From contig NZ_SNYH01000002.1 in assembly GCF_004363005.1 (NCBI RefSeq), positions 1-64,000 on the forward strand: 64,000 nt of DNA, written 5' to 3'. Under the pieces are notes generated by a model, which saw only the letters and a list, made by a program, of their open reading frames with translations, had not been told where the DNA came from and did no database searches. Position numbers and translations under genes: made by a program. This document shows, piece after piece, positions 1 through 64,000 of this stretch. Positions within the stretch are counted from its first letter, which is position 1; the number at the start of each line of letters is the position of its first letter. Origin of the DNA: Tenacibaculum caenipelagi. Its GTDB lineage: Bacteria > Bacteroidota > Bacteroidia > Flavobacteriales > Flavobacteriaceae.

Positions 1-44
1 ATAAATACCACTCCTAACAAATAATTCAATTGTAAACTTTTCAT
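1..44 (-). CDS. Start of a gene cut by the window edge, unknown product
   Basis: On the minus strand an ATG at 44 opens 14 complete codons reading MKSLQLNYLLGVVF and then runs off the window. The start lies six bases after the stop codon of the RHS-repeat gene, so the two are probably co-transcribed. The residues look like the beginning of a signal peptide (one lysine, then hydrophobic). In Bacteroidota a second RHS-type gene often follows a gene of this kind, but that identity is inference. The fragment is too short to assign. Confidence 0.35.
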   Translation of the reverse strand, partial: MKSLQLNYLLGVVF

Positions 45-50
45 AGCTAA

Positions 51-3000
51 TTAATTCTTATAATTGTATTTGTTTTCTTTTAAAAGATTCCCGTCAGCAT
101 CTTTTATAAACTCTAATCGATTAAATTCATCATACTCATAATAAACTGTTTGTCCTCTTGGATCGGTAATACTCGTAACTCCTATTAAAGGATCGTAAGT
201 AAATGTAGTGACCTGAGCGTTTGGTAATACTGATCTTAAATTATTTAAAGCAGAACGTAAAGCCCCCTCGTTACCAGTGATTCCTTGTGTTCGATCATTA
301 TCGACATTCGACTTCGTTTGAATATTACTTACATAACTAGATACTTGAGATAACGTTACATCCTCTATTTTTGCTACGGGTTGCGTCTGTTGATACCCCC
401 AGATGTAAACAATATGAGTACCATCTGCCTTACTAACTTCCGTAGGGTTACCCTTATCATCATAACTGTGATATACAATACGATCTTCTAAACTCTGAGC
501 TCCTTTGGAGGTTTGGATAATTTCTGGAAGATATAAGTTTGATGGATTATGAATACTGTCATATTCCGTTCTCTGATAAGACAATAAATTGGTGTTTTTA
601 TAGGTTTTCACCTCTAATGGCTCAGCAATACGGTGTTCACGTATCAACCTTGTATCGTTTACATCATGAGCATATTGAGTCTCTGTTTTTAATGCTTCAC
701 CTTGGCTATTTACAACTTCTGTTCTGGTTTGTTGTAAATGATTAGGGTTGTCATAAAAATAATTGGTTGTAGTTGTTACGGGATTTAAACCATTATTATC
801 ATACTGCTTTTCTGTTGTTTGTGATAAATAGCCCCAATAAGAGTTTACAGAATACTCCATAATATCTAAATTTTCAAGCATATCCGGTTTGGTTACTACA
901 TAACCAACTTCTTTAGCATAACAAGGATGAGGTTTAGTTATTACTGTATTATTAGCTCCACTTGCAATACACTTTGTATCATCAAAAAGCCAACCTGTAT
1001 ACCAATGATGAGAATGATTAGCGGTACATGTTTTGTACTTATACACTTTTGTTAAATCTTCTGCCTTACATTTGTAGGTTATAGGTTGTGTACATATTAA
1101 ATTAAATTTTTTATTTATTGTGTATCCATACACTTTATCATTTATCCTAGTGTCCTGTATATAATTATTCTCTATTTCTTTTTGATAAAGAAACTCGTTT
1201 ATTGATTTTTTTTTGAATATTGTTTTCTTTTTTAAAAAACCATTATCCCATCCTGTATTTACCCATGTTGAGTTTTGAATTACATCTCCTGTAACTGGAT
1301 ATCCAGGAACATCATTATGAATTATATATTCATGCTCTTCTCCTCCATTTTCAAAATTATCACCTCCATAACTTACAGTTACATACTTATAATATGTAGT
1401 CTGGTTACCTGAAGATGCAAACAAAGATCTAAGAGAACTAGACACCAAAGAAGTATGACTCACATCATAATACGAACATGATGCCTCACATTGCACCCTA
1501 TTAGTTTGCTTAGAAAAGTAATAAGGAACTAAACTTTTTTCTCCTGAAGATTCATTAAAAGTTTCTTTTTTTCCATAATAGTACCTTTTAGTATCTGCCA
1601 AATTATTATCTGATGTATAATTTGATACTCTTTTTACTCTTAAACCTCCAGATAAAACATTTTTAAACTCAGTATATGGCGGGGTAGTATAATAACTTAA
1701 ATTCAAACTTCCTTTTGTACAAAAGTATGAAGGCACTAAAGTTACTGTATATGAATGATTTTCAATTAAATCAACATAAAACTCATTGTTAGAATTATTA
1801 TATGATACCGCAACTGAGTTACCTAAAGAAACATTTCCATATTGTGTTTTTTCTTTAATAAGTATATTCTCCCCTGTTTGATTATCTTTAATTGTAATTG
1901 TAATTTGAGATTTTAATAAATCTGATGAACACTCATCAGAGTTAAAATTTACATAACAAGTAAACATAGCTTCTTGACTAAATGGAATACTTGCTGTGAT
2001 TTTTTCTTCCTTATAGAATTCTCCTTTCTCAGACAAATTTGTACTCACAGATAAAGAAAAGTAATCTTTTGTTGAAGGATTAGTTATCACTTCATCATAA
2101 TAAGTGTTTGACTCATATTCAAAAAGTGTTGATCCTTTTGTTGGATATGTTATTTTTTTTAAAAGTCCTTTTTTAGCGTAAGACTCATCTACCTCTTTAT
2201 TAGCTCCAATATTGTATGATTTAAATCTAGGATCAGCAATCTCTAAATTTTGAGGATTGGGAAAATAGTACGAATTAGATTTACCGTTGTAATATCCCCA
2301 ATAATCTTGGGATGCAGAAAGCCTTACAGGTAATCCTTGGGGATCATCATATTCAAAAGCATAATCTTTATTTGTGGTTTTAAAATTTAAGCTACTTAAA
2401 AACACCCTGCTATTTGTAGTAGTGACATAATTATAATTTATATCTTCTTTTACTTCATCTTTATCATTTAAAACTTTTAAATTAGAGAGTAACTTAAGTC
2501 CAATAGGATGTGTTTCGTTTGCATTGAATAGAATCTTTCCTGTCTTAGTATTATTACTGCTAATTTCTGTAAGCCTTTTTCCTGTGATTGTCATTTGCAA
2601 TGTTGACACTGGTTTTTTTGAATACCCAGGTCCAGTAACTAAGTTTCCTTTACAATCGGATTGGTATGTTGGTAAAGGTATAGACATAGACTCAGAACAA
2701 CTTTGATCATAACTATAATTCATAGTTTCATATTTAAAGTAAACAACATCTCCTTTTGGATGTATAATTTTCGATAAATACCATGCTGTAACTTTTGGTA
2801 GCCCTGGTACCTCGTGACCTGCCCCGGATGATCTTGTCATAGAAATTTCTTCTTCTAAGAAATAAAACTCAGTACCGTCTGAAAGGATAGCTTTAAACCC
2901 CTTCTTATCCTCCTCATAATATTGAGACATTAGTATATCCTTTTTGGGTATCAATACAATTTTTTTTTCATTATCTAAAATAAATTTCCCTGTATTTCCC

Positions 3001-3458
3001 ATGAAATTATACATGAAAATATCTTTTTCAGTATCAAAATTACTATTACCTGCCTCATAGAAAAAGTCTAAGGCCATTGGGCTTCTATGCCCTACTTCTT
3101 TAATTTCATCTTCCGGAAATAAATAATTACTTTCCTCATCAGGTTGTCCTTTAACTACTCTTGTTATTGTTCCTCCTGCATTTAAACTCCATCCCAAACC
3201 TACATTTGTACTTATTTGATCAACTTGAACTCCATTACTATTATAACTTAATGATATAGGCACAGAAAGGTTCTTGGTAGAATAATTATACAAGGGAATA
3301 TCAATATTGGGTGTTCCTGTAAACATACCTACAGAATTTGCCCCATACTTTCCTAGTTCATAAGCAATAGGTGATGGTGGGATAATATCTGGTAATTCTT
3401 GTGCATACCCCCCTACACAAAATAGCATTGCAAGAATGCTTAACATAGTTTTTTTCAT
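51..3458 (-). CDS. Secreted RHS/YD-repeat protein
   Basis: A 1135-residue protein with a signal peptide (MKKTMLSILAMLFCVGGYAQ, cleavage probably after the Q). I chose the ATG at 3458, because the seven residues before it in the longer frame would only spoil the signal peptide. Near the N-terminus is the segment GLGWSLNAGG, typical of Bacteroidota RHS-type wall proteins. The middle is a large beta-rich region with many Tyr, Asn and Thr and scattered cysteines. The C-terminus carries YD-type repeats, for example YYEYDEFNRLEFIKDADGN. The protein stops right after the last repeat, so there is no RHS core motif and no C-terminal toxin domain. It is probably exported to the cell surface or periplasm. 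Its role is unknown, and polymorphic-toxin or adhesion roles are both guesses. A further gene starts six bases downstream and may supply the missing RHS core. Confidence 0.8.
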   Translation of the reverse strand: MKKTMLSILAMLFCVGGYAQELPDIIPPSPIAYELGKYGANSVGMFTGTPNIDIPLYNYSTKNLSVPISLSYNSNGVQVDQISTNVGLGWSLNAGGTITRVVKGQPDEESNYLFPEDEIKEVGHRSPMALDFFYEAGNSNFDTEKDIFMYNFMGNTGKFILDNEKKIVLIPKKDILMSQYYEEDKKGFKAILSDGTEFYFLEEEISMTRSSGAGHEVPGLPKVTAWYLSKIIHPKGDVVYFKYETMNYSYDQSCSESMSIPLPTYQSDCKGNLVTGPGYSKKPVSTLQMTITGKRLTEISSNNTKTGKILFNANETHPIGLKLLSNLKVLNDKDEVKEDINYNYVTTTNSRVFLSSLNFKTTNKDYAFEYDDPQGLPVRLSASQDYWGYYNGKSNSYYFPNPQNLEIADPRFKSYNIGANKEVDESYAKKGLLKKITYPTKGSTLFEYESNTYYDEVITNPSTKDYFSLSVSTNLSEKGEFYKEEKITASIPFSQEAMFTCYVNFNSDECSSDLLKSQITITIKDNQTGENILIKEKTQYGNVSLGNSVAVSYNNSNNEFYVDLIENHSYTVTLVPSYFCTKGSLNLSYYTTPPYTEFKNVLSGGLRVKRVSNYTSDNNLADTKRYYYGKKETFNESSGEKSLVPYYFSKQTNRVQCEASCSYYDVSHTSLVSSSLRSLFASSGNQTTYYKYVTVSYGGDNFENGGEEHEYIIHNDVPGYPVTGDVIQNSTWVNTGWDNGFLKKKTIFKKKSINEFLYQKEIENNYIQDTRINDKVYGYTINKKFNLICTQPITYKCKAEDLTKVYKYKTCTANHSHHWYTGWLFDDTKCIASGANNTVITKPHPCYAKEVGYVVTKPDMLENLDIMEYSVNSYWGYLSQTTEKQYDNNGLNPVTTTTNYFYDNPNHLQQTRTEVVNSQGEALKTETQYAHDVNDTRLIREHRIAEPLEVKTYKNTNLLSYQRTEYDSIHNPSNLYLPEIIQTSKGAQSLEDRIVYHSYDDKGNPTEVSKADGTHIVYIWGYQQTQPVAKIEDVTLSQVSSYVSNIQTKSNVDNDRTQGITGNEGALRSALNNLRSVLPNAQVTTFTYDPLIGVTSITDPRGQTVYYEYDEFNRLEFIKDADGNLLKENKYNYKN

Positions 3459-3543
3459 AAAATGTATAATAATTAGCAATTTGTTCAGAATAGCAATTTT
3501 CTGGCCCGAAATATAGTATTTTTTTAAAACTATTTAAGACAAA

Positions 3544-3571
3544 AAAAGCCTTCCAAAATTGGAAGGCTTTT
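3544..3571 (-). terminator. Intrinsic terminator of the act-cox operon
   Basis: An 11-bp perfect stem (AAAAGCCTTCC / GGAAGGCTTTT) with a 6-base loop lies 18 bases after the coxA stop. On the minus strand it runs into a T tract. It closes the respiratory operon before the RHS gene. Confidence 0.9.
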
Positions 3572-3588
3572 CTTATCTATATTTTATC

Positions 3589-5358
3589 TTAAGATGGTTC
3601 TTCGCCATCTAATAATGGTACAGTTTGCGGTACGAAATCTTGTCCGTGCACATACTCACCATTCTCATCTGTTTTACTGTAATCGTAAGCCCATCTGTGA
3701 ACCTCAGGGATAGCTCCTGGCCAGTTTCCATGAATGTGCTCTACTGGTGTAGTCCACTCGATAGTGTTCGATTTCCATGGGTTTTGAGTCGCTTTTTGAC
3801 CTCTGTACATAGAGATAAAGAAGTTCGCAATAAATATTAACTGAGCAGCTCCTCCAATAATAGCCATTACTGTCATAAACACATTGATATCAGCTAAATC
3901 ATCAAACATTGGGAAGTTAGTGTTTGTATAATAACGACGTGGTAAACCAGCTAACCCGATAAAGTGCATTGGGAAGAATACTCCGTAAGCAGTAATAATC
4001 GTTAACCAGAAGTGCCAGTATCCTAATGCTTTGTTCATCATTCTACCATACATTTTAGGGAACCAGTGATAAACACCAGCAAACATTCCTAATAAAGCAG
4101 ATACACCCATTACTAAGTGGAAGTGTGCTACTACGAAGTACGTATCGTGTACATTAATATCTAATGCAGAATCTCCTAAAACTAATCCTGTTAAACCTCC
4201 TGTTACGAATGTAGAAACTAATCCGATAGAGAATAACATTGCTGGGTTTAACTGTAAGTTACCTTTCCATAACGTAGTTACATAGTTAAATGCTTTTACT
4301 GCTGATGGAATTGCAATTAATACCGTTGTAAATGTAAATACAGAACCTAAGAATGGGTTCATTCCTGATACGAACATGTGGTGACCCCATACAATTGTTG
4401 ATAAGAACGCAATTGCCATGATAGATCCAACCATTGCGCGGTATCCAAAAATTGGTTTACGTGCATTCGTAGAAATTACTTCAGAACTAATTCCTAATGC
4501 AGGTAATAATATAATATATACCTCTGGGTGACCTAAGAACCAGAATAAGTGTTCAAATAATACTGGTGATCCTCCTTGGTAGTGTAATACTTCTCCTGAG
4601 ATAAAGATATCTGACAAGTAGAAAGAAGTACCAAAACTTCTATCGAAAATTAATAATAATGCTGCAGATAATAATACTGGGAATGAAATTACACCGATAA
4701 TAGCTGTAATGAAGAATGCCCACATTGTTAATGGCAATCTTGTCATTTTCATTCCTTTGGTACGTAAGTTTAAAATAGTAACGATATAGTTTAATGATCC
4801 CATTAAAGAAGATGCAATAAATATCGCCATAGATACTAACCATAATGTCATACCTGTTCCTGAACCTGGTATTGCTTGTGGTAAGGCAGATAATGGAGGG
4901 TAAATTGTCCATCCTGCAGATGCTGGTCCTGCTTCAACAAATAATGAAATAATCATTATTACTGATGATAAGAAGAATAACCAATATGACACCATATTTA
5001 AGAATCCTGAAGCCATATCACGAGCTCCAATTTGTAACGGAATTAATAAATTTGAGAATGTACCACTTAATCCTGCCGTTAATACAAAGAATACCATGAT
5101 AGTACCGTGAATTGTAACTAACGCTAAGTACATATCAGGATCCATAATACCATCTGTTTGATGGTTACCTAAGAATGCTTCTACAATTGAAAATGAAGTA
5201 TCTGGCCATGCTATTTGCAAACGAAATAACATAGACATGAAGCCTCCTATGATACCCATAAATATACCTGTAACAAGGAACTGTTTCGAGATCATTTTAT
5301 GATCTTGACTAAAGATGTACTTCGTTACAAATGTTTCTTTGTGATGATGATCTGACAT
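3589..5358 (-). CDS. ctaD: Cytochrome c oxidase subunit I (aa3 type)
   Basis: This 589-residue, 12-helix-class membrane protein is the catalytic subunit of the terminal oxidase. It reduces O2 to water and pumps protons across the inner membrane. Ligands are visible: His84 for heme a, the cross-linking motif GHPEVY (His277, Glu279, Tyr281), the CuB pair His326-His327, and AHFH (His412 for heme a3, His414 for heme a). Glu279 in HPEV and Lys355 in PSAVK indicate D- and K-channels, so it is an A1-type heme-copper oxidase. It is the last gene of the act-cox operon, 32 bases after coxB, and is followed by a terminator. In Flavobacterium johnsoniae the products of this cluster form an ACIII-aa3 supercomplex. 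Subunit III is not in the window. Confidence 0.97.
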   Translation of the reverse strand: MSDHHHKETFVTKYIFSQDHKMISKQFLVTGIFMGIIGGFMSMLFRLQIAWPDTSFSIVEAFLGNHQTDGIMDPDMYLALVTIHGTIMVFFVLTAGLSGTFSNLLIPLQIGARDMASGFLNMVSYWLFFLSSVIMIISLFVEAGPASAGWTIYPPLSALPQAIPGSGTGMTLWLVSMAIFIASSLMGSLNYIVTILNLRTKGMKMTRLPLTMWAFFITAIIGVISFPVLLSAALLLIFDRSFGTSFYLSDIFISGEVLHYQGGSPVLFEHLFWFLGHPEVYIILLPALGISSEVISTNARKPIFGYRAMVGSIMAIAFLSTIVWGHHMFVSGMNPFLGSVFTFTTVLIAIPSAVKAFNYVTTLWKGNLQLNPAMLFSIGLVSTFVTGGLTGLVLGDSALDINVHDTYFVVAHFHLVMGVSALLGMFAGVYHWFPKMYGRMMNKALGYWHFWLTIITAYGVFFPMHFIGLAGLPRRYYTNTNFPMFDDLADINVFMTVMAIIGGAAQLIFIANFFISMYRGQKATQNPWKSNTIEWTTPVEHIHGNWPGAIPEVHRWAYDYSKTDENGEYVHGQDFVPQTVPLLDGEEPS

Positions 5359-5390
5359 AATCTATATCTTTATATACTTTAAAAAATATC

Positions 5391-6398
5391 TTATTTAATA
5401 ACTTGAGCTAATGTTTTTTGTTCTGACAACCATTTGTTGTACTCTTCTTCTTCTACAACAGTAATTTTCATTTGCATGTTGTAGTGAGATGCTCCACAAA
5501 TTTTGTTACATAATAGTAAGTAATCAAATTCATAAGGATCTTCTCCTTTTGCTCTTCTAATCTTATTTATACCTTCTACTTTAGCTTTAACTTCATCCTT
5601 CTCTCTCATTTCAGCAGTAGTATACTTAGGCGTATATGCAAATTGTGTAACCATACCAGGAACACAGTTCATTTGAGCTCTAAAGTGTGGCATGTAAGCT
5701 GAGTGTAACACATCTTGTGAACGGAACTTGAATAATACTTTTTTACCTTTTGGTAAGTACAACTCAGTTACTTGTTTATCATCTTGTGCACTTGGGTCTG
5801 ACATATCAACTCCCATAGTGTTAATTCCTTTGATGTAGTTTACATTACCTAACCCTAATTGGTTGTCTTCACCTGCGTAACGCGCATCCCAACGGAACTG
5901 CTGTGAGTAAACCTCAATTACGATTGGATCTTCTTCACTACCAACATACATTATGTTGTTCCAAGCCCATAAACCATATCCAATTAACAATACAATTGTT
6001 ACTGCAGGAATTGTTGTCCAAATTAATTCTAACTTGTGACTGTCTGCATAAAACAATGCTTTGTTATTCTTATTTCCTCTATACTTATAAGTAAAGAAGA
6101 AAATTAAAAACTGCATTGCAAATTGAACGATTCCGATTAACCAGAAGGTTATGTTGAATAAGTTATCATCATGCTCTCCTTCAAAAGAAGCAGCTTCAGG
6201 TAACATAATTACGTTCATGGCTATTAAGCAGTAAATCATCATTGCATAAAGGAAGGCTAAAAATCCTAAAGCTAATTTACCTTGTGTTTCGTTGTCTTTA
6301 TCTGTAGCAATTACAGAACGTAAATTCATTATACGAGTAATTTGCCAAAAACTTACTCCGATTGCAACTGCTATGAAAATATAAAATAAAGCGAGCAT
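5391..6398 (-). CDS. ctaC: Cytochrome c oxidase subunit II
   Basis: A 335-residue CuA-bearing subunit that takes electrons from cytochrome c or ACIII hemes and passes them to heme a in subunit I. An N-terminal helix (residues 1-20) is followed by two more membrane segments (about 50-70 and 90-112). The periplasmic cupredoxin domain carries the CuA site: a His in DVLHSAYMPHF and the cluster CNKICGASHYNMQM (Cys297, Cys301, His305, Met308). Compared with canonical subunit II it has an extra N-terminal helix and an extended loop around residues 235-285. It sits between actF and coxA, and its spacing fits a single transcript. There is no heme c motif, so electrons must arrive from a separate heme, presumably on ActA or ActE. 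Confidence 0.96.
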   Translation of the reverse strand: MLALFYIFIAVAIGVSFWQITRIMNLRSVIATDKDNETQGKLALGFLAFLYAMMIYCLIAMNVIMLPEAASFEGEHDDNLFNITFWLIGIVQFAMQFLIFFFTYKYRGNKNNKALFYADSHKLELIWTTIPAVTIVLLIGYGLWAWNNIMYVGSEEDPIVIEVYSQQFRWDARYAGEDNQLGLGNVNYIKGINTMGVDMSDPSAQDDKQVTELYLPKGKKVLFKFRSQDVLHSAYMPHFRAQMNCVPGMVTQFAYTPKYTTAEMREKDEVKAKVEGINKIRRAKGEDPYEFDYLLLCNKICGASHYNMQMKITVVEEEEYNKWLSEQKTLAQVIK

Positions 6399-6432
6399 AT
6401 TATCTAAACTATTTGTTTATTAATTCTTTTTA

Positions 6433-8055
6433 TTAATGATGATTACTATCTTCTCCTCTGTGTTCGATATTATAGTAATGGTATGTTTCACTTTCGTGTA
6501 AGAATGGGTTACCTTTAGCTACTGAGCTTGTTTTAGCAAATGCACTAAATGTTGCATAGATAAACAATCCAATAAAGAATAACAATCCACTAACTTCACC
6601 AATTCCAAATCCCCATTGAGCACCAACAGTCCCTGGCATTACCATGATGAATAAATCAACATAGTGACCTATTAAGATAACAACACCTCCAATAATTACT
6701 AACCAAGGAATACTCTTGAAATCACTATTGATTAATAATAAAATTGGGAATACAAAGTTTAATACTACCATTCCTAAGAAAGGTACTTTATACTCGTTGA
6801 AACGTAATAAGAAATAAGTCGTTTCTTCTGGCATATCTGCATACCATATTAACATAAATTGAGCGAACCATAAGTATGTCCAGAATACTGAGAAACCAAA
6901 CATAAACTTCGCTAAATCGTGAATATGACTATCGTTAACTAATGGTAAAGCTCCTTTTGAACGTAAGTAAATAGTTACTAAAGCGATTACCGTTAATGCA
7001 GATACTAAGAATGTTGCTAATACATACCATCCAAATAATGTAGAGAACCAGTGTGGGTCAATTCCCATAATCCAATCCCAAGATGCCATACTTTCAGTAA
7101 TCATAAAGAATACGATAAAGATAACTGACATGTTGTAATTTTTCTTGTGTAAACTTAAATCTCCATTCTCTTGAGCTAATGATCCTTTTCTAATTAAGAA
7201 ACGGTAAGCATTCCAACCAGCTAAATAGATAATACCTCTAATTAACCATCCTGGAGTATTTAAAAACCATTTTTTTCCATCAATGATAGCATCGTAGTTA
7301 GGACTTGCAGGATCTACAACTCCTTCTGCCATCCATGGAAATAAGTGGTTACCGTGCATAAAGGTAATTACTAAAAATGCTAACATAATAGCACTTACAA
7401 AGTAAATATTGTTAGTAATAGCCTCCATAACTCTAAATAATACAACTGACCAACCAGCATGAGCTACTCTTTGTGAAGCGTAAAATGCTAATACTAATAA
7501 AGTAATTCCTAACGAGAATAATAAAGCTACATAAAATGCAGACCAAGGTCTATTTTGCATTTGGTGTAAAGCGTGTTCTGCATGAGCATCACCATGGTCT
7601 TCTTCGTGGTGTGCTTGAGCAACTTCTGCGTGTGCTTCATTTGTTGTTTCATGTGCTTCATCAGCTACAGCTTCTCCATGAGTGTTCTCTTCTGTGTGAA
7701 CAGCTGTTGTATCTTGAGCATGCTCTGTAGCTTCTTCTCCTGCTGCATGATCTTGCTCATTAGCATGAGTTTCTTCAACATGTGCAGCTGTACTATCTTG
7801 AGCTACTTCGTGCTCTTCAGTCGTTGTTGCTTCTACATGTTCTTCAACTTTAGCCTCTTCTGCATGAGTTTCTTCTTCTGCATGCGTAGTTGTTGCAGCT
7901 TCATGACCTCCGTGATGAGCATCTTGTTTTGCTAAAATTTCTTTTGCTTCTTCTATTGTTTTAGGTGCCGACATAAAATTATAGGCAGTACCTAAAGCTC
8001 CTAAAATCATAAGAGCAATAGCAAGCATTTTTAATTTTCCTGAAAACTGGTACAT
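6433..8055 (-). CDS. actF: Alternative complex III subunit ActF, with a histidine-rich insertion
   Basis: ActF is an integral membrane, NrfD/ActC-like subunit of quinol:cytochrome c oxidoreductase. This 540-residue copy has one helix at about residues 7-28 and then a block of roughly 9-10 helices from residue 171 onward. The conserved part includes SMASWDWIMGIDPHWFSTLFG. Between helices 1 and 2 (about residues 46-165) is a low-complexity segment made almost wholly of His, Glu, Ala and Thr with about 21 histidines. It is not part of the fold and could bind metal. The gene lies 22 bases after actE and 34 bases before coxB. The identity is firm from gene order and the conserved helices; the role of the insertion is unknown. 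Confidence 0.93.
   Translation of the reverse strand: MYQFSGKLKMLAIALMILGALGTAYNFMSAPKTIEEAKEILAKQDAHHGGHEAATTTHAEEETHAEEAKVEEHVEATTTEEHEVAQDSTAAHVEETHANEQDHAAGEEATEHAQDTTAVHTEENTHGEAVADEAHETTNEAHAEVAQAHHEEDHGDAHAEHALHQMQNRPWSAFYVALLFSLGITLLVLAFYASQRVAHAGWSVVLFRVMEAITNNIYFVSAIMLAFLVITFMHGNHLFPWMAEGVVDPASPNYDAIIDGKKWFLNTPGWLIRGIIYLAGWNAYRFLIRKGSLAQENGDLSLHKKNYNMSVIFIVFFMITESMASWDWIMGIDPHWFSTLFGWYVLATFLVSALTVIALVTIYLRSKGALPLVNDSHIHDLAKFMFGFSVFWTYLWFAQFMLIWYADMPEETTYFLLRFNEYKVPFLGMVVLNFVFPILLLINSDFKSIPWLVIIGGVVILIGHYVDLFIMVMPGTVGAQWGFGIGEVSGLLFFIGLFIYATFSAFAKTSSVAKGNPFLHESETYHYYNIEHRGEDSNHH
7561..7920 (-). repeat. His/Glu/Ala/Thr-rich low-complexity coding segment in actF
   Basis: These bases encode about 120 residues of irregular repeats such as THAEEETHAEEA and AHVEETHANEQDH. 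The repeats are degenerate at both protein and DNA level. Long open frames on the opposite strand here arise from the biased codons and are not genes. Confidence 0.8.
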
Positions 8056-8077
8056 ATCTTAACTATCTATTATAGAC

Positions 8078-8623
8078 TTATTTTAATTCGCTTCTTAATT
8101 TTTCTACGTATTGTACAACTTGCCAACGCTCATTGTATCTTAACTGTGATGCATGTGATCCCATTAAGTTTTTACCATACATAATTACATGATAAATACT
8201 TCCTTCATTAATATCTCTATCAATGTAACTTGGGATACCGTTGAATTTATCTCTTTGTGATAAAATTCCGTTACCATCACCTTTTGTTCCATGACAAGCG
8301 GCACAATAAATCCCGAATAACTCTTTACCTTTTTCTAAGTTAGCTTCAGTAGCAGGTAATGGATTTTTTAATTCTGCTTTTGCTTTTTCGTATCCTTCAT
8401 TAGTATCAGGAATATCATAAGCTACCACACCACTTCTACTTACAGTACCAGCTACTGGTAATTTATTTACCAATTCTTTATTGATTCCTTCAGCTCCATT
8501 CGCGTCGTAAGGTACAGATACATACATATCTGGCATATACTGTACTTGTCTTTCACGTTTATTGTTACAAGAAGCTAAGCTTGCAACTACAACTAAAGCG
8601 ATAATTATTTTTAAACTCTTCAT
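8078..8623 (-). CDS. actE: Alternative complex III subunit ActE, monoheme cytochrome c lipoprotein
   Basis: A 181-residue lipoprotein: the signal peptide ends in LASC, with Cys19 as lipidated residue. It therefore sits on the periplasmic face of a membrane. One heme c motif, CAACH, lies at residues 107-111, and a likely axial Met is in the stretch VIMYGKNLMGS. The C-terminal half is a standard class I cytochrome c fold of about 90 residues. In ACIII the ActE heme is thought to be near the exit to the oxidase. It is nine bases from actD and 22 from actF. Confidence 0.93.
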   Translation of the reverse strand: MKSLKIIIALVVVASLASCNNKRERQVQYMPDMYVSVPYDANGAEGINKELVNKLPVAGTVSRSGVVAYDIPDTNEGYEKAKAELKNPLPATEANLEKGKELFGIYCAACHGTKGDGNGILSQRDKFNGIPSYIDRDINEGSIYHVIMYGKNLMGSHASQLRYNERWQVVQYVEKLRSELK

Positions 8624-8632
8624 ATCTCTTTA

Positions 8633-9160
8633 TTAGTGCGTTTCTACTACGTTAATTTCTACAGCTCCTGTTGTTTCTAACAATGCTTTTAACTCCTCTT
8701 CATTTCCATTAACAGGAATTTCCATTAAGAAGTGATCATCAGTTGTTCTTGGATCTGGATTTTCAGCATCTTTAAATGGCCATAATTTACTACGCATGTA
8801 AAAAGTAATTACCATTAAGTGTGATGCAAAAAACACTGTTAATTCAAATAAAATTGGCACAAACGCTGGCATGTTAACTCCCCAAGAGAAGTTTGGCTTA
8901 CCTCCAATATCTTGTGGCCAATCAGCTATCATAGTATACCATGTTAACCAAACTGCTACTGATAAACCTGTAATACCATATAAAAAAGCAGTAATAGCTA
9001 AACGTGTTGGTGCTAATCCCATTGCTTTGTCTAATCCGTGAACTGGGAATGGACAAAATACTTCTTCAATATGATGATGTTCTGCTTTTACTTTCTTAAC
9101 GGCATCCATTAAGATATCATCATCATTATATAATGCGTGAATTACTTTATTAGTGCTCAT
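8633..9160 (-). CDS. actD: Alternative complex III subunit ActD (DUF3341)
   Basis: A 175-residue protein of the DUF3341 family. It has a soluble N-terminal part containing EEVFCPFPVHGLDKAMGL, two membrane helices (about residues 58-78 and 98-120), and a short C-terminal soluble tail. It is a structural subunit of ACIII without cofactors of its own. Its start overlaps the 3' end of actC by 11 bases, which suggests translational coupling. Confidence 0.93.
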   Translation of the reverse strand: MSTNKVIHALYNDDDILMDAVKKVKAEHHHIEEVFCPFPVHGLDKAMGLAPTRLAITAFLYGITGLSVAVWLTWYTMIADWPQDIGGKPNFSWGVNMPAFVPILFELTVFFASHLMVITFYMRSKLWPFKDAENPDPRTTDDHFLMEIPVNGNEEELKALLETTGAVEINVVETH

Positions 9161-10550
9161 CGTTCTCGTCTCTTAATTTTTTAAAATTCTCTCCTGAAGA
9201 TTTCAAGATTGTTTTAACCTCTGCTTGTGCTATTACTGGGAAAGTTCTTGCATATAATAAGAATAATACGAAGAAGAATCCGATAGTTCCAACGAAGATA
9301 CCTACATCAACATAAGTAGGCTCAAAACGCCACCAAGTAGATGGTAATTGACCTTTACTTAATACAATTGCGATGATATCGAAACGCTCGAACCACATAC
9401 CAATGTTAATTACAATTGAAATGATGAAAGACCAGATGAAGCTTCTTCTAATTTTCTTAATCCATAGTAACTGTGGAGTGAAAATGTTACAGATTAGTAA
9501 TGACCAGAATGCCCATCCATAAGCTCCTGCCTCTGCTCCAAATGATAAGTAAGTATAGTTTTCGTAAGGAGATCCTGTATACCATGCAATAAAGAATTCA
9601 GTTGCATATGCTACAGCTACGATACCTCCTGTTAAGATAATTACGATGTTCATATACTCTACGTGTAAACGTGTAATATATGCTTCCATATTCGTAACCT
9701 TACGCATAATACCTAATAAGGTTTGTACCATTGCAAATCCTGAGAAGATTGCTCCTGCTACGAAATATGGAGGGAATATTGTTGAGTGCCATCCTGGGTT
9801 GATAGATGTTGCGAAGTCCATCGATACAATTGTGTGTACAGAAAGTACTAATGGAGTTGCTAAACCTGCTAATACTAACGACACTTCTTCAAAACGTTGC
9901 CAGTCTTTAGCTCTACCAGACCATCCGAAAGATAATAAAGAGTATATTTTCTTTTGGAAAGGCTTTACTGCTCTATCACGAATCATTGCAAAATCAGGTA
10001 ATAAACCAGTCCACCAGAATACTAATGATACCGATAAATACGTAGAAATTGCGAATACATCCCATAATAATGGTGAGTTAAAGTTAACCCATAATGATCC
10101 GAATTGGTTAGGAATTGGTAATACCCAGTATCCATTCCATGGACGCCCCATGTGAATAATTGGGAACAATCCTGCTTGGAATACCGCAAAGATTGTCATC
10201 GCTTCTGCAGAACGGTTAATTGCCATTCTCCATTTTTGACGGAATAATAAAAGTACTGCAGAGATAAGTGTTCCTGCGTGACCAATACCTACCCACCATA
10301 CGAAGTTGGTAATATCCCATGCCCAACCGATGTTTTTACTTAAACCCCATACACCGATTCCTGTTCCTACGGTGTAGAAGATACATCCAAATCCCCATAA
10401 CATTGCTGCTAAAGAAATATAGAATGCTATATACCAATTTTTGTTCGCTTTACCTTCGATGGGCTTAGCAATGTCTTCAGTGATATCGTGGTAACTTTTG
10501 TTACCTAACACTAAAGGCTCTCTATAAGATGATTCGTAATGAGACGACAT
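9150..10550 (-). CDS. actC: Alternative complex III subunit ActC (NrfD/PsrC-like)
   Basis: A 466-residue polytopic membrane protein of the NrfD/PsrC family with about ten helices. By family knowledge it holds the quinol-oxidising site near the membrane surface below ActB. Conserved segments include FVWWVGIGHAGTLISAVLLL, FPIIHMGRPW and VSMDFATSINPGWHSTIFPP, all typical of the family. It lies 27 bases after actB and overlaps actD by 11 bases. Confidence 0.95.
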   Translation of the reverse strand: MSSHYESSYREPLVLGNKSYHDITEDIAKPIEGKANKNWYIAFYISLAAMLWGFGCIFYTVGTGIGVWGLSKNIGWAWDITNFVWWVGIGHAGTLISAVLLLFRQKWRMAINRSAEAMTIFAVFQAGLFPIIHMGRPWNGYWVLPIPNQFGSLWVNFNSPLLWDVFAISTYLSVSLVFWWTGLLPDFAMIRDRAVKPFQKKIYSLLSFGWSGRAKDWQRFEEVSLVLAGLATPLVLSVHTIVSMDFATSINPGWHSTIFPPYFVAGAIFSGFAMVQTLLGIMRKVTNMEAYITRLHVEYMNIVIILTGGIVAVAYATEFFIAWYTGSPYENYTYLSFGAEAGAYGWAFWSLLICNIFTPQLLWIKKIRRSFIWSFIISIVINIGMWFERFDIIAIVLSKGQLPSTWWRFEPTYVDVGIFVGTIGFFFVLFLLYARTFPVIAQAEVKTILKSSGENFKKLRDENDEH

Positions 10551-10577
10551 AAATCTATATACTTATTAATTTTACTA

Positions 10578-13500
10578 TTAAGCTTCGTTTGTATTTCTTA
10601 CTTTCACTTGATATACTACGTTTGGTTTTGTACCAATATAATCTAACACGTGGAAAGCTCTTCTATCTTCTTTTAATGCTGCTACTGTATCTTCAGAGTT
10701 ATTTACATCTCCAAACACCATTGCTCCTGTAGAACATGCTGCCGAACATGCAGTTTCAAACTCATCTTTTCTAACTGCTCTACCTTCTTTCTTAGCTTTT
10801 AAGATGGTAGCTTGTGTCATTTGAATACACATAGAACATTTTTCCATAACTCCACGAGAACGAACAACTACGTCTGGATTCAATACCATTTTACCGTATT
10901 CGTTATTCATGTTGAAGTCAAACTCATTGTTTTCTGCGTAGTTAAACCAGTTGAAACGACGAACTCTATATGGACAGTTGTTTGCACAGTAACGAGTACC
11001 AACACAACGGTTGTATGCCATTTGGTTTTGACCTTGACGTCCGTGAGAAGTTGCAGCTACAGGACATACTGTTTCACATGGTGCATGGTTACAGTGTTGA
11101 CACATCATTGGTTGGAAAGCCACTTGTGGGTTTTCAGCCGGATTTTCTAATGCATCAAATAAATCTCCTTTACTAAGCTTTAAAACTTTCTCTGTATAAC
11201 GTCTTTCAAGATCTTTCTCTGCAATTTTAGGATTCGCAGCCTTAAATTGCTCCATAGTCATTACAACTTTCTCGTCATATTGCTTGTCTTCTACTGTAGA
11301 AGAATAATAACGATCAATACGCAACCAGTGCATATCTCTACCTACACGAACTTCATCTTTTCCAACAACAGGAACATTGTTTTCTGCATGACATGCAACC
11401 ACACAAGCTCCACAACCTGTACAAGATGTTAAATCGATAGATAAATTAAAATGGTGTCCTAAACTTCTATCATGATCATCCCATAAATCAATCTTACTAC
11501 CTTCAACTTCTTGATGATCGTAAGAAACCATAAATGGCTTGTTCCAAGTATGTTTAGGATCTAAATGCTTATCGTTTACTTCTTTTAGCGTAGCTTCTCT
11601 TAAAATATCATTACGACCAGCTAATGTGCTTTGTACCTGAACACAAGCAAATTTATGCCATCCTGAAGCTTTTTCTATAGAAACATTGTACTGAACATTG
11701 TTTCCGTTTTGGTAGAATGGGTAAGCATTTACCCCAACTTGCATTTCTGATTTTAAGTTTTGAGTTCTACCATATCCTAGTGCTAAACCAATAGATCCTT
11801 TAGCTTGTCCTGGCTGAATGATTACTGGAATCTTATTAATTGTTACTCCGTTAACCGTTACGTTAGCGTAGTTTCCATCAATAGCACCGTTATCTTTTAC
11901 TGGATTTTCAAAACCTAACTCTTTAGCATCTGCCATAGATACTGTTAAGTAGTTATCCCAAGAAGCTCGTGTAATAGGATCTGGTAATTCTTGTAACCAA
12001 GGGTTATTAGCTTGTTTACCATCTCCTAATGCTGTTGATGAATATAAGTTTAATTCAAATTTTGAAGAATTACTTGCTGATCTTACCAATTGAACTGCTG
12101 CAGCATTTACATCTGCTGTAGATTCAAAAGTAGTTTCTCCTGCAACAACTTCTGCTTTAAAGAATCCATCATGTAGTGCTTGATTCCATGAAGCTCCTCC
12201 TAATACATTAGTACTCCAAAACTCTTTTAATGTATCATAGTAATTTACAGTACTACCTGTCCATTTTAATAACACATCTTGGAACTGACGTGTATTGAAT
12301 AATGGTTGAATAGTAGGCTGTATTAAACCATACATACCTTCTTTTACCATAACATCTCCCCAACTTTCTAAGTTGTGAGGTGCAGGTAACGTATATTGTG
12401 TAGCATTAGCTGTAGCATCATCTTGGATAGAAATAGCTACAGATAATTTTAAATTCTTAATTCCTTCTGCTAAATCAGCAGCGTTCGATAAACTATATAA
12501 AGGGTTTACATTATATGTAATTAAACCTTTTACTTTTCCAGCTTTAACATCTGCTACTAATTGAGCAACTTCAGCATCATTACCTTGACGCTTTAAGTTT
12601 ACCGCTTGAGTATCGATTACTTCGCTACTCAATGCTTTATTAATTGCTAAAGCAATCAACTGAGCATTTTTATCATTTAATCCAGTAACAACAACTCCTT
12701 TTGAGCCTGCTTTTTTAAGATCATTTGCTAAAGTTTTAACTTCAGCATCAAACTTAGTTGCTTTAGTAGGAAGTGTGCTACCAGTTATTTCGTTATATAA
12801 ATTGATTAAAGCAAAAACTTGCTCAGATGGCTTAGCAACAATTCTCTTATCAGCATTTGCTCCTGCTAAAGACATATTAGCCTCAATCTGAACATGGTAA
12901 GACATTTTACCAGTTTTTACTCTACGACCTTCAGCATACGATTTTTCGTATCCACCTTGCCAATCTCCTAAGAAATCAGCTCCAATAGATGCGATAACTT
13001 CAGCTTTACTAAAGTCGTAGCTTGGTAAAGCTCTTTTACCATACATAGCTTCAAAAGCATCAGCAGCACCACTTTCTGAAATAGCATCATATATTACATG
13101 CTTAACATTTGGGTATGCTGCAACAAAATCAGCTATCACTTTTTCAGTAGAAGGACTCGCTAGGGTACCTGTTAACAATACGACTGCTTCGTTAGCATCT
13201 TTTAACTGGTTTAACTTTGCAGCTATTTCTTTATCAGCATCTGTCCAAGAAATTTGAGCATCTCCTTTTCTTGGTTCTTTTAAGCGTAACTTATCATCAT
13301 ATAATGATAAAACTGATGCTTGAGTACGCGCGCTTGTTACTCCACCTGCCTCTTTATTTGGCATGATTTGAATTGGACGTCCCTCGCGTGTTTTAACTAA
13401 TACGTTTGCGAAATCAAAACCATCTGCAATTGTAGTTGCGTACCAATCAGCAACACCTACAACAATATCATTTGGTTGCACTACATAAGGAATTGATTTT

Positions 13501-13724
13501 CTTACCGGACCTTCACAGGCAGCTAAAGATGCAGCTGCAGTGGTAAATCCAACATATTTCAAGAAATCTCTACGTGAAGTTGACGATGTTTCTAAAGTTT
13601 CTTTATCACCTAAAAACTCATCTATAGGAATCTCTTGTACAAACTCATTATTACGTAGCGTTTCAACAACAGAACTACCTTTTAGTTCTTCAACACTTTG
13701 CCAGTATTTTTTGTTTGAAGCCAT
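10578..13724 (-). CDS. actB: Alternative complex III subunit ActB, iron-sulfur subunit with molybdopterin-enzyme-like domain
   Basis: A 1048-residue periplasmic subunit. A twin-arginine signal begins unusually late (Arg51-Arg52 in SRRDFLKYVG) and ends in LAAC, giving a likely lipidated Cys70. The first ~730 residues resemble the catalytic domain of molybdopterin oxidoreductases, but ACIII is known to lack the molybdenum cofactor there. The C-terminal third is a ferredoxin-like domain with four cysteine groups: CTGCGACVVAC, CQHCNHAPCETVC, CVGTRYCANNC and CSMC followed by CSAAC. By family, these carry three [4Fe-4S] clusters and one [3Fe-4S]. It passes electrons from quinol at ActC to the hemes of ActA. 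It follows actA after 31 bases. Confidence 0.96.
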   Translation of the reverse strand: MASNKKYWQSVEELKGSSVVETLRNNEFVQEIPIDEFLGDKETLETSSTSRRDFLKYVGFTTAAASLAACEGPVRKSIPYVVQPNDIVVGVADWYATTIADGFDFANVLVKTREGRPIQIMPNKEAGGVTSARTQASVLSLYDDKLRLKEPRKGDAQISWTDADKEIAAKLNQLKDANEAVVLLTGTLASPSTEKVIADFVAAYPNVKHVIYDAISESGAADAFEAMYGKRALPSYDFSKAEVIASIGADFLGDWQGGYEKSYAEGRRVKTGKMSYHVQIEANMSLAGANADKRIVAKPSEQVFALINLYNEITGSTLPTKATKFDAEVKTLANDLKKAGSKGVVVTGLNDKNAQLIALAINKALSSEVIDTQAVNLKRQGNDAEVAQLVADVKAGKVKGLITYNVNPLYSLSNAADLAEGIKNLKLSVAISIQDDATANATQYTLPAPHNLESWGDVMVKEGMYGLIQPTIQPLFNTRQFQDVLLKWTGSTVNYYDTLKEFWSTNVLGGASWNQALHDGFFKAEVVAGETTFESTADVNAAAVQLVRSASNSSKFELNLYSSTALGDGKQANNPWLQELPDPITRASWDNYLTVSMADAKELGFENPVKDNGAIDGNYANVTVNGVTINKIPVIIQPGQAKGSIGLALGYGRTQNLKSEMQVGVNAYPFYQNGNNVQYNVSIEKASGWHKFACVQVQSTLAGRNDILREATLKEVNDKHLDPKHTWNKPFMVSYDHQEVEGSKIDLWDDHDRSLGHHFNLSIDLTSCTGCGACVVACHAENNVPVVGKDEVRVGRDMHWLRIDRYYSSTVEDKQYDEKVVMTMEQFKAANPKIAEKDLERRYTEKVLKLSKGDLFDALENPAENPQVAFQPMMCQHCNHAPCETVCPVAATSHGRQGQNQMAYNRCVGTRYCANNCPYRVRRFNWFNYAENNEFDFNMNNEYGKMVLNPDVVVRSRGVMEKCSMCIQMTQATILKAKKEGRAVRKDEFETACSAACSTGAMVFGDVNNSEDTVAALKEDRRAFHVLDYIGTKPNVVYQVKVRNTNEA

Positions 13725-13755
13725 TTATATACGTGTTTTTCTACTTTCTAATTGA

Positions 13756-15048
13756 TTAATAGTGGCACTTACCACACTCTTTACCTCCTAATTGCGCAAT
13801 AGTTACTTGCTCAACACCATACTTTTTCGCTAACTCTTTATGTATCTTAGCGTAGTATTCATTACCCTTTAAGTCAACTTTTGTTTCCTTATGACAATCA
13901 ATACACCACCCCATTGTTAGTGGAGAATATTGATACACTTCTTCCATTTCCTCTACAGGACCATGACATTTTTGACATTTTAACCCTGCAACTGTTACGT
14001 GCTGAGAGTGGTTATAATATGCAAAGTCTGGTAAATTATGAACTCTAACCCATTTTATAGGTTTCGTATTTCCAGTATAAGCTAACTTTTCAGCATCCCA
14101 TCCTGCAGCTTCATAAATCTTAGCAATCTCCTTATCTAAATCTGGTTTAGTTAAAGTGTGATCATCCATTACCACTTTAGTATCATCAGCTACTTCTGAA
14201 ATATTTTTATGACAATTCATACAAACATTCACTGAAGGAATACCAGATGTTTTACTATGCTTTGCAGACGAGTGACAGTACTGACAATCAATCTTATTAT
14301 CTCCTGCGTGGATTTTATGTGAAAATGCTATTGGTTGAATTGGTTGATATCCTTGATCAACTCCTACCTTAAACAACGACCCAAACAAAAAGTAAGCCGC
14401 AACTAAAGCCACAAATATCACAGTTAACACATGTAAGAATGTGTTTTTCTTAATTCCTTCCCACAACTCAGCTGTTTGCCCCATTAAACCTGGAGTCTTT
14501 GGTGCTCCTTTTAATTCACTAATAGTCTTTAACAAACTACCTATAATTAAAAACGCCACTACTATAGCCGCCGCTAAAATGTACAACACCCACTTAGGAG
14601 CTTGATTCTCTTGAGACTGACCAACAACCTCTGCTCCTGCTACAGCTACAGATTCAACTTCTCCTACAGTTGTATAATAAAGAATATCATCAATATTCTT
14701 ATCTGTCAACTGAGGGAATGCGGTCATGTTAGAACCATTATACTCATCAAAAATTGCATTCGCATCCTTGTCTCCTGAAGCTCTAAGCTCAGCATTATTC
14801 TTAATCCAAGATTTTAGCCAATCATTAGCTCTTCTGTCTTCCACTCCACCAAGAGCTGGTCCAACAAGTTTTTTATCTAACTTGTGACAAGAAGCACAAA
14901 GAGATTTAAATAATTTTTTTCCTTCTTTCTGACGCGCTTCGTCAATATCTTGCGAAAACGCCGAAAAACTTACTAAAAAAACTAAAAGGAAAGTTAAACT
15001 CTTTACGAGTGTCCTGGTTAATCTGCTGTGATGTTTCACACTTTTCAT
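13756..15048 (-). CDS. actA: Alternative complex III subunit ActA, multiheme cytochrome c with extra monoheme domain
   Basis: First gene of the operon, 430 residues. A signal peptide (about 1-33) leads into a monoheme cytochrome c domain (CASCH at 51-55, likely axial Met108). Two membrane helices follow (about 153-173 and 205-225), then a pentaheme domain with CxxCH motifs at 255, 276, 358, 382 and 425. That gives six heme sites in total. Rhodothermus ActA is described as pentaheme, so the N-terminal monoheme domain is an added module. It could act as a tethered electron carrier toward the oxidase; that is inference. The start is the ATG at 15048, with a -7 element about 80 bases upstream. 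Confidence 0.94.
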   Translation of the reverse strand: MKSVKHHSRLTRTLVKSLTFLLVFLVSFSAFSQDIDEARQKEGKKLFKSLCASCHKLDKKLVGPALGGVEDRRANDWLKSWIKNNAELRASGDKDANAIFDEYNGSNMTAFPQLTDKNIDDILYYTTVGEVESVAVAGAEVVGQSQENQAPKWVLYILAAAIVVAFLIIGSLLKTISELKGAPKTPGLMGQTAELWEGIKKNTFLHVLTVIFVALVAAYFLFGSLFKVGVDQGYQPIQPIAFSHKIHAGDNKIDCQYCHSSAKHSKTSGIPSVNVCMNCHKNISEVADDTKVVMDDHTLTKPDLDKEIAKIYEAAGWDAEKLAYTGNTKPIKWVRVHNLPDFAYYNHSQHVTVAGLKCQKCHGPVEEMEEVYQYSPLTMGWCIDCHKETKVDLKGNEYYAKIHKELAKKYGVEQVTIAQLGGKECGKCHY

Positions 15049-15130
15049 ACTATAAAATATAAGTTTTGTATCTATTTTGGTACAATTATTTCTGTTACAC
15101 TAATCTAAAAACAGCCTACAGAAAGTTGCA

Positions 15131-15138
15131 CAAAAGTA
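15131..15138 (-). promoter_or_regulatory. -7 element of the act-cox operon
   Basis: Minus-strand TACTTTTG fits the Bacteroidota -7 consensus TAnnTTTG. It lies about 80 bases before the actA start and is the only exact match in the divergent intergenic space on this strand. Confidence 0.6.
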
Positions 15139-15238
15139 CTACTTCTGTCTAAATTGTGAAATGTTAAGAGATTGCTAATTTATAATTTATAATAATTCTA
15201 AATAATAGTCTTTAACAATCTATTAACTGACAAGTCGT

Positions 15239-15246
15239 TACTTTTG
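15239..15246 (+). promoter_or_regulatory. -7 element of the SPOR-domain gene
   Basis: TACTTTTG matches TAnnTTTG and ends 17 bases before the ATG at 15264, so the leader would be only about ten bases long. No convincing TTG -33 box is seen. Confidence 0.65.
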
Positions 15247-15263
15247 TAAAAAGATTAAAAAAA

Positions 15264-15626
15264 ATGAAAAAAAGCAGTTTATTAATTACTTTTTTATTTG
15301 TCTTTACTGCAAGCATTTGCAGCTTAAATGCACAAACAAAATACACTGACAATAAAGACATCGCTTCTTTAATAGAGAAGAAGCGCGAATACAACAAACA
15401 CAATGGTACCGGATATAGAATTCAGCTATATAATGGACTTGAAAGAACAGCAAAAAGTTTACGCAATAGATTTCAAATCGAATACCCTGGTGTTTATACT
15501 AAATTAACTTACAAAGCTCCAGAGTGGAAAATACAAGTTGGAAATTATAAAACTCGTTTACTTGCTGATAGAGCTTTAAATAAAATTCGCGAAAAATTCT
15601 CAGGTGCTATTGTAGTGCCTATGTAA
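15264..15626 (+). CDS. SPOR-domain periplasmic protein
   Basis: A 120-residue secreted protein with a clear signal peptide (MKKSSLLITFLFVFTASICS, cleavage near SLNAQ). The rest, from about residue 45, is a single SPOR domain: GYRIQLYNG, a helix, then WKIQVGNYKTRLLADRALNKI. SPOR domains bind denuded glycan strands of peptidoglycan at division sites, so a cell-wall role is likely. There is no membrane anchor or other domain. It is transcribed divergently from the act operon and ends before a bidirectional terminator shared with the convergent PurF-type gene. Confidence 0.88.
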   Translation: MKKSSLLITFLFVFTASICSLNAQTKYTDNKDIASLIEKKREYNKHNGTGYRIQLYNGLERTAKSLRNRFQIEYPGVYTKLTYKAPEWKIQVGNYKTRLLADRALNKIREKFSGAIVVPM

Positions 15627-15643
15627 AAAATACCGTGTCAAAT

Positions 15644-15678
15644 AAAAAAAGAGCAATCTGTTGATTGCTCTTTTTTTT
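15644..15678. terminator. Bidirectional terminator between the SPOR and PurF-type genes
   Basis: A perfect stem GAGCAATC / GATTGCTC (15651-15658 and 15663-15670), loop TGTT, is flanked by seven A on the left and eight T on the right. It can work in both directions for the two convergent genes. Confidence 0.9.
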
Positions 15679-15703
15679 ATTTTATAACTCAATGTTTTAA
15701 CTT

Positions 15704-17602
15704 TTAATAAGCTCTTGCATCACTTCCTTCATAAAAATTAATGAAAGCTTGGTTTACTACTCTATGACCTCCATCTGTTGGATAATCACCAGTAAAATAC
15801 CAATCTCCTAAATTTTCAGGACATGCCTTGTGCAATTCACTAACAGGCTGGAAGATTACTTCAACCTCAGCTTTGATTTCTTCAGTTTTTAACATCTGTG
15901 CTATTTTTGCAGAAATTTCTTCATCAGTAAAAGGTGCATAAACTTCTTTTACATAGTTCACCACATCTTTATCTTCACTATGTTCTTGTTCCTTACATTT
16001 TTGATACACATCGTCAACAATATGATATTGATTTGTTTCTTTTAACAACTCTAAAGCAGCTTTAAACGCGATAAAATCATTAATTTTTGCCATATCAATA
16101 CCATAACAATCTGGATAACGTATTTGAGGCGCTGATGAAACCACTACAATTTTCTTTGGATTTAATCGATCCAAAATCTTGATGATACTCTTCTTTAAGG
16201 TAGTCCCTCTTACAATACTATCATCTATAATCACCAAATTATCGGTTGGTTTTACTACTCCATAGGTAACATCATATACATGTGCTACTAAATCATCACG
16301 ACTACTATCATCTGTAATAAACGTACGTAGCTTTGCATCTTTAATAGCTATCTTTTCAAAACGTGGTCTTTTAGAAAGAATCTCAATTACTCTATCTTTT
16401 GATAATTTTCCTTCACCTGCTAAAATAGCATCGGTCTTTTGTTGATTTAACACATCTTCCGCAGCCTCCATCATTCCGAAGAAAGAAGTCTCTGCTGTGT
16501 TTGGAATGTATGAAAACACAGAGTTTTCAATATCATTATCAATCGACTTAAGCACTTCAGGAAACACATACTTTCCTAAGTTTTTTCGCTCTTCATAAAT
16601 TGACGCATCGCTTCCTCTTGAAAAATAGATACGTTCAAACGAACACGCTTTTTTAGCTCTTTGCTCTAAAATTGGCGACATCGATGTTTGTCCGTTTTTC
16701 TTAATAATTAATGCATGGCCTCTATCAATCTCTTTTATTGAATTGATATCTACATTAAACACTGTTTGGATTACTGGACGCTCAGAAGCTACCACTACAA
16801 CTTCTTCATCTTCGTAAAAGAAAGCTGGACGAATAGCCGATGGATCTCTCAACACAAATGCATCTCCATGCCCTAACAATCCTGCCATTGCATAACCACC
16901 ATCCCAGTTCTTAGCTGAACGTTTTAAAATACGTTGAATATCTAAATGCTCTTCAATATAAGGTGAAGCGTCTTTTTTGTTGAATCCTTCTTCTTTGGCC
17001 TTTAAGTATAAATCAGAAACTTCTGACGCTAAAAAATGACCTATCTTTTCCATTACTGTCACTGTATCAGTAGACTCTTTTGGATGTTGCCCTAACTCAA
17101 TTAAATCATTTAATAATTGTTTAGAGTTAGTCATATTAAAGTTCCCCGCAACAATTAAGCTTTGGTGTTTCCAGTTACTTTGACGTAAAAAAGGGTGCAC
17201 ATTTTCAATAGAGTTCCCTCCAAAGGTTCCATAACGAACATGCCCTAAAAATAAATTACCAATGTATGGTACATTTTTTTCTTGCCATTCAACATCATCA
17301 ACTTTATCAGGATTTTCTTCAAAAACCCCATTGATTCTTTCATTGATCTTACCAAAGATATCTTGAATCGGTTGTGATTCATTAGATCGAACTCTACTAA
17401 TATATCTAGTTCCTGGCTCTACATTAAATTTAATACTTGCTAATCCAGCACCGTCTTGTCCTCTGTTGTGCTGTTTCTCCATTAACAAATACATTTTGTT
17501 TACACCATAAAACGCAGTACCGTACTTATCTTTATAATACTGTAGTGGTTTCTTTAAACGAACCATTGCAATTCCGCATTCATGTTTAATAGCGTCACTC
17601 AT
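15704..17602 (-). CDS. Amidophosphoribosyltransferase family protein (PurF type, long form)
   Basis: A 632-residue class II glutamine amidotransferase fused to a phosphoribosyltransferase domain. The sequence begins MSDAIKHECGIAM, so Cys9 would become the N-terminal nucleophile after removal of a short propeptide. The PRPP-binding loop VIIDDSIVRGTT lies at about residues 456-467. The family reaction is glutamine + PRPP to 5-phosphoribosylamine, the first step of purine synthesis. The protein is about 130 residues longer than ordinary PurF (about 500), with insertions in the amidotransferase half and an extended C-terminus. Bacteroidota often encode this long form as well as a standard PurF, so I leave the symbol open. 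It follows the PfkB-family gene but is separated from it by a terminator. Confidence 0.85.
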   Translation of the reverse strand: MSDAIKHECGIAMVRLKKPLQYYKDKYGTAFYGVNKMYLLMEKQHNRGQDGAGLASIKFNVEPGTRYISRVRSNESQPIQDIFGKINERINGVFEENPDKVDDVEWQEKNVPYIGNLFLGHVRYGTFGGNSIENVHPFLRQSNWKHQSLIVAGNFNMTNSKQLLNDLIELGQHPKESTDTVTVMEKIGHFLASEVSDLYLKAKEEGFNKKDASPYIEEHLDIQRILKRSAKNWDGGYAMAGLLGHGDAFVLRDPSAIRPAFFYEDEEVVVVASERPVIQTVFNVDINSIKEIDRGHALIIKKNGQTSMSPILEQRAKKACSFERIYFSRGSDASIYEERKNLGKYVFPEVLKSIDNDIENSVFSYIPNTAETSFFGMMEAAEDVLNQQKTDAILAGEGKLSKDRVIEILSKRPRFEKIAIKDAKLRTFITDDSSRDDLVAHVYDVTYGVVKPTDNLVIIDDSIVRGTTLKKSIIKILDRLNPKKIVVVSSAPQIRYPDCYGIDMAKINDFIAFKAALELLKETNQYHIVDDVYQKCKEQEHSEDKDVVNYVKEVYAPFTDEEISAKIAQMLKTEEIKAEVEVIFQPVSELHKACPENLGDWYFTGDYPTDGGHRVVNQAFINFYEGSDARAY

Positions 17603-17646
17603 TTAATTTCAAGTATTTAGTTGTGTTGTGGTTTTGTGTGTTGTAT

Positions 17647-17676
17647 AAAAAAATCCGCAGCAAAAAGCGCGGATTT
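17647..17676 (-). terminator. Terminator of the PfkB-family kinase gene
   Basis: Stem AAATCCGC / GCGGATTT with a 10-base loop, followed on the minus strand by a T tract, six bases after the kinase stop codon. Confidence 0.85.
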
Positions 17677-17681
17677 ATATT

Positions 17682-18608
17682 TTATGATAGTTCAATATCA
17701 AATTGTGTTAATTCTTTAAAAGCTTGTAAACGCGTTTGCACCTCTTCGTTTGTTAGCTCTTCCATGCGCTGTGTTCCGAATTTTTCTACACAGAACGATG
17801 CTAAATTTGATCCATATATAATGGCATTCTTCATGTTTTCAAATGAAATATCTTCGGTTTTAGCTAAATATCCACAGAAACCTCCAGCAAATGTATCTCC
17901 TGCTCCTGTAGGGTCAAACACTTCTGCTAATGGTAATGCTGGTGCAAAGAACATATTCCCTTCATTAAATAACAAAGCTCCGTGTTCTCCTTTTTTAATT
18001 ACCACATATTTAGGTCCCATTTCATGAATCTTCTTTGCTGCATTTACCAATGAATATTCTCCACTTAACTGACGTGCTTCTTCATCATTAATAGTAATGA
18101 CATCTATACGTTTTAATACTTCATGAAGATCATTCAACGCAATGTCCATCCAAAAATTCATAGTATCTAACACTACTAATTTTGGTCGTTCATTCATTTG
18201 ATCTAAAACAGATGCTTGTGTTAACGGGTGTAAATTTCCTAACATTACAACTGGTGCGTCTTTAAGTGATTCTGGCACTACTGGTTGAAAATGCTCTAAC
18301 ACATTTAATTCAGTAATTAAAGTATCACGCGAGTTCATATCATTATGATATTTTCCACTCCAGAAAAATGTTTTTCCTTCTTTTACGATTTCAATCCCGT
18401 CTGTATCGATTCCCTTTTCGTTCATCATATCTAAATATGATTGTGGAAAATCTCCACCTACAACCGAAACTATTCCTGTTTGCACCCCAAATTGCGAAGC
18501 TGCTAATCCAACAAAAGTTCCTGATCCTCCTAAAATCTTATCTGTTTTTCCAAAAGGTGTTTCAATAGCGTCAAATGCTACGGTTCCTACTGCTAATAAT
18601 TTACTCAT
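17682..18608 (-). CDS. PfkB-family sugar or nucleoside kinase
   Basis: A 308-residue ribokinase-like kinase. The N-terminal GGSGTF motif (28-33) and the C-terminal DPTGAGDTFAGG (232-243, catalytic Asp238) are the two PfkB signatures. These enzymes phosphorylate a sugar or nucleoside hydroxyl with ATP in the cytoplasm. The substrate cannot be read from sequence; adenosine-kinase-like and ribokinase-like members share these motifs. It sits upstream of the PurF-type gene in the same direction, which loosely fits nucleotide metabolism, but a terminator separates them. Length is usual for the family. Confidence 0.85.
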   Translation of the reverse strand: MSKLLAVGTVAFDAIETPFGKTDKILGGSGTFVGLAASQFGVQTGIVSVVGGDFPQSYLDMMNEKGIDTDGIEIVKEGKTFFWSGKYHNDMNSRDTLITELNVLEHFQPVVPESLKDAPVVMLGNLHPLTQASVLDQMNERPKLVVLDTMNFWMDIALNDLHEVLKRIDVITINDEEARQLSGEYSLVNAAKKIHEMGPKYVVIKKGEHGALLFNEGNMFFAPALPLAEVFDPTGAGDTFAGGFCGYLAKTEDISFENMKNAIIYGSNLASFCVEKFGTQRMEELTNEEVQTRLQAFKELTQFDIELS

Positions 18609-18708
18609 AACTCTACTTAATCTTCCTTTATAGGAAGAACTATTTTATTTCATTCAACCTTAACGATGCTATAGACTTAAAGTTTTATTAATTCTATCTA
18701 TTAAGACT

Positions 18709-18716
18709 CAAACTTA
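18709..18716 (-). promoter_or_regulatory. Possible -7 element of the PfkB-family gene
   Basis: Minus-strand TAAGTTTG fits TAnnTTTG. It is about 100 bases upstream of the start, in the space shared with the divergent sufE promoter. Confidence 0.4.
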
Positions 18717-18740
18717 TCATGTTAACTGTCTTTTTTATCG

Positions 18741-18748
18741 TAATTTTG
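18741..18748 (+). promoter_or_regulatory. -7 element of the sufE unit
   Basis: TAATTTTG fits TAnnTTTG and lies 52 bases before the sufE start. A weaker GACTTTGC-type match closer to the ATG (about 18776) has G instead of T at the first position. Confidence 0.5.
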
Positions 18749-18800
18749 CCTTTTTAAACAAAAAAGGTCTTTTTTGACTTTGCAAAAATAGTTTTAAAAA

Positions 18801-19226
18801 ATGACTATCAAAGAAATACAAGAAGAAATTATTGATGAGTTTTCAATGTTTGAAGACTGGATGGAGCGTTACGAATACATCATTGAACTAGGAAAATCAT
18901 TACCTTTAATAGACGAGGCGTATAAATTAGATGAAAATTTAATAAAAGGGTGTCAATCAAAGGTATGGTTACACTCTGAATTAAATGATGGTGTTATAAA
19001 CTTTACTGCTGATAGTGATGCCATTTTAACTAAAGGAATTGTGGCGCTATTATTGAGAGTATTTTCTAACCAAACACCGAAAGCTATTTTAGATGCCGAT
19101 ACTGAATTTATAGACGAAATAGGATTAAAAGAACACTTAAGCCCTACACGTGCTAACGGATTAGTATCAATGGTAAAACAAATAAAAATGTATGCGATTG
19201 CACAGCAATCAAAATTAGCTAATTAA
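18801..19226 (+). CDS. sufE: Cysteine desulfuration protein SufE
   Basis: A 141-residue cytoplasmic sulfur-transfer protein. SufE accepts persulfide sulfur from the desulfurase SufS and hands it to the SufBCD scaffold. The active cysteine is Cys51 in LIKGCQSKVWL, the same motif and position as in Escherichia coli SufE. It starts a five-gene plus-strand unit with a DUF59 gene six bases downstream. sufBCDS are not in the window, so the Suf genes are split or lie outside. Confidence 0.95.
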   Translation: MTIKEIQEEIIDEFSMFEDWMERYEYIIELGKSLPLIDEAYKLDENLIKGCQSKVWLHSELNDGVINFTADSDAILTKGIVALLLRVFSNQTPKAILDADTEFIDEIGLKEHLSPTRANGLVSMVKQIKMYAIAQQSKLAN

Positions 19227-19232
19227 GAAGTT

Positions 19233-19559
19233 ATGAGCATGACTGAAGATCAATTAGAAGAATTAGGAGATAAAATCGTTCGTGTATTAAAAACTATATA
19301 CGACCCAGAAATCCCAGTTGATATTTACGAACTAGGGTTGATTTATGATGTATTTATTTCAGAAGAAAACGATGCCAAAATATTAATGACGTTGACTTCT
19401 CCTAACTGTCCTGTTGCGGAGACTTTACCTGTTGAAGTTGAAGAAAAGGTAAAGACGTTAAAAGAAATTAACAATTGTGAGGTTGAAATTACTTTTGACC
19501 CTACTTGGACACAAGACATGATGAGTGAAGAAGCTAAATTAGAGTTAGGAATGTTATAG
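19233..19559 (+). CDS. MIP18/DUF59-family Fe-S cluster assembly protein
   Basis: A 108-residue cytoplasmic protein of the MIP18/PaaD/SufT-like family. Its hallmark segments are YDPEIPVDIYELGLIYDV (residues 23-40) and LTSPNCPVAETLP with Cys59. Family members assist maturation of iron-sulfur proteins. It lies six bases after sufE and just before DUF2480, an arrangement common in Flavobacteriia, so a role beside the Suf machinery is likely. Confidence 0.9.
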   Translation: MSMTEDQLEELGDKIVRVLKTIYDPEIPVDIYELGLIYDVFISEENDAKILMTLTSPNCPVAETLPVEVEEKVKTLKEINNCEVEITFDPTWTQDMMSEEAKLELGML

Positions 19560-19602
19560 TTTACCTTTTAAATTAAAGTTTTTAACCTTTTTCAACTAAA
19601 TC

Positions 19603-20112
19603 ATGGCAGAAGAAATTATTAACAGAATAGCAAATAGCAACCTTATTACGATAGATCTTGAAGATTTTTATCCAAAAGGCAACCGCATAGTATTCGATAT
19701 TAAAGACTGGTTATTTGAAGGATTGATTCTTCGTGAAAAAGATTTTAGAGAGTCTGTAAAAAATCACGATTGGTCTCAATACCAAGATAACTATGTAGCT
19801 TTAACTTGTTCTTCTGACGCCATCATCCCTTCTTGGGCATACTTGTTATTAACTGTAGAATTATCTGCTTTTGCTAAAAAAATAGTAGTTGGAGATTTAA
19901 CTTTGCTTGAAACAGTTATTTATCAAGATATTATAAATCTGATTAATACATCCGATTATAAAGATAAACCTGTAATTATTAAAGGTTGTGCTAATAAGCA
20001 AATACCATCATCTGCGTATACCTTATTAATTGAAAAAATTAAACCTGTAGCAAAAACCATTATGTTTGGTGAGGCTTGCTCGACAGTCCCCCTTTATAAA
20101 AGAAAAAAGTAA
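19603..20112 (+). CDS. DUF2480 family protein
   Basis: A 169-residue soluble protein with no signal peptide. It matches my recollection of DUF2480, a Bacteroidota family found beside Suf genes. Two WAYLLL/SAYTLL-type helices, each followed by a conserved stretch, suggest an internal duplication. A CSS motif lies in VALTCSSDAIIPSWAY, and two further cysteines are in IIKGCANKQIP and GEACSTVPLYK. No biochemical role is known to me. Position in the sufE unit argues for a function in Fe-S metabolism. Confidence 0.82.
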   Translation: MAEEIINRIANSNLITIDLEDFYPKGNRIVFDIKDWLFEGLILREKDFRESVKNHDWSQYQDNYVALTCSSDAIIPSWAYLLLTVELSAFAKKIVVGDLTLLETVIYQDIINLINTSDYKDKPVIIKGCANKQIPSSAYTLLIEKIKPVAKTIMFGEACSTVPLYKRKK

Positions 20113-20138
20113 TTCGATTTATAAAACTCTTTAACTTA

Positions 20139-21089
20139 ATGAAAAAGCTATTACTAACGCTGTTTGTATGTTGTTCTTTCACTATAGTTTCCCAAGAAAC
20201 TCAAAAGGATAGCATCCCTACATTAAAATTAGCATCTAATCCTATAAAAATAGACATCGCTTCTATTGTGCTTAACGATAGCATATCTGCCAAACCTTTA
20301 AAAAAGAAAGATGTCCCAAAAAAATGGACTGTTATAGGTAAGTATACTTTTCTTTTTAATCAATCATCATTTTCTAATTGGGCTGCTGGTGGAAATAACA
20401 CAGTTGCAGGTAACATGAGTCTTGGCTATGACTTCAACTACAAAAAAAATAAATGGAACTGGGATAACAAAATAATCACTGCCTATGGTTTAAGTTATGT
20501 AGACGGACAAGGAGTAAGAAAAACCGATGACCAATTTGAATACAACTCGTTGCTTGGGTTAAAAACCTCAAAATTATGGTTTTTCTCTTTTTTTAGTAAT
20601 TTTAAAACACAATACTCTAGAGGATATGACTATAAGCAAACCCCTGTAGTTTCTGTGTCAGATTTCTTTTCTCCTGCTTATTGGAGTTTCGGTCCTGGTA
20701 TGTTATGGAAAAAAAATGACGATGCAAGGATAAACATTGCACCAGCTACAGCTCGTTATACGTTTGTTTCTGATGAGTTTTCAGGAAAATATGGTGTTGC
20801 AGAAAACAGAAACACAAAGTTTGGATTGGGGTTTAACCTTTCAGCATATTTTAAACGAGAAATTATGGAAGATGTAACTATGGAAAGTATTGTAGCACTC
20901 TATTCAGACTATTTAAGTAATCCTCAAAATATTGATATTGATTATCAACTAAACTTCTTTGTTAAAATTAATAAAAACTTGTCTACAAACCTTGGTTTAC
21001 ACGCCTTGGTTGATGATGATTCCTCTAAAAATGTACAGCTTAAAGAGGTATTTGGACTAGGCTTAAATTATATTTTCCATAAAACGTGA
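20139..21089 (+). CDS. DUF3078 family outer-membrane-type protein (first copy)
   Basis: A 316-residue exported protein. The signal peptide is MKKLLLTLFVCCSFTIVSQ. From about residue 65 it shares the pattern of the next gene: YTFLFNQSSFSNWAAGG, WNWDNKIITAYGLSY, FSPAYWSFGPGMLWKKNDD, and a closing GLGLNYIF. Alternating hydrophobic residues and the aromatic C-terminus suggest an outer-membrane beta barrel. The family (DUF3078) has no assigned function. This copy carries about 45 extra residues between signal peptide and barrel. Confidence 0.82.
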   Translation: MKKLLLTLFVCCSFTIVSQETQKDSIPTLKLASNPIKIDIASIVLNDSISAKPLKKKDVPKKWTVIGKYTFLFNQSSFSNWAAGGNNTVAGNMSLGYDFNYKKNKWNWDNKIITAYGLSYVDGQGVRKTDDQFEYNSLLGLKTSKLWFFSFFSNFKTQYSRGYDYKQTPVVSVSDFFSPAYWSFGPGMLWKKNDDARINIAPATARYTFVSDEFSGKYGVAENRNTKFGLGFNLSAYFKREIMEDVTMESIVALYSDYLSNPQNIDIDYQLNFFVKINKNLSTNLGLHALVDDDSSKNVQLKEVFGLGLNYIFHKT

Positions 21090-21169
21090 CTTTCACCTTA
21101 GCATTTTGTCTAAAACCTATATAAGGCGTATTTTCGCGCCCTTAAAAAAATAAATTAAAAATTACTACA

Positions 21170-22009
21170 ATGAAAAAATTACTAGCAATCATTTTGTTTT
21201 TAGGTGCTTTAACATTAAGCGCACAAGATGATAAGAAAGAAGAGCCAAAAGATGGGTGGAAACGAAGCGGTAATATCACATTCTTATTCAATCAATCAGC
21301 TTTTAATAACTGGTTGGCAGGTGGAACCAATAACATTTCTGGTACCGTTGGGCTTAACTATAATTTTAATTATACAAAAGGTGATTGGGCCTGGGACAAC
21401 AAATTAATTGCTTCTTACGGTTTAACAAAGTTAAAAGGAGAAGAGATACAGAAAACTGATGATCGTTTGGAGTTCAATTCTTTGGTTGGAAAAAAAGCAA
21501 GCGGATACTGGTATTATTCTGCTTTTTTAAATTTTAAAACGCAAATATCATCAACTTATGCAGACGGAACGCAAACCTCTCACTTTTTCTCTCCAGCATA
21601 TTTTCAATTTGGACCTGGTATGCTATGGAAAAAACACGATAACTTAAAAGTAAATATTGCTCCTGCAACCTCTAAAGTAATTCTTGTACATGGACATTTA
21701 ACAGAAACTGGAGAAGCTTTTGGTGTAGCTCAAGGAGAAACCTCTCGTTATGAATTAGGAGCTGCTGTAAATGCATATTATAAGTTGGATGTAATGAAAA
21801 ATGTATCTGTAGAAAATATTTTAAATTTATACAGCAACTATTTAGAAGATTTTCAAAATGTTGACATCGATTATACCATTAACGTAGTTATGAAGGTTAA
21901 TAAATACTTATCAGCAAATCTTTCTATGCAAACAATTTATGACGACAATGCTTATGAAGGTTTTCAAACAAGAGAAGTATTTGGCCTAGGTATAAACTAC
22001 GGCTTTTAA
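21170..22009 (+). CDS. DUF3078 family outer-membrane-type protein (second copy)
   Basis: A 279-residue paralog of the gene before it. The signal peptide ends near LTLSAQDD. Shared blocks are ITFLFNQSAFNNWLAGG, WAWDNKLIASYGLTKL and FSPAYFQFGPGMLWKKHD, and the C-terminus FGLGINYGF ends in Phe as outer-membrane barrels do. The two copies probably arose by tandem duplication. It ends the sufE unit at a strong terminator. Confidence 0.82.
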   Translation: MKKLLAIILFLGALTLSAQDDKKEEPKDGWKRSGNITFLFNQSAFNNWLAGGTNNISGTVGLNYNFNYTKGDWAWDNKLIASYGLTKLKGEEIQKTDDRLEFNSLVGKKASGYWYYSAFLNFKTQISSTYADGTQTSHFFSPAYFQFGPGMLWKKHDNLKVNIAPATSKVILVHGHLTETGEAFGVAQGETSRYELGAAVNAYYKLDVMKNVSVENILNLYSNYLEDFQNVDIDYTINVVMKVNKYLSANLSMQTIYDDNAYEGFQTREVFGLGINYGF

Positions 22010-22029
22010 AAAACACAACATACTTAACC

Positions 22030-22064
22030 AAAACCTCAAGAATAATGCTCTTGAGGTTTTCTTT
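22030..22064 (+). terminator. Terminator of the sufE-DUF3078 unit
   Basis: A perfect 12-bp stem (AAAACCTCAAGA / TCTTGAGGTTTT) with a 7-base loop and a following T-rich run, 20 bases after the second DUF3078 stop. Confidence 0.9.
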
Positions 22065-22094
22065 TTTATGTATTTTAGCTTAAAAATTTAACAA

Positions 22095-23168
22095 ATGTCT
22101 TTATTAATAGTTTACGCAACCCTTTCTATATTCTTCTCTTTTTTATGCTCCATATTAGAAGCTGTTTTATTAAGTGTAACCCCCACGTTTATAAATGTTA
22201 AAAAGAAAGAAGAAAAAGCTTATGCTAATCAGCTTGAAGCCTTAAAAAAAGATGTTGACAAACCTTTAATCGCTATTTTAACAGTAAATACAATTGCACA
22301 TACTGTAGGTGCAATTTTAGTGGGCGCACAAGCAAAAAAAATCTTTAGCGATGAAGGAAATGGTGTTTTCATTGTTTCTGCAATAATGACCATTTTAATT
22401 TTAGTTGCTTCTGAAATTATTCCTAAAACTATTGGAGCTACTTATTGGAAATCATTAGCTGGCTTTTCAACAAAAGCATTAAATATTCTTATTTTCTTTT
22501 GCAAATACACAGGTATTATTTGGGTATTGCAACTATTTACCAAACTATTTGGTAAAGGAGCCCATGGCGAAAGTGTTTTAAGTAGAGAAGATTTTTCTGC
22601 CATGACCGATATTGCTGAACAAGAAGGCGTTTTTCATGAAAGTGAAAGTAAAGTGATAAGAAATATGTTAAACTTTAAACAAGTACAAGCAAAACATATT
22701 ATGACCCCTAGAACGGTTCTTAAAACTGCTGATGAAAACCAAACCATTGAATCTTTTTTCAATGAAAACAGGCCTTTACCTTTTTCTAGAATTCCTGTAT
22801 ATGCTGAAAACTCTGATAATATAACAGGGTATATTTTAAAAGATCAACTATTACTTTCTCTTGTTGACAATAAAGGAAATGAACCTTTAAAATCAATTAA
22901 AAGAGAAATCATTATCGCCAGCAAAGAGCTATCTATCCCTAATTTATTTGAAAAATTAATAGCGCAAAGAGAACATCTAGCTTTAGTTGTTGATGAATAC
23001 GGATCAGTAAGTGGACTAGTTACGCAAGAAGACGTTATAGAAACCCTTTTAGGCTTTGAAATTATGGACGAGAGTGATAATGTTGCCAATCTACAAAACA
23101 TGGCTAGAAAAAGCTGGGAACAACGTGCTAAACGACTAGGAATAATTGATGATACTAAAAACGAATAA
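22095..23168 (+). CDS. CNNM/CBS-domain membrane protein (HlyC/CorC family)
   Basis: A 357-residue inner-membrane protein. Residues 1-155 are a CNNM (DUF21) domain with about four hydrophobic segments. Residues about 185-320 form a CBS pair: TPRTVLKTADENQTIESF and LALVVDEYGSVSGLVTQED. The C-terminal CorC/HlyC domain found in longer relatives is missing. Family members are linked to magnesium, cobalt or sodium export, but some are only called hemolysins by history. No partner gene is evident. Confidence 0.87.
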   Translation: MSLLIVYATLSIFFSFLCSILEAVLLSVTPTFINVKKKEEKAYANQLEALKKDVDKPLIAILTVNTIAHTVGAILVGAQAKKIFSDEGNGVFIVSAIMTILILVASEIIPKTIGATYWKSLAGFSTKALNILIFFCKYTGIIWVLQLFTKLFGKGAHGESVLSREDFSAMTDIAEQEGVFHESESKVIRNMLNFKQVQAKHIMTPRTVLKTADENQTIESFFNENRPLPFSRIPVYAENSDNITGYILKDQLLLSLVDNKGNEPLKSIKREIIIASKELSIPNLFEKLIAQREHLALVVDEYGSVSGLVTQEDVIETLLGFEIMDESDNVANLQNMARKSWEQRAKRLGIIDDTKNE

Positions 23169-23191
23169 GAGCTTCTAATTATATTCAAAAT

Positions 23192-23225
23192 AAAAAGAGG
23201 TGTGAATTGATTCACACCTCTTTTT
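23192..23225. terminator. Bidirectional terminator between CNNM and TonB-receptor genes
   Basis: A perfect 15-bp stem (AAAAAGAGGTGTGAA / TTCACACCTCTTTTT) with loop TTGA between two convergent genes. T tracts exist in both readings. Confidence 0.92.
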
Positions 23226-23260
23226 GTTTATCTTTTATGTACTAAACAACTATCTATTTG

Positions 23261-25945
23261 TTAGTCATTTATTATCCAAGAAACATAGTACATCGAACCA
23301 ATTAAACCTGATCCTGGTGCAACCATATATTCTTTACCTGTTAAGTTAGTTCCTCCAATTTTAAATCTTGATTTTATAGCAGGAACTCTATAGTTCATTT
23401 GTGCATCTAATACAGTTCTTGAGTCTACCGTAGCATCTAAGAAACTTGATTGCCATAAGAACTCATTTTGCCATCTAAGATTTATGTTGAACCCAAAGTT
23501 ATTAAATAAGTTTTGGTTTCCAAACATAACTTTTACTTGATGTTCTGGAGTGTTAAACCCTGATTTAAAAGTTGGGTCTGTACTTTGATCAAAAACTAAT
23601 TTTGTATATGTATAGTTTGCTCCGAAATTAAATGTTTTAAACACTTTTGTGTTCAATCCTATTCCAATACCATATGAATCAATATCAGCAGACGTGTTTG
23701 TGTTTAACACAAACTCTGTATAATCGCCATTAGCAAAGGCAGCATCTGCCTGTGCATCTGGAGTCCCATCTACTTCTACTCCTCCGTAATTAGGTACAAA
23801 AACATTTTTAAATGCTACGAAGTTTTCATATTGATTATAATAACCGTTAATATCTAACTCTAATAAACTTTTACTATCCAAATCAATAATACTTCTATAT
23901 CCAACTTCATAAGAAGTAACTTGTTCTGGTTTTATCGGATCGACATCTATCTTTACCAAATTAGATAAATTTTCAAAAGATTTTCCAAAAGCATCACTTC
24001 CTGTAATTTCATTAGTCGTACCATCCTGGTTCAATACCGTTGTTGAAAAACGATCTATGTTCTCATTTGACGTACCTAAGATGTACTTACTAGGCCCTGA
24101 ACGTAATCCAAAATACTGCTCAGTGATACTTGGGTTTCTAAATCCTGTTTGATATGAAGCTCTTAATATGTGATTTTTAGTTTGACCTAAAGAATAGTTT
24201 ACAGCTACCCTTGGCGAGAAATTCCCTTCAAAGTTTTTAGACTTATCATAACGAACAGATCCTGTAAGTTTTAACCTGTCATCTAAAAATTTCTTTTGAA
24301 TTTGAGAGTATGCACCTACCATATCGAAAGTAATACCACTGTTTTCATCAGTAAACAAGGTTCCATTAGAGTTAATATCATACTTACGGTAAGAACCTCC
24401 TATCTGAATTTCTCCCCAACGAATAATATCTCTAAAGTTATAATTTGCATCTGCATGATAAAAAGATGTTTGATCTTTAATTGCAGCTCCTCCTTCATTA
24501 ATTGGAGTATTGATTACCTCTTCTAACGCATTTTTAAATTCAACCGTTCCTGGTACAAATCTATTTCTGTTAGCATAATTTCTTGCTTGTTCATCACTAC
24601 CCGTTGTAGAAAAAACGGTTGCATATTCTCCAAACCAATTTTTAGATGAATTGTACTTTTCATTTAAAGCAATCGCTGCAAATCGTAAATCGTGACTTTT
24701 TCCTGAATCGTTTCCTGTATAATACCCTCTTACGAAAAAGTTTTTACCTAAGAACTCTAATTTATACTGCTCAATAAAATATCCTTTTTGTGAGAACCTA
24801 TTCGTTCCTTGATACGTATTATCTCCTCTAGAGTAACGAGTATTCAATACAATTTCTAACGCATCATTGGCCCAAGGTCTAATATGTAATGATCCATCAA
24901 ATTTTAAGTTATAACCATTATAATTTGTTAAATCCTTTTCATCATATCCCGTTCTACTTACTTTTCCAATGCCTGGTATAGTGTATGAAATTTCATCTCC
25001 GTATACATTTACACCATCGTAATCAATTGCTGTATCTCTATCTCCATCAGTAATTGTTCCTCCAATACCGGTTGTATTACTAGTATCATTTGCATGCCAT
25101 TCTTCTGCTGAGAAATACGTTAAATTAACTTTTCCTGCGATATAGTTATTAAACTTATAAGCCATGCGTACTCCTGCATCATAAAAAGGATTATTCCCTG
25201 CTTCCTCTTGTGACATAGTACCTGTTTTAATATAAGTACTAATACCAGCTTTATCAAATGGATTTTTACTTCTCATTAATAAAATACCGTTAAAGGCATT
25301 CGCCCCATAAAGAGCAGAAGAAGCTCCCGGAAGAATTTCAACATTCTTAACATCTAAATCTGAAAGTCCAACAAGGTTTCCTGCTGAGAAGTTTAACGCT
25401 GGAATTGAGGTTTCCACCCCATCCACTAACTGCACAAAACGAGTGTTATCAAACGTAGAGAAACCACGAGCGTTGATAGATTTAAACCCATAGTTTGCCT
25501 CACGTGACTCAATTCCTTTTAAGTTTACCAATCCATCATAAAACGAAGGAGAAGTATTTCTTTTAATATCTATTTCTCCCATTCTTTCAATAGTTACTGG
25601 TGATTCAATAACTCGTTCAGGAGATCTCGAAGCTGAAATTACAACTTCATCTAACGCAACATTTTCTTTTAAAATAACATTTATTTCTTGATCTTTTGTA
25701 GCTACTTCAATGATTTCTGTTTTGTATCCAAAAGCAGAAACTTGAATTTCAAAAGGGAAATTTTCCTTTACTGTTAACGTAAAGTTTCCATCAAAATCAG
25801 AGGTTGCTCTAGCATCACCCGAAACAACAACTGCATTTGAAAAAGGTTCTAAATATTCGTCATAAACCTTTCCATTTATTGTAGTTTGTCCATAAAAAGA
25901 CACACTACATGCTATAAAAAGTATAGACAGTAGTTTTTTAAACAT
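23261..25945 (-). CDS. TonB-dependent outer-membrane receptor, substrate unknown
   Basis: An 894-residue receptor. A signal peptide (1-20) is followed by a carboxypeptidase-regulatory-like beta domain (about 21-95, GKVYDEYLEPFSNAVVVSG), then the segment DEVVISASRSPERVIESP, and the plug with LPGASSALYGANAFNGILLM. The 22-strand barrel fills the rest and ends in YYVSWIIND. Such receptors import large or scarce ligands (siderophores, vitamins, oligosaccharides, peptides) with energy from TonB-ExbBD. No SusD-like gene accompanies it, so a polysaccharide system is less likely. Two TonB-C-domain genes lie directly upstream in the same direction. Confidence 0.92.
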   Translation of the reverse strand: MFKKLLSILFIACSVSFYGQTTINGKVYDEYLEPFSNAVVVSGDARATSDFDGNFTLTVKENFPFEIQVSAFGYKTEIIEVATKDQEINVILKENVALDEVVISASRSPERVIESPVTIERMGEIDIKRNTSPSFYDGLVNLKGIESREANYGFKSINARGFSTFDNTRFVQLVDGVETSIPALNFSAGNLVGLSDLDVKNVEILPGASSALYGANAFNGILLMRSKNPFDKAGISTYIKTGTMSQEEAGNNPFYDAGVRMAYKFNNYIAGKVNLTYFSAEEWHANDTSNTTGIGGTITDGDRDTAIDYDGVNVYGDEISYTIPGIGKVSRTGYDEKDLTNYNGYNLKFDGSLHIRPWANDALEIVLNTRYSRGDNTYQGTNRFSQKGYFIEQYKLEFLGKNFFVRGYYTGNDSGKSHDLRFAAIALNEKYNSSKNWFGEYATVFSTTGSDEQARNYANRNRFVPGTVEFKNALEEVINTPINEGGAAIKDQTSFYHADANYNFRDIIRWGEIQIGGSYRKYDINSNGTLFTDENSGITFDMVGAYSQIQKKFLDDRLKLTGSVRYDKSKNFEGNFSPRVAVNYSLGQTKNHILRASYQTGFRNPSITEQYFGLRSGPSKYILGTSNENIDRFSTTVLNQDGTTNEITGSDAFGKSFENLSNLVKIDVDPIKPEQVTSYEVGYRSIIDLDSKSLLELDINGYYNQYENFVAFKNVFVPNYGGVEVDGTPDAQADAAFANGDYTEFVLNTNTSADIDSYGIGIGLNTKVFKTFNFGANYTYTKLVFDQSTDPTFKSGFNTPEHQVKVMFGNQNLFNNFGFNINLRWQNEFLWQSSFLDATVDSRTVLDAQMNYRVPAIKSRFKIGGTNLTGKEYMVAPGSGLIGSMYYVSWIIND

Positions 25946-25993
25946 AGTGTTTAATTTTAATTAATTATTGGTATTAAGTTATTTGTGATTTAT

Positions 25994-26749
25994 TTACTCG
26001 TCTAGAGCAAACATGATTGGAAATCCGTATTTTACAGAGGTATGATTACCTCCTTTTTCAGCAGGAATAAACTGTGGTAATTGAGAAACCACTCTTACTG
26101 CTTCATTATTTAATAATTCTCCGTTTTTTGGTCCTAACGTTTTAATATTTTTAACTTGCCCATTCTTATCAATAATGAAACGAACCCAAACTTCTCCTTG
26201 GATTGATTCCTGAACTGCTTGACTTGGGTACCTAAAATGTTTTTGAATATGTTTTACCATTTCAATATTAAAACAATCTAACCTGTCTTTTTCCTTAGCA
26301 TTTTTACATGCAGAAAACAGCGGTATATTATCAACGGTACTAAATTTTTCTGCTTGACGTACTTCTTCTGCAGATAATTTATTTTTAAGGTTCTCTAAAT
26401 TATTCTTTGCCGCTAAAGACTCCTCTGAAGGATTGTCCAACACTAAAGATTGGGTTAAAGCAGTTTCATTACTTGTGCTTTCTACCTTCGCAGTTTCTGC
26501 TAAATCAGCAACTTCTGAAACGACTCTCTTTTTTGGAGTTTCTCTCTTCTTCAAATATCTTCTATTAGCAGATACTTTTACAGAGATTTGGCGTGTTCTC
26601 TTATTGTTTTTATCTTTAGGAGCAATACTACATTTAGTAATGCTATTTAAGTCTAAAGAGCTTTCTGGAGTCTCACATACTTCACGTTGTGATAAAGCTG
26701 TAGTAACGTAAAAACAAACTAACGTTATAAAAAAAATAATTTTTCTCAT
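25994..26749 (-). CDS. Secreted TonB C-terminal-domain protein (copy 1)
   Basis: A 251-residue protein with an N-terminal hydrophobic segment ending in LSQ, which looks like a cleavable signal peptide. The middle is charged and partly coiled (about 75-130). The C-terminal TonB domain spans about 165-250 (HFRYPSQAVQESIQGEVWVR, then QLPQFIPAEKGG). Before it lies DNIPLFSACKNAKEKDRLDC, a cysteine pair shared with the next paralog. There is no Pro-rich spacer as in classic TonB. It sits 48 bases upstream of the receptor and is probably transcribed with it. Whether it energises the receptor is unproven. Confidence 0.82.
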   Translation of the reverse strand: MRKIIFFITLVCFYVTTALSQREVCETPESSLDLNSITKCSIAPKDKNNKRTRQISVKVSANRRYLKKRETPKKRVVSEVADLAETAKVESTSNETALTQSLVLDNPSEESLAAKNNLENLKNKLSAEEVRQAEKFSTVDNIPLFSACKNAKEKDRLDCFNIEMVKHIQKHFRYPSQAVQESIQGEVWVRFIIDKNGQVKNIKTLGPKNGELLNNEAVRVVSQLPQFIPAEKGGNHTSVKYGFPIMFALDE

Positions 26750-26821
26750 ACCTAAGGGGGTGGTTTAACATTATACTTATCAAACTTTTAACAGTTGATA
26801 TTGAAGAGCCTAATGAACGCG

Positions 26822-26829
26822 CAAAGGTA
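26822..26829 (-). promoter_or_regulatory. -7 element of TonB-like copy 1
   Basis: Minus-strand TACCTTTG fits TAnnTTTG, 72 bases before the start. It suggests that copy 1 and the receptor can be transcribed apart from copy 2. Confidence 0.6.
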
Positions 26830-26863
26830 TTCTTTTTTTATAAAAAAACTAATTTTTTGCAAA

Positions 26864-27586
26864 CTATTCTGTTATGGGGTTTAAGGTAAAATCCATAGGA
26901 AAACTGTACAACACATTTGTCTTTTTTCCTTGTTGCTTTCCTGGTATAAATTTGGGTAGTAGTGAAACAATTCTTTCCGCTTCTTGCTTTAAAATTTCAT
27001 GAACTCCAGCTCCTTCAGTTTTAATACTGATTACTTTTCCTGAAGCATCAATAATAAAGCTTACCTTCACATTTCCTTCAATTCCTTTTTCAAGGGCTTT
27101 CTCTGGATAAGTAAACGTATTAACTATATGATTTTTCATTTCATAATTAAAACAATCTTCTTTACTAATTGAAGCACTGGCACATGATGAAAATAAAGGT
27201 ATTTCATCTACCACGTCAAAAGGTACCCCATCAACCTCAATTGGTTTGGATTCGGTGTTAACAAATATCGGGTATAAGTCACTCAAATGGCAAGATTCTA
27301 ACTCATTAATTACATTCAACTTTGAAATATCATGTGCTTTTAAACCATTGGCTAAACTCTCTACTCTTTCAAAATAAACACGTCTTTTTAAATACCTTCT
27401 ACTAGAAACAGTAGTAGCTACAATGATTGACGATTCTTTAGCATTGTCATTTGTTTTCTCAACAAGACATTTATCTACCGAATTTACATCGGTTAGTTCT
27501 TTATTTTTGGAGGTACATACTTCTTGTGCCATAGCTAACTGAATGCTACAGCTCAACATCAAGAATAAAAGTATTTTTCTCATCAC
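26864..27586 (-). CDS. Secreted TonB C-terminal-domain protein (copy 2)
   Basis: A 240-residue paralog of the previous entry. The signal peptide is MMRKILLFLMLSCSIQLAMA, with a cysteine soon after. Both copies share an N-terminal Cys pair 15-16 residues apart, the basic block RRYLKKR/RRYLKRR, the segment IPLFSSC...DCFNYEM, and the TonB domain (FTYPEKALEKGIEGNVKVSF, LLPKFIPGKQQG). Roles are as for copy 1. The arrangement suggests tandem duplication next to the receptor gene. It could have been annotated as an energy transducer, but it lacks the usual anchor and spacer. Confidence 0.8.
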   Translation of the reverse strand: MMRKILLFLMLSCSIQLAMAQEVCTSKNKELTDVNSVDKCLVEKTNDNAKESSIIVATTVSSRRYLKRRVYFERVESLANGLKAHDISKLNVINELESCHLSDLYPIFVNTESKPIEVDGVPFDVVDEIPLFSSCASASISKEDCFNYEMKNHIVNTFTYPEKALEKGIEGNVKVSFIIDASGKVISIKTEGAGVHEILKQEAERIVSLLPKFIPGKQQGKKTNVLYSFPMDFTLNPITE

Positions 27587-27850
27587 AATCTATTTAAGAT
27601 AATACAGGGTAACACAAAAAAATTGAGCATCCATTCCAAGTAATTGTAGGGTTATTACCCAATAATTAATTGAATAAGGTCAATCTAGCAGTTAGACTTT
27701 ATGAATTGATTGTTCTAAAAAAAATCTTGAAGATTCTACTTGTGAAGATTTATATTTTTTCATTTATAGGGGGGATAAAATGGTTAAAAATACTAATATT
27801 AAATACTTACCTTAAAGTTATAATTCTACTATAAGGGACGTAAATATAAC
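27587..27850. other. Intergenic stretch, nothing firmly assigned
   Basis: Between the TonB-like copy 2 start and the hflX terminator. It contains a small inverted repeat, GGGTTATTACCC (27649-27660), and a 23-codon minus-strand frame at 27692-27763. I see no exact -7 element, RNA gene or conserved motif. Confidence 0.4.
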
Positions 27851-27851
27851 A

Positions 27852-27889
27852 AAAAAAGAGCTTAAACAACAATTTTTAAGCTCTTTTTT
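27852..27889 (-). terminator. Terminator of hflX
   Basis: A perfect 15-bp stem (AAAAAAGAGCTTAAA / TTTAAGCTCTTTTTT) with an 8-base loop, 30 bases after the hflX stop. The T tract is present in both readings. Confidence 0.88.
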
Positions 27890-27919
27890 AAATATCCTTT
27901 AGTATTTTATAGCTACAGA

Positions 27920-29119
27920 TTAATATTCTTGATATAAAAAATCGTTATACGGAAAACGTTGAATGTGTATTTTTTTAACTTCTTCGTATACTTTTTCTTT
28001 GAAGTCCTCTAAATTATCTTTGTTCAATGCTGAGATAAAAATACTTTCAGTTTCTATATCGTTCATCCATGTTTTTTTCCAGTCTTCTAGAGTATAGTGT
28101 GCTTTCGTTTTTTCTGTTATTAAATCGTTTTCATCAATGGTTTCATGAGTATAAGCATCAATCTTATTAAACACCATTACTGTAGGCTTATTAGCACTAT
28201 CTATTTCATCTAAAATTTTATTTACTGATGCTATATGATCTTCAAAGTTTGGATGTGAAATATCTACTACATGCAATAACAAATCAGCTTCTCGAACTTC
28301 GTCTAAGGTAGATTTGAATGATTCTACTAACTGTGTTGGTAATTTTCTGATAAACCCTACAGTATCTGTCATTAAAAAAGGAATATTTTTAATCACCACT
28401 TTTCTTACCGTAGTATCTAAGGTTGCGAACAGTTTATTTTCTGCAAACACCTCACTTTTACTAATCACATTCATCAAAGTAGATTTCCCTACGTTGGTAT
28501 ACCCTACTAATGCAACACGCACCATCTTTCCGCGGTTTTTACGTTGCACTGCCATTTGCTTGTCTATTGTTTCTAACTTCTTTTTAAGTAAAGAAATTTT
28601 ATCTCGAATAATACGACGGTCAGTTTCTATTTCTGTTTCTCCAGGACCACGCATACCAATTCCTCCTTTTTGTTTATCAAGGTGTGTCCACATTCTTGTT
28701 AATCGAGGTAGTAAATATTGATATTGTGCCAGTTCTACCTGGGCTTTTGCTGAACTAGTTTGGGCTCTACTAGCAAAAATATCCAAGATTAAATTAGTTC
28801 TATCTAGAATTTTACAATCTAAAAAACGTTCAATATTTCTTAACTGAGCTGGCGACAATTCATCATCAAAAATTGCTGTCCCTATATCGTTAGCGTCTAT
28901 ATAAGCTTTTACATCTTCTAACTTACCTGTTCCCAAAAAGGTTTTGGGGTTAGGTTTATCTAGTTTTTGTACAAAACGTTTTACAGCAACACCTCCAGCT
29001 GTTAGTGTTAAAAACTCTAACTCATCTAGATACTCTTCTGACTGTTTTTCGTCTTGATATTGGGTTATAATACCTATTAAAACCGCTTTTTCAGATATGG
29101 CTTCACGTGTTTCTATCAT
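27920..29119 (-). CDS. hflX: GTPase HflX
   Basis: A 399-residue ribosome-associated GTPase that helps split stalled 70S ribosomes. An N-terminal HflX domain contains GTGKLEDVKAYI, a glycine-rich GIGMRGPGETEIETDRR linker follows, then the G domain: GYTNVGKST (G1), DTVGFI (G3), NKID (G4). I place the start at the ATG at 29119. A TTG nine bases upstream extends the frame, but it lies inside the -7 element. The resulting leader is only a few bases or absent. It is followed by a terminator. Confidence 0.95.
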   Translation of the reverse strand: MIETREAISEKAVLIGIITQYQDEKQSEEYLDELEFLTLTAGGVAVKRFVQKLDKPNPKTFLGTGKLEDVKAYIDANDIGTAIFDDELSPAQLRNIERFLDCKILDRTNLILDIFASRAQTSSAKAQVELAQYQYLLPRLTRMWTHLDKQKGGIGMRGPGETEIETDRRIIRDKISLLKKKLETIDKQMAVQRKNRGKMVRVALVGYTNVGKSTLMNVISKSEVFAENKLFATLDTTVRKVVIKNIPFLMTDTVGFIRKLPTQLVESFKSTLDEVREADLLLHVVDISHPNFEDHIASVNKILDEIDSANKPTVMVFNKIDAYTHETIDENDLITEKTKAHYTLEDWKKTWMNDIETESIFISALNKDNLEDFKEKVYEEVKKIHIQRFPYNDFLYQEY

Positions 29120-29125
29120 ACGCTG

Positions 29126-29133
29126 CAAAAGTA
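29126..29133 (-). promoter_or_regulatory. -7 element of hflX, deciding its start codon
   Basis: Minus-strand TACTTTTG fits TAnnTTTG and ends six bases before the ATG at 29119. Transcription would begin at or next to the start codon, which makes a leaderless or near-leaderless mRNA likely. Confidence 0.7.
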
Positions 29134-29191
29134 CGAATTTATCAACGTAAGTTACGCTACTTTCTTACAGTATAAATTTGAAAAGAAATTG

Positions 29192-29755
29192 TTATAACAA
29201 CTCTTTTACTAGACCTCTTAATTGTGGCAACACTACTTTCTCAAACCAAGGGTTTTTAGTTAACCAAAATCGATTCCTTGGAGATGGATGTGGTAGCACA
29301 AGATAGTTTGGCAAATACTCTTCAAAAGCTTTTACAGTTTCGGTAAGTGTGCTTTTTGTTTTGTCTTTTAAGTAGTAATTCTGTGCATACATTCCTATTA
29401 AAATAATCAATTGCACATTAGACATTTCTTTTAATAAAGGCTGGTGCCATTGTGGTGCACATTCTTTTCTTGGTGGTAAATCTCCTGATTTTCCTTTTCC
29501 AGGATAACAGAAACCCATCGGAATAATTCCGAAATTATTAGTATCGTAAAATTGTTCATCAGTAACCTCTAGCCATTTTCTAAGCTGCTTTCCGCTAGCA
29601 TCATCCCAAGGAATTCCTGATTGATGTACTTTGGTTCCTGGTGCTTGTCCTACAATAATAATTTTTGATTTTTTATTAGCAAAAACCACAGGATTCGGTT
29701 CTATGTGCTTTTCACAAATTTTACATTCCTTTATTTTTCTCAAAAGATTCTCCAC
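29192..29755 (-). CDS. Uracil-DNA glycosylase family protein
   Basis: A 187-residue protein of the uracil-DNA glycosylase superfamily. Motif GQAPG lies at 36-40 and motif HPSPRN at 156-161, where the family's active-site and leucine-loop motifs lie. Four cysteines are at 11, 14, 83 and 99; this spacing resembles the [4Fe-4S] ligands of family 4 enzymes. That points to an iron-sulfur enzyme for base-excision repair, although the residue after GQAPG differs from typical family 4 members. It lies downstream of an orphan hairpin and about 70 bases upstream of hflX. Activity on uracil is not established by sequence. Confidence 0.8.
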   Translation of the reverse strand: MENLLRKIKECKICEKHIEPNPVVFANKKSKIIIVGQAPGTKVHQSGIPWDDASGKQLRKWLEVTDEQFYDTNNFGIIPMGFCYPGKGKSGDLPPRKECAPQWHQPLLKEMSNVQLIILIGMYAQNYYLKDKTKSTLTETVKAFEEYLPNYLVLPHPSPRNRFWLTKNPWFEKVVLPQLRGLVKELL

Positions 29756-29781
29756 ACTGTAAAGTTAGTATTTATGTATAA

Positions 29782-29817
29782 AAAAACACTCGATTACATT
29801 GTAAAACGAGTGTTTTT
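29782..29817 (-). terminator. Orphan intrinsic terminator
   Basis: Stem AAAAACACTCG / CGAGTGTTTTT with a 14-base loop and a minus-strand T tract. It lies upstream of the uracil-DNA-glycosylase gene and 237 bases beyond the end of the 120-residue gene to its right. Its closest upstream frame is the 34-codon ORF at 29838-29942. Confidence 0.8.
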
Positions 29818-29837
29818 AAGCTTTAACTATTTAAACC

Positions 29838-29942
29838 TTAATTCTTAATTGCATGGCTAGCACCATTACCTAAATCTGATAAAAATACTATAAAAGCTTT
29901 CATTAATTCTTTTCCCTTTTTGGTTAGTAGTTGTCTTTTCAT
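29838..29942 (-). CDS. Possible 34-residue small protein
   Basis: ATG at 29942, stop at 29838, encoding MKRQLLTKKGKELMKAF and then IVFLSDLGNGASHAIKN. It has a basic, helical N-terminal half and a glycine-containing tail. The stop lies 20 bases before an intrinsic terminator that no other nearby gene clearly needs. I found no exact TAnnTTTG upstream and recognise no family. It could equally be part of the 3' region of a longer transcript or an RNA gene. Confidence 0.4.
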   Translation of the reverse strand: MKRQLLTKKGKELMKAFIVFLSDLGNGASHAIKN

Positions 29943-30179
29943 TTTTTTTAGATGTTTTATTAATTTCCCTACGGTAAAACTAATACTCATCTATCTGACA
30001 GCTAATAGGGTTTTTACCCTTTTCAATCTATTAAACCACTATTTTTCAATCAGTGAAAAAAGAGTAATTTACACCAAAAAACTATATGAAAACCACTTAA
30101 TAGCTAGCCCAAAAGTTTTTTAACATCAAAGAAAACCTAACTATGTTTATTCCTAGCTTGGTAAGTAAAATGGTGATTT
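29943..30179. other. Intergenic stretch, nothing firmly assigned
   Basis: AT-rich DNA between the small ORF and the 120-residue gene. A small inverted repeat, AGGGTTTTTACCCT (30007-30020), resembles the one at 27649. A 67-codon plus-strand frame crosses it but has no start signal or recognisable composition. Confidence 0.4.
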
Positions 30180-30542
30180 TTATAAAACTTTTATAAAGTC
30201 ATCAAAAGCAACATAATATGGCTGGTCTTTAAAAACAGGTAGTTCTATACTTTCTGCATTAGCAATACCTATACCTGCATACCAAACCTTTGCATTTTGT
30301 TTTTGAGCATGCTCTTTAAATGTCTCCATCCACAACACATCGTACTCTTGTGGTGATTGAATGTTATTCGTAGTTTTAACCAGCACAAAAATGGTAGGCT
30401 CTCCTTTTTTGTACAATACAAACTGTGGATGCTTTTTTAATTCACTATTCACTGCAATAAACTCGTACCCCATTTCTTGCAGCTTTTTACCCACAATGTT
30501 CATTCCTAAATTATGAAGTTCTTGCTCGGTAAGCTCTTGCAT
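30180..30542 (-). CDS. Conserved-looking 120-residue protein, possible nuclease-like fold
   Basis: Soluble, no signal peptide. The order helix (LGMNIVGKKLQEMGYEF), beta segments (FIAVNS, FVLYKKGEPTIFVLVKT), helix, beta resembles small PD-(D/E)xK or YraN-like proteins. However the catalytic Asp is not evident; only the closing VLVKT lysine fits. I do not recognise a function. Similar proteins are sometimes labelled as an Nqr subunit in databases, which the sequence does not support. It starts two bases after the DEAD-box helicase stop, so the two are co-transcribed. Confidence 0.7.
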   Translation of the reverse strand: MQELTEQELHNLGMNIVGKKLQEMGYEFIAVNSELKKHPQFVLYKKGEPTIFVLVKTTNNIQSPQEYDVLWMETFKEHAQKQNAKVWYAGIGIANAESIELPVFKDQPYYVAFDDFIKVL

Positions 30543-30544
30543 TA

Positions 30545-31900
30545 TTATTTCTTCTTATTGCGTTTGTTATAATTCTTATCGCCTCTTGTTTTTGGCTTTT
30601 TATATTTCTTAGCAATTTCTCTTCGGTAAGAACCTCCCTGATTCGTTTTTTTATTCTTTTCTTTCTTCTCGTGAAAAGCTGGCCCAGGAATATACTCTTG
30701 AGAAGTTCTGTTCTTATTACTTTCTTGTTCTTCTTTCGGACGCTCTTCTTCAGTTAACTCTTTAGAGATTTCTACCTGCTCTGGAATTTCTAACTTCGGA
30801 ATTGTGTAATCCATCAACTCTTCTATTCGTTGTTTTGCTTCCTGTTCTTTTTCTGTAGCAAATAAAATAGTTTTCCCTTCATGCTCTGCACGTCCTGTAC
30901 GACCTATTCTGTGCATATAGTTTTCTGGAAAATGTGGTGTATTGAAATTGATTACATGTGTAATTTCTTCTAAATCTAATCCACGAGCAATTACATCTGT
31001 CGCAATTAAAATTCGCTTTTCTCCTTTATTGAATTGTTCTATGGAACGTAAACGATAGTTCTGTGTTTTATTTGAGTGAATAACACAAGCTTGCGACGGA
31101 TATTCTTCAGCAACACAATCAAATAACCTATCTGCATTTCGCTTATTAGGCGCAAATACTAACACTTTACTAAACTCTGATTTATCAAATAACAAATAAT
31201 TCAACAAGTTAACTTTAGTGTAAAAATTAGGAACGTCATAGCTTGTTTGCTGAATATTGTCTAGCGGTGTTCCACTAACTGCAATCGCTATTTTATGTGG
31301 AGCAATAAAAAAATCATCAATTAAAGCTTCCACATCCTCTGTCATGGTTGCTGAGAACATGATATTTTGACGTCTTTGAGGTAACAAATCAAAAATATTT
31401 AACAACTGAAAACGAAAGCCTAAATCAAGCATCACATCTACTTCATCAATCACCAATTTCTGAATAGACTTTAATTTCAATACGTTGCTTAAAGCTAAAT
31501 CATATAAACGTCCTGGAGTAGCAACAATAATATCAGCACCTTGTATTACTGCTTCTTTATGTCGATTTAAGTTGACGCCTCCATACACCCCAATAGTACG
31601 TAAGGTCATGTATTTTGCTAACTTTTCAATCTCTTCTACCACCTGCACCACTAATTCTCGTGTAGGCACCAATATCATCACCCTTGGGTGTTGTTGTTTT
31701 GAAAACTTTAAATCACGTAATATCGGTAATAAATATCCAAAGGTTTTCCCTGTACCTGTTTGTGCAATACCAACCACATCTTTTCCTGAGCGAATAACAG
31801 GAAATGCTTCTTCTTGAATAGGTGTTGGATTTATAAAACCTAATTCTTCAATTGAATTTCTTAGTGGATTTGATAAGTCTAAATCTTGAAAAGTAGTCAT
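30545..31900 (-). CDS. DEAD-box-type RNA helicase with DEVD motif II
   Basis: A 451-residue superfamily 2 helicase. The motifs in order are Q motif FINPTPIQEEAFP, AQTGTGKT (I), PTRELVVQ (Ia), DEVD (II, in VIDEVDVMLDLGF), SAT (III), ATDVIARGLD (V) and HRIGRTGR (VI). The C-terminal 70 residues are Lys/Arg/Glu-rich, as in RNA-binding tails. Motif II reads DEVD where the family has DEAD. I set the start at the ATG at 31900: the longer frame begins at a TTG upstream of the -7 element at 31917-31924. It is likely involved in RNA folding or ribosome assembly. A second DEAD-box helicase is at 59.7 kb. Confidence 0.93.
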   Translation of the reverse strand: MTTFQDLDLSNPLRNSIEELGFINPTPIQEEAFPVIRSGKDVVGIAQTGTGKTFGYLLPILRDLKFSKQQHPRVMILVPTRELVVQVVEEIEKLAKYMTLRTIGVYGGVNLNRHKEAVIQGADIIVATPGRLYDLALSNVLKLKSIQKLVIDEVDVMLDLGFRFQLLNIFDLLPQRRQNIMFSATMTEDVEALIDDFFIAPHKIAIAVSGTPLDNIQQTSYDVPNFYTKVNLLNYLLFDKSEFSKVLVFAPNKRNADRLFDCVAEEYPSQACVIHSNKTQNYRLRSIEQFNKGEKRILIATDVIARGLDLEEITHVINFNTPHFPENYMHRIGRTGRAEHEGKTILFATEKEQEAKQRIEELMDYTIPKLEIPEQVEISKELTEEERPKEEQESNKNRTSQEYIPGPAFHEKKEKNKKTNQGGSYRREIAKKYKKPKTRGDKNYNKRNKKK

Positions 31901-31916
31901 TAACAATAATTTGCTG

Positions 31917-31924
31917 CAAAGGTA
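31917..31924 (-). promoter_or_regulatory. -7 element of the first DEAD-box helicase gene
   Basis: Minus-strand TACCTTTG fits TAnnTTTG and ends 16 bases before the ATG at 31900. It rules out the upstream TTG start. Confidence 0.7.
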
Positions 31925-32017
31925 CAACCAATATTTTTTGTTTAATTAAATACGGTTATTATTTTTGAATGTACCATGCCTTTATAAAAGGTTTCACAGC
32001 AAATTATATCCTTCCCC

Positions 32018-35000
32018 TTACTCTTTTATAATTTTAAACACCTTTATCCCTTTTTGTGTGTATACACGAGCAAAGTAAACACCTTTTATAAAGCTTTCTA
32101 AATCAATTTCCTTTTCTGAACTTTTCACAATCTTTTGTCCGGACAGATTGTATAGTTCAAAACTATCTATTTCAATAGTAGAATATACTTTTCCTTGAGT
32201 TGGATTAGGATATAGAATAAATTCATCACTTTCATCATCACCTCCCATGCTCAGAGATTTATCAACCGTTATAACAAATTCATGGAAACTATAGTTGTTA
32301 TAATTGTCAAAAACTTCAATAGTAATGGTATGGTCTCCTGCTGTCAATATTTGTCCTGGTGAAGGATATTGTTCCACACTTAATATACTGGCACAATTAT
32401 CTGTAACTGTAATTTGATTTCTAAAATCTTCCAATATATATCCATTATTCTCTGTATTGTTAACTCCTACAACCATATCATTTGGTAAAGTAGTTACATC
32501 AAACACAGGATATAAAGTATCTACCACTCTTATCATTGTAGTACATGTAGCTACCAAATCATTATTATCAATAACAGTTAATGTGACAGCAATTGGATTT
32601 CCTATATCTGAACAGTTAAAAGAATTTCTATCAATACTCAAAGACTTTATTCCTGATAAATCAGTTGATCCATTATCAATATCACTTGCTTCAATCACAT
32701 AACTTCCTGTTTCATCTAGAGCAAAAATAGCTTCTGAAATACAGTTTACCGTAGGCGCAGTGGTATCTACCACATTTACTATTCGAGTTACTTGTGCTGC
32801 TGCATTTCCTGAAGCATCTGTAGCATTGTAATAAATTGTGTAGGTTCCTACAGCATCTACAAATTCAGAAGTATTGATAACAACATCCGATCCATCATCT
32901 GTCGTAGCTCCTAATTCTGAATAACCTACTCCCAACTCTATCGTTTGTGGGTTGGCTCCTATTAAACTAATAACTGGTGCAGTTGTATCTATCACATTTA
33001 CTGTTCGAGTTACTTGTGTTGCTGTATTTCCTGAAGCATCCGTAGCATTGTAATAAATTGTGTAGGTTCCTACAGCATCTACAAATTCGGAAGTATTAAT
33101 AATAACATCCGATCCATCATCTGTCGTAGCTCCTAATTCTGAATAACCTACTCCTAATTCTATCGTTTGTGGGTTGGCTCCTATTAAACTAATAACTGGT
33201 GCAGTTGTATCTATCACATTTACTGTTCGAGTTACTTGTGTTGCTGTATTTCCTGAAGCATCCGTAGCATTGTAATAAATTGTGTAGGTTCCTACAGCAT
33301 CTACAAATTCGGAAGTATTGATAATAACATCCGATCCATCATCTGTCGTAGCTCCTAATTCTGAATAACCTACTCCTAGTTCTATCGTTTGTGGGTTTGC
33401 TCCGTTTAATGTAATTACTGGTGCTGTGGTATCTATCACATACACTGTTCGGGTTACTTGGTCTGCTTTATTTCCATAAGCATCCGTAGCATCGTAGTAA
33501 ATGGTGTAAGTTCCAACTACATCTCTAAATTCGGAAGTATTGATTACAACATCTGATCCATCATCTGTCGTGGCTCCTAATTCTGAATAGCCTGCTCCTA
33601 GTTCTATCGTCTGAGGGCTTGTTCCGTTTAATGTAATTACTGGTGCTGTGGTATCTACCACATACACAGTTCGGGTTACTTGGTCTGCTGTATTTCCTAA
33701 AGCATCTGTAGCATCATAATAAATAGTATAGGTTCCTACGGCATCTACAAATTCGGATGCATTGATAACAACATCTGATCCATCATCTGTCGTAGCTCCT
33801 AACTCTGAATAGCCTGCTCCTAGTTCTATTGTTTGTGGGTTTGCTCCTACTAATGTGATTACTGGTGCTGTGGTATCTATCACATTTACTATTCGAATTA
33901 CTTGGTCTGCTGTATTTCCTGAAACATCCGTAGCATCGTAATAAATAGTATAGGATCCTATTTCATCTCTAAACTCAGAAGTATTGATAATAATATCCGA
34001 TCCATCATCTGTAGTCGCTCCTAATTCTGAATAGCCAGATCCTAGTGCTATCGTTTGTGGATTTGCTCCATTTAGGGTAATTACTGGTACAGTGGTATCT
34101 ACCACTTTCACTGTTCGAGTTACTTGTGCTGCTGTATTTCCTGAAGCATCCGTAGCATTGTAATAAATGGTGTAAGTTCCAACTGCATCTCTAAACTCAG
34201 AAGTATTGATAACAACATCCGATCCGTCATCTGTCGTAGCTCCTAATTCTAAATAGCCTGCTCCTAACTCTATCGTTTGAGGATTCGCTCCGTTTAGTGT
34301 AATTACTGGCGCAGTGGTATCTACCACTTTCACTGTTCGGGTAACTTGCTCTGCTGTATTCCAAGAAGCATCCGTAGCATTGTAATAAATGGTGTAAGTT
34401 CCAACTGCATCTCTAAACTCAGAAGTATTGATAACAACATCCGATCCGTCATCTGTAGTCGCTCCCAATTCAGAATAACCTGATCCTAACTCTATTGTTT
34501 GTGGGTTCCCTCCATTAAGCGCAATCACTGGCGCTGTGGTATCTACTACTTGAACGATTCGGGCGACTTGGTCTGCAGAATTCCCTGAAGCATCCGTAGC
34601 ATCATAAAAAATTACATAGGCTCCTACGGCATCTCTAAAATTAGAAGAATTGATAATAACATCCGATCCATCATCTATGGTTGCCCCCAATTCTAAATAG
34701 CCTGTTCCTAATTCTATCGTTTGTATGAATGTTCCGTTTAGTGTAATTACTGGCGCAGTGGTATCTACCACTTTCACTGTTCGGGTGACTTGGTTTGCTT
34801 TATTTCCATAAGCATCCGTAGCATCGTAATAAATTGTATAACTTCCTATTGCATCTCTAAACTCAGAAGTATTGATAACAACATCCGAACCGTCATTTGT
34901 GGTTGCCCCCAATTCTGAATAGCCAGCTCCTAATTCTATCGTTTGTGGATTTGCTCCTACTAATGTGATTACTGGTGCGGTATCTACTACATTTACTGTT

Positions 35001-37969
35001 CGGGTTACTTGTGCTGCTGTATTTCCAGAAGCATCCGTAGCATCGTAATAAATAGTATAAGTTCCAACCGCATCTCTAAATTCAGAAGTATTGATTACGA
35101 CATCTGATTCATCATCTGTAGTCGCTCCTAATTCTGAATAGCCTGCACCTAACTCTATCGTTTGTGGATTCGCTCCGTTTAATGTAATAACAGGTGCTGT
35201 TGTATCTATCACATTCACTGTTCGGGTAACTTGGTCTGCTGCATTCCAAGATGCATCCATAGCATCGTAATAAATGGTATAGGTTCCTACTGCATCTCTA
35301 AAGTTAGAAGTGTTGATAATAACATCCGATCCATCATCTGTCGTAGCTCCTAATTCTGAATAGCCTGCTCCTAATTCTATTGTTTGTGGATTCGCTCCTT
35401 TTAGTGTAATAACTGGAGCTTTACAGTCATCTCCAAAATTAGTATGTGCATCAATACTGGACCAACTTATAGCACTATAAAAAGGGTTATCAACTTCAAT
35501 ACAGCGTAGCAAGGGATTTGATGTTGATTGAAAAGCTGTAATTTTTGTATTGTTGTTATTTTTAACATTAAAATATTCCAACAAACTATTACCAAAAACC
35601 CTTAATTGAAGAAGGTTAGGAAGCCCGCTAACATCTAACTCTTTTAACTCACTATAGCTAATTTCTAAAACAAGTAGACTCTTTGTTAACTGTGATGGTA
35701 ATAACTCAGTAAGTGGGTTGCTACCAATAGATAATCTCGTTAATTTTGTATTGAGTGATACATCTATTTTTGAAATATTATTTAACTCGCAATATATTTC
35801 ACCTAACTCTAGATTTCTAGAAACATCAAGTTCAGTTAAGTTATTACCTATTAAAAACAATCTACCTAAGTTAGTAAAGCCTTTTATACCTGTTAAGTCA
35901 AATATATCTTTTCCATTCAAATTTAATTGATAAACAGTATTGATATTTTTCTTTAACACATAATTATCTAGCCCATCATCATAACCTAAATCTATCAATG
36001 CTTGCTCAAAGTTATCATCTGGAACATAGACAGAATCGTAACGGCAAGAATCACTAAATGAAGTGTGTGCATCTATAGTTGTCCAGTTTGTAGTACTATA
36101 GCTAGGATTATCCACTTGAATGCAATACAATTCTGGAGTATTTATGGTCTCGAAAGTTAGGATTTTAGTTTCATCAATGTCTTTTAAGGTTAGTTCTCCT
36201 AAATAAGGGTTATCTCTTAGCCTTATATGTTTTAAATTAGTCATACCCGATAAATCTATTGCTGCCAGATGATTATCATTAAGGTTTAAGCTGAAAATAC
36301 TCGTTGGCAAACTTGATGGTAATAACTCCGTTAATCCATTTCCTTCTGCTGCAAAATATATTAGCTTGGTATTGGCACTAATATCAAGTTTTGTAATATT
36401 ATTACTACCACATAATAAATCTGTAAGCTCTGTATTACTTGAAACATCTAGCTCTGATAGATTATTTACTCTACAATCTAAATCCTTTAAAGCTGTGAAT
36501 CGCTCAATTCCGGTAAGGTCACTAATATTCTTATTGTAAAGATTTAAAATAGTTACAGAATCGATGTTTGCTGTTAAAACATAATTATCTAATACATCAT
36601 CATACCCTAAATCAATTAGCGTCTGTTCGAAATTATCATCAGGAACATAGGCATAGTCATTAAAACAATTTTGACTAAAATTAGTATGAGCATCTTTATT
36701 TGTCCAATTGGTTTCACTATACGATACATCATCCACATCTATACAATACAACAAAGGTGTATTAGTAGCTTGGAAAACTCTTAGTCCACTATTATTCCCG
36801 TTTTTTATTGAAAATTTTTCAAGGAACGGATTGTCCTTCATTATAGTCAAAACTAAATTCGGATAGCCGCTCAAATCAATTTCTGTAAGGTTGTTTTCAG
36901 CAACATTAAATTCAGAAAGATTTACTGCTGAACTTGGTATTATAAGTTCTTCTAATCCGTTACCCTCAAGGGCTAAGCGAGCTAGTTTGGTATTTGTTGA
37001 TAAATCAACAGATGATAACTTATTGTATCCTGCATATACAGTCATTAACTCTGTATTACTATAAAGATCTAGTTCCGATAGGTCATTTCCTCTAACCACT
37101 AAAATCGTTAATGCTGTAAAACCCTCTATACCAGTTAAGTCCGAGATGCTTTTTTCTTCTATTTCTAATGAAGTTACTGCACTTATGTTTGACTTTAAAA
37201 CATAATCGTCCAATGCATTATCGTAGCCTAAATCAATTAATGCTTGTTCAAAATTATCATCTGGAACGTATACATATTCCTCACAAAAAGTATTGAACGT
37301 TGTATGTACATCTTTATTGATCCAATAAGTATCACTGAAATTAGGATCATCTACCATAATGCAATCCAGTAAAGGGTTAGTTCGAATATCGAAATTACCT
37401 GCATTGGTTATACTGGTATTATTACCGTTCCTTACATTTAAATACTCTAAATTTGGACAATTAGTTAACCATAAGGCTCCCAAATTTATCAAATTACTTA
37501 AATCTAATGACGACATTTTATTACCCGCCAAATTAATATACTTTAAAGAGGTTGGTAAGACATTAGGAATAACCCTTGTTAGATTGTTGTTTTCGGCTAT
37601 TAAACTTTCCAGATTATTATTATTTGTTAAATCTAGTCTTGAAATTAAGTTAGCTCCACAGTGCAGTGTAATTAACTCTACATTGTTAGAAATATCTAAT
37701 TCTGTAAGTTTATTACTTCTAACATTAAGTGACTCTAAAGCTGTAAAGTCTTCTATACCTGTTAAATCTTGAATGTTTTTATTTTTAACATTTAAAGTTG
37801 TCACCGATGAAATATCTGAGGTTAGTACAACACCGTTAACAACACCATCAGAATCGATGCTCAGATCAATTAAAGCTTGTTCAAAAGCTGAATCTGGTAT
37901 GGAAGTAGTTTGCGCTGATACTACTAATGAAAAAAACAAAGTAATTAATGAGAGTAATTTTTTTGCCAT
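32018..37969 (-). CDS. Giant T9SS-exported adhesin with LRR blocks and Ig-like repeats
   Basis: A 1983-residue surface protein. A signal peptide (1-20, ending VVSAQ) is followed by four leucine-rich-repeat blocks of about 202-211 residues starting near 24, 235, 442 and 649. Blocks 2-4 open with VPDDNFEQ, and the blocks close with an AHT-x-F-x3-C-type motif. Residues 851-1737 are twelve tandem 74-residue Ig-like domains (DUF5011 type, PVITLNGANPQTIELGAGY). Two HYR-like domains follow, then a T9SS type A sorting tail (about 1910-1983, FILYPNPTQGKVYS to KGIKVFKIIKE). The architecture resembles Listeria internalins, so binding to a surface or partner protein is a fair inference. A TPR-HTH regulator lies 123 bases upstream in the same direction. 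The ligand is unknown. Confidence 0.9.
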   Translation of the reverse strand: MAKKLLSLITLFFSLVVSAQTTSIPDSAFEQALIDLSIDSDGVVNGVVLTSDISSVTTLNVKNKNIQDLTGIEDFTALESLNVRSNKLTELDISNNVELITLHCGANLISRLDLTNNNNLESLIAENNNLTRVIPNVLPTSLKYINLAGNKMSSLDLSNLINLGALWLTNCPNLEYLNVRNGNNTSITNAGNFDIRTNPLLDCIMVDDPNFSDTYWINKDVHTTFNTFCEEYVYVPDDNFEQALIDLGYDNALDDYVLKSNISAVTSLEIEEKSISDLTGIEGFTALTILVVRGNDLSELDLYSNTELMTVYAGYNKLSSVDLSTNTKLARLALEGNGLEELIIPSSAVNLSEFNVAENNLTEIDLSGYPNLVLTIMKDNPFLEKFSIKNGNNSGLRVFQATNTPLLYCIDVDDVSYSETNWTNKDAHTNFSQNCFNDYAYVPDDNFEQTLIDLGYDDVLDNYVLTANIDSVTILNLYNKNISDLTGIERFTALKDLDCRVNNLSELDVSSNTELTDLLCGSNNITKLDISANTKLIYFAAEGNGLTELLPSSLPTSIFSLNLNDNHLAAIDLSGMTNLKHIRLRDNPYLGELTLKDIDETKILTFETINTPELYCIQVDNPSYSTTNWTTIDAHTSFSDSCRYDSVYVPDDNFEQALIDLGYDDGLDNYVLKKNINTVYQLNLNGKDIFDLTGIKGFTNLGRLFLIGNNLTELDVSRNLELGEIYCELNNISKIDVSLNTKLTRLSIGSNPLTELLPSQLTKSLLVLEISYSELKELDVSGLPNLLQLRVFGNSLLEYFNVKNNNNTKITAFQSTSNPLLRCIEVDNPFYSAISWSSIDAHTNFGDDCKAPVITLKGANPQTIELGAGYSELGATTDDGSDVIINTSNFRDAVGTYTIYYDAMDASWNAADQVTRTVNVIDTTAPVITLNGANPQTIELGAGYSELGATTDDESDVVINTSEFRDAVGTYTIYYDATDASGNTAAQVTRTVNVVDTAPVITLVGANPQTIELGAGYSELGATTNDGSDVVINTSEFRDAIGSYTIYYDATDAYGNKANQVTRTVKVVDTTAPVITLNGTFIQTIELGTGYLELGATIDDGSDVIINSSNFRDAVGAYVIFYDATDASGNSADQVARIVQVVDTTAPVIALNGGNPQTIELGSGYSELGATTDDGSDVVINTSEFRDAVGTYTIYYNATDASWNTAEQVTRTVKVVDTTAPVITLNGANPQTIELGAGYLELGATTDDGSDVVINTSEFRDAVGTYTIYYNATDASGNTAAQVTRTVKVVDTTVPVITLNGANPQTIALGSGYSELGATTDDGSDIIINTSEFRDEIGSYTIYYDATDVSGNTADQVIRIVNVIDTTAPVITLVGANPQTIELGAGYSELGATTDDGSDVVINASEFVDAVGTYTIYYDATDALGNTADQVTRTVYVVDTTAPVITLNGTSPQTIELGAGYSELGATTDDGSDVVINTSEFRDVVGTYTIYYDATDAYGNKADQVTRTVYVIDTTAPVITLNGANPQTIELGVGYSELGATTDDGSDVIINTSEFVDAVGTYTIYYNATDASGNTATQVTRTVNVIDTTAPVISLIGANPQTIELGVGYSELGATTDDGSDVIINTSEFVDAVGTYTIYYNATDASGNTATQVTRTVNVIDTTAPVISLIGANPQTIELGVGYSELGATTDDGSDVVINTSEFVDAVGTYTIYYNATDASGNAAAQVTRIVNVVDTTAPTVNCISEAIFALDETGSYVIEASDIDNGSTDLSGIKSLSIDRNSFNCSDIGNPIAVTLTVIDNNDLVATCTTMIRVVDTLYPVFDVTTLPNDMVVGVNNTENNGYILEDFRNQITVTDNCASILSVEQYPSPGQILTAGDHTITIEVFDNYNNYSFHEFVITVDKSLSMGGDDESDEFILYPNPTQGKVYSTIEIDSFELYNLSGQKIVKSSEKEIDLESFIKGVYFARVYTQKGIKVFKIIKE
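32759..35419 (-). repeat. Twelve tandem 222-bp repeats encoding Ig-like domains
   Basis: Each unit encodes 74 residues; the second unit in protein order is one codon shorter. The last three units in protein order (32759-33424) are nearly identical at DNA level, while earlier ones have diverged more. That pattern suggests recent duplication at the membrane-proximal end. The array could expand or shrink by recombination. Confidence 0.92.
35423..37900 (-). repeat. Four direct repeats encoding LRR blocks
   Basis: Blocks begin at 37900, 37267, 36646 and 36025 (reading down the minus strand), with lengths of about 600-635 bases. They are clearly homologous at protein level (DNFEQALIDLGY, LTGIEGFTAL, LSELDLYSNTEL) but diverged at DNA level, so the duplication is older than that of the Ig-like array. 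Confidence 0.85.
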
Positions 37970-38092
37970 ATACGAGTGGATTAGAACTATTTTATCGAGC
38001 GCAAAAAAATGAAAATAGCACTAAACCTTAAAGAAAACTAAGGTAGCAAATGGGTATCAAACACTCAAAATCACTGACATAAATAAAAATCT

Positions 38093-39763
38093 CTACTCTT
38101 TAGGTATGTAGTTTTCTATATAATTTATAATATCCTCATCAGAGTTAATTTCTAATTTTTTTCTGATTCGATATCGTGTTGATTTTACTGATGCTAAACT
38201 TATACTTTGCAAATCTTTAATTTCATTGGTAGATAACCCCAACTTCATTAAGTATAGTAACTTCTTTTCTTTTTCATTAAGAAATGAAAAATGTGTATTC
38301 AATTTTATTTTAAAACTAGGACTTACCTTATCTAGATACTCTGCTAAACTTAATGAGGTATTATAGTCTATATTTTTAGATTTTAAAGATGCTAAAAGAG
38401 ATTTAATCGCTTTGGTTTTATCTTCTCCTGACTCAATACTTAAAATACTCTTTAATTCTTTTATAAAAAGCTCTTGATATTCTTGTTTAATTTGATTGTT
38501 TAAGTGCTCATTTTTAAGCTCAGCTTCTTTTAGTTGTAAAACCTGTTCAGCTGTTTTTCTCTGTAACTGTTCATTCTCTAATTTTCTTGTCGAAAGTGCC
38601 AATCGATTTTTAGTATTTTTTCTAATCAACAGAAAAATGGTTATTGCAGATGCTACAGATAACATTAATAATCCAAAGTACCATTGCTTTTTAGCCTTTT
38701 CGTTTTGAAGTTTCAATTCTGTTTGTAGCTTTTCTTTTTCAAATTGATAATTTAGCTCTAAAGCTGTGATTCGTTTTGCCTTTTCCGTATCATTTAGACT
38801 ATCATTATACGCTTTATACAATGTATAATCCTTTAATGCATGTTCAAAATTACCAGTGGTCTTATAAACAGAACTACGACTGTAATACTGTTTACGTAAA
38901 AGTTCTTTATGCTTTATTCTTTTGGAAATAGTAATAGCACTGTCCAGTCTTAGGATAGATTCTTTATAATTTTTAATTCCATTATAAGAAGCTGCAAGGT
39001 TCAGGTAGGCTGTACTTAATTCATTTAATAAACCTAATTCCTTAAAAATCTTTATATTTTCCTGAAAAGTTTTAATTGCTTTGTCATATTGTTTCGACGA
39101 ATAATATAATAGCGCTAAATTACCATTGACTTTAGCAATACCTTGTTTAGAGGTAAATAGTTCTTTCGCTTTACTATACTTAATGAATGCTGAATCATAT
39201 TGTTTTTCATAAAAATAGGTAACACCCAACATATTATAAGAAGTTGCTAAATCATCATAATTGCCATGGGTACGCTCTCTTATTTCAATTGCTTCTTTAA
39301 AATATGTTTTAGCTTTATCATACTCTTTTTGTCGCCTGTAAAACATTCCTAGATTATGTAAGGTTAATCCAAGCATAGTAGAATCCTTAATATTCTTACT
39401 AATTTCAAGAGCTTTTAGATAATTAGATAATGCTTTTTCAGGAAAACTTTGTTTAGCTTCTATAATAGCCAAATAATTAATTGCTTCTGCTTTTTTACCA
39501 GTAAAGTATACATTATTATATTTGCTAGCTTCTAACACTTTTATAACCTCATTAATCAATATTCTAGCTGTATCAATATCTCGATTAAGTATATACTTAG
39601 TCAATTCTATTTTAGAATGAATGCGAATAGAATCTGAAGACGATTCTTTTATATTAGATTTTAATTCATAAAGTGTACTATCCTTAGATTGCGCAACAAC
39701 CGATGACGATATAGTTAGTAATATAATTACCAGTTTATATACACAATTAGAAAGTTTCAACAT
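38093..39763 (-). CDS. TPR-containing membrane regulator with C-terminal HTH
   Basis: A 556-residue protein. A signal peptide or anchor (about 1-24) precedes roughly six tetratricopeptide repeats (about 75-340, for example LHNLGMFYRRQKEYDKAKTY). A membrane helix (about residues 365-382, WYFGLLMLSVASAITIFLLI) leads to a coiled coil and a LuxR-like helix-turn-helix (GLSTNEIKDLQSISLASVKS). Bacteroidota use such proteins to sense signals across the membrane and bind DNA in the cytoplasm. I chose the ATG at 39763: it gives a proper signal peptide and follows the -7 element at 39784, whereas the longer frame does not. It lies directly upstream of the giant adhesin and may control it. Confidence 0.85.
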   Translation of the reverse strand: MLKLSNCVYKLVIILLTISSSVVAQSKDSTLYELKSNIKESSSDSIRIHSKIELTKYILNRDIDTARILINEVIKVLEASKYNNVYFTGKKAEAINYLAIIEAKQSFPEKALSNYLKALEISKNIKDSTMLGLTLHNLGMFYRRQKEYDKAKTYFKEAIEIRERTHGNYDDLATSYNMLGVTYFYEKQYDSAFIKYSKAKELFTSKQGIAKVNGNLALLYYSSKQYDKAIKTFQENIKIFKELGLLNELSTAYLNLAASYNGIKNYKESILRLDSAITISKRIKHKELLRKQYYSRSSVYKTTGNFEHALKDYTLYKAYNDSLNDTEKAKRITALELNYQFEKEKLQTELKLQNEKAKKQWYFGLLMLSVASAITIFLLIRKNTKNRLALSTRKLENEQLQRKTAEQVLQLKEAELKNEHLNNQIKQEYQELFIKELKSILSIESGEDKTKAIKSLLASLKSKNIDYNTSLSLAEYLDKVSPSFKIKLNTHFSFLNEKEKKLLYLMKLGLSTNEIKDLQSISLASVKSTRYRIRKKLEINSDEDIINYIENYIPKE

Positions 39764-39783
39764 AAATATATCCCTTAATGCTG

Positions 39784-39791
39784 CAAAAATA
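39784..39791 (-). promoter_or_regulatory. -7 element of the TPR-HTH regulator gene
   Basis: Minus-strand TATTTTTG fits TAnnTTTG and ends 20 bases before the ATG at 39763. It supports trimming 51 residues from the longest frame. Confidence 0.6.
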
Positions 39792-39974
39792 CATTTTGAT
39801 CTTAATAAAGACCTAAAAAGTATATTAATAACAATCATTGTATGGAAAAGTAAAAAACTTACTGAACACCCTGTTTTTTCACGAACCAAACACCTAAAAA
39901 AACTCATTAACAACAAGTTAACTTAAAACATAATCAATATTTTGTATATTTAAAGGAGTTAATCCTTTTTGATT

Positions 39975-40436
39975 ATGGAAACACCTAAACGACTAGAGCA
40001 AGCGCTTATAAAACTTTACAATGCTTTTCATAACAATGAATTGAACCCAGAATGTTGCTCAGCTTGTGCTGTTGGAAATATTTTAGACAATAGAGATAGC
40101 TGGAAACATCTAACAAATGGTCACGGTTCGTTAGAGTTGAGTTATGTTGGTAGAGTACATCAAAATTTAGGCAGAAAATTTAACGGTTACTCTCCCTTAG
40201 AATTATTACAAATTGAAAAAGTTTTTCTTGAAGCTTGTGGGTTTGTGGTTCCTTTATGTCATTATAACCCAAAACCCCAAGACCCTACAAATAAAGAAAC
40301 CCTATTTAATGGCTTATGTGCTGTGGTTGCTCACTTATGTAAGTTAGATAACGTAGCAAACGTTATGGATTATTCTAAAATTTTTGAATACGAAAAAGAC
40401 ACTCCTGTATATCAGTTTGATGTAATTTACGAGTAA
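39975..40436 (+). CDS. Hypothetical protein with CCxxC motif
   Basis: A 153-residue soluble protein beginning METPKRLEQALIKLYNAFHN. I do not recognise the family with confidence. Visible features are the motif ECCSACAVGNILDNRDSWKH (residues 25-44), more cysteines in LEACGFVVPLC, and a mixed helical pattern. The ATG at 39975 is preferred over a TTG six bases earlier. A purine-rich AAGGAG at 39953-39958 is too far from the ATG to be a normal ribosome binding site. The stop codon abuts the stop of the convergent zinc-ribbon gene with no base between. Confidence 0.75.
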   Translation: METPKRLEQALIKLYNAFHNNELNPECCSACAVGNILDNRDSWKHLTNGHGSLELSYVGRVHQNLGRKFNGYSPLELLQIEKVFLEACGFVVPLCHYNPKPQDPTNKETLFNGLCAVVAHLCKLDNVANVMDYSKIFEYEKDTPVYQFDVIYE

Positions 40437-40565
40437 TTATTTTGCTAAAAACATCGTTTTACATTCAAAACACTTAAACCTTCTTTTATTGAAAAAGATG
40501 AGTTTCTGAACAAGACTTCTTCTTTTTCTTCTTACAAATGTAGATTGGCAATTTGGGCAGTTCAT
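40437..40565 (-). CDS. 42-residue zinc-ribbon protein
   Basis: ATG at 40565, stop at 40437. It encodes MNCPNCQSTFVRRKRRSL, a short hydrophobic helix, then KRRFKCFECKTMFLAK. Two CxxC pairs (Cys3/Cys6 and Cys32/Cys35) would bind one zinc. The linker between them is highly basic, suggesting nucleic-acid or ribosome contact. It is too short for many gene callers. Upstream, TTCCTTTG at 40587-40594 on the minus strand differs from TAnnTTTG by one base. Coding is supported by the paired motifs and by exact stop-to-stop packing with the neighbour. Function is unknown. Confidence 0.7.
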   Translation of the reverse strand: MNCPNCQSTFVRRKRRSLVQKLIFFNKRRFKCFECKTMFLAK

Positions 40566-40670
40566 AAATTTCTTTTGTTTGTATACAAAGGAAGCTTATT
40601 AAGTTTAACTGAATGTTAAAAAATCTGCAAATGGTTAAAAATCAATTATAGAATGTGATTTTTTCTGTAT

Positions 40671-40701
40671 AAAAAAACCGATACATTTCTGTATCGGTTT
40701 T
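40671..40701 (-). terminator. Terminator of the nqr operon
   Basis: A perfect 12-bp stem (AAAACCGATACA / TGTATCGGTTTT), loop TTTC, with a minus-strand T tract, 21 bases after the nqrF stop. Confidence 0.93.
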
Positions 40702-40722
40702 ATATTTAAAATCACTAAGTGA

Positions 40723-42033
40723 TTATCCTCCAAAGTCATCAAAACGAATATTCTCATCTGGAATACCAAAGTCTTGTCCCATTTTCTCTACTGCTTTGTT
40801 CATTAGCGGTGGTCCACAGAAGTATAATTCAATATCTTCTGGTGCTTCGTGCTTACTTAAGTAATTATCGATTACACAGTTATGAACAAAACCAACAAAA
40901 CCATCACCTTCATCTTCCATACTATTCTTTACTTTCCAGTTATCTTCCGGTAAAGGTTCTGATAATGCAATATGGAATTTGAAATTAGGGAATTCTTTTT
41001 CTAATGCCCAGAAGTGCTCTAAGTAGAATAATTCGCGCTTAGAACGACCTCCGTACCAATAAGAAACTTTTCTTCCTGTTTTTAAGGTTTTGAATAAGTG
41101 ATATAAGTGAGAACGCATTGGTGCCATACCTGCTCCTCCACCTACATATAACATTTCTGCATCTGACTCATTGATGAAGAACTCACCATAAGGTCCAGAA
41201 ATAGTTACTTTATCTCCTATTTTTCTAGAGAATACATATGAAGATGCAACTCCTGGATTTACATCCATCCATCCTCCTTTAGCTCTATCGAACGGTGGAG
41301 TAGCAATACGAACGTTTAACATGATTTCACGTCCTTCTGCTGGATAAGAAGCCATAGAGTATGCTCTCTCTACTGTTTCTGGGTTTTTCATTACTAAAGG
41401 CCATAACTTAAACTTATCCCATTCTTCTTGGAACTTGTCTGGAGTTTCGTGCTCTTCAGGGTGTGCAGTGATATCCATATCTGAGAACTTTATTTCACAT
41501 GGTGGAATTTCAATTTGAATATACCCTCCTGCTTTGTAGTTCATGTCTTCTGGAATCTCAACTACGAATTCTTTAATAAAAGATGCTACGTTATAGTTAC
41601 GTACAACTGTAGCTTCCCATTTCTTAATACCAAAAATTTCTTCTGGAATTGAAATATCCATGTCTTGTTTTACTTTAACCTGACATGCTAAACGAGCTCC
41701 ATGTTGTAATTCTTTACGAGTAAAGTGTGGTGTTTCTGTTGGTAAAGCTTCTCCTCCACCTGAAAGTACGTGACACTCACATTGAATACAAGATCCACCT
41801 CCACCACAAGCTGATGGTAAAAAGATTTTCTCGTTTCCTAAGGTAGATAACAATGTACCTCCTGAAGCTACTTCTATTGTCTTATCACCATTGATTGTAA
41901 TCTTTACAGGTCCAGATGGTGCTAATTTTTGCTTTACAAATAATAATAAGGCTACTAATACTAAAAGTACCGCTAAAAACGCTAATACTGTAATAGCAAC
42001 TGTTCCTCCTGTGCTTACTTCTAAAAATACCAT
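40723..42033 (-). CDS. nqrF: Na+-translocating NADH:quinone reductase subunit F
   Basis: The 436-residue electron-entry subunit, which oxidises NADH through FAD and a [2Fe-2S] cluster. One N-terminal helix (about 10-33) anchors it. Cluster cysteines are 76, 82, 85 (CGGGGSCIQC) and 117 (GARLACQVK). The FAD motif RAYSMASYP and the NADH motif GGGAGMAPMRS follow in a ferredoxin-reductase fold. The start ATG overlaps the nqrE stop by one base (TAATG), indicating coupled translation. It is the last gene of the operon and is followed by a terminator. Confidence 0.97.
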   Translation of the reverse strand: MVFLEVSTGGTVAITVLAFLAVLLVLVALLLFVKQKLAPSGPVKITINGDKTIEVASGGTLLSTLGNEKIFLPSACGGGGSCIQCECHVLSGGGEALPTETPHFTRKELQHGARLACQVKVKQDMDISIPEEIFGIKKWEATVVRNYNVASFIKEFVVEIPEDMNYKAGGYIQIEIPPCEIKFSDMDITAHPEEHETPDKFQEEWDKFKLWPLVMKNPETVERAYSMASYPAEGREIMLNVRIATPPFDRAKGGWMDVNPGVASSYVFSRKIGDKVTISGPYGEFFINESDAEMLYVGGGAGMAPMRSHLYHLFKTLKTGRKVSYWYGGRSKRELFYLEHFWALEKEFPNFKFHIALSEPLPEDNWKVKNSMEDEGDGFVGFVHNCVIDNYLSKHEAPEDIELYFCGPPLMNKAVEKMGQDFGIPDENIRFDDFGG

Positions 42034-42776
42034 TATTCTGTAATTTCTTTAGTGTTATTAGCCAATTCTTCAGCTTCCTTTTTTACCTCTTCTTTCTTCT
42101 CTTCTACCTTAACCTTCACTTCAGCTTTAGGAGCTTCTTTTTCTTTACTTGCATCATCACCTCCTGTTAACATACCTCCAAAACTCATAAATCCGATAGC
42201 CATTAAACCAGTAGTAATGAATGTAATTCCTAATCCTCTTAATGCTGGTGGTACAGAAGAGTATCTGATTTTTTCACGAATAGCTGCAATAGCTAAAATT
42301 GCTAAAAACCATCCAATTCCTGAACCAATACCATATACGAATGATAATCCTAAAGTTGGAATTTCACGAGATTGCATAAATAAAGATCCTCCTAAAATTG
42401 CACAGTTTACAGCAATTAACGGTAAGAAAATACCTAAAGAGTTGTATAATGCTGGTGCGAATTTTTCTACGATAATTTCTACCAATTGTACCATGGTTGC
42501 AATTGTTGCAATAAACATGATAAATGACAAGAAACTTAAATCGTAGTCTGCATATTCAGCTCCTAACCATTTTAAAGCTCCAGGTTGTAATAAGTATTGA
42601 TCTAACAACCAGTTTACAGGTACAGTTACAGCTAATACAAAGATTACTGCCGCCCCTAAACCTACGGCTGTTGATACTTTTTTAGATACAGCTAGGTATG
42701 AACACATTCCTAAGAAGGTAGCAAATACCATGTTGTCTATAAATATCGACTTGAAAAATAATTCTATATGTTCCAT
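42033..42776 (-). CDS. nqrE: Na+-translocating NADH:quinone reductase subunit E, with C-terminal extension
   Basis: A 247-residue, six-helix inner-membrane subunit. Residues 1-200 match the family, including [14 protein letters not shown] and [20 protein letters not shown]. In the family NqrD and NqrE each carry cysteines that hold a shared iron centre in the membrane. Usual NqrE is about 200 residues. Here about 40 Lys/Glu-rich residues follow the last helix ([20 protein letters not shown] onward), an unstructured-looking charged tail. Confidence 0.95.
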
Positions 42777-42807
42777 TCTTCTATTTTTTTAATGAACACT
42801 AACTAGG

Positions 42808-43452
42808 TTAGTCTTCAATTAATGCTTTATTTTTTGAACGCTGTACCCAAATAATAATACCTACAACGATTAACGCCATTGGAGACAATAACATGAATCC
42901 ATTATTTTCATATCCTAAAGCATACAATCCTGTTTTTTCAATAGAGTCACCTAATACTTTAAAACCTAATAAAGTACCAGAACCTAATAATTCTCTAAAG
43001 AATCCTACAAGTACTAATATTAAACCGTAACCTGCAGCGTTACCAATACCATCTAAAAAAGACCTCCATGGTCCGTTACCTAAAGCAAATGCTTCAAAAC
43101 GTCCCATAATGATACAGTTGGTAATGATTAACCCTACAAATACCGATAAAGTTTTACTTAACTCATATGCAAATGCTTTTAGTACTTGATCTACAATAAT
43201 TACTAATGCAGCTACAACAACTAACTGTACTATAATTCTAATTTTAGAAGGAATGATATTTCTCATTAATGAGATTACCACGTTACCTACTCCTAATACA
43301 AATAATACAGAAATAGACATTACTATTGCCGCCTTTAATTCAGCTGTAATAGCTAATGCAGAACAAATACCTAATACCTGAATAGTAATTGGGTTATTAT
43401 CTGCTAACGGATCTTTAATTAATGCTGCGTCTTTTTTTGATAAAAGTCCCAT
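42808..43452 (-). CDS. nqrD: Na+-translocating NADH:quinone reductase subunit D
   Basis: A 214-residue six-helix inner-membrane subunit, homologous to NqrE in inverted topology. Conserved segments are NPITIQVLGICSALAIT near the start (with the iron-site cysteine) and VGLIITNCIIMGRFEAFA. It is two bases from nqrC and 31 from nqrE. Length is usual. Confidence 0.96.
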   Translation of the reverse strand: MGLLSKKDAALIKDPLADNNPITIQVLGICSALAITAELKAAIVMSISVLFVLGVGNVVISLMRNIIPSKIRIIVQLVVVAALVIIVDQVLKAFAYELSKTLSVFVGLIITNCIIMGRFEAFALGNGPWRSFLDGIGNAAGYGLILVLVGFFRELLGSGTLLGFKVLGDSIEKTGLYALGYENNGFMLLSPMALIVVGIIIWVQRSKNKALIED

Positions 43453-43454
43453 AG

Positions 43455-44195
43455 TTATTTTAATGTTTTAAAGTAAGGTACATACAGTGCTAACTCTGAT
43501 TTAATCATAGCAGTTACCCCATCACCTGTAATGGTTGCTCCTGCAATAGCATCTACCTCATTATCATTTTTATCTTGATTTTTTGGATCTCCATTTCCTT
43601 TAGCAACTGTAATTCCTTTAAAAGAACCATTGCTCATTAAATCTTCTCCTGCAAAATCATCCATAAAGAAACGTTGCTTAATGTTAGCTCCCAAACCTGG
43701 AGTTTCTCCCTTATGATCAAAGAATACTCCTTGAACTACCATGTTTTTATCCATAGCAACATATCCCCATATAGCATCCCAAAGACCTTTACCTCTAATA
43801 GGAGTGATGTAAAAAGTTTTACCTTCTTTCTCTCCTATAAACAATGGTAATTTTCTTGTTTTACCTTCTTTAGCAGCTGTTTGTTCTTTTTTGACATCAA
43901 TTAAATAAGCTTTTTCATCTTCGGTAGTTTTATCTCCTTCGATAACTATTTGCTTTTTGATGTACTTAGCAAACTCTTCTGCTACTTTATCTTTTGAAAC
44001 AAAAATTACACTTGTTTCATCATTTTCGTTTACACCCATAGCATACAAAATATTTTGTTGCTTTTCGATACGTTTATTCGCATCAATTGTTGGGCGAAGT
44101 GATGACGCTGTAAAAGCTAACAACGCACCCACTACTAGTACCATTCCTATAGCGAAAAGTACTGTATATACATTACTATCTGTCTTCTTACTCAT
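43455..44195 (-). CDS. nqrC: Na+-translocating NADH:quinone reductase subunit C
   Basis: A 246-residue subunit with one N-terminal helix (about 10-30) and a periplasmic FMN domain. Covalent FMN attaches to a threonine in the motif AIAGATITGDGVT near residue 222, corresponding to the SGAT motif of Vibrio NqrC. The segment GLGANIKQRFF is also family-typical. It is two bases from both nqrB and nqrD. Confidence 0.96.
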   Translation of the reverse strand: MSKKTDSNVYTVLFAIGMVLVVGALLAFTASSLRPTIDANKRIEKQQNILYAMGVNENDETSVIFVSKDKVAEEFAKYIKKQIVIEGDKTTEDEKAYLIDVKKEQTAAKEGKTRKLPLFIGEKEGKTFYITPIRGKGLWDAIWGYVAMDKNMVVQGVFFDHKGETPGLGANIKQRFFMDDFAGEDLMSNGSFKGITVAKGNGDPKNQDKNDNEVDAIAGATITGDGVTAMIKSELALYVPYFKTLK

Positions 44196-44197
44196 AA

Positions 44198-45403
44198 TTA
44201 GGCAGTTTTAGCTTTTAAACGTTTTAGTCTTCTCTTTACATTTCCTTGTACTACATAGTAGTCAATTGTTGGAGCAAATACATTCATTAATAAGATTGCT
44301 AACATTACTCCTTCTGGATATGCTGGATTGAATACACGAATCATAATCGAGATAAATCCGATTAAGAAACCATAAATCCATTTTCCTTTGTTAGTTTGCG
44401 ATGCTGTTACCGGGTCAGTTGCCATATATACCGCACCAAATGCAAAACCTCCAATTAATAAATGCTTCCAAAACTCTAATTTCATTAATCCATGAAACTT
44501 GCTTGTTTCACCAATCCATCCTAAAGCCACAACTTGGTTAAAGATGAATCCCATTACTAAAGCTCCAATAACTGCAGACACCATAATTCTCCAGCTTCCA
44601 ATCTTTGTAAAGATTAAGAATAAAGCTCCTAATAAGATTAATAATGTTGATGTTTCTCCTACTGAACCTGGGATAAACCCAAAGAACATATCAGAAACCG
44701 AATAGCTTAAAGGTTGTGACTGTGCTAAACTTCCTAAGATAGTTTCTCCTGAAATAGCATCAGCTGTACCAGCAGCTTCAACAGCTCCATGAACCCATAC
44801 TTTATCTCCCGACATCCATGTTGGATATGCGAAGAATAAGAATGCACGAATCGTTAAAGCTGGGTTTAAGATGTTCATTCCTGTACCACCAAATACTTCT
44901 TTACCAATTACAACTCCAAATGCTACAGCTACCGCTAACATCCATAATGGTAAATCTACTGGTACAATTAACGGAACTAGCATTCCTGTTACTAAGTAAC
45001 CTTCTTCTACTTCGTGTCCTTTAATTACAGCGAAGATAAATTCAATTAATAAACCAACTCCATACGATACAATTACTAATGGTAAAATTTTAGTTAAACC
45101 AATTAAGAAATTGTTCATATTCCAAAAGTCTCCACTAAAGAAAGACATTCCTTCAGTAAAACCGTTAATAGCAGCGTTATGTTGATACCCTGCATTGAAC
45201 ATTCCAAAGATTAAACATGGCACTAATGCCATAATTACGATATTCATCGTACGTTTTAAATCATCGGCTGCCTTGATATGAGTTCCTCCATGAGTTGTCT
45301 CATTAGGCAAATATAAAAAGGTGTGGATTGCGTTAAACGCAGGTGCCATCTTAGTACCTTTATATTTCTCTTTTAAATTATGTAAATTTTGTTTCAAGCC
45401 CAT
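44198..45403 (-). CDS. nqrB: Na+-translocating NADH:quinone reductase subunit B
   Basis: A 401-residue polytopic subunit carrying covalent FMN and riboflavin, and part of the sodium path. Helices fill most of the protein. GKEVFGGTGMNILNPALT and LIGGFAFGAVYMATDPVTA are family signatures. The FMN-threonine site reads DAISGETILGS, with SGET in place of the usual SGAT; the acceptor Thr is kept. It is three bases after nqrA. Confidence 0.96.
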   Translation of the reverse strand: MGLKQNLHNLKEKYKGTKMAPAFNAIHTFLYLPNETTHGGTHIKAADDLKRTMNIVIMALVPCLIFGMFNAGYQHNAAINGFTEGMSFFSGDFWNMNNFLIGLTKILPLVIVSYGVGLLIEFIFAVIKGHEVEEGYLVTGMLVPLIVPVDLPLWMLAVAVAFGVVIGKEVFGGTGMNILNPALTIRAFLFFAYPTWMSGDKVWVHGAVEAAGTADAISGETILGSLAQSQPLSYSVSDMFFGFIPGSVGETSTLLILLGALFLIFTKIGSWRIMVSAVIGALVMGFIFNQVVALGWIGETSKFHGLMKLEFWKHLLIGGFAFGAVYMATDPVTASQTNKGKWIYGFLIGFISIMIRVFNPAYPEGVMLAILLMNVFAPTIDYYVVQGNVKRRLKRLKAKTA

Positions 45404-45406
45404 ATC

Positions 45407-46759
45407 TTATCCTAATTCTTCTCTCATTAAATCTAATCCTTCACGAATTATTTTTTGGTGAGGTTGTTTCGATACACAAATAAATTCTGTTAATGCAAAA
45501 TCTTCTGGTGCAATTTCATAAGCTCCTAACCCTTCCATTTCGTCAAGGTCTTTGTACATACAAGCTTTTAATAATTGCATCGGATAGATATCTAATGGAA
45601 ATACTTCTTCATACGAACCAGTTACCACAAATGCTCTGTGCTCACCATTAGTATTTGTATTTAAATCATATTTTTTCTTTGGATTTAACCAAGAGAATGT
45701 CAATGCTCTAGAAGCAGATATCTTGTTAAATACTGGTTTATTCCACCCGAAAAATTCATAATCATCTCCTTCTGGAATCGCAGTAATCAAATTATCATAA
45801 TACCCTAAGAAACCATCTTGAGCAACTTCTAAACCACTTAACACATTTCCACTAATCATACGAGTATTATCAGCATCTAAATTTCCTTTAACAACATCTG
45901 CTATTTGTGCTCCAGCTTTCGCTGTTACATATTGAGGTTTGTTAAACTTAGATCCTGCTAAAGCAACAGTACGTGTAATATTAACCTTACCAGTTAATAA
46001 CAACTCCCCAATTACCACTAAGTCTTGAGGTGTTACCACCCACACAACTTCTCCTTTGTTAATCGGGCTAATCTGTGCAATTTGTGTACTTACGTTACCT
46101 GATGGGTGTGGTCCTGAAACTTTATGTAATTCAACACCTTTTAACTCTTTAAACGGAGATAATGTTGAATTTGCTGCTACAGAAACATGAACTTTACCAG
46201 TAGTTAACTTTGTTAACGCTGTTAAAGCTGCTTGTAACTCAGCTTCTTTACCTTTTAACGCATAATCATAATCAGCTGCTAGCGGTGCACTTGCATAGGC
46301 AGATACAAAAATGGCTTTAGGTGCTTGATTCGGATTTGCAATCACGTCGTAAGGACGTTGTTTTACAAATGGCCAACAACCTGAAGTAAATAAGTGATTT
46401 TTCACTTCTTCACCAGACATTGCATCAACATCTTTTTTACCAAAATCTTTGTATTCCTGCTGTGCATCAGCAGTGATTTTAATTGCTAAAACTTTTCTTC
46501 GTGCTCCACGTACGATTTCTGTAACTTTTCCACTAACTGGGCTTGGAAATAAAATACGCTCATCACTTTTTGAATAAAAAAGTGCTTGACCTGCTTTTAC
46601 TTCTGTACCTTCTTTAGCTAAAATTTTAGGAATAACGCCGTGAAAATCATCTGGCTTTATTGCAAACACACTACCTAATGGAAGTTCGGTAGTTACTTGT
46701 TCTGCCTCGCCAACTAGCTTGATATCCAAGCCTTTCTTAATACGGATGTCTTTTGACAT
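45407..46759 (-). CDS. nqrA: Na+-translocating NADH:quinone reductase subunit A
   Basis: The 450-residue cytoplasmic subunit that binds ubiquinone at the membrane surface. It has no helices or cofactor motif. Family segments include LFPSPVSGKVTEIVRGARRK and GPHPSGNVSTQIAQI. It is the first gene of the six-gene nqrABCDEF operon and starts 35 bases after a -7 element. With ACIII and the aa3 oxidase elsewhere in the window it completes a sodium/proton respiratory chain. Confidence 0.96.
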   Translation of the reverse strand: MSKDIRIKKGLDIKLVGEAEQVTTELPLGSVFAIKPDDFHGVIPKILAKEGTEVKAGQALFYSKSDERILFPSPVSGKVTEIVRGARRKVLAIKITADAQQEYKDFGKKDVDAMSGEEVKNHLFTSGCWPFVKQRPYDVIANPNQAPKAIFVSAYASAPLAADYDYALKGKEAELQAALTALTKLTTGKVHVSVAANSTLSPFKELKGVELHKVSGPHPSGNVSTQIAQISPINKGEVVWVVTPQDLVVIGELLLTGKVNITRTVALAGSKFNKPQYVTAKAGAQIADVVKGNLDADNTRMISGNVLSGLEVAQDGFLGYYDNLITAIPEGDDYEFFGWNKPVFNKISASRALTFSWLNPKKKYDLNTNTNGEHRAFVVTGSYEEVFPLDIYPMQLLKACMYKDLDEMEGLGAYEIAPEDFALTEFICVSKQPHQKIIREGLDLMREELG

Positions 46760-46794
46760 AGTAACTGATTAATTTGATTTTCTTAAAAAACATG

Positions 46795-46802
46795 CAAATT
46801 TA
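46795..46802 (-). promoter_or_regulatory. -7 element of the nqr operon
   Basis: Minus-strand TAAATTTG fits TAnnTTTG, with its last base 35 bases before the nqrA ATG. Confidence 0.6.
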
Positions 46803-46907
46803 AAAATTTTGAAAACCATTGCAGAACAAAACCATTTTTATCTTCAAGAAACAACTTTATTTATATTTATTCTAAATAAAAATCTTAGCATTTGGCTTAT
46901 ATTTTGA

Positions 46908-46915
46908 TACTTTTG
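46908..46915 (+). promoter_or_regulatory. -7 element of the T9SS plug gene
   Basis: TACTTTTG fits TAnnTTTG and ends seven bases before the ATG at 46923. Transcription would begin at or just before the start codon. Confidence 0.7.
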
Positions 46916-46922
46916 TTAAGAT

Positions 46923-48155
46923 ATGACAAAAAAGATTCTTACAATAATCACATACTTACTGTTAGGTTCAGCTTATGCTCAAAACATAAAAACAATACAG
47001 TTACGACCAAAACACAATCCAAATCAGTACGCCCCTATAGTTCGATTGGGTGAAGTTTTAAAACTTTCTTTTGACGATTTAGATGCTGATAGTAAGCAAT
47101 ATCAGTATAAAATCGAACACATGACACATGATTGGAAATCAAGTTCAATGACCAGTAATCAATACATCGAAGGTTTTGAACAAAATGAAATCATCAATTT
47201 TTCAAATTCATTTAACACATTACAACCTTATACTCATTATTCTGTCGAAATTCCAAACCAAAATACCATTATTACAAAAAGTGGTAATTACTTAATTTCT
47301 GTAATAGATCAAAACTATGAAGTAGTTTTTACACGACGTTGTGTTTTTTATGAAGATATAACTACGGTAGGTGTTGCCGTTTTTAGAAGTAGAAATGCAT
47401 CCGCAGCTAACCAACAACAAACTGTCCAATTTTCTATAAATCATCCAGATACACAAATCAACAATCCATCTCAAGAAATTCATGTCACCTTATTTCAAAA
47501 CCACAATTGGAATACCGTTATAAACAACTTACAACCTTTATTTATAAAACCTCAACAATTACTATACAATCACACAGTAGAAACTAATTTTTGGGGCGGA
47601 AATGAATTTTTAAACTTTGATACAAAATACATTAGAAGCAGTAGCTTAAACATTGCTAAAGTTGAACGTAAAAACCTATATCACAGCTATCTTTATACCG
47701 ATGAACCTAGAGCTGATAAAACATACACCTATAATCCTGACATTAATGGTCAATTTGTGATAAGAACTACAGAACGGGATGCTATTAATGAGCAAGCAGA
47801 TACAGAGGCTGATTACTCAATAGTTCATTTTTCATTAGATGCTTTTGAGCCTTATGAAAACAAAAACGTATACGTTTATGGCGCTTTTAACAACTATGAA
47901 TTGTCGGAAAACAATAAAATGACCTACGACTCAAATCAAGAAATATATAAAGCTTCTTTGCCCTTTAAACAGGGTTTTTACAACTATAGCTACGTTACCC
48001 TAGACAACAACAACACCATTGATTTACATGAAGTTGACGGCTCTTTTTATCAAACCGAAAATGAATACACTGTTATTGTTTACTACAAACCTTTTGGTGA
48101 AATTTACGATAGAGTAATAGGTGTAGGTAACGGGTATTTTAACCAAAACAGATAA
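46923..48155 (+). CDS. Type IX secretion system plug protein (DUF5103)
   Basis: A 410-residue exported protein (signal peptide ending GSAYAQ). It matches DUF5103: IKTIQLRPKHNPNQYAPIVR near the start, an Ig-like N-terminal part and a GAFNNYELSENNKM-containing C-terminal domain. In Flavobacterium johnsoniae a protein of this family plugs the SprA translocon of the T9SS from the periplasmic side. It is the first of three plus-strand genes, before apaG and a DUF3667 gene. The leader is very short. Confidence 0.88.
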   Translation: MTKKILTIITYLLLGSAYAQNIKTIQLRPKHNPNQYAPIVRLGEVLKLSFDDLDADSKQYQYKIEHMTHDWKSSSMTSNQYIEGFEQNEIINFSNSFNTLQPYTHYSVEIPNQNTIITKSGNYLISVIDQNYEVVFTRRCVFYEDITTVGVAVFRSRNASAANQQQTVQFSINHPDTQINNPSQEIHVTLFQNHNWNTVINNLQPLFIKPQQLLYNHTVETNFWGGNEFLNFDTKYIRSSSLNIAKVERKNLYHSYLYTDEPRADKTYTYNPDINGQFVIRTTERDAINEQADTEADYSIVHFSLDAFEPYENKNVYVYGAFNNYELSENNKMTYDSNQEIYKASLPFKQGFYNYSYVTLDNNNTIDLHEVDGSFYQTENEYTVIVYYKPFGEIYDRVIGVGNGYFNQNR

Positions 48156-48205
48156 GCCTTACAATAACCATTGACTAAAAACGGAAAAAGAACTATCTTT
48201 ATCCT

Positions 48206-48592
48206 ATGTTTCAGCAAGTAACTAAGGGGATAAAAATTTCAGTAAAAACTACATTTAATGGCACTGTTCATAGAGACTATGAACAGTATTATTCTTTTAG
48301 CTATTATATATCCATCGAAAACAAATCAAAAGATGCTGTGAAGTTGCTAGAACGTTATTGGGTTATATTCGACGCACTTAACAATACAGAATATGTAGAA
48401 GGTGAAGGTGTTGTTGGTGAAACTCCAACTATAAAACCTAACGACACTTACAATTACAAATCAAATTGTTTTTTACTTTCCTCTACAGGTGCAATGGGAG
48501 GACATTATAAAATGATTAACCTCGAAACATCTAAAGAATTTTTAGTAACCATTCCAACATTTCAACTAACAACCACTCCTACTTTAAACTAA
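48206..48592 (+). CDS. apaG: ApaG family protein
   Basis: A 128-residue single-domain beta protein of the ApaG family (fibronectin-III-like fold). Signatures are YYSFSYYISIENKSKDAVKL, LLERYWVIFDALN and SSTGAMGGHYKM. ApaG is linked to cobalt/magnesium homeostasis and Ap4A metabolism in enterics; its role in Bacteroidota is unclear. Its stop overlaps the next ATG by one base (TAATG). Confidence 0.93.
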   Translation: MFQQVTKGIKISVKTTFNGTVHRDYEQYYSFSYYISIENKSKDAVKLLERYWVIFDALNNTEYVEGEGVVGETPTIKPNDTYNYKSNCFLLSSTGAMGGHYKMINLETSKEFLVTIPTFQLTTTPTLN

Positions 48593-49677
48593 TGATTAAA
48601 AAAAATAAGGTTGCAATTATAAAAGATCCTAATTGCTTAAACTGCGGATACCCTTTTTCACACGATGAAAAATTCTGCCCTGAATGCGGACAAAAAAACC
48701 GTGGAAAAAAGATTACACTCGGAAACTTTCTTAAAGAAATTTTTGCTGGATTTCTTTCTTGGGACGCTAAATTTTGGCGAACTCTTATCCCATTACTAAT
48801 AAGACCCGGAAAAGTTTCTAAAGATTATATAGAAGGGAAACGAAGCAGATACACTAATCCTTTTCGATTTTATTTAGCCACCTCTATTATCTTTTTTTTA
48901 ATCATCAATGCAACAAGTAAATATAGTGAGTTTAACAGATTACAAAATGGTGGTGAAAGCGATGATGTTACTTTAATTAAAGCCATTAAAAGTGCAATGG
49001 ATGAGGATATAAAAAAAGATTCTATTAAAACAGATTCCCAAGCAACCAAAACCATACAAAAAGATTCTATTGTAGCTTCACCTAGCCTTGTCACAAAAGA
49101 AAAAAACTCATATTTTGCGTTTGGTAGCAGAAAAGTTAGATTTAAGGAAATGTGTCAGTTTCAAGAAAAGCATCCAAACCTTTCCATTGATAACGCCTTA
49201 GATAGCCTTAAAATAGAAAAAACTTTTTTTAACCGATTCACCTACTCAAGAACACCTTTAATTAACGGTTTTTTAACCGACAAAGGGGTTTTTAAGAAAC
49301 TAACTGACCAATTACTATCATACTCTTCTATATCACTCTTTATATTACTACCCCTATTCACAGTATTTTTAAAACTCTTTTATATTAGAAGAAAATATAC
49401 CTATGTAGAACACTTAGTCTTTGTTTTTCATATCCAAACAGTATTTTTCCTACTCTTTTCTGTCTTTTATATAATTGACTTTTTTAAATCAGCAGATGAT
49501 TTTTTAAATGTATTCCTACTACTCTTCATGATATATCTTTTTATAGCCATGAAAAAGTTTTACCAACAGGGGTACTTTAAAACATTTATAAAATACATGT
49601 TGGCTAACATAGTATTTTTTATTTTAGGAGTATTTGGAGCAATAATAATAGCTCTTTCAGCTTTTGCTTTATACTAG
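48592..49677 (+). CDS. DUF3667 membrane protein with zinc ribbon
   Basis: A 361-residue inner-membrane protein. An N-terminal zinc ribbon (CLNCGYPF...CPECGQ, residues about 15-36) is followed by the DUF3667 core with LIRPGKVSKDYIEGKRSRY. It has a hydrophobic stretch near 98-112 and three or four helices from 240 to the end. The central loop (about 120-215) is polar. Function is unknown. The stop TAG at 49675-49677 overlaps the stop of the convergent gene. Confidence 0.85.
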   Translation: MIKKNKVAIIKDPNCLNCGYPFSHDEKFCPECGQKNRGKKITLGNFLKEIFAGFLSWDAKFWRTLIPLLIRPGKVSKDYIEGKRSRYTNPFRFYLATSIIFFLIINATSKYSEFNRLQNGGESDDVTLIKAIKSAMDEDIKKDSIKTDSQATKTIQKDSIVASPSLVTKEKNSYFAFGSRKVRFKEMCQFQEKHPNLSIDNALDSLKIEKTFFNRFTYSRTPLINGFLTDKGVFKKLTDQLLSYSSISLFILLPLFTVFLKLFYIRRKYTYVEHLVFVFHIQTVFFLLFSVFYIIDFFKSADDFLNVFLLLFMIYLFIAMKKFYQQGYFKTFIKYMLANIVFFILGVFGAIIIALSAFALY

Positions 49678-51002
49678 TTAGACAACTGAAAAAAGAAGTT
49701 TTTTGAAGTGTTTTTAAGCTGAACAGTAGCCTTAACTTCATTGTTCTTAGCTACTGAAAACTGTATAGTATTTATTTTATCTAAATACTTGTTTTGGAAA
49801 GTATACATTCCTCTTTCCTTTTCTTGATATGCTGCTACATCAAACCAAAAAAGAAATTTATTAGTTTCTTCTGCTTCTTTTTTTTCGAATTGGTTTTTTA
49901 CAGAAGTTAACCTCAATACATCTTCTTTACAAGAAACATATGTAGTAAACAAAGGCATCAATGTAAACACCGAATCATTTTCCACTAACTTAATCGCTTG
50001 TTTTTTATTCAAATAACCACACAGCCCTTTCCCTTCTATATCTAAAACTACGTTGGGAGTTATCATATGCTGAATTTGTTTTTTCTCTACTTTATTAAAA
50101 TCATCGTCATACTCATAGCTTACTATAGTATCTGACTTTTCAATAAATGACGACAGATTAAAGTTTAGCGCCCCATTCCATTTACCAGTAATCGAATCTA
50201 ACGACAAACTTGTTAGCTTTTTAAAGCTACTTTTTGCTTTTTCACCTAAGTTATCTACTAATAGATTAGCGTTCAACTTTCCAGAAAGCATAGCAATAGA
50301 ACCTTTGCTTGGAGTTGCATCAAAGGGTAAAAAAGCAGTGCTTTCTTCATTTAATTGACCTCGAAGCATTAACTGACCTTCATCAATTATAATTTCAAAA
50401 AAATCACCTTGAGAAGTAGCTATAGCTATAGGGATTTCTTTGTCTTTAATATTATCAAAAATCGGAGCTTCATTAGAAAAATAATCTTCACTATTTAACG
50501 ACGCTAATAACTCTGGAGAAATCACAGCATCTTTATCCAACTTACACAATACTTGAAAAGTGTTTTCTTTTAAAACACAAACCACCCTGCCTTTAACATA
50601 AAAAGAAGCTCCTTTAATGTTTTGCTCTTTAAAACCTTCTTCTTGTAACGTTTTAACAAAACTCTTTTTAAAAGAAATTTCATTACTTATCAAAAAGCCC
50701 TTAAACTCTTGTTGATTAGTATAAAAAAAGATGCTATTAGGAATTTCTACCTGATCTAATAATGATTCTTTTTTCTCTCTTTTTTTTGTCGATGAGCTTT
50801 CAAAATCTAATTGCGAAAATGGATGTTTTAAAAAACTGCAAAGAATATTGTATTCTATTTCACGTAGATTAACATGTACTACTGTTTCAGCAGAAACTGG
50901 TACTTTATCAATATAAATTACGGTTGGATTATATCTAAAAAACCCAACCGTAACCAAAATACAGCATCCTATTATAAAAATATATGCAACTTTTTTTATC
51001 AT
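49674..51002 (-). CDS. Membrane-anchored envelope protein, paralog of the next gene
   Basis: A 442-residue protein with an N-terminal membrane anchor (about 3-24) and a large extracytoplasmic part of alternating beta strands. I do not recognise a family. A YEYDDDFNKVEKKQ segment (about 300) followed by HMITPNVVLDIEGKG parallels YEYDKDYKRKEVTKTKEEF and IPDFTLMIGSEEE of the gene upstream. The two therefore look like diverged paralogs. It lies five bases after that gene, so the unit is an operon. The stop overlaps the convergent DUF3667 stop by four bases. Confidence 0.75.
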   Translation of the reverse strand: MIKKVAYIFIIGCCILVTVGFFRYNPTVIYIDKVPVSAETVVHVNLREIEYNILCSFLKHPFSQLDFESSSTKKREKKESLLDQVEIPNSIFFYTNQQEFKGFLISNEISFKKSFVKTLQEEGFKEQNIKGASFYVKGRVVCVLKENTFQVLCKLDKDAVISPELLASLNSEDYFSNEAPIFDNIKDKEIPIAIATSQGDFFEIIIDEGQLMLRGQLNEESTAFLPFDATPSKGSIAMLSGKLNANLLVDNLGEKAKSSFKKLTSLSLDSITGKWNGALNFNLSSFIEKSDTIVSYEYDDDFNKVEKKQIQHMITPNVVLDIEGKGLCGYLNKKQAIKLVENDSVFTLMPLFTTYVSCKEDVLRLTSVKNQFEKKEAEETNKFLFWFDVAAYQEKERGMYTFQNKYLDKINTIQFSVAKNNEVKATVQLKNTSKNFFFQLSN

Positions 51003-51007
51003 TCAGC

Positions 51008-52717
51008 TTATTTTGCTACCGAGTTGATAAACTCCAATAATAATTTTAAGGTGTTTTCTTTATTTCCCTGTGTAGAAAGTTTTAGTTCACTAGAAATTGT
51101 ATTTCCTTTCATTCTAGATACTCTAAATACTCCGTCGTTTAAGTTATCTGTTGAAAAACGCATTGCTTCTTTTTCCGATTTACTCATCCAATTATTAGGA
51201 ATTTTATTTAAAACAGCATTCACATCAACAAAAAGCACTGTTGAATTATCTCTAACCAACTTATTGTGTTTTTTAGTATTAAAATTATTATTTCCGCGAA
51301 CAATACTTAACGCATTAGTTTTTGACGTTGTTAAATACAACACATCGTTTTTAACTACTGAATATAAATCAAAAGGTATATCAGACTTTTTAGTTTTAAA
51401 CTTAACTACGTTATTTTCAATTTCTACTGCTTGATGTTTTTCTCCTAACTTAAAAAATTTATTTAACAAATCTTCTTCTTCAGAACCAATCATTAACGTA
51501 AAATCAGGAATAAATTCTTCTTTCGTTTTCGTTACTTCTTTACGCTTATAGTCTTTATCATATTCATAAGTAGTATACTCTACTTCTTCTTTAGAAAAAT
51601 CGTTCAATACTAAAAGAGCATCTCCTGTAATTAACCTTCCTATTGCTTCTTCATCAATAATTAAAGAAAATAAGTCTCCTACAATTTCCATCTCTTCTTT
51701 AAATTTAGGTAAAATACCTCCGTACATTCTGTGTACTAATTCTGGATATTGCTTTAACGTTTCTTCAGTATTTAAAGATACACTCCAAAAAGCTAATGCT
51801 TTATCGTGATCAAAGCTGTTTACTAGGTTACGGCTCATTCTTTTATTGTAAATCTTTTTGAAAGATTTTTTCATCTCAGGACTAACCGACATATCCAATA
51901 AAACTCTTGCATCATTTTTATCAAAAAATAAATTAGCTGTTACTTCTTCAACTCCATAAATATTTTGACTTCCTCCTTCAGCATACATAGGATACAAATA
52001 CTCACCAAAAGACTTAAACAAATCGGTCATTAACATACCGTAATTACGAACCCAAAGTGTTGCCGATGCGTTTTTCTTTTTACTTTTTAGAAACTTATTA
52101 CTTGCAGCAATAGAGTTATCAAAACGCTTATTAAAAACACTTAATACATACTCTTTTGTCCACTCCTTGGTTATTCTCTTTTTAAACGAATAGTTATACT
52201 CTCCTTCTTCTTTCAACTTTTCTAAGCGTTCTTTGTGAGCTGAAAAGTATCCTCTTGACATATCTCCACCCACTATTAAAAGAGAGTTATCATTCCATAT
52301 TTTAAAAGCACTGCGTCCTTCTATATAACTATAGTTATCTTTATTTTGAATTTTTTTCTTGTCTCTTTCACTTAACATCGATTCAAACAACTGCTTGTTG
52401 TTTAACTCAACATACAAGTTATGATACGAAACACTGTCTGTTTTACTAAAAAAGTAATATGCATTCGCTTTAATATTTACTCCTGCATTTGCAACAGACG
52501 ACACTTTATCTTCTTCCCTTTTTCTGTTTAAATCTTTTAATATTTCTTTTCCGATAGCATTCTCATCAATATCAGACACTTTTATTAACTTAAATAAATT
52601 TTCTGCATTTGCAGAAATTAACACATCTATATTACTAGGGATTTTAGTCTCTAATTCTTGAGCTTGCAAAATCGTAAATGTGTTTAAAAACAGTAGTGTA
52701 GCAATAATTTTTTTCAT
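51008..52717 (-). CDS. Exported envelope protein, DUF4836-like
   Basis: A 569-residue exported protein (signal peptide ending LQAQ). The opening LETKIPSNIDVLISANAENL resembles Bacteroidota DUF4836 proteins, but I rate that as tentative. Repeated motifs of the type L-x-V-G-G-D and L-x-L-T-T-S suggest duplicated alpha/beta units. It is seven bases from the lipoprotein gene upstream and five from its paralog downstream. Function is unknown. Confidence 0.75.
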   Translation of the reverse strand: MKKIIATLLFLNTFTILQAQELETKIPSNIDVLISANAENLFKLIKVSDIDENAIGKEILKDLNRKREEDKVSSVANAGVNIKANAYYFFSKTDSVSYHNLYVELNNKQLFESMLSERDKKKIQNKDNYSYIEGRSAFKIWNDNSLLIVGGDMSRGYFSAHKERLEKLKEEGEYNYSFKKRITKEWTKEYVLSVFNKRFDNSIAASNKFLKSKKKNASATLWVRNYGMLMTDLFKSFGEYLYPMYAEGGSQNIYGVEEVTANLFFDKNDARVLLDMSVSPEMKKSFKKIYNKRMSRNLVNSFDHDKALAFWSVSLNTEETLKQYPELVHRMYGGILPKFKEEMEIVGDLFSLIIDEEAIGRLITGDALLVLNDFSKEEVEYTTYEYDKDYKRKEVTKTKEEFIPDFTLMIGSEEEDLLNKFFKLGEKHQAVEIENNVVKFKTKKSDIPFDLYSVVKNDVLYLTTSKTNALSIVRGNNNFNTKKHNKLVRDNSTVLFVDVNAVLNKIPNNWMSKSEKEAMRFSTDNLNDGVFRVSRMKGNTISSELKLSTQGNKENTLKLLLEFINSVAK

Positions 52718-52724
52718 CCTAAGT

Positions 52725-53399
52725 TTAATTCTCTAATTGTATTTTATTCTTTATCGTTTCTCTATTTACTACTATATCTTGCGCTTGTAAATGCAACATA
52801 ATAGCTTTTTTACTTTTTGATATTCTTGCCTGTTTATTCGCACTTGTCTGTATTGGAGTTTCAAATCGATACACACTTGTGTAGGTTGCAGTTTCGAAAA
52901 CTTTACGGTCTTGCATTTTTGTTTTTTGGAACTCTTTTCCTAAATCAAAGTGATGACTACGTGTAAAGGTTTTGCTTTTCTTATTGAATGTGAAATGCTT
53001 ATTCTTTTTTATTACCTCGGCTTGCTTTTTTGAACTGAAATTTGAGATTACTTCATTTAACGCTTCAACATTGTCAAAATCACACGAAACAGTCACAATA
53101 AATTCATTAAAATCTAAGGTGTTTTTCACATTACGCACCCCTTTTGTTTGTTGTATTTTACGAACTATTTCGTTCACTTTACTTCTAATTATGGCTTTAG
53201 AAGGCACTTTATACCCATTCACACTATCTAATAACATGATAGAAGCTAACTTCGTTTTACTTTTACTTAAGTTAATAGTTAATACAGCACTTCCAGAACC
53301 ATCTTTATTAAAAGTTACTTCTTCAACAAACTCAAAGCAACTAGTAAATAAAAAAAGTGATGTTAAAGAAAGAAATAATAGCAGTTTTTTATTCATCAT
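52725..53399 (-). CDS. Lipoprotein of unknown function
   Basis: A 224-residue lipoprotein. The signal peptide ends in LFTSC, giving Cys20 as the lipidated residue (counting from the ATG at 53399). The opening of the mature part, FEFVEEVTFNKDGSGSAVLT, is a motif seen in several Bacteroidota envelope lipoproteins. The C-terminus is basic. I use the ATG at 53399 because a -7 element at 53409-53416 excludes the longer frame. It probably acts with the two paralogous genes that follow. Confidence 0.75.
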   Translation of the reverse strand: MMNKKLLLFLSLTSLFLFTSCFEFVEEVTFNKDGSGSAVLTINLSKSKTKLASIMLLDSVNGYKVPSKAIIRSKVNEIVRKIQQTKGVRNVKNTLDFNEFIVTVSCDFDNVEALNEVISNFSSKKQAEVIKKNKHFTFNKKSKTFTRSHHFDLGKEFQKTKMQDRKVFETATYTSVYRFETPIQTSANKQARISKSKKAIMLHLQAQDIVVNRETIKNKIQLEN

Positions 53400-53408
53400 A
53401 TTTTTTTG

Positions 53409-53416
53409 CAAATATA
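53409..53416 (-). promoter_or_regulatory. -7 element of the envelope operon
   Basis: Minus-strand TATATTTG fits TAnnTTTG and ends nine bases before the ATG at 53399. It gives the three envelope genes their own promoter downstream of the NRDE gene. Confidence 0.6.
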
Positions 53417-53429
53417 CCAAAAGCCTTTC

Positions 53430-54146
53430 TTAAGCCCCAGTAATTTTAACTGCTGTTTTATTATTTTCCTCTAAAATATCATAATATTCCATAGTAACTT
53501 CATCTTCTTTCTTAATGATACACGTAGTACTTACAGTTTCTACATAACTTCGCTTCATTTTTATAGAAATTTCAGGAGTTCCTTTGGTTTCATCTTGATG
53601 AAAATCAATGATATTTGATTGCTCATATATTGGATATTCTGTTAACCAATCTGCAAACCACTGTTTTCTTAATTCTTTCATATTCTCATCATACAATGTA
53701 GAAGACGACCATATTTTTGGCTCATTATCTAACTCTTTAAAATGTTTCCCTTTCACATCCCAAACCAACTCGTACGCTTTTAACTCAGTAGCCCAATCAA
53801 CCAACACAATAGTAAAAGGCTCTATTCCTTCAAAATCAAAGTGGTTAATGATTTCAACAGGATCGTCAACCTTTAATAATTGTTTTACAATTACTCCTCT
53901 ACTCATTCGATACGACTCTGCTCTTTGATGCTTAGTAAACCCACCATTCAACAAACAAATCAATCGTTTTTTTTCACTAACACCAATCCACGTTCCTCCT
54001 GCTAATTCATCTTTAGGATAGGTTAATCTTATCCCATTTTCAACATAAGTTTTTGGAGAAATCGTTCTTCGTATTGGATCTTCATCTCTATTAGAAGTTA
54101 ATATAAAATCTTTATTCCCTAAAGGTAAATAAGTTACCGTACACAT
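53430..54146 (-). CDS. NRDE-family protein (TANGO2-like)
   Basis: A 238-residue protein starting MCTVTYLPL, with Cys2 exposed after methionine removal. The motif TSNRDEDP (residues 17-24) names the family. Such proteins adopt an N-terminal-nucleophile hydrolase-like fold; relatives include eukaryotic TANGO2, implicated in lipid or heme handling. The substrate is unknown. It has no signal peptide. Thirty bases separate it from the lipoprotein gene, which has its own promoter. Confidence 0.88.
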   Translation of the reverse strand: MCTVTYLPLGNKDFILTSNRDEDPIRRTISPKTYVENGIRLTYPKDELAGGTWIGVSEKKRLICLLNGGFTKHQRAESYRMSRGVIVKQLLKVDDPVEIINHFDFEGIEPFTIVLVDWATELKAYELVWDVKGKHFKELDNEPKIWSSSTLYDENMKELRKQWFADWLTEYPIYEQSNIIDFHQDETKGTPEISIKMKRSYVETVSTTCIIKKEDEVTMEYYDILEENNKTAVKITGA

Positions 54147-54206
54147 GTTATTTTCCTTTTATATAATTCCAGCCTTATGTCCATTTAAATATTTCCAAAA
54201 TAACCG

Positions 54207-54214
54207 TAACTTTG
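54207..54214 (+). promoter_or_regulatory. -7 element of pruA
   Basis: TAACTTTG fits TAnnTTTG and lies 70 bases before the pruA ATG. Confidence 0.6.
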
Positions 54215-54284
54215 TACGTCTAGAAAATTTATATAGACTTTTCTATAACAAAGAAAGAAATTTAATTCAACAAACAACATACAA

Positions 54285-55910
54285 ATGGGAAAAGGATTTT
54301 TTCACGTACCAACTGCCATTAACGAACCCGTAAAAGGATATGCTCCTGGATCTCCAGAGCGTGAAGCGGTTTCAAAACAATACAAAGAATATTTTAACGG
54401 ATCTGTAGATGTACCAATGTATATCGGTAACGAAGAAGTTAGAACAGGAAATACTCGTAACATGACTCCTCCACACGATCACCAACACGTGGTAGGTCAA
54501 TATCATATTGGAGATAGATCTCATGCTGAAAAAGCTATTGCTAATGCTTTAGAAGCTCGTACTGAGTGGGCACAAATGCCATGGGAACAAAGAGCTGCTA
54601 TCTTTTTACGTGCTGCTGAGTTAATTGCTGGTCCTTACCGTGCAAAGATTAACGCTGCTACAATGATTGCACAATCAAAAACTGTTCACCAAGCTGAGAT
54701 TGATGCAGCTTGTGAGTTGATTGACTTTTTACGTTTTAATGTAGAATACATGTCAGAAATTTACAACGAGCAACCAAACTCTGACGACGGAATTTGGAAC
54801 CGTGTTGAGTACCGTCCGTTAGAAGGATTTGTATACGCAATTACTCCATTTAACTTTACTGCAATTGCTGCAAACTTACCTGCATCAGCTGCAATGATGG
54901 GGAATGTTGTAGTATGGAAACCATCTGATAGTCAAATTTTCTCTGCTAAAGTAATTGTAGATGTATTTAAAGAAGCTGGTGTACCAGACGGTGTTATCAA
55001 TGTAATTTATGGTGATCCTGTTGAAATTACTGATGTAGTTTTATCGTCTCCTGATTTTGCTGGAATCCACTTTACTGGTTCTACATATGTATTCAAAGAA
55101 ATCTGGAAAAAGATTGGTGAAAACATTCACACATACAAAACATACCCAAGAATTGTAGGTGAAACTGGAGGTAAAGATTTTATCATTGCACACCCTTCTG
55201 CTAATCCAAAACAAGTAGCTACAGGTATTTCTCGTGGTGCTTTTGAATTTCAGGGTCAAAAATGTTCTGCAGCCTCAAGAGTATACTTACCAAAATCATT
55301 AGCTGAAGAAACTTTAAACTATGTAAAAGAAGATATCGCTTCTTTTAAAATGGGTTCTCCAGAAGATATGAGTAACTTTATTACTGCGGTAATTCACGAA
55401 GGTTCTTTTGATAAGTTAGCAAAGTATATCGACCAAGCTAAAGCAGATGCTGATGCTGAGATTTTTGCTGGTGGTAACTACGATAAGTCAAAAGGATACT
55501 TTATTGAGCCAACTGTTATCTTAACTACCAACCCTAAATATACTACTATGGAAACTGAATTATTCGGTCCTGTAGTAACTATTTATGTATACGAAGATGC
55601 AGATTGGGCTGATACTTTAAAATTAGTTGACGGAACTTCTGAATACGCTTTAACTGGTGCTGTATTCTCTACAGATCGTTATGCGATTGCAGAAGCTACT
55701 AAAGCTTTAGAAAACTGTGCTGGTAACTTCTACGTGAATGACAAACCAACAGGTGCTGTTGTAGGACAACAACCATTTGGTGGAGCAAGAGCTTCAGGAA
55801 CAAACGATAAAGCAGGATCTGCTCAAAACTTATTACGTTGGGTATCTCCTCGTTTAATCAAAGAAACATTTGTTTCTCCAACTGATTACCGTTACCCTTT
55901 CTTAGGATAA
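54285..55910 (+). CDS. pruA: L-glutamate gamma-semialdehyde dehydrogenase
   Basis: A 541-residue NAD-dependent enzyme that oxidises 1-pyrroline-5-carboxylate/glutamate semialdehyde to glutamate, the second step of proline breakdown. It is the stand-alone form without a proline dehydrogenase domain. Visible sites are the catalytic Cys327 in FQGQKCSAASRVY, the base Glu in VGETGGKDF, and the cofactor region KPSDSQIFSA. The N-terminal GFFHVPTAINEPVKGYAPGS and the C-terminal PFGGARASGTNDKAGS are typical of this subfamily. It has its own promoter and terminator, so it is monocistronic. Confidence 0.96.
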   Translation: MGKGFFHVPTAINEPVKGYAPGSPEREAVSKQYKEYFNGSVDVPMYIGNEEVRTGNTRNMTPPHDHQHVVGQYHIGDRSHAEKAIANALEARTEWAQMPWEQRAAIFLRAAELIAGPYRAKINAATMIAQSKTVHQAEIDAACELIDFLRFNVEYMSEIYNEQPNSDDGIWNRVEYRPLEGFVYAITPFNFTAIAANLPASAAMMGNVVVWKPSDSQIFSAKVIVDVFKEAGVPDGVINVIYGDPVEITDVVLSSPDFAGIHFTGSTYVFKEIWKKIGENIHTYKTYPRIVGETGGKDFIIAHPSANPKQVATGISRGAFEFQGQKCSAASRVYLPKSLAEETLNYVKEDIASFKMGSPEDMSNFITAVIHEGSFDKLAKYIDQAKADADAEIFAGGNYDKSKGYFIEPTVILTTNPKYTTMETELFGPVVTIYVYEDADWADTLKLVDGTSEYALTGAVFSTDRYAIAEATKALENCAGNFYVNDKPTGAVVGQQPFGGARASGTNDKAGSAQNLLRWVSPRLIKETFVSPTDYRYPFLG

Positions 55911-55942
55911 TATATTCCTAACAAGGAATCTTTATATAAACT

Positions 55943-55975
55943 AAAAGCAACCTCAAATGAGGTTGCTTTTTTATT
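55943..55975 (+). terminator. Terminator of pruA
   Basis: A perfect 12-bp stem (AAAAGCAACCTC / GAGGTTGCTTTT) with loop AAAT and a T-rich tail. It lies inside the upstream extension of the glutaminase frame, which therefore cannot be coding. Confidence 0.92.
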
Positions 55976-56034
55976 TGTTTTCAAACAGAATTCAACTAAT
56001 TTCGTTTACCAACTGTTCGTTAGATTTAAAAACA

Positions 56035-56946
56035 ATGGATTACAAAGAAATACTTGAAACGGTATATCAAAAAATAGCTCCTATTGAAAACATAGGTGAG
56101 TTAGCTACGTATATCCCCGAATTAGCTACAATTGACCCTGAAAAATTTGGCGTACACATATCAACCATTTCCAATACCAATTTTGGTTTAGGAGACTTTC
56201 AAGAAAAGTTCTCTATTCAAAGTATTGCTAAGGTATTATCACTTTGTTTGGCATACAAACATCTTGGTGAATCTATTTGGGACAGATTGGGTGTAGAACC
56301 ATCTGGTAATAGTTTTAACTCATTGATACAACTGGAAACGGATAATGGTATTCCTAGAAATCCGTTTATCAACGCAGGTGCTATTGTAATTGCCGATATT
56401 TTAATTAGCAGTTTGGTAAACCCGAAGGAAGATTTATTAAATTTTATCAAGAGCCTTTCGACAAATAAAGACATTGACTACTCTGCAAAAATTGCAGCTT
56501 CTGAAAAATCGGTAGGATATAGAAATGTTGCTTTGTGTAATTTTATTAAATCCTACGGAAACATTCATAACGCCCCTCAAGAAGTACTCGATTTCTATTT
56601 CGATTTATGTTCGCTGGAATTGACGTGCGAGCAACTTTCTGAATTGTTTTTCTTCTTAGCCAATAACGGACAAACCAGACAGGGCGAACAAATACTAACT
56701 AAAAGTCAATCGAAGAGAATTAATGCGCTAATGCAAACCTGTGGGTTTTATGACGAATCGGGTGAATTTGCTTTTAAAGTTGGATTGGCAGGAAAAAGTG
56801 GTGTTGGTGGTGGTATTATTGCCATACACCCTAACCAATACGCCATTGCTGTATGGAGTCCTAAATTGAACAAAAAAGGAAACTCGTATAGAGGCATGCG
56901 CTTTTTAGAAGAGTTTACCACACTTTCTGAACAGTCTATTTTTTAG
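56035..56946 (+). CDS. glsA: Glutaminase
   Basis: A 303-residue serine-dependent glutaminase (beta-lactamase-like fold) that hydrolyses glutamine to glutamate and ammonia. The catalytic pair is Ser63-x-x-Lys66 in FSIQSIAKVLSL. Other signatures are NPFINAGAIVIADIL, SEKSVGYRNVA and GLAGKSGVGGGIIAI. I start at the ATG at 56035 because the 26 residues upstream overlap the pruA terminator. Both this gene and pruA yield glutamate, but they are separately transcribed. Confidence 0.94.
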   Translation: MDYKEILETVYQKIAPIENIGELATYIPELATIDPEKFGVHISTISNTNFGLGDFQEKFSIQSIAKVLSLCLAYKHLGESIWDRLGVEPSGNSFNSLIQLETDNGIPRNPFINAGAIVIADILISSLVNPKEDLLNFIKSLSTNKDIDYSAKIAASEKSVGYRNVALCNFIKSYGNIHNAPQEVLDFYFDLCSLELTCEQLSELFFFLANNGQTRQGEQILTKSQSKRINALMQTCGFYDESGEFAFKVGLAGKSGVGGGIIAIHPNQYAIAVWSPKLNKKGNSYRGMRFLEEFTTLSEQSIF

Positions 56947-57064
56947 GTTTGATTTTTTATACGATTTAAACTAACTTGATTGACGTTGATTATAAATTAT
57001 TAAAACGGATTCATATTCCTGAAAAATTATATACAATACAAAATACCTAAATTCAATAACTAAA

Positions 57065-57649
57065 ATGGAAATAAACGATTATGTAACTGGGATAATTTCA
57101 ATAACTGCTATTGTAATTTCAATAATCGCCTACATACAAAACTCGAGAATAGAAAAAAGACAATTACGAATTGAAAAATTAGAAGAAATGCTTGAAATAA
57201 CTCATATTCTTGTGGGTAATTATCAATATTTTGAAGACACTAATCATTTTAAAAATGACATTATTTCGGAAACGAAAAATGAATCTGAAAAAGAAAAATA
57301 TTTAAGGCAGGTAAAAGTTTTAAGGGAAGTATCAGAAAATATAGATTTACAAAATAAACTTACACGATTGTTTGTCTTAAACAACTCTTACTTACCCAAA
57401 AAAGAGTTGAAAGAAAAGATAGGAACTTTCATAGCTGTTTATACTTCAATAGCTGAAAACATCCTAACCAATCCACATAAAATTATAAAACTTCCATTTA
57501 ATGACTTTCCAAAAAGATGGGACTTTCTAGACTTTACTCAAGAGATTCAAAATGAGTTAATCACTGAAATGGATTTAGGGTATAAAGATAGTATTGATAA
57601 TAAAAACACGTATGTAAAGAAATTCAAAGAACGATACAAGTTAAAATAA
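57065..57649 (+). CDS. Small membrane-anchored hypothetical protein
   Basis: A 194-residue protein. One N-terminal helix (about 6-25, YVTGIISITAIVISIIAYI) is followed by a charged, mostly helical domain of about 165 residues, with coiled-coil character at 30-50. It has no recognisable family or motif. A perfect 36-bp palindrome follows, shared with the convergent YceI gene. Confidence 0.65.
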   Translation: MEINDYVTGIISITAIVISIIAYIQNSRIEKRQLRIEKLEEMLEITHILVGNYQYFEDTNHFKNDIISETKNESEKEKYLRQVKVLREVSENIDLQNKLTRLFVLNNSYLPKKELKEKIGTFIAVYTSIAENILTNPHKIIKLPFNDFPKRWDFLDFTQEIQNELITEMDLGYKDSIDNKNTYVKKFKERYKLK

Positions 57650-57681
57650 ATACTACACTCAGCCACATAAAAACATTAGCT

Positions 57682-57717
57682 AAACCCAAAATAGTATCTA
57701 GATACTATTTTGGGTTT
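57682..57717. terminator. 36-bp perfect palindrome, probable bidirectional terminator
   Basis: Two 18-base arms (left arm AAACCCAAAATAGTATCT) are exact reverse complements with no spacer. It lies between convergent genes. The following T run is only three bases long in each direction, so termination would depend mainly on the long stem. Confidence 0.7.
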
Positions 57718-57727
57718 CATAGGCTTA

Positions 57728-58363
57728 TTAACTCAACTCAATTTTCATATTCAAATACAACCATTTTGTTGGTACATCTAATGATTGTCCGTTTACTAGC
57801 TTATCATAATCAATACCCCAGTCCAATAAATTCACTTGACCTTGTAATACCAGTTCGCTAGACATGCTTTTGTATGAATCTCTAATTCCTGTTGCAAAAA
57901 ACTTCACTTCTCTTTCCACTCCTTTAATAGACATCACTCCATTAATTTGATACCAATCTACTCCCATCACATACACATTGGTCGTTTTAAACCTTATTTT
58001 TTCGTTGTTATCGCTAATAAACACTCCTTTGGTTTTAACTCTTTTGGTTAAATCAGCAACATCACCTCTACATGCTCTAAATGAGTTTGGATCAACTTCA
58101 AAAGAAATACGCATGTTTTCTAACGGATTTCCAGCATCCATTCGCACAGGAATATCTACTTTTAAATCGTCTACAATACCTCCAAACGGTGTACTACAAT
58201 GTCCATGTGTTACAAACATATTGATTGTTTGATTTTTTACAGTTTCTATCACCTTTTTTTCCTCTTTTGGTGTAACTGTTGAAGTACTTTTAGCAAACCC
58301 GCTAATCAAAACAATAGTTAATAACGCCCCAACTAACAAAATTCTATTTTTAATGGTTTTCAT
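57728..58363 (-). CDS. YceI-family periplasmic protein
   Basis: A 211-residue exported protein with a signal peptide (about 1-24, ending ISGFA). The rest is a YceI-like lipocalin fold: HGHCSTPFGGIVDDLKVDIP, then GVDWYQINGVMSIKGVEREV and LDWGIDY. Family members bind isoprenoid-type lipids in the periplasm. I use the ATG at 58363: an earlier ATG at 58387 lies upstream of the expected transcription start, given the -7 element at 58388-58395. The protein contains two cysteines (in HCSTP and RACRG). Confidence 0.8.
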   Translation of the reverse strand: MKTIKNRILLVGALLTIVLISGFAKSTSTVTPKEEKKVIETVKNQTINMFVTHGHCSTPFGGIVDDLKVDIPVRMDAGNPLENMRISFEVDPNSFRACRGDVADLTKRVKTKGVFISDNNEKIRFKTTNVYVMGVDWYQINGVMSIKGVEREVKFFATGIRDSYKSMSSELVLQGQVNLLDWGIDYDKLVNGQSLDVPTKWLYLNMKIELS

Positions 58364-58387
58364 AATATTCGTTTTTAAAGTTTTCAT

Positions 58388-58395
58388 CAAAACTA
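58388..58395 (-). promoter_or_regulatory. -7 element of the YceI-family gene, deciding its start
   Basis: Minus-strand TAGTTTTG fits TAnnTTTG and ends 24 bases before the ATG at 58363. An upstream in-frame ATG at 58387 would lie directly against it. Confidence 0.6.
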
Positions 58396-58518
58396 TCGCA
58401 ACCTTCCGTTAAAAGTGTAAATCAATTGTCAAAAAAGTGTAAAAAAGCTTTAACCAGTGTACTTTTATTTAAATTTACCTCCAAAAACCACTAAAATCTA
58501 TTTTTCTAACACTTTAAA

Positions 58519-59640
58519 ATGTCACAAAAAACTCAACTTAAAGAAGTCGCCAAACTATTTTTTAAACTAGGTTGTATTGCTTTTGGCGGACCTGCTGCGC
58601 ATATTGCCATGATGGAAGATGAAGTTGTTAAAAAAAGAAAATGGATGACTCAGCAACATTTTCTAGATTTAATGGGAGCTACCAATTTAATACCAGGCCC
58701 CAACTCTACTGAAATGACCATGCATTGCGGACATGAAAGAGCTGGTTGGAAAGGGTTAATTGTAGCTGGCTTTTGTTTTATTTTTCCTGCCGTAGTAATT
58801 ACATCAATAGTTGCGTGGTTATACCAAGAATATGGTCAGCTTCCTAAAGTTGAACCTTTTATCTACGGAATAAAACCCGCAGTAATCGCCATTATTGTTA
58901 TGGCAGCTTATCGATTAGGTAAAAAAGCTGTAAAGAATACATCTTTAGCTATTTTAGGGTTAATTACTTTAGTTGCCTGCCTTTTAGGTGTTAACGAAAT
59001 AGCAGCTTTATTTGGCTGTGGCTTACTAGGTGCGTTACTCTATTTTTTCAACCAAAACCGTAATAATTTAACCAGCATACTTCCTTTTTTTATATTTCAG
59101 GCGAGTGAAACGCTTCAAGTTAACAATCTGAAAATTTTATTTACCTTTTTAAAAGTTGGAGCAATCTTATACGGAAGTGGTTATGTATTATTTGCTTTTT
59201 TAGATGCAGAATTGGTTGCTAACGGATGGCTTTCAAGACAAGTACTAATAGATGCAGTTGCTGTAGGACAAATAACTCCAGGTCCTGTTTTATCTACCGC
59301 TACTTTTATTGGTTGGCAAATGAATGGAATAACTGGCGCACTTGCAGCAACTGTAGGGATATTTTTACCATCCTTCTTTTTTGTTTTAGTTTTAAATCCG
59401 TTGATTCCTAAAATGAGGAAATCGAAGCTTATTGGTGCTATTCTAGATGCTGTAAATGTAGCTGTCGTGGCTCTGATAATTGCTGTCTGTATTGAAATGG
59501 CAAAAGATACCATAACTGATTGGCGTACTATTGTTATTGCTATTATAAGCCTAGTAGCTGTTTTTTATTTAAAAAAATTAAATAGTGCTTTTATCGTTTT
59601 AGGAGGCGCTATGTTAGGATATATTTTAACTTATTGGTAA
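58519..59640 (+). CDS. chrA: Chromate transporter (ChrA, two-domain form)
   Basis: A 373-residue inner-membrane protein of the CHR family. Two homologous halves are seen: FFKLGCIAFGGPAAHIAMM with LIPGPNSTEMTMHCG in the first, and VGAILYGSGYVLFAFLDAE with GQITPGPVLSTATFIGWQ in the second. ChrA exports chromate, probably with proton exchange; sulfate is a possible alternative substrate. No chrB or other resistance gene is adjacent. An ars-type cluster lies 1.4 kb downstream but is separately promoted. Confidence 0.9.
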   Translation: MSQKTQLKEVAKLFFKLGCIAFGGPAAHIAMMEDEVVKKRKWMTQQHFLDLMGATNLIPGPNSTEMTMHCGHERAGWKGLIVAGFCFIFPAVVITSIVAWLYQEYGQLPKVEPFIYGIKPAVIAIIVMAAYRLGKKAVKNTSLAILGLITLVACLLGVNEIAALFGCGLLGALLYFFNQNRNNLTSILPFFIFQASETLQVNNLKILFTFLKVGAILYGSGYVLFAFLDAELVANGWLSRQVLIDAVAVGQITPGPVLSTATFIGWQMNGITGALAATVGIFLPSFFFVLVLNPLIPKMRKSKLIGAILDAVNVAVVALIIAVCIEMAKDTITDWRTIVIAIISLVAVFYLKKLNSAFIVLGGAMLGYILTYW

Positions 59641-59666
59641 ACCTTATAATATCATTCCTTTTAGCC

Positions 59667-59674
59667 TACCTTTG
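59667..59674 (+). promoter_or_regulatory. -7 element of the RhlE-type helicase gene
   Basis: TACCTTTG fits TAnnTTTG and ends 14 bases before the ATG at 59689. It favours this ATG over the TTG three bases upstream. Confidence 0.7.
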
Positions 59675-59688
59675 CAAAAAAATATTTG

Positions 59689-60921
59689 ATGCAGTTTTCA
59701 GACCTACAACTTAACAAGTCTATCTTAAAAGCACTTACCGAAGAAAGACACCACAAACCAACTTTAGTACAACAAGAAGTAATTCCGTTAGTACTCGATA
59801 AAAAAGATGTGATTGTAGCTGCTCAAACAGGTACAGGTAAAACAGCTGCTTTTGCGTTGCCTATTATTCAAGAGCTTTCTGAAGAAGCTGATGTTGAAAA
59901 AAGAGCCAAAAAGATAAAAGCGTTAGTGGTAAGCCCTACTCGTGAATTAGCGATTCAAATTCAAGATAACTTTAAAACCTATAGCAAATACACTAATTTA
60001 AGAACTACGGTTATTTATGGTGGTGTTGCTATCCAGCCTCAAAAAGATGTTTTGGAAAAAGGTATCGATATTTTAATTGCTACCCCTGGTCGTTTTATCG
60101 ATTTACACAAACAAGGTAGTATTGATGTTCGTCAACTAAAAACATTGGTGCTAGATGAAGCTGATTTAATGCTAGATATGGGCTTTATTGAAGACGTTCA
60201 AAAGATTGAAGAATTATGTCCACGTAAAAAGCAAACCTTACTTTTTTCTGCAACGATACCTGAAAAGGTAAGTGATTTAGCAAAATCGATGCTACGCAAT
60301 CCTGAAAAGGTAGATATTTCGCCTGCTGAAACTACGGCAACAAATATCGGTCAGTTACTGTATTACACACCAAAAAAACATAAGGTCGATTTGTGTTTGC
60401 ACTTATTACGCAACACCATAAAAGGTCGAATTATTATATTTCGTCGTACCAAATTTGGGGTTGATAAACTCGAAAAAACACTTCAAAAAAACGGATACAA
60501 AGCAACCAGTGTACATGGTGACAAGTCTCAGAATCTACGAAATCAAGCTATAGAGGATTTCAAAAACAACAAAGCCAATATTTTAATTGCTACGGATGTT
60601 GCTGCTCGTGGAATTGACGTTAGCAAAGTAGATGCTGTAATTAATGTTGACTTACCCAACATTCCTGAAACTTACGTGCATAGAATTGGTAGAACAGGTA
60701 GAGCTGGTAAATCTGGAATTGCCTTTTCATTGTGTAGTGCCGATGAAACTTCTTACATCAAAGCTATTCAAGAATTTATGGATAGAACTATAAAAATTGT
60801 AGAAGACCATCCATTTCCTTTAGCTAAACCTAAGCCTAAAAAACAACCCAATACTGTTAGTAAACACAAAAAAGGAAGAAAATCAGAAGCTTCTAAAAAG
60901 AAGAAAAAACGCTGGTATTAA
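59689..60921 (+). CDS. DEAD-box RNA helicase, RhlE type
   Basis: A 410-residue RNA helicase with all standard motifs: AQTGTGKT (I), PTRELAIQ (Ia), DEAD in VLDEADLMLDMGF (II), SAT (III), ATDVAARGID (V) and HRIGRTGRAG (VI). A Lys-rich tail of about 35 residues ends in KKKKKRWY. RhlE-type enzymes act in RNA decay and ribosome assembly and are often cold-induced. The start is the ATG at 59689. This copy keeps DEAD, unlike the helicase at 30.5 kb. Confidence 0.93.
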   Translation: MQFSDLQLNKSILKALTEERHHKPTLVQQEVIPLVLDKKDVIVAAQTGTGKTAAFALPIIQELSEEADVEKRAKKIKALVVSPTRELAIQIQDNFKTYSKYTNLRTTVIYGGVAIQPQKDVLEKGIDILIATPGRFIDLHKQGSIDVRQLKTLVLDEADLMLDMGFIEDVQKIEELCPRKKQTLLFSATIPEKVSDLAKSMLRNPEKVDISPAETTATNIGQLLYYTPKKHKVDLCLHLLRNTIKGRIIIFRRTKFGVDKLEKTLQKNGYKATSVHGDKSQNLRNQAIEDFKNNKANILIATDVAARGIDVSKVDAVINVDLPNIPETYVHRIGRTGRAGKSGIAFSLCSADETSYIKAIQEFMDRTIKIVEDHPFPLAKPKPKKQPNTVSKHKKGRKSEASKKKKKRWY

Positions 60922-60969
60922 ACCTTTTATTAAAAAAATAAGATAAAATGTTGTGGCTTTTATTTATTA

Positions 60970-60985
60970 ATCGTAATATTGCAAT
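60970..60985. promoter_or_regulatory. ArsR operator 1, overlapping the arsR promoter
   Basis: ATCGTAATATTGCAAT is an imperfect palindrome (ideal ATTGTAATATTACAAT). It begins 30 bases before the arsR ATG. Its core TAATATTG differs from TAnnTTTG by one base, so regulator binding would cover the -7 element. A nearly identical copy lies before the next gene. Confidence 0.7.
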
Positions 60986-60999
60986 ATAATAATGAATCA

Positions 61000-61329
61000 A
61001 TGGGATTAACCAAATCAGAAATATTTACTGAAGAGCAAAATCAATTAGCTACGATTGCGAAAGTATTAGGGCATCCAGCTCGTATCGCTATTATACAACA
61101 CTTATTCAAATTGAATTCTTGTGTTTGTGGTGATTTGGTAAATGAAATCGGTTTGGCGCAACCTACTATTTCGCAGCATTTAAAAGAATTAAAAAAAGTT
61201 GGTATCATTAAAGGAACTATTGAAGGAACTAGCGTTTGCTATTGCATCAATCCATCAACATGGAAAGAAATTAAAACCTTACTTTCTTCTTTTTTAAACC
61301 TTGATATGAATAACCAGAGTTGTTGCTAA
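61000..61329 (+). CDS. arsR: ArsR-family transcriptional regulator
   Basis: A 109-residue winged-helix repressor. The DNA-binding helices lie in DLVNEIGLAQPTISQHLKEL. The metal-sensing motif at the start of that helix reads LNSCVCGDLV, matching the CVC pattern used by arsenic sensors; a further pair of cysteines ends the protein (SCC). The start is the ATG at 61000, because the longer frame runs from a TTG inside the operator. By family, arsenite releases the repressor from DNA. It heads a three-gene unit with DUF6428 and an arsenate-reductase-like gene. Confidence 0.92.
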   Translation: MGLTKSEIFTEEQNQLATIAKVLGHPARIAIIQHLFKLNSCVCGDLVNEIGLAQPTISQHLKELKKVGIIKGTIEGTSVCYCINPSTWKEIKTLLSSFLNLDMNNQSCC

Positions 61330-61347
61330 AAAAATTTGAATCCATTA

Positions 61348-61363
61348 ATCGTAATATTACAAT
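61348..61363. promoter_or_regulatory. ArsR operator 2, before the DUF6428 gene
   Basis: ATCGTAATATTACAAT, one mismatch from a perfect palindrome and one base different from operator 1. The flanks also match (TTA before, AT-rich after). It lies 13 bases before the DUF6428 ATG, so the second gene can be controlled independently. Confidence 0.7.
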
Positions 61364-61376
61364 AAATGTAAATACC

Positions 61377-61853
61377 ATGAAACTCTCAGAAATTAAACAA
61401 CATTTAAGTACATTAAAAACCATCGCTTTTCAATTACCTGATGGAAGTTTAGTCCCTAATCACTTTCACGTAACCGAAGTAGGAAAAATCACCAAAAACT
61501 TTATTGACTGCGGAGGCACTATTAGAGACGAAGAAGTCGTAAATTTTCAATTATGGGATGCCGATGATTATGACCATCGATTACACCCTGAAAAGTTAAT
61601 CCACATCATAGAACTATCAGAAAAAGTGTTACACATTTCTCCTGATTTAAGAATCGAAGTGGAATACCAAGGAAGCACCATTGGTAAATACGGATTGGAT
61701 TTTGACGGAACAAACTTCCTATTAACCACCAAACAAACCGATTGCTTAGCAAAAAGTAGTTGCGGAATTCCATCAGAAAAACCTAGAGTGCGATTATCAG
61801 ATTTACAAAAACAAACGGAAGCTTGTTGTACACCTAACTCAGGATGCTGCTAA
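61377..61853 (+). CDS. DUF6428 family protein
   Basis: A 158-residue soluble protein. It matches a family (DUF6428) found in arsenic clusters of Bacteroidota: VPNHFHVTEVGKITKNFIDC, then LWDADDYDHRLHPEKL. Cysteine pairs near the C-terminus (CLAKSSCG, EACCTPNSGCC) suggest metal or arsenic binding; the role is unknown. The start at 61377 follows operator 2; the longer frame runs through that operator from a TTG and is discarded. The stop is one base before the next ATG. Confidence 0.82.
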   Translation: MKLSEIKQHLSTLKTIAFQLPDGSLVPNHFHVTEVGKITKNFIDCGGTIRDEEVVNFQLWDADDYDHRLHPEKLIHIIELSEKVLHISPDLRIEVEYQGSTIGKYGLDFDGTNFLLTTKQTDCLAKSSCGIPSEKPRVRLSDLQKQTEACCTPNSGCC

Positions 61854-61854
61854 T

Positions 61855-62481
61855 ATGAAGACACTTACCTCATTACTATTTTCTGAAATACAGCAAACTC
61901 TTTCGAATTTACCAACTGTTTCAGAAGAGCGAAAAGAAATTTTACAGCCTCTTATCAATTACATTCAAGAAAAACTCAATAATAAGGAAGTAATAAATCT
62001 GAATTTTATTTGTACACATAATTCAAGACGAAGTCATTTATCACAAGTATGGGCACAAACCATGGCACATCATTATAAAGTTTTGAATGTACATAGTTTT
62101 TCTGGAGGAACTGAAGCTACTGCCATGAATTCAACAGTGGTAAAAACATTAGTTGATAACGGATTTCAAATTCAACAATTATCTAATGGAACTAATCCTA
62201 TTTACGCGGTAAAGTATGCTGATAATATACCCCCTATTATAGGTTTTTCTAAAAAGTATGATGATGGTTTTAATCCAACATCAAGATTTTTCGCTATCAT
62301 GACTTGTTCACAAGCTGATGAAGGATGTCCTTTTATTGCTGGTGCTGATAAAAGAGTACCCGTTACTTATGAAGACCCAAAATTATATGACGGAACATCT
62401 TTAGAAAAAGAAAAATACTTAGAGCGCAGTTTAGAAATAGCTTCAGAAATGCAATATGTATTTTCCTCAATAAAACATTAA
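61855..62481 (+). CDS. Arsenate-reductase-like low-molecular-weight phosphatase
   Basis: A 208-residue protein with a low-molecular-weight protein tyrosine phosphatase domain. The active-site loop is CTHNSRRS (C-x5-R), and a second pair CSQADEGC (cysteines seven apart) matches the Cys82-Cys89 relay of thioredoxin-coupled ArsC. This points to arsenate-to-arsenite reduction. It is longer than standard ArsC (about 130-140) by a 45-residue N-terminal helix region and an insertion. It is the last gene of the arsR unit. No arsenite exporter follows: rsmG lies convergently, sharing four bases at the stops. Confidence 0.85.
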   Translation: MKTLTSLLFSEIQQTLSNLPTVSEERKEILQPLINYIQEKLNNKEVINLNFICTHNSRRSHLSQVWAQTMAHHYKVLNVHSFSGGTEATAMNSTVVKTLVDNGFQIQQLSNGTNPIYAVKYADNIPPIIGFSKKYDDGFNPTSRFFAIMTCSQADEGCPFIAGADKRVPVTYEDPKLYDGTSLEKEKYLERSLEIASEMQYVFSSIKH

Positions 62482-63107
62482 CCTTTATATTTTATAGGTA
62501 AATGCACCACTTTTTTTGTTTCGAAGAAATCTTCTTCAAAAAAGTTAGGTAAATCATAAATGGTGGCTTTAGGGAAATTCGCAAGTTCTTCCGTAAGGTC
62601 GCCTCCTTTTAAATATAAAATTCCGTTTTTAAGTGCATGGTTTTGTTTCTTCTGCACTTTATCCTTTACCCAACGGTGAAATGTTTCCATCTGCGCTACA
62701 GCTCTACTTACAATAAAATCGTAAGTCTCATCTACTTCTTCAACGCGTCCGTGAGTCGTTTTCACATTTTGTAACCCTAAGCCCTCAACCACTTCATTTA
62801 CCACTTTAATTTTTTTTCCGATAGAATCTACCAAGTGAAATTGAGTTTCAGGAAATAAGATTGCCAAAGGAATTCCTGGAAAACCTCCTCCAGTACCTAC
62901 ATCCATTACTTTTGCTCCAGGTTGAAACTCCATCACCTTAGCAATTCCTAGCGAATGTAAAACATGACGTAAATACAACTCATCAATATCTTTACGAGAA
63001 ACAACATTAATTTTCAAGTTCCAATCTTGGTATAATTCTTGCAACTTAGATAATTGTTCTAACTGCGTTTCTGATAAATTGTCAAAGTATTTTTTTATAA
63101 GTTCCAT
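62478..63107 (-). CDS. rsmG: 16S rRNA m7G527 methyltransferase RsmG
   Basis: A 209-residue SAM-dependent methyltransferase that modifies G527 of 16S rRNA. The SAM loop VMDVGTGGGFPGIPLAILFP and the helix VVSRKDIDELYLRHVLHSL are family signatures; SRAVAQMETFHRW is a further conserved motif. It is monocistronic with its own -7 element. Its stop shares TTAA with the stop of the convergent phosphatase gene. Confidence 0.96.
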   Translation of the reverse strand: MELIKKYFDNLSETQLEQLSKLQELYQDWNLKINVVSRKDIDELYLRHVLHSLGIAKVMEFQPGAKVMDVGTGGGFPGIPLAILFPETQFHLVDSIGKKIKVVNEVVEGLGLQNVKTTHGRVEEVDETYDFIVSRAVAQMETFHRWVKDKVQKKQNHALKNGILYLKGGDLTEELANFPKATIYDLPNFFEEDFFETKKVVHLPIKYKG

Positions 63108-63126
63108 GAAGTGATTTTTTCCTTTG

Positions 63127-63134
63127 CAAAAATA
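63127..63134 (-). promoter_or_regulatory. -7 element of rsmG
   Basis: Minus-strand TATTTTTG fits TAnnTTTG and ends 19 bases before the rsmG ATG. Confidence 0.65.
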
Positions 63135-63225
63135 AAAAACTAATTGGTATTGTTAATTTTTATGCAAAAGATATTAATCTAGTTAAAAAGTTAGGCTTTA
63201 GCAATAACCATGAAGCAAAAACGTT

Positions 63226-63233
63226 TATTTTTG
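63226..63233 (+). promoter_or_regulatory. -7 element of the desaturase gene
   Basis: TATTTTTG fits TAnnTTTG, 19 bases before the ATG at 63253. Confidence 0.65.
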
Positions 63234-63252
63234 CGACACAAACAAACAACAA

Positions 63253-64000
63253 ATGAAGACAGTAAACTTCTCAAGGATAGATAAAACTAAGTTTTTTAGA
63301 ACTCTAAATAAAAGAGTTAATACCTACTTTAAAGAAAACAATATTAAACGTACAGGTAACTGGAAATTATATTCCAAAGCTATAATTATGTTAGCTACTT
63401 TTATTATTCCATTCATATTAATTTTAACGATAGATATGTCGCAATGGATAAAATTAGCCCTAACTGTTTTAATGGGAATTGGAATGGCAGGAGTAGGAAT
63501 GAATGTAATGCACGATGCTAACCACGAATCTTTTTCAAGTAAAAAATGGGTAAATAAACTTTTTGGAAGTAGTATTTATATTTTAGCAGGTAACGTATAT
63601 AACTGGAAAGTACAACACAATGTATTACACCATACCTATACAAACATTCAAGATCATGATGAAGACATGGATGCTGGTAGAATTATTCGCTTTTCTAAAC
63701 ACTCACAATGGTTATGGATTCACAGGTTCCAAAAATATTACTCAATCTTTTTATACGGATTGTTAACTATTAACTGGGCAATTACCACCGATTTTAAACA
63801 AATGCATAGTTATTTAAAGCGTAAACTATCATATGGTGAATTTCCAAATCCAGCTAAAGAATGGACCAAATTAGTAGTTTCTAAAGTTATTTATTATGTA
63901 CTTTGGATTGTATTACCAATCGCAGTTATGAATGTTGCTTGGTGGAAGGTATTAATTGGATTTTTTGTAATGCACTACACTGCTGGTATTATTTTAAGTG
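63253..64000 (+). CDS. Fatty-acid desaturase (3' end outside the window)
   Basis: The first 249 residues of a membrane diiron desaturase. Two histidine boxes are visible: HDANHES (about residues 87-93) and HNVLHHTYTN (about 119-128). Helices flank them at about 45-65, 70-85, 165-185 and 220-245. The third histidine box is expected beyond the window. The family introduces double bonds into acyl chains of lipids, using O2, as in adaptation to low temperature. The substrate position cannot be read from this part. Confidence 0.9.
   Translation, partial: MKTVNFSRIDKTKFFRTLNKRVNTYFKENNIKRTGNWKLYSKAIIMLATFIIPFILILTIDMSQWIKLALTVLMGIGMAGVGMNVMHDANHESFSSKKWVNKLFGSSIYILAGNVYNWKVQHNVLHHTYTNIQDHDEDMDAGRIIRFSKHSQWLWIHRFQKYYSIFLYGLLTINWAITTDFKQMHSYLKRKLSYGEFPNPAKEWTKLVVSKVIYYVLWIVLPIAVMNVAWWKVLIGFFVMHYTAGIILS

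Follow-up and report, generated by a model that had tools for sequence, protein, structure and literature searches.

Small zinc-finger proteins related to the CPxCG motif have been described as a class of fewer than 100 residues with two Cys/His patterns 7–40 residues apart, at least one of them CPxCG-like (CPxCG, CPxCx or CxxCG), and an interaction with DNA or RNA has been proposed for them (PMC2253796, Tarasov et al. 2008). According to the parts of three reports cited here, small proteins of the CPxCG type are frequent and their function is mostly unknown (PMC2253796, PMC6562870, PMC11241148). In Halobacterium, the gene of the small zinc-finger protein Brz lies immediately upstream of bop and is oriented like it, and high levels of bop mRNA require Brz (PMC2253796). 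Among the zinc-finger u-proteins of Haloferax, 12 of 16 deletion mutants showed a phenotype under some condition and, in the cited part of that report, no phenotype under optimal or near-optimal conditions (PMC6562870). When 14 C(P)XCG proteins of Haloferax were purified, 5 proved to be without zinc, and AlphaFold2 cannot tell the zinc-holding proteins from the others (PMC11241148).

Here we describe a bacterial gene with this motif, found in a window of 64,000 nucleotides (the whole stretch of DNA that was analyzed). The features of its locus are as follows.

40437–40565, minus strand: gene of a predicted 42-residue zinc-ribbon microprotein (C3xxC6, C32xxC35), based on open frame, orthologues, codon pattern, profile and predicted fold.
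40674–40701, minus strand: hairpin of 12 pairs between nqrF and the ribbon gene, -15.3 kcal/mol (-14.9 on the plus strand).
40723–42033, minus strand: nqrF (Na+-NQR subunit F type), the anchor of the locus upstream of the ribbon gene, with Fer2, FAD-binding and NAD-binding Pfam domains.
39975–40436, plus strand: convergent gene of 153 residues, whose stop touches that of the ribbon gene; no match in the Pfam search.

The ribbon gene runs from an ATG at 40565 to a TAA at 40437–40439 and carries its cysteines as CPNC (residues 3–6) and CFEC (residues 32–35). The convergent gene starts with an ATG at 39975 (155 residues if started at an upstream TTG) and ends with a TAA at 40434–40436, leaving 0 nt between the two stops. 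A preliminary description of this DNA had proposed both the complete 42-residue frame with these cysteine pairs, its strand unnamed, and a stop abutting that of a 153-residue gene on the opposite strand, and both proposals are correct, with the frame on the minus strand. Frames of this kind are rare: the window contains a single ATG-to-stop frame of 30–80 residues with a CPxC and a CxxC 15–35 residues further on, where 40 first-order Markov sequences had a mean of 0.0, and dropping the proline requirement gave 2 against a mean of 0.05. A promoter scan returned 4 sites (4.4 in shuffles). At 42 residues the protein is within the length range of the CPxCG class (<100), and its motifs CPNCQ and CFECK, in which C6 and C32 are separated by 25 residues, agree with the published pattern and are kept in every aligned member of the family.

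The ribbon frame is a real gene under purifying selection and not a chance frame. A protein search of 59 genomes, the own genome included, returned matches at E ≤ 1 in 37. Many of the weak matches were other zinc ribbons or stop-containing frames, and the top two from other genomes have 71% identity across all 42 residues. In a collection of named genomes, the matches listed included Tenacibaculum lutimaris (79% identity), an uncultured Tenacibaculum (71%), a Bacteroidia MAG (42%) and a Chamaesiphon MAG (33%), the last being the front part of a longer protein. The Bacteroidia match (L074:1008-1199) is a free-standing relative away from nqrF. T. lutimaris (strain DSM 16505) has the same gene order as the window, namely nqrF, ribbon gene, 153-residue gene and helicase gene. 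Six nqrF-side orthologues chosen as intact (the window, G017, G028, G375, G445 and G369) gave dN/dS ratios of 0.03–0.27 in 12 of 15 pairs; in the other three, synonymous change was saturated and the ratio not computable. When the differences were reshuffled 300 times, no ratio so low was obtained for 10 of the 15 pairs, and the worst pair reached it in 10 of 300. With omega free, the codon likelihood reached -467.3; with omega fixed at 1 it was -509.6, the latter being the best among kappa values of 1, 2, 3 and 5 (reached at 5). With interdependent pairs and a high level of synonymous change, dN/dS is clear in direction but rough in size. Differences between orthologues sit at third codon positions, the frame remains open, and the same residues recur in diverged homologues. 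The preliminary description had taken the frame for a real microprotein and had suggested a homologue search and an analysis of synonymous and nonsynonymous substitutions as checks; four-cysteine homologues, the low ratios and the kept position bear this out.

We built three profiles with overlapping membership, A1 (24 members), A5 (20 members, the nqrF-side branch) and A6 (14 members, a second branch). A1 found a match at E ≤ 0.001 in 98 of 146 same-genus genomes (own included; the genus taken as Tenacibaculum in the GTDB sense), with up to six per genome. Within the taxonomic family, matches at E ≤ 0.01 occurred in 24 of 299 genomes, some of them DUF2007 ribbons or stop-containing frames, a count that is no proof of absence elsewhere, as in most genomes only some of the first-look candidates received a score. 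At E ≤ 1e-5, matches were found in 4 of 196 genomes of the order, three from the same genus and the fourth a DUF2007 protein, and in 5 of 198 genomes of the phylum, three again from the same genus and two being free-standing frames of about 50–60 residues. The family is concentrated in one genus, with few matches outside. Its two branches are related (A5 against A6: probability 97.9, E 4.7e-13 for a single comparison). The own genome holds two members, the window frame and one on contig 6 flanked by an HMA-domain gene and a pseudouridine-synthase gene. Among the 30 best-scoring loci of the genus, rseP was present in 26, a Cupin_8 gene in 16 and both in 13 (within about 1.5 kb), and 13 loci carried two ribbons. 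The sister branch beside rseP/Cupin_8 (L077-L106, e.g. L077:1501-1656) encodes proteins of about 51 residues, often as a tandem pair.

All members of A1, A5 and A6 (24, 20 and 14) keep the four cysteines, an outcome favored by their having been gathered by similarity. Their net charge is +9 to +18 in 42–71 residues, compared to +1 to +5 in six DUF2007 ribbons, so that the basic scaffold noted from the window holds, at +9 or more, for every aligned member. A phage or plasmid origin was considered and rejected: no phage match was found, and the single plasmid match was from Halorussus with E 0.4. In PHROGs, 7 families were matched by 1–3 of 20 members (best E 0.0005), and PDC-S64 of PADLOC was matched by 3 of 20 (best E 0.003).

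We then compared the locus across the genus. nqrF was found in 137 of the 146 genomes, and 90 of the 137 loci were examined, namely the 30 with the highest scores and the 60 ranked after them. A ribbon gene lies within 600 nt of nqrF in 17 of the 89 genomes with at least 600 nt downstream (19 copies), and at a distance of 1.3–2.1 kb in three further genomes; in all 22 cases (22/22) these copies share the strand of nqrF. In G002 and G003, a tandem ribbon pair that shares the strand of nqrF adjoins the helicase gene, about 5 kb behind nqrF. Position and orientation behind nqrF are thus kept in a subset of the genus. The nqr-type neighbors of nqrF are conserved in G017 and G028. The 153-residue gene lies convergently at most 1 kb from nqrF in 41 of the 90 loci, with a ribbon gene in between in 9 of the 41; one of the 32 loci without an intervening ribbon, in G390, has masked bases in the gap. 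In 7 of the 9, the stops of the two genes range from an 11 nt overlap to a 4 nt gap, which makes the stop-to-stop packing a recurrent arrangement; in the remaining two they are 335 and 361 nt apart. At L116 (G369), the gap between nqrF and the 153-residue gene holds two diverged tandem ribbon genes, the second of which overlaps the end of the 153-residue gene by about 11 nt. Further along the window, a 1983-residue repeat-rich gene and a 607-residue frame (32018–39916) separate the 153-residue gene from a DEAD-box helicase gene (30545–31900). In G017 and G028, the helicase and 153-residue genes are only about 70 nt apart, pointing to either an insertion in the window or a loss in G017/G028.

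The hairpin between nqrF and the ribbon gene was not equaled in any of 200 shuffles and could be aligned in nine loci; a simple terminator scan gave nothing at its position (40674–40701). It is probably the terminator of nqrF. Perhaps it acts on both strands and also ends the transcript of the 153-residue gene; in that case this transcript would cross the ribbon gene in antisense direction up to the hairpin.

Four sister genomes (G022, G397, G027 and G428) have the hairpin and a distance of 108–127 nt between nqrF and the 153-residue gene, with the ribbon gene absent. In G022, roughly the last 15–19 ribbon codons are fused to the hairpin region (tblastn E 4e-7 when only this 126-nt gap was searched); the remnant lacks the first cysteine pair and the stop, and its fourth cysteine is altered. 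A similar remnant is visible by alignment in G397, where a sense-strand BLAST was not significant, and no ribbon remnant was found behind nqrF in G027 and G428. The profile search gave no family match in G022 and G027, and G397 and G428 are outside the 98 matching genomes. In an nqrF tree of the 30 best loci, one clade (support 1.0) unites the four genomes with G445, G017 and G375, which all bear a ribbon, and with G464, where both the ribbon and the 153-residue gene are missing near nqrF; some inner nodes of the tree are weak (0.34, 0.53). We read this as presence of the gene in the ancestor followed by loss in the sisters, a reading that extends to the remnant-free G027 and G428 by inference. 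The gene is therefore dispensable, as there are sister genomes without it and one with a truncated remnant. Frame disruption in close relatives had been named beforehand as an argument against the gene; some relatives did lose it, but such loss indicates a dispensable gene rather than the absence of a real one.

AlphaFold2 predicted for A1 a zinc-ribbon-like fold (mean pLDDT 84.5, pTM 0.52, modeled without metal), with strands at residues 11–13, 28–32 and 38–41 and a short helix at 18–23, and a similar layout for the sister branch (pLDDT 81.2, pTM 0.56). Foldseek listed 60 matches to solved structures at E ≤ 10 and none at E ≤ 0.001, led by NrdR (E 0.12) and followed by the small subunit of vanillate decarboxylase. 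When 303 of the Foldseek chains were aligned with VIA-align, 128 had Z of at least 2 and none reached 5, scores within the range that the tool labels unspecific; the leaders were NrdR (4.4), the plant Dof domain (4.3) and Rpb9/TFIIS-type ribbons, all of which we take to be zinc ribbons. The predicted fold thus agrees with the zinc ribbon of the preliminary description, but its resemblance to solved structures is weak (at best E 0.12 in Foldseek and Z 4.4 in VIA-align). No cut-off in Pfam or NCBIfam was reached by the ribbon protein (PF12760, 15.3 of 25.4 bits; NF050000, 15.1 of 28), and no family was matched by more than 11 of 24 of the other members at E ≤ 0.01. Sequence matches of A5 among solved structures (best, the zinc-finger chain Aart, E 3.5e-6; 27 at E ≤ 1, almost all of them zinc-finger proteins and a few of them chains of archaeal RNA polymerase subunit 12) were set aside as matches of cysteines and composition.

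Some known proteins contain ribbons of this type. The N-terminal zinc ribbon of NrdR is among the best structural matches, with 38–40 residues aligned (Z 3.8–4.4), but in NrdR an ATP-cone domain follows, whereas the ribbon protein ends at residue 42 without one. The NrdR model was not found in the own genome and matched in 9 of 14 control genomes. An NrdR identity was also considered and rejected for the recurring frames of 126–144 residues in the 59-genome search: the six inspected had a DUF2007-like front and a C-terminal ribbon, a seventh came from another search, and of three tested against the DUF2007 cut-off, two scored above and one just below. The C-terminal ribbon of DUF2007 proteins shares the pattern CPxCxS, CxxC-T-x-F with ours; it is, however, attached to the DUF2007 domain, low in charge and a weak match to the sister branch. 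The domain itself (PF09413) was not among the Pfam families listed for the window frame, which is of ribbon length only. The own genome encodes a DUF2007 protein with a C-terminal zinc ribbon on contig 7 (L042:4208-4588), a distant relative of the microprotein. The IS1595/IS1 transposase ribbon (PF12760, NF050000) shows weak sequence similarity to members of the family; our 42-residue protein is without the transposase part.

Our preferred reading, to which we assign a probability of about 0.55, is that the gene encodes a genuine one-zinc ribbon microprotein that binds nucleic acid and serves as a small, dispensable accessory regulator of gene expression. The four cysteines would hold one zinc, the RRKRR loop and the basic strand before the second cysteine pair would bind RNA or DNA, and the protein would act in the manner of Brz of Halobacterium. 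The site behind nqrF would more likely be a stable location than a sign of a role in NQR. Binding of nucleic acid is probable, as suggested by fold class and charge, and binding of zinc, RNA, DNA or the ribosome is plausible, a contact with RNA or ribosome having been suggested in the preliminary description as well. In favor of this reading, haloarchaeal small zinc-finger proteins with such motifs have regulatory or conditional roles. Counting against it, the partners of zinc ribbons include proteins too, 5 of the 14 Haloferax proteins were without zinc, the structural scores lie in the unspecific range, and most examined loci have no ribbon gene behind nqrF, with decay in some sisters. A wider version, in which the basic ribbons across the genus are RNA- or ribosome-binding regulators with branch-specific targets, appears unlikely as a whole; within it, the rseP/Cupin_8 branch might be a partner or substrate of the Cupin_8 (hydroxylase-type) enzyme, while members of the nqrF-side branch might modulate the convergent 153-residue gene beside them, whose transcript may run antisense through the ribbon gene to the shared hairpin.

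The most serious competitor, doubtful as we find it, is a ribbon that binds protein, as an accessory subunit or partner of RNA polymerase, the ribosome or another enzyme, and makes no nucleic-acid contact of its own. Among the structural neighbors are indeed Rpb9, TFIIS and ribbons of ribosomal proteins and enzyme subunits, the small subunit of vanillate decarboxylase being one example, but many near-identical low-scoring folds cannot pick a partner, and a charge as high as that of the family suits nucleic acid better. Quite improbable is a cut-down copy of the ribbon of a DUF2007 protein or an IS1595/IS1-type transposase, acting as a competitor or helper of the parent protein. Profile comparison with the DUF2007 ribbon (A1 at a probability of 93.4, A5 at 95.6, with E given for one comparison) and the matches of 11 of 24 members to Zn_ribbon_IS1595 at E ≤ 0.01 speak for such a descent; against it, the sister branch compares poorly with the DUF2007 ribbon (probability 44.5), DUF2007 ribbons are without the high charge, the window frame stays below the IS1595 cut-off, and no transposase was seen beside it.

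The position behind nqrF raises the idea that the ribbon protein is an accessory factor of NQR, perhaps a cysteine-rich maturation factor standing in for NqrM, which we consider very unlikely. In Vibrio cholerae, the gene of NqrM, a small maturation protein, lies downstream of the nqr structural genes (PMC12174285), and the common strand of the ribbon copies and nqrF (22/22) would suit such a role; a PF04400 (NqrM) match was found in 0 of 30 related genomes, but also in no control genome. At E ≤ 10, the Pfam search of the ribbon frame listed 16 families without PF04400, though HMMER filters can drop weak matches in such a search. However, the ribbon does not accompany nqr genes as NqrM does: it is within 600 nt of nqrF in just 17 of the 89 loci with room, other members lie elsewhere, for instance beside rseP, nqrF is intact where the ribbon is lost, the hairpin sits between the two genes, and the ribbon protein has no evident membrane segment. 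Finally, a chance or non-coding frame is hardly credible, short as the frame is and lost in some sister genomes, given the third-position differences, the open frames of the orthologues and the residues kept in diverged homologues.

No description of the ribbon family appeared among the matches listed from open-licence PubMed Central papers. Should the protein prove to be just one more accessory regulator, the result would be of modest weight. Yet two branches with fixed neighbors, natural loss mutants and matches in 98 of 146 genomes render the function of such proteins testable, and small zinc-finger proteins, best studied in haloarchaea, gain here a bacterial family with a usable profile. 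The conditional phenotypes of the Haloferax mutants fit a gene that is dispensable but under selection, and Brz is the nearest studied parallel in kind. The studied CPxCG proteins are archaeal, whereas ours is bacterial and more basic, and the likeness shown is one of motif alone; as this motif conforms to the published CPxCG definition, we regard the ribbon proteins as a new family of a known kind.
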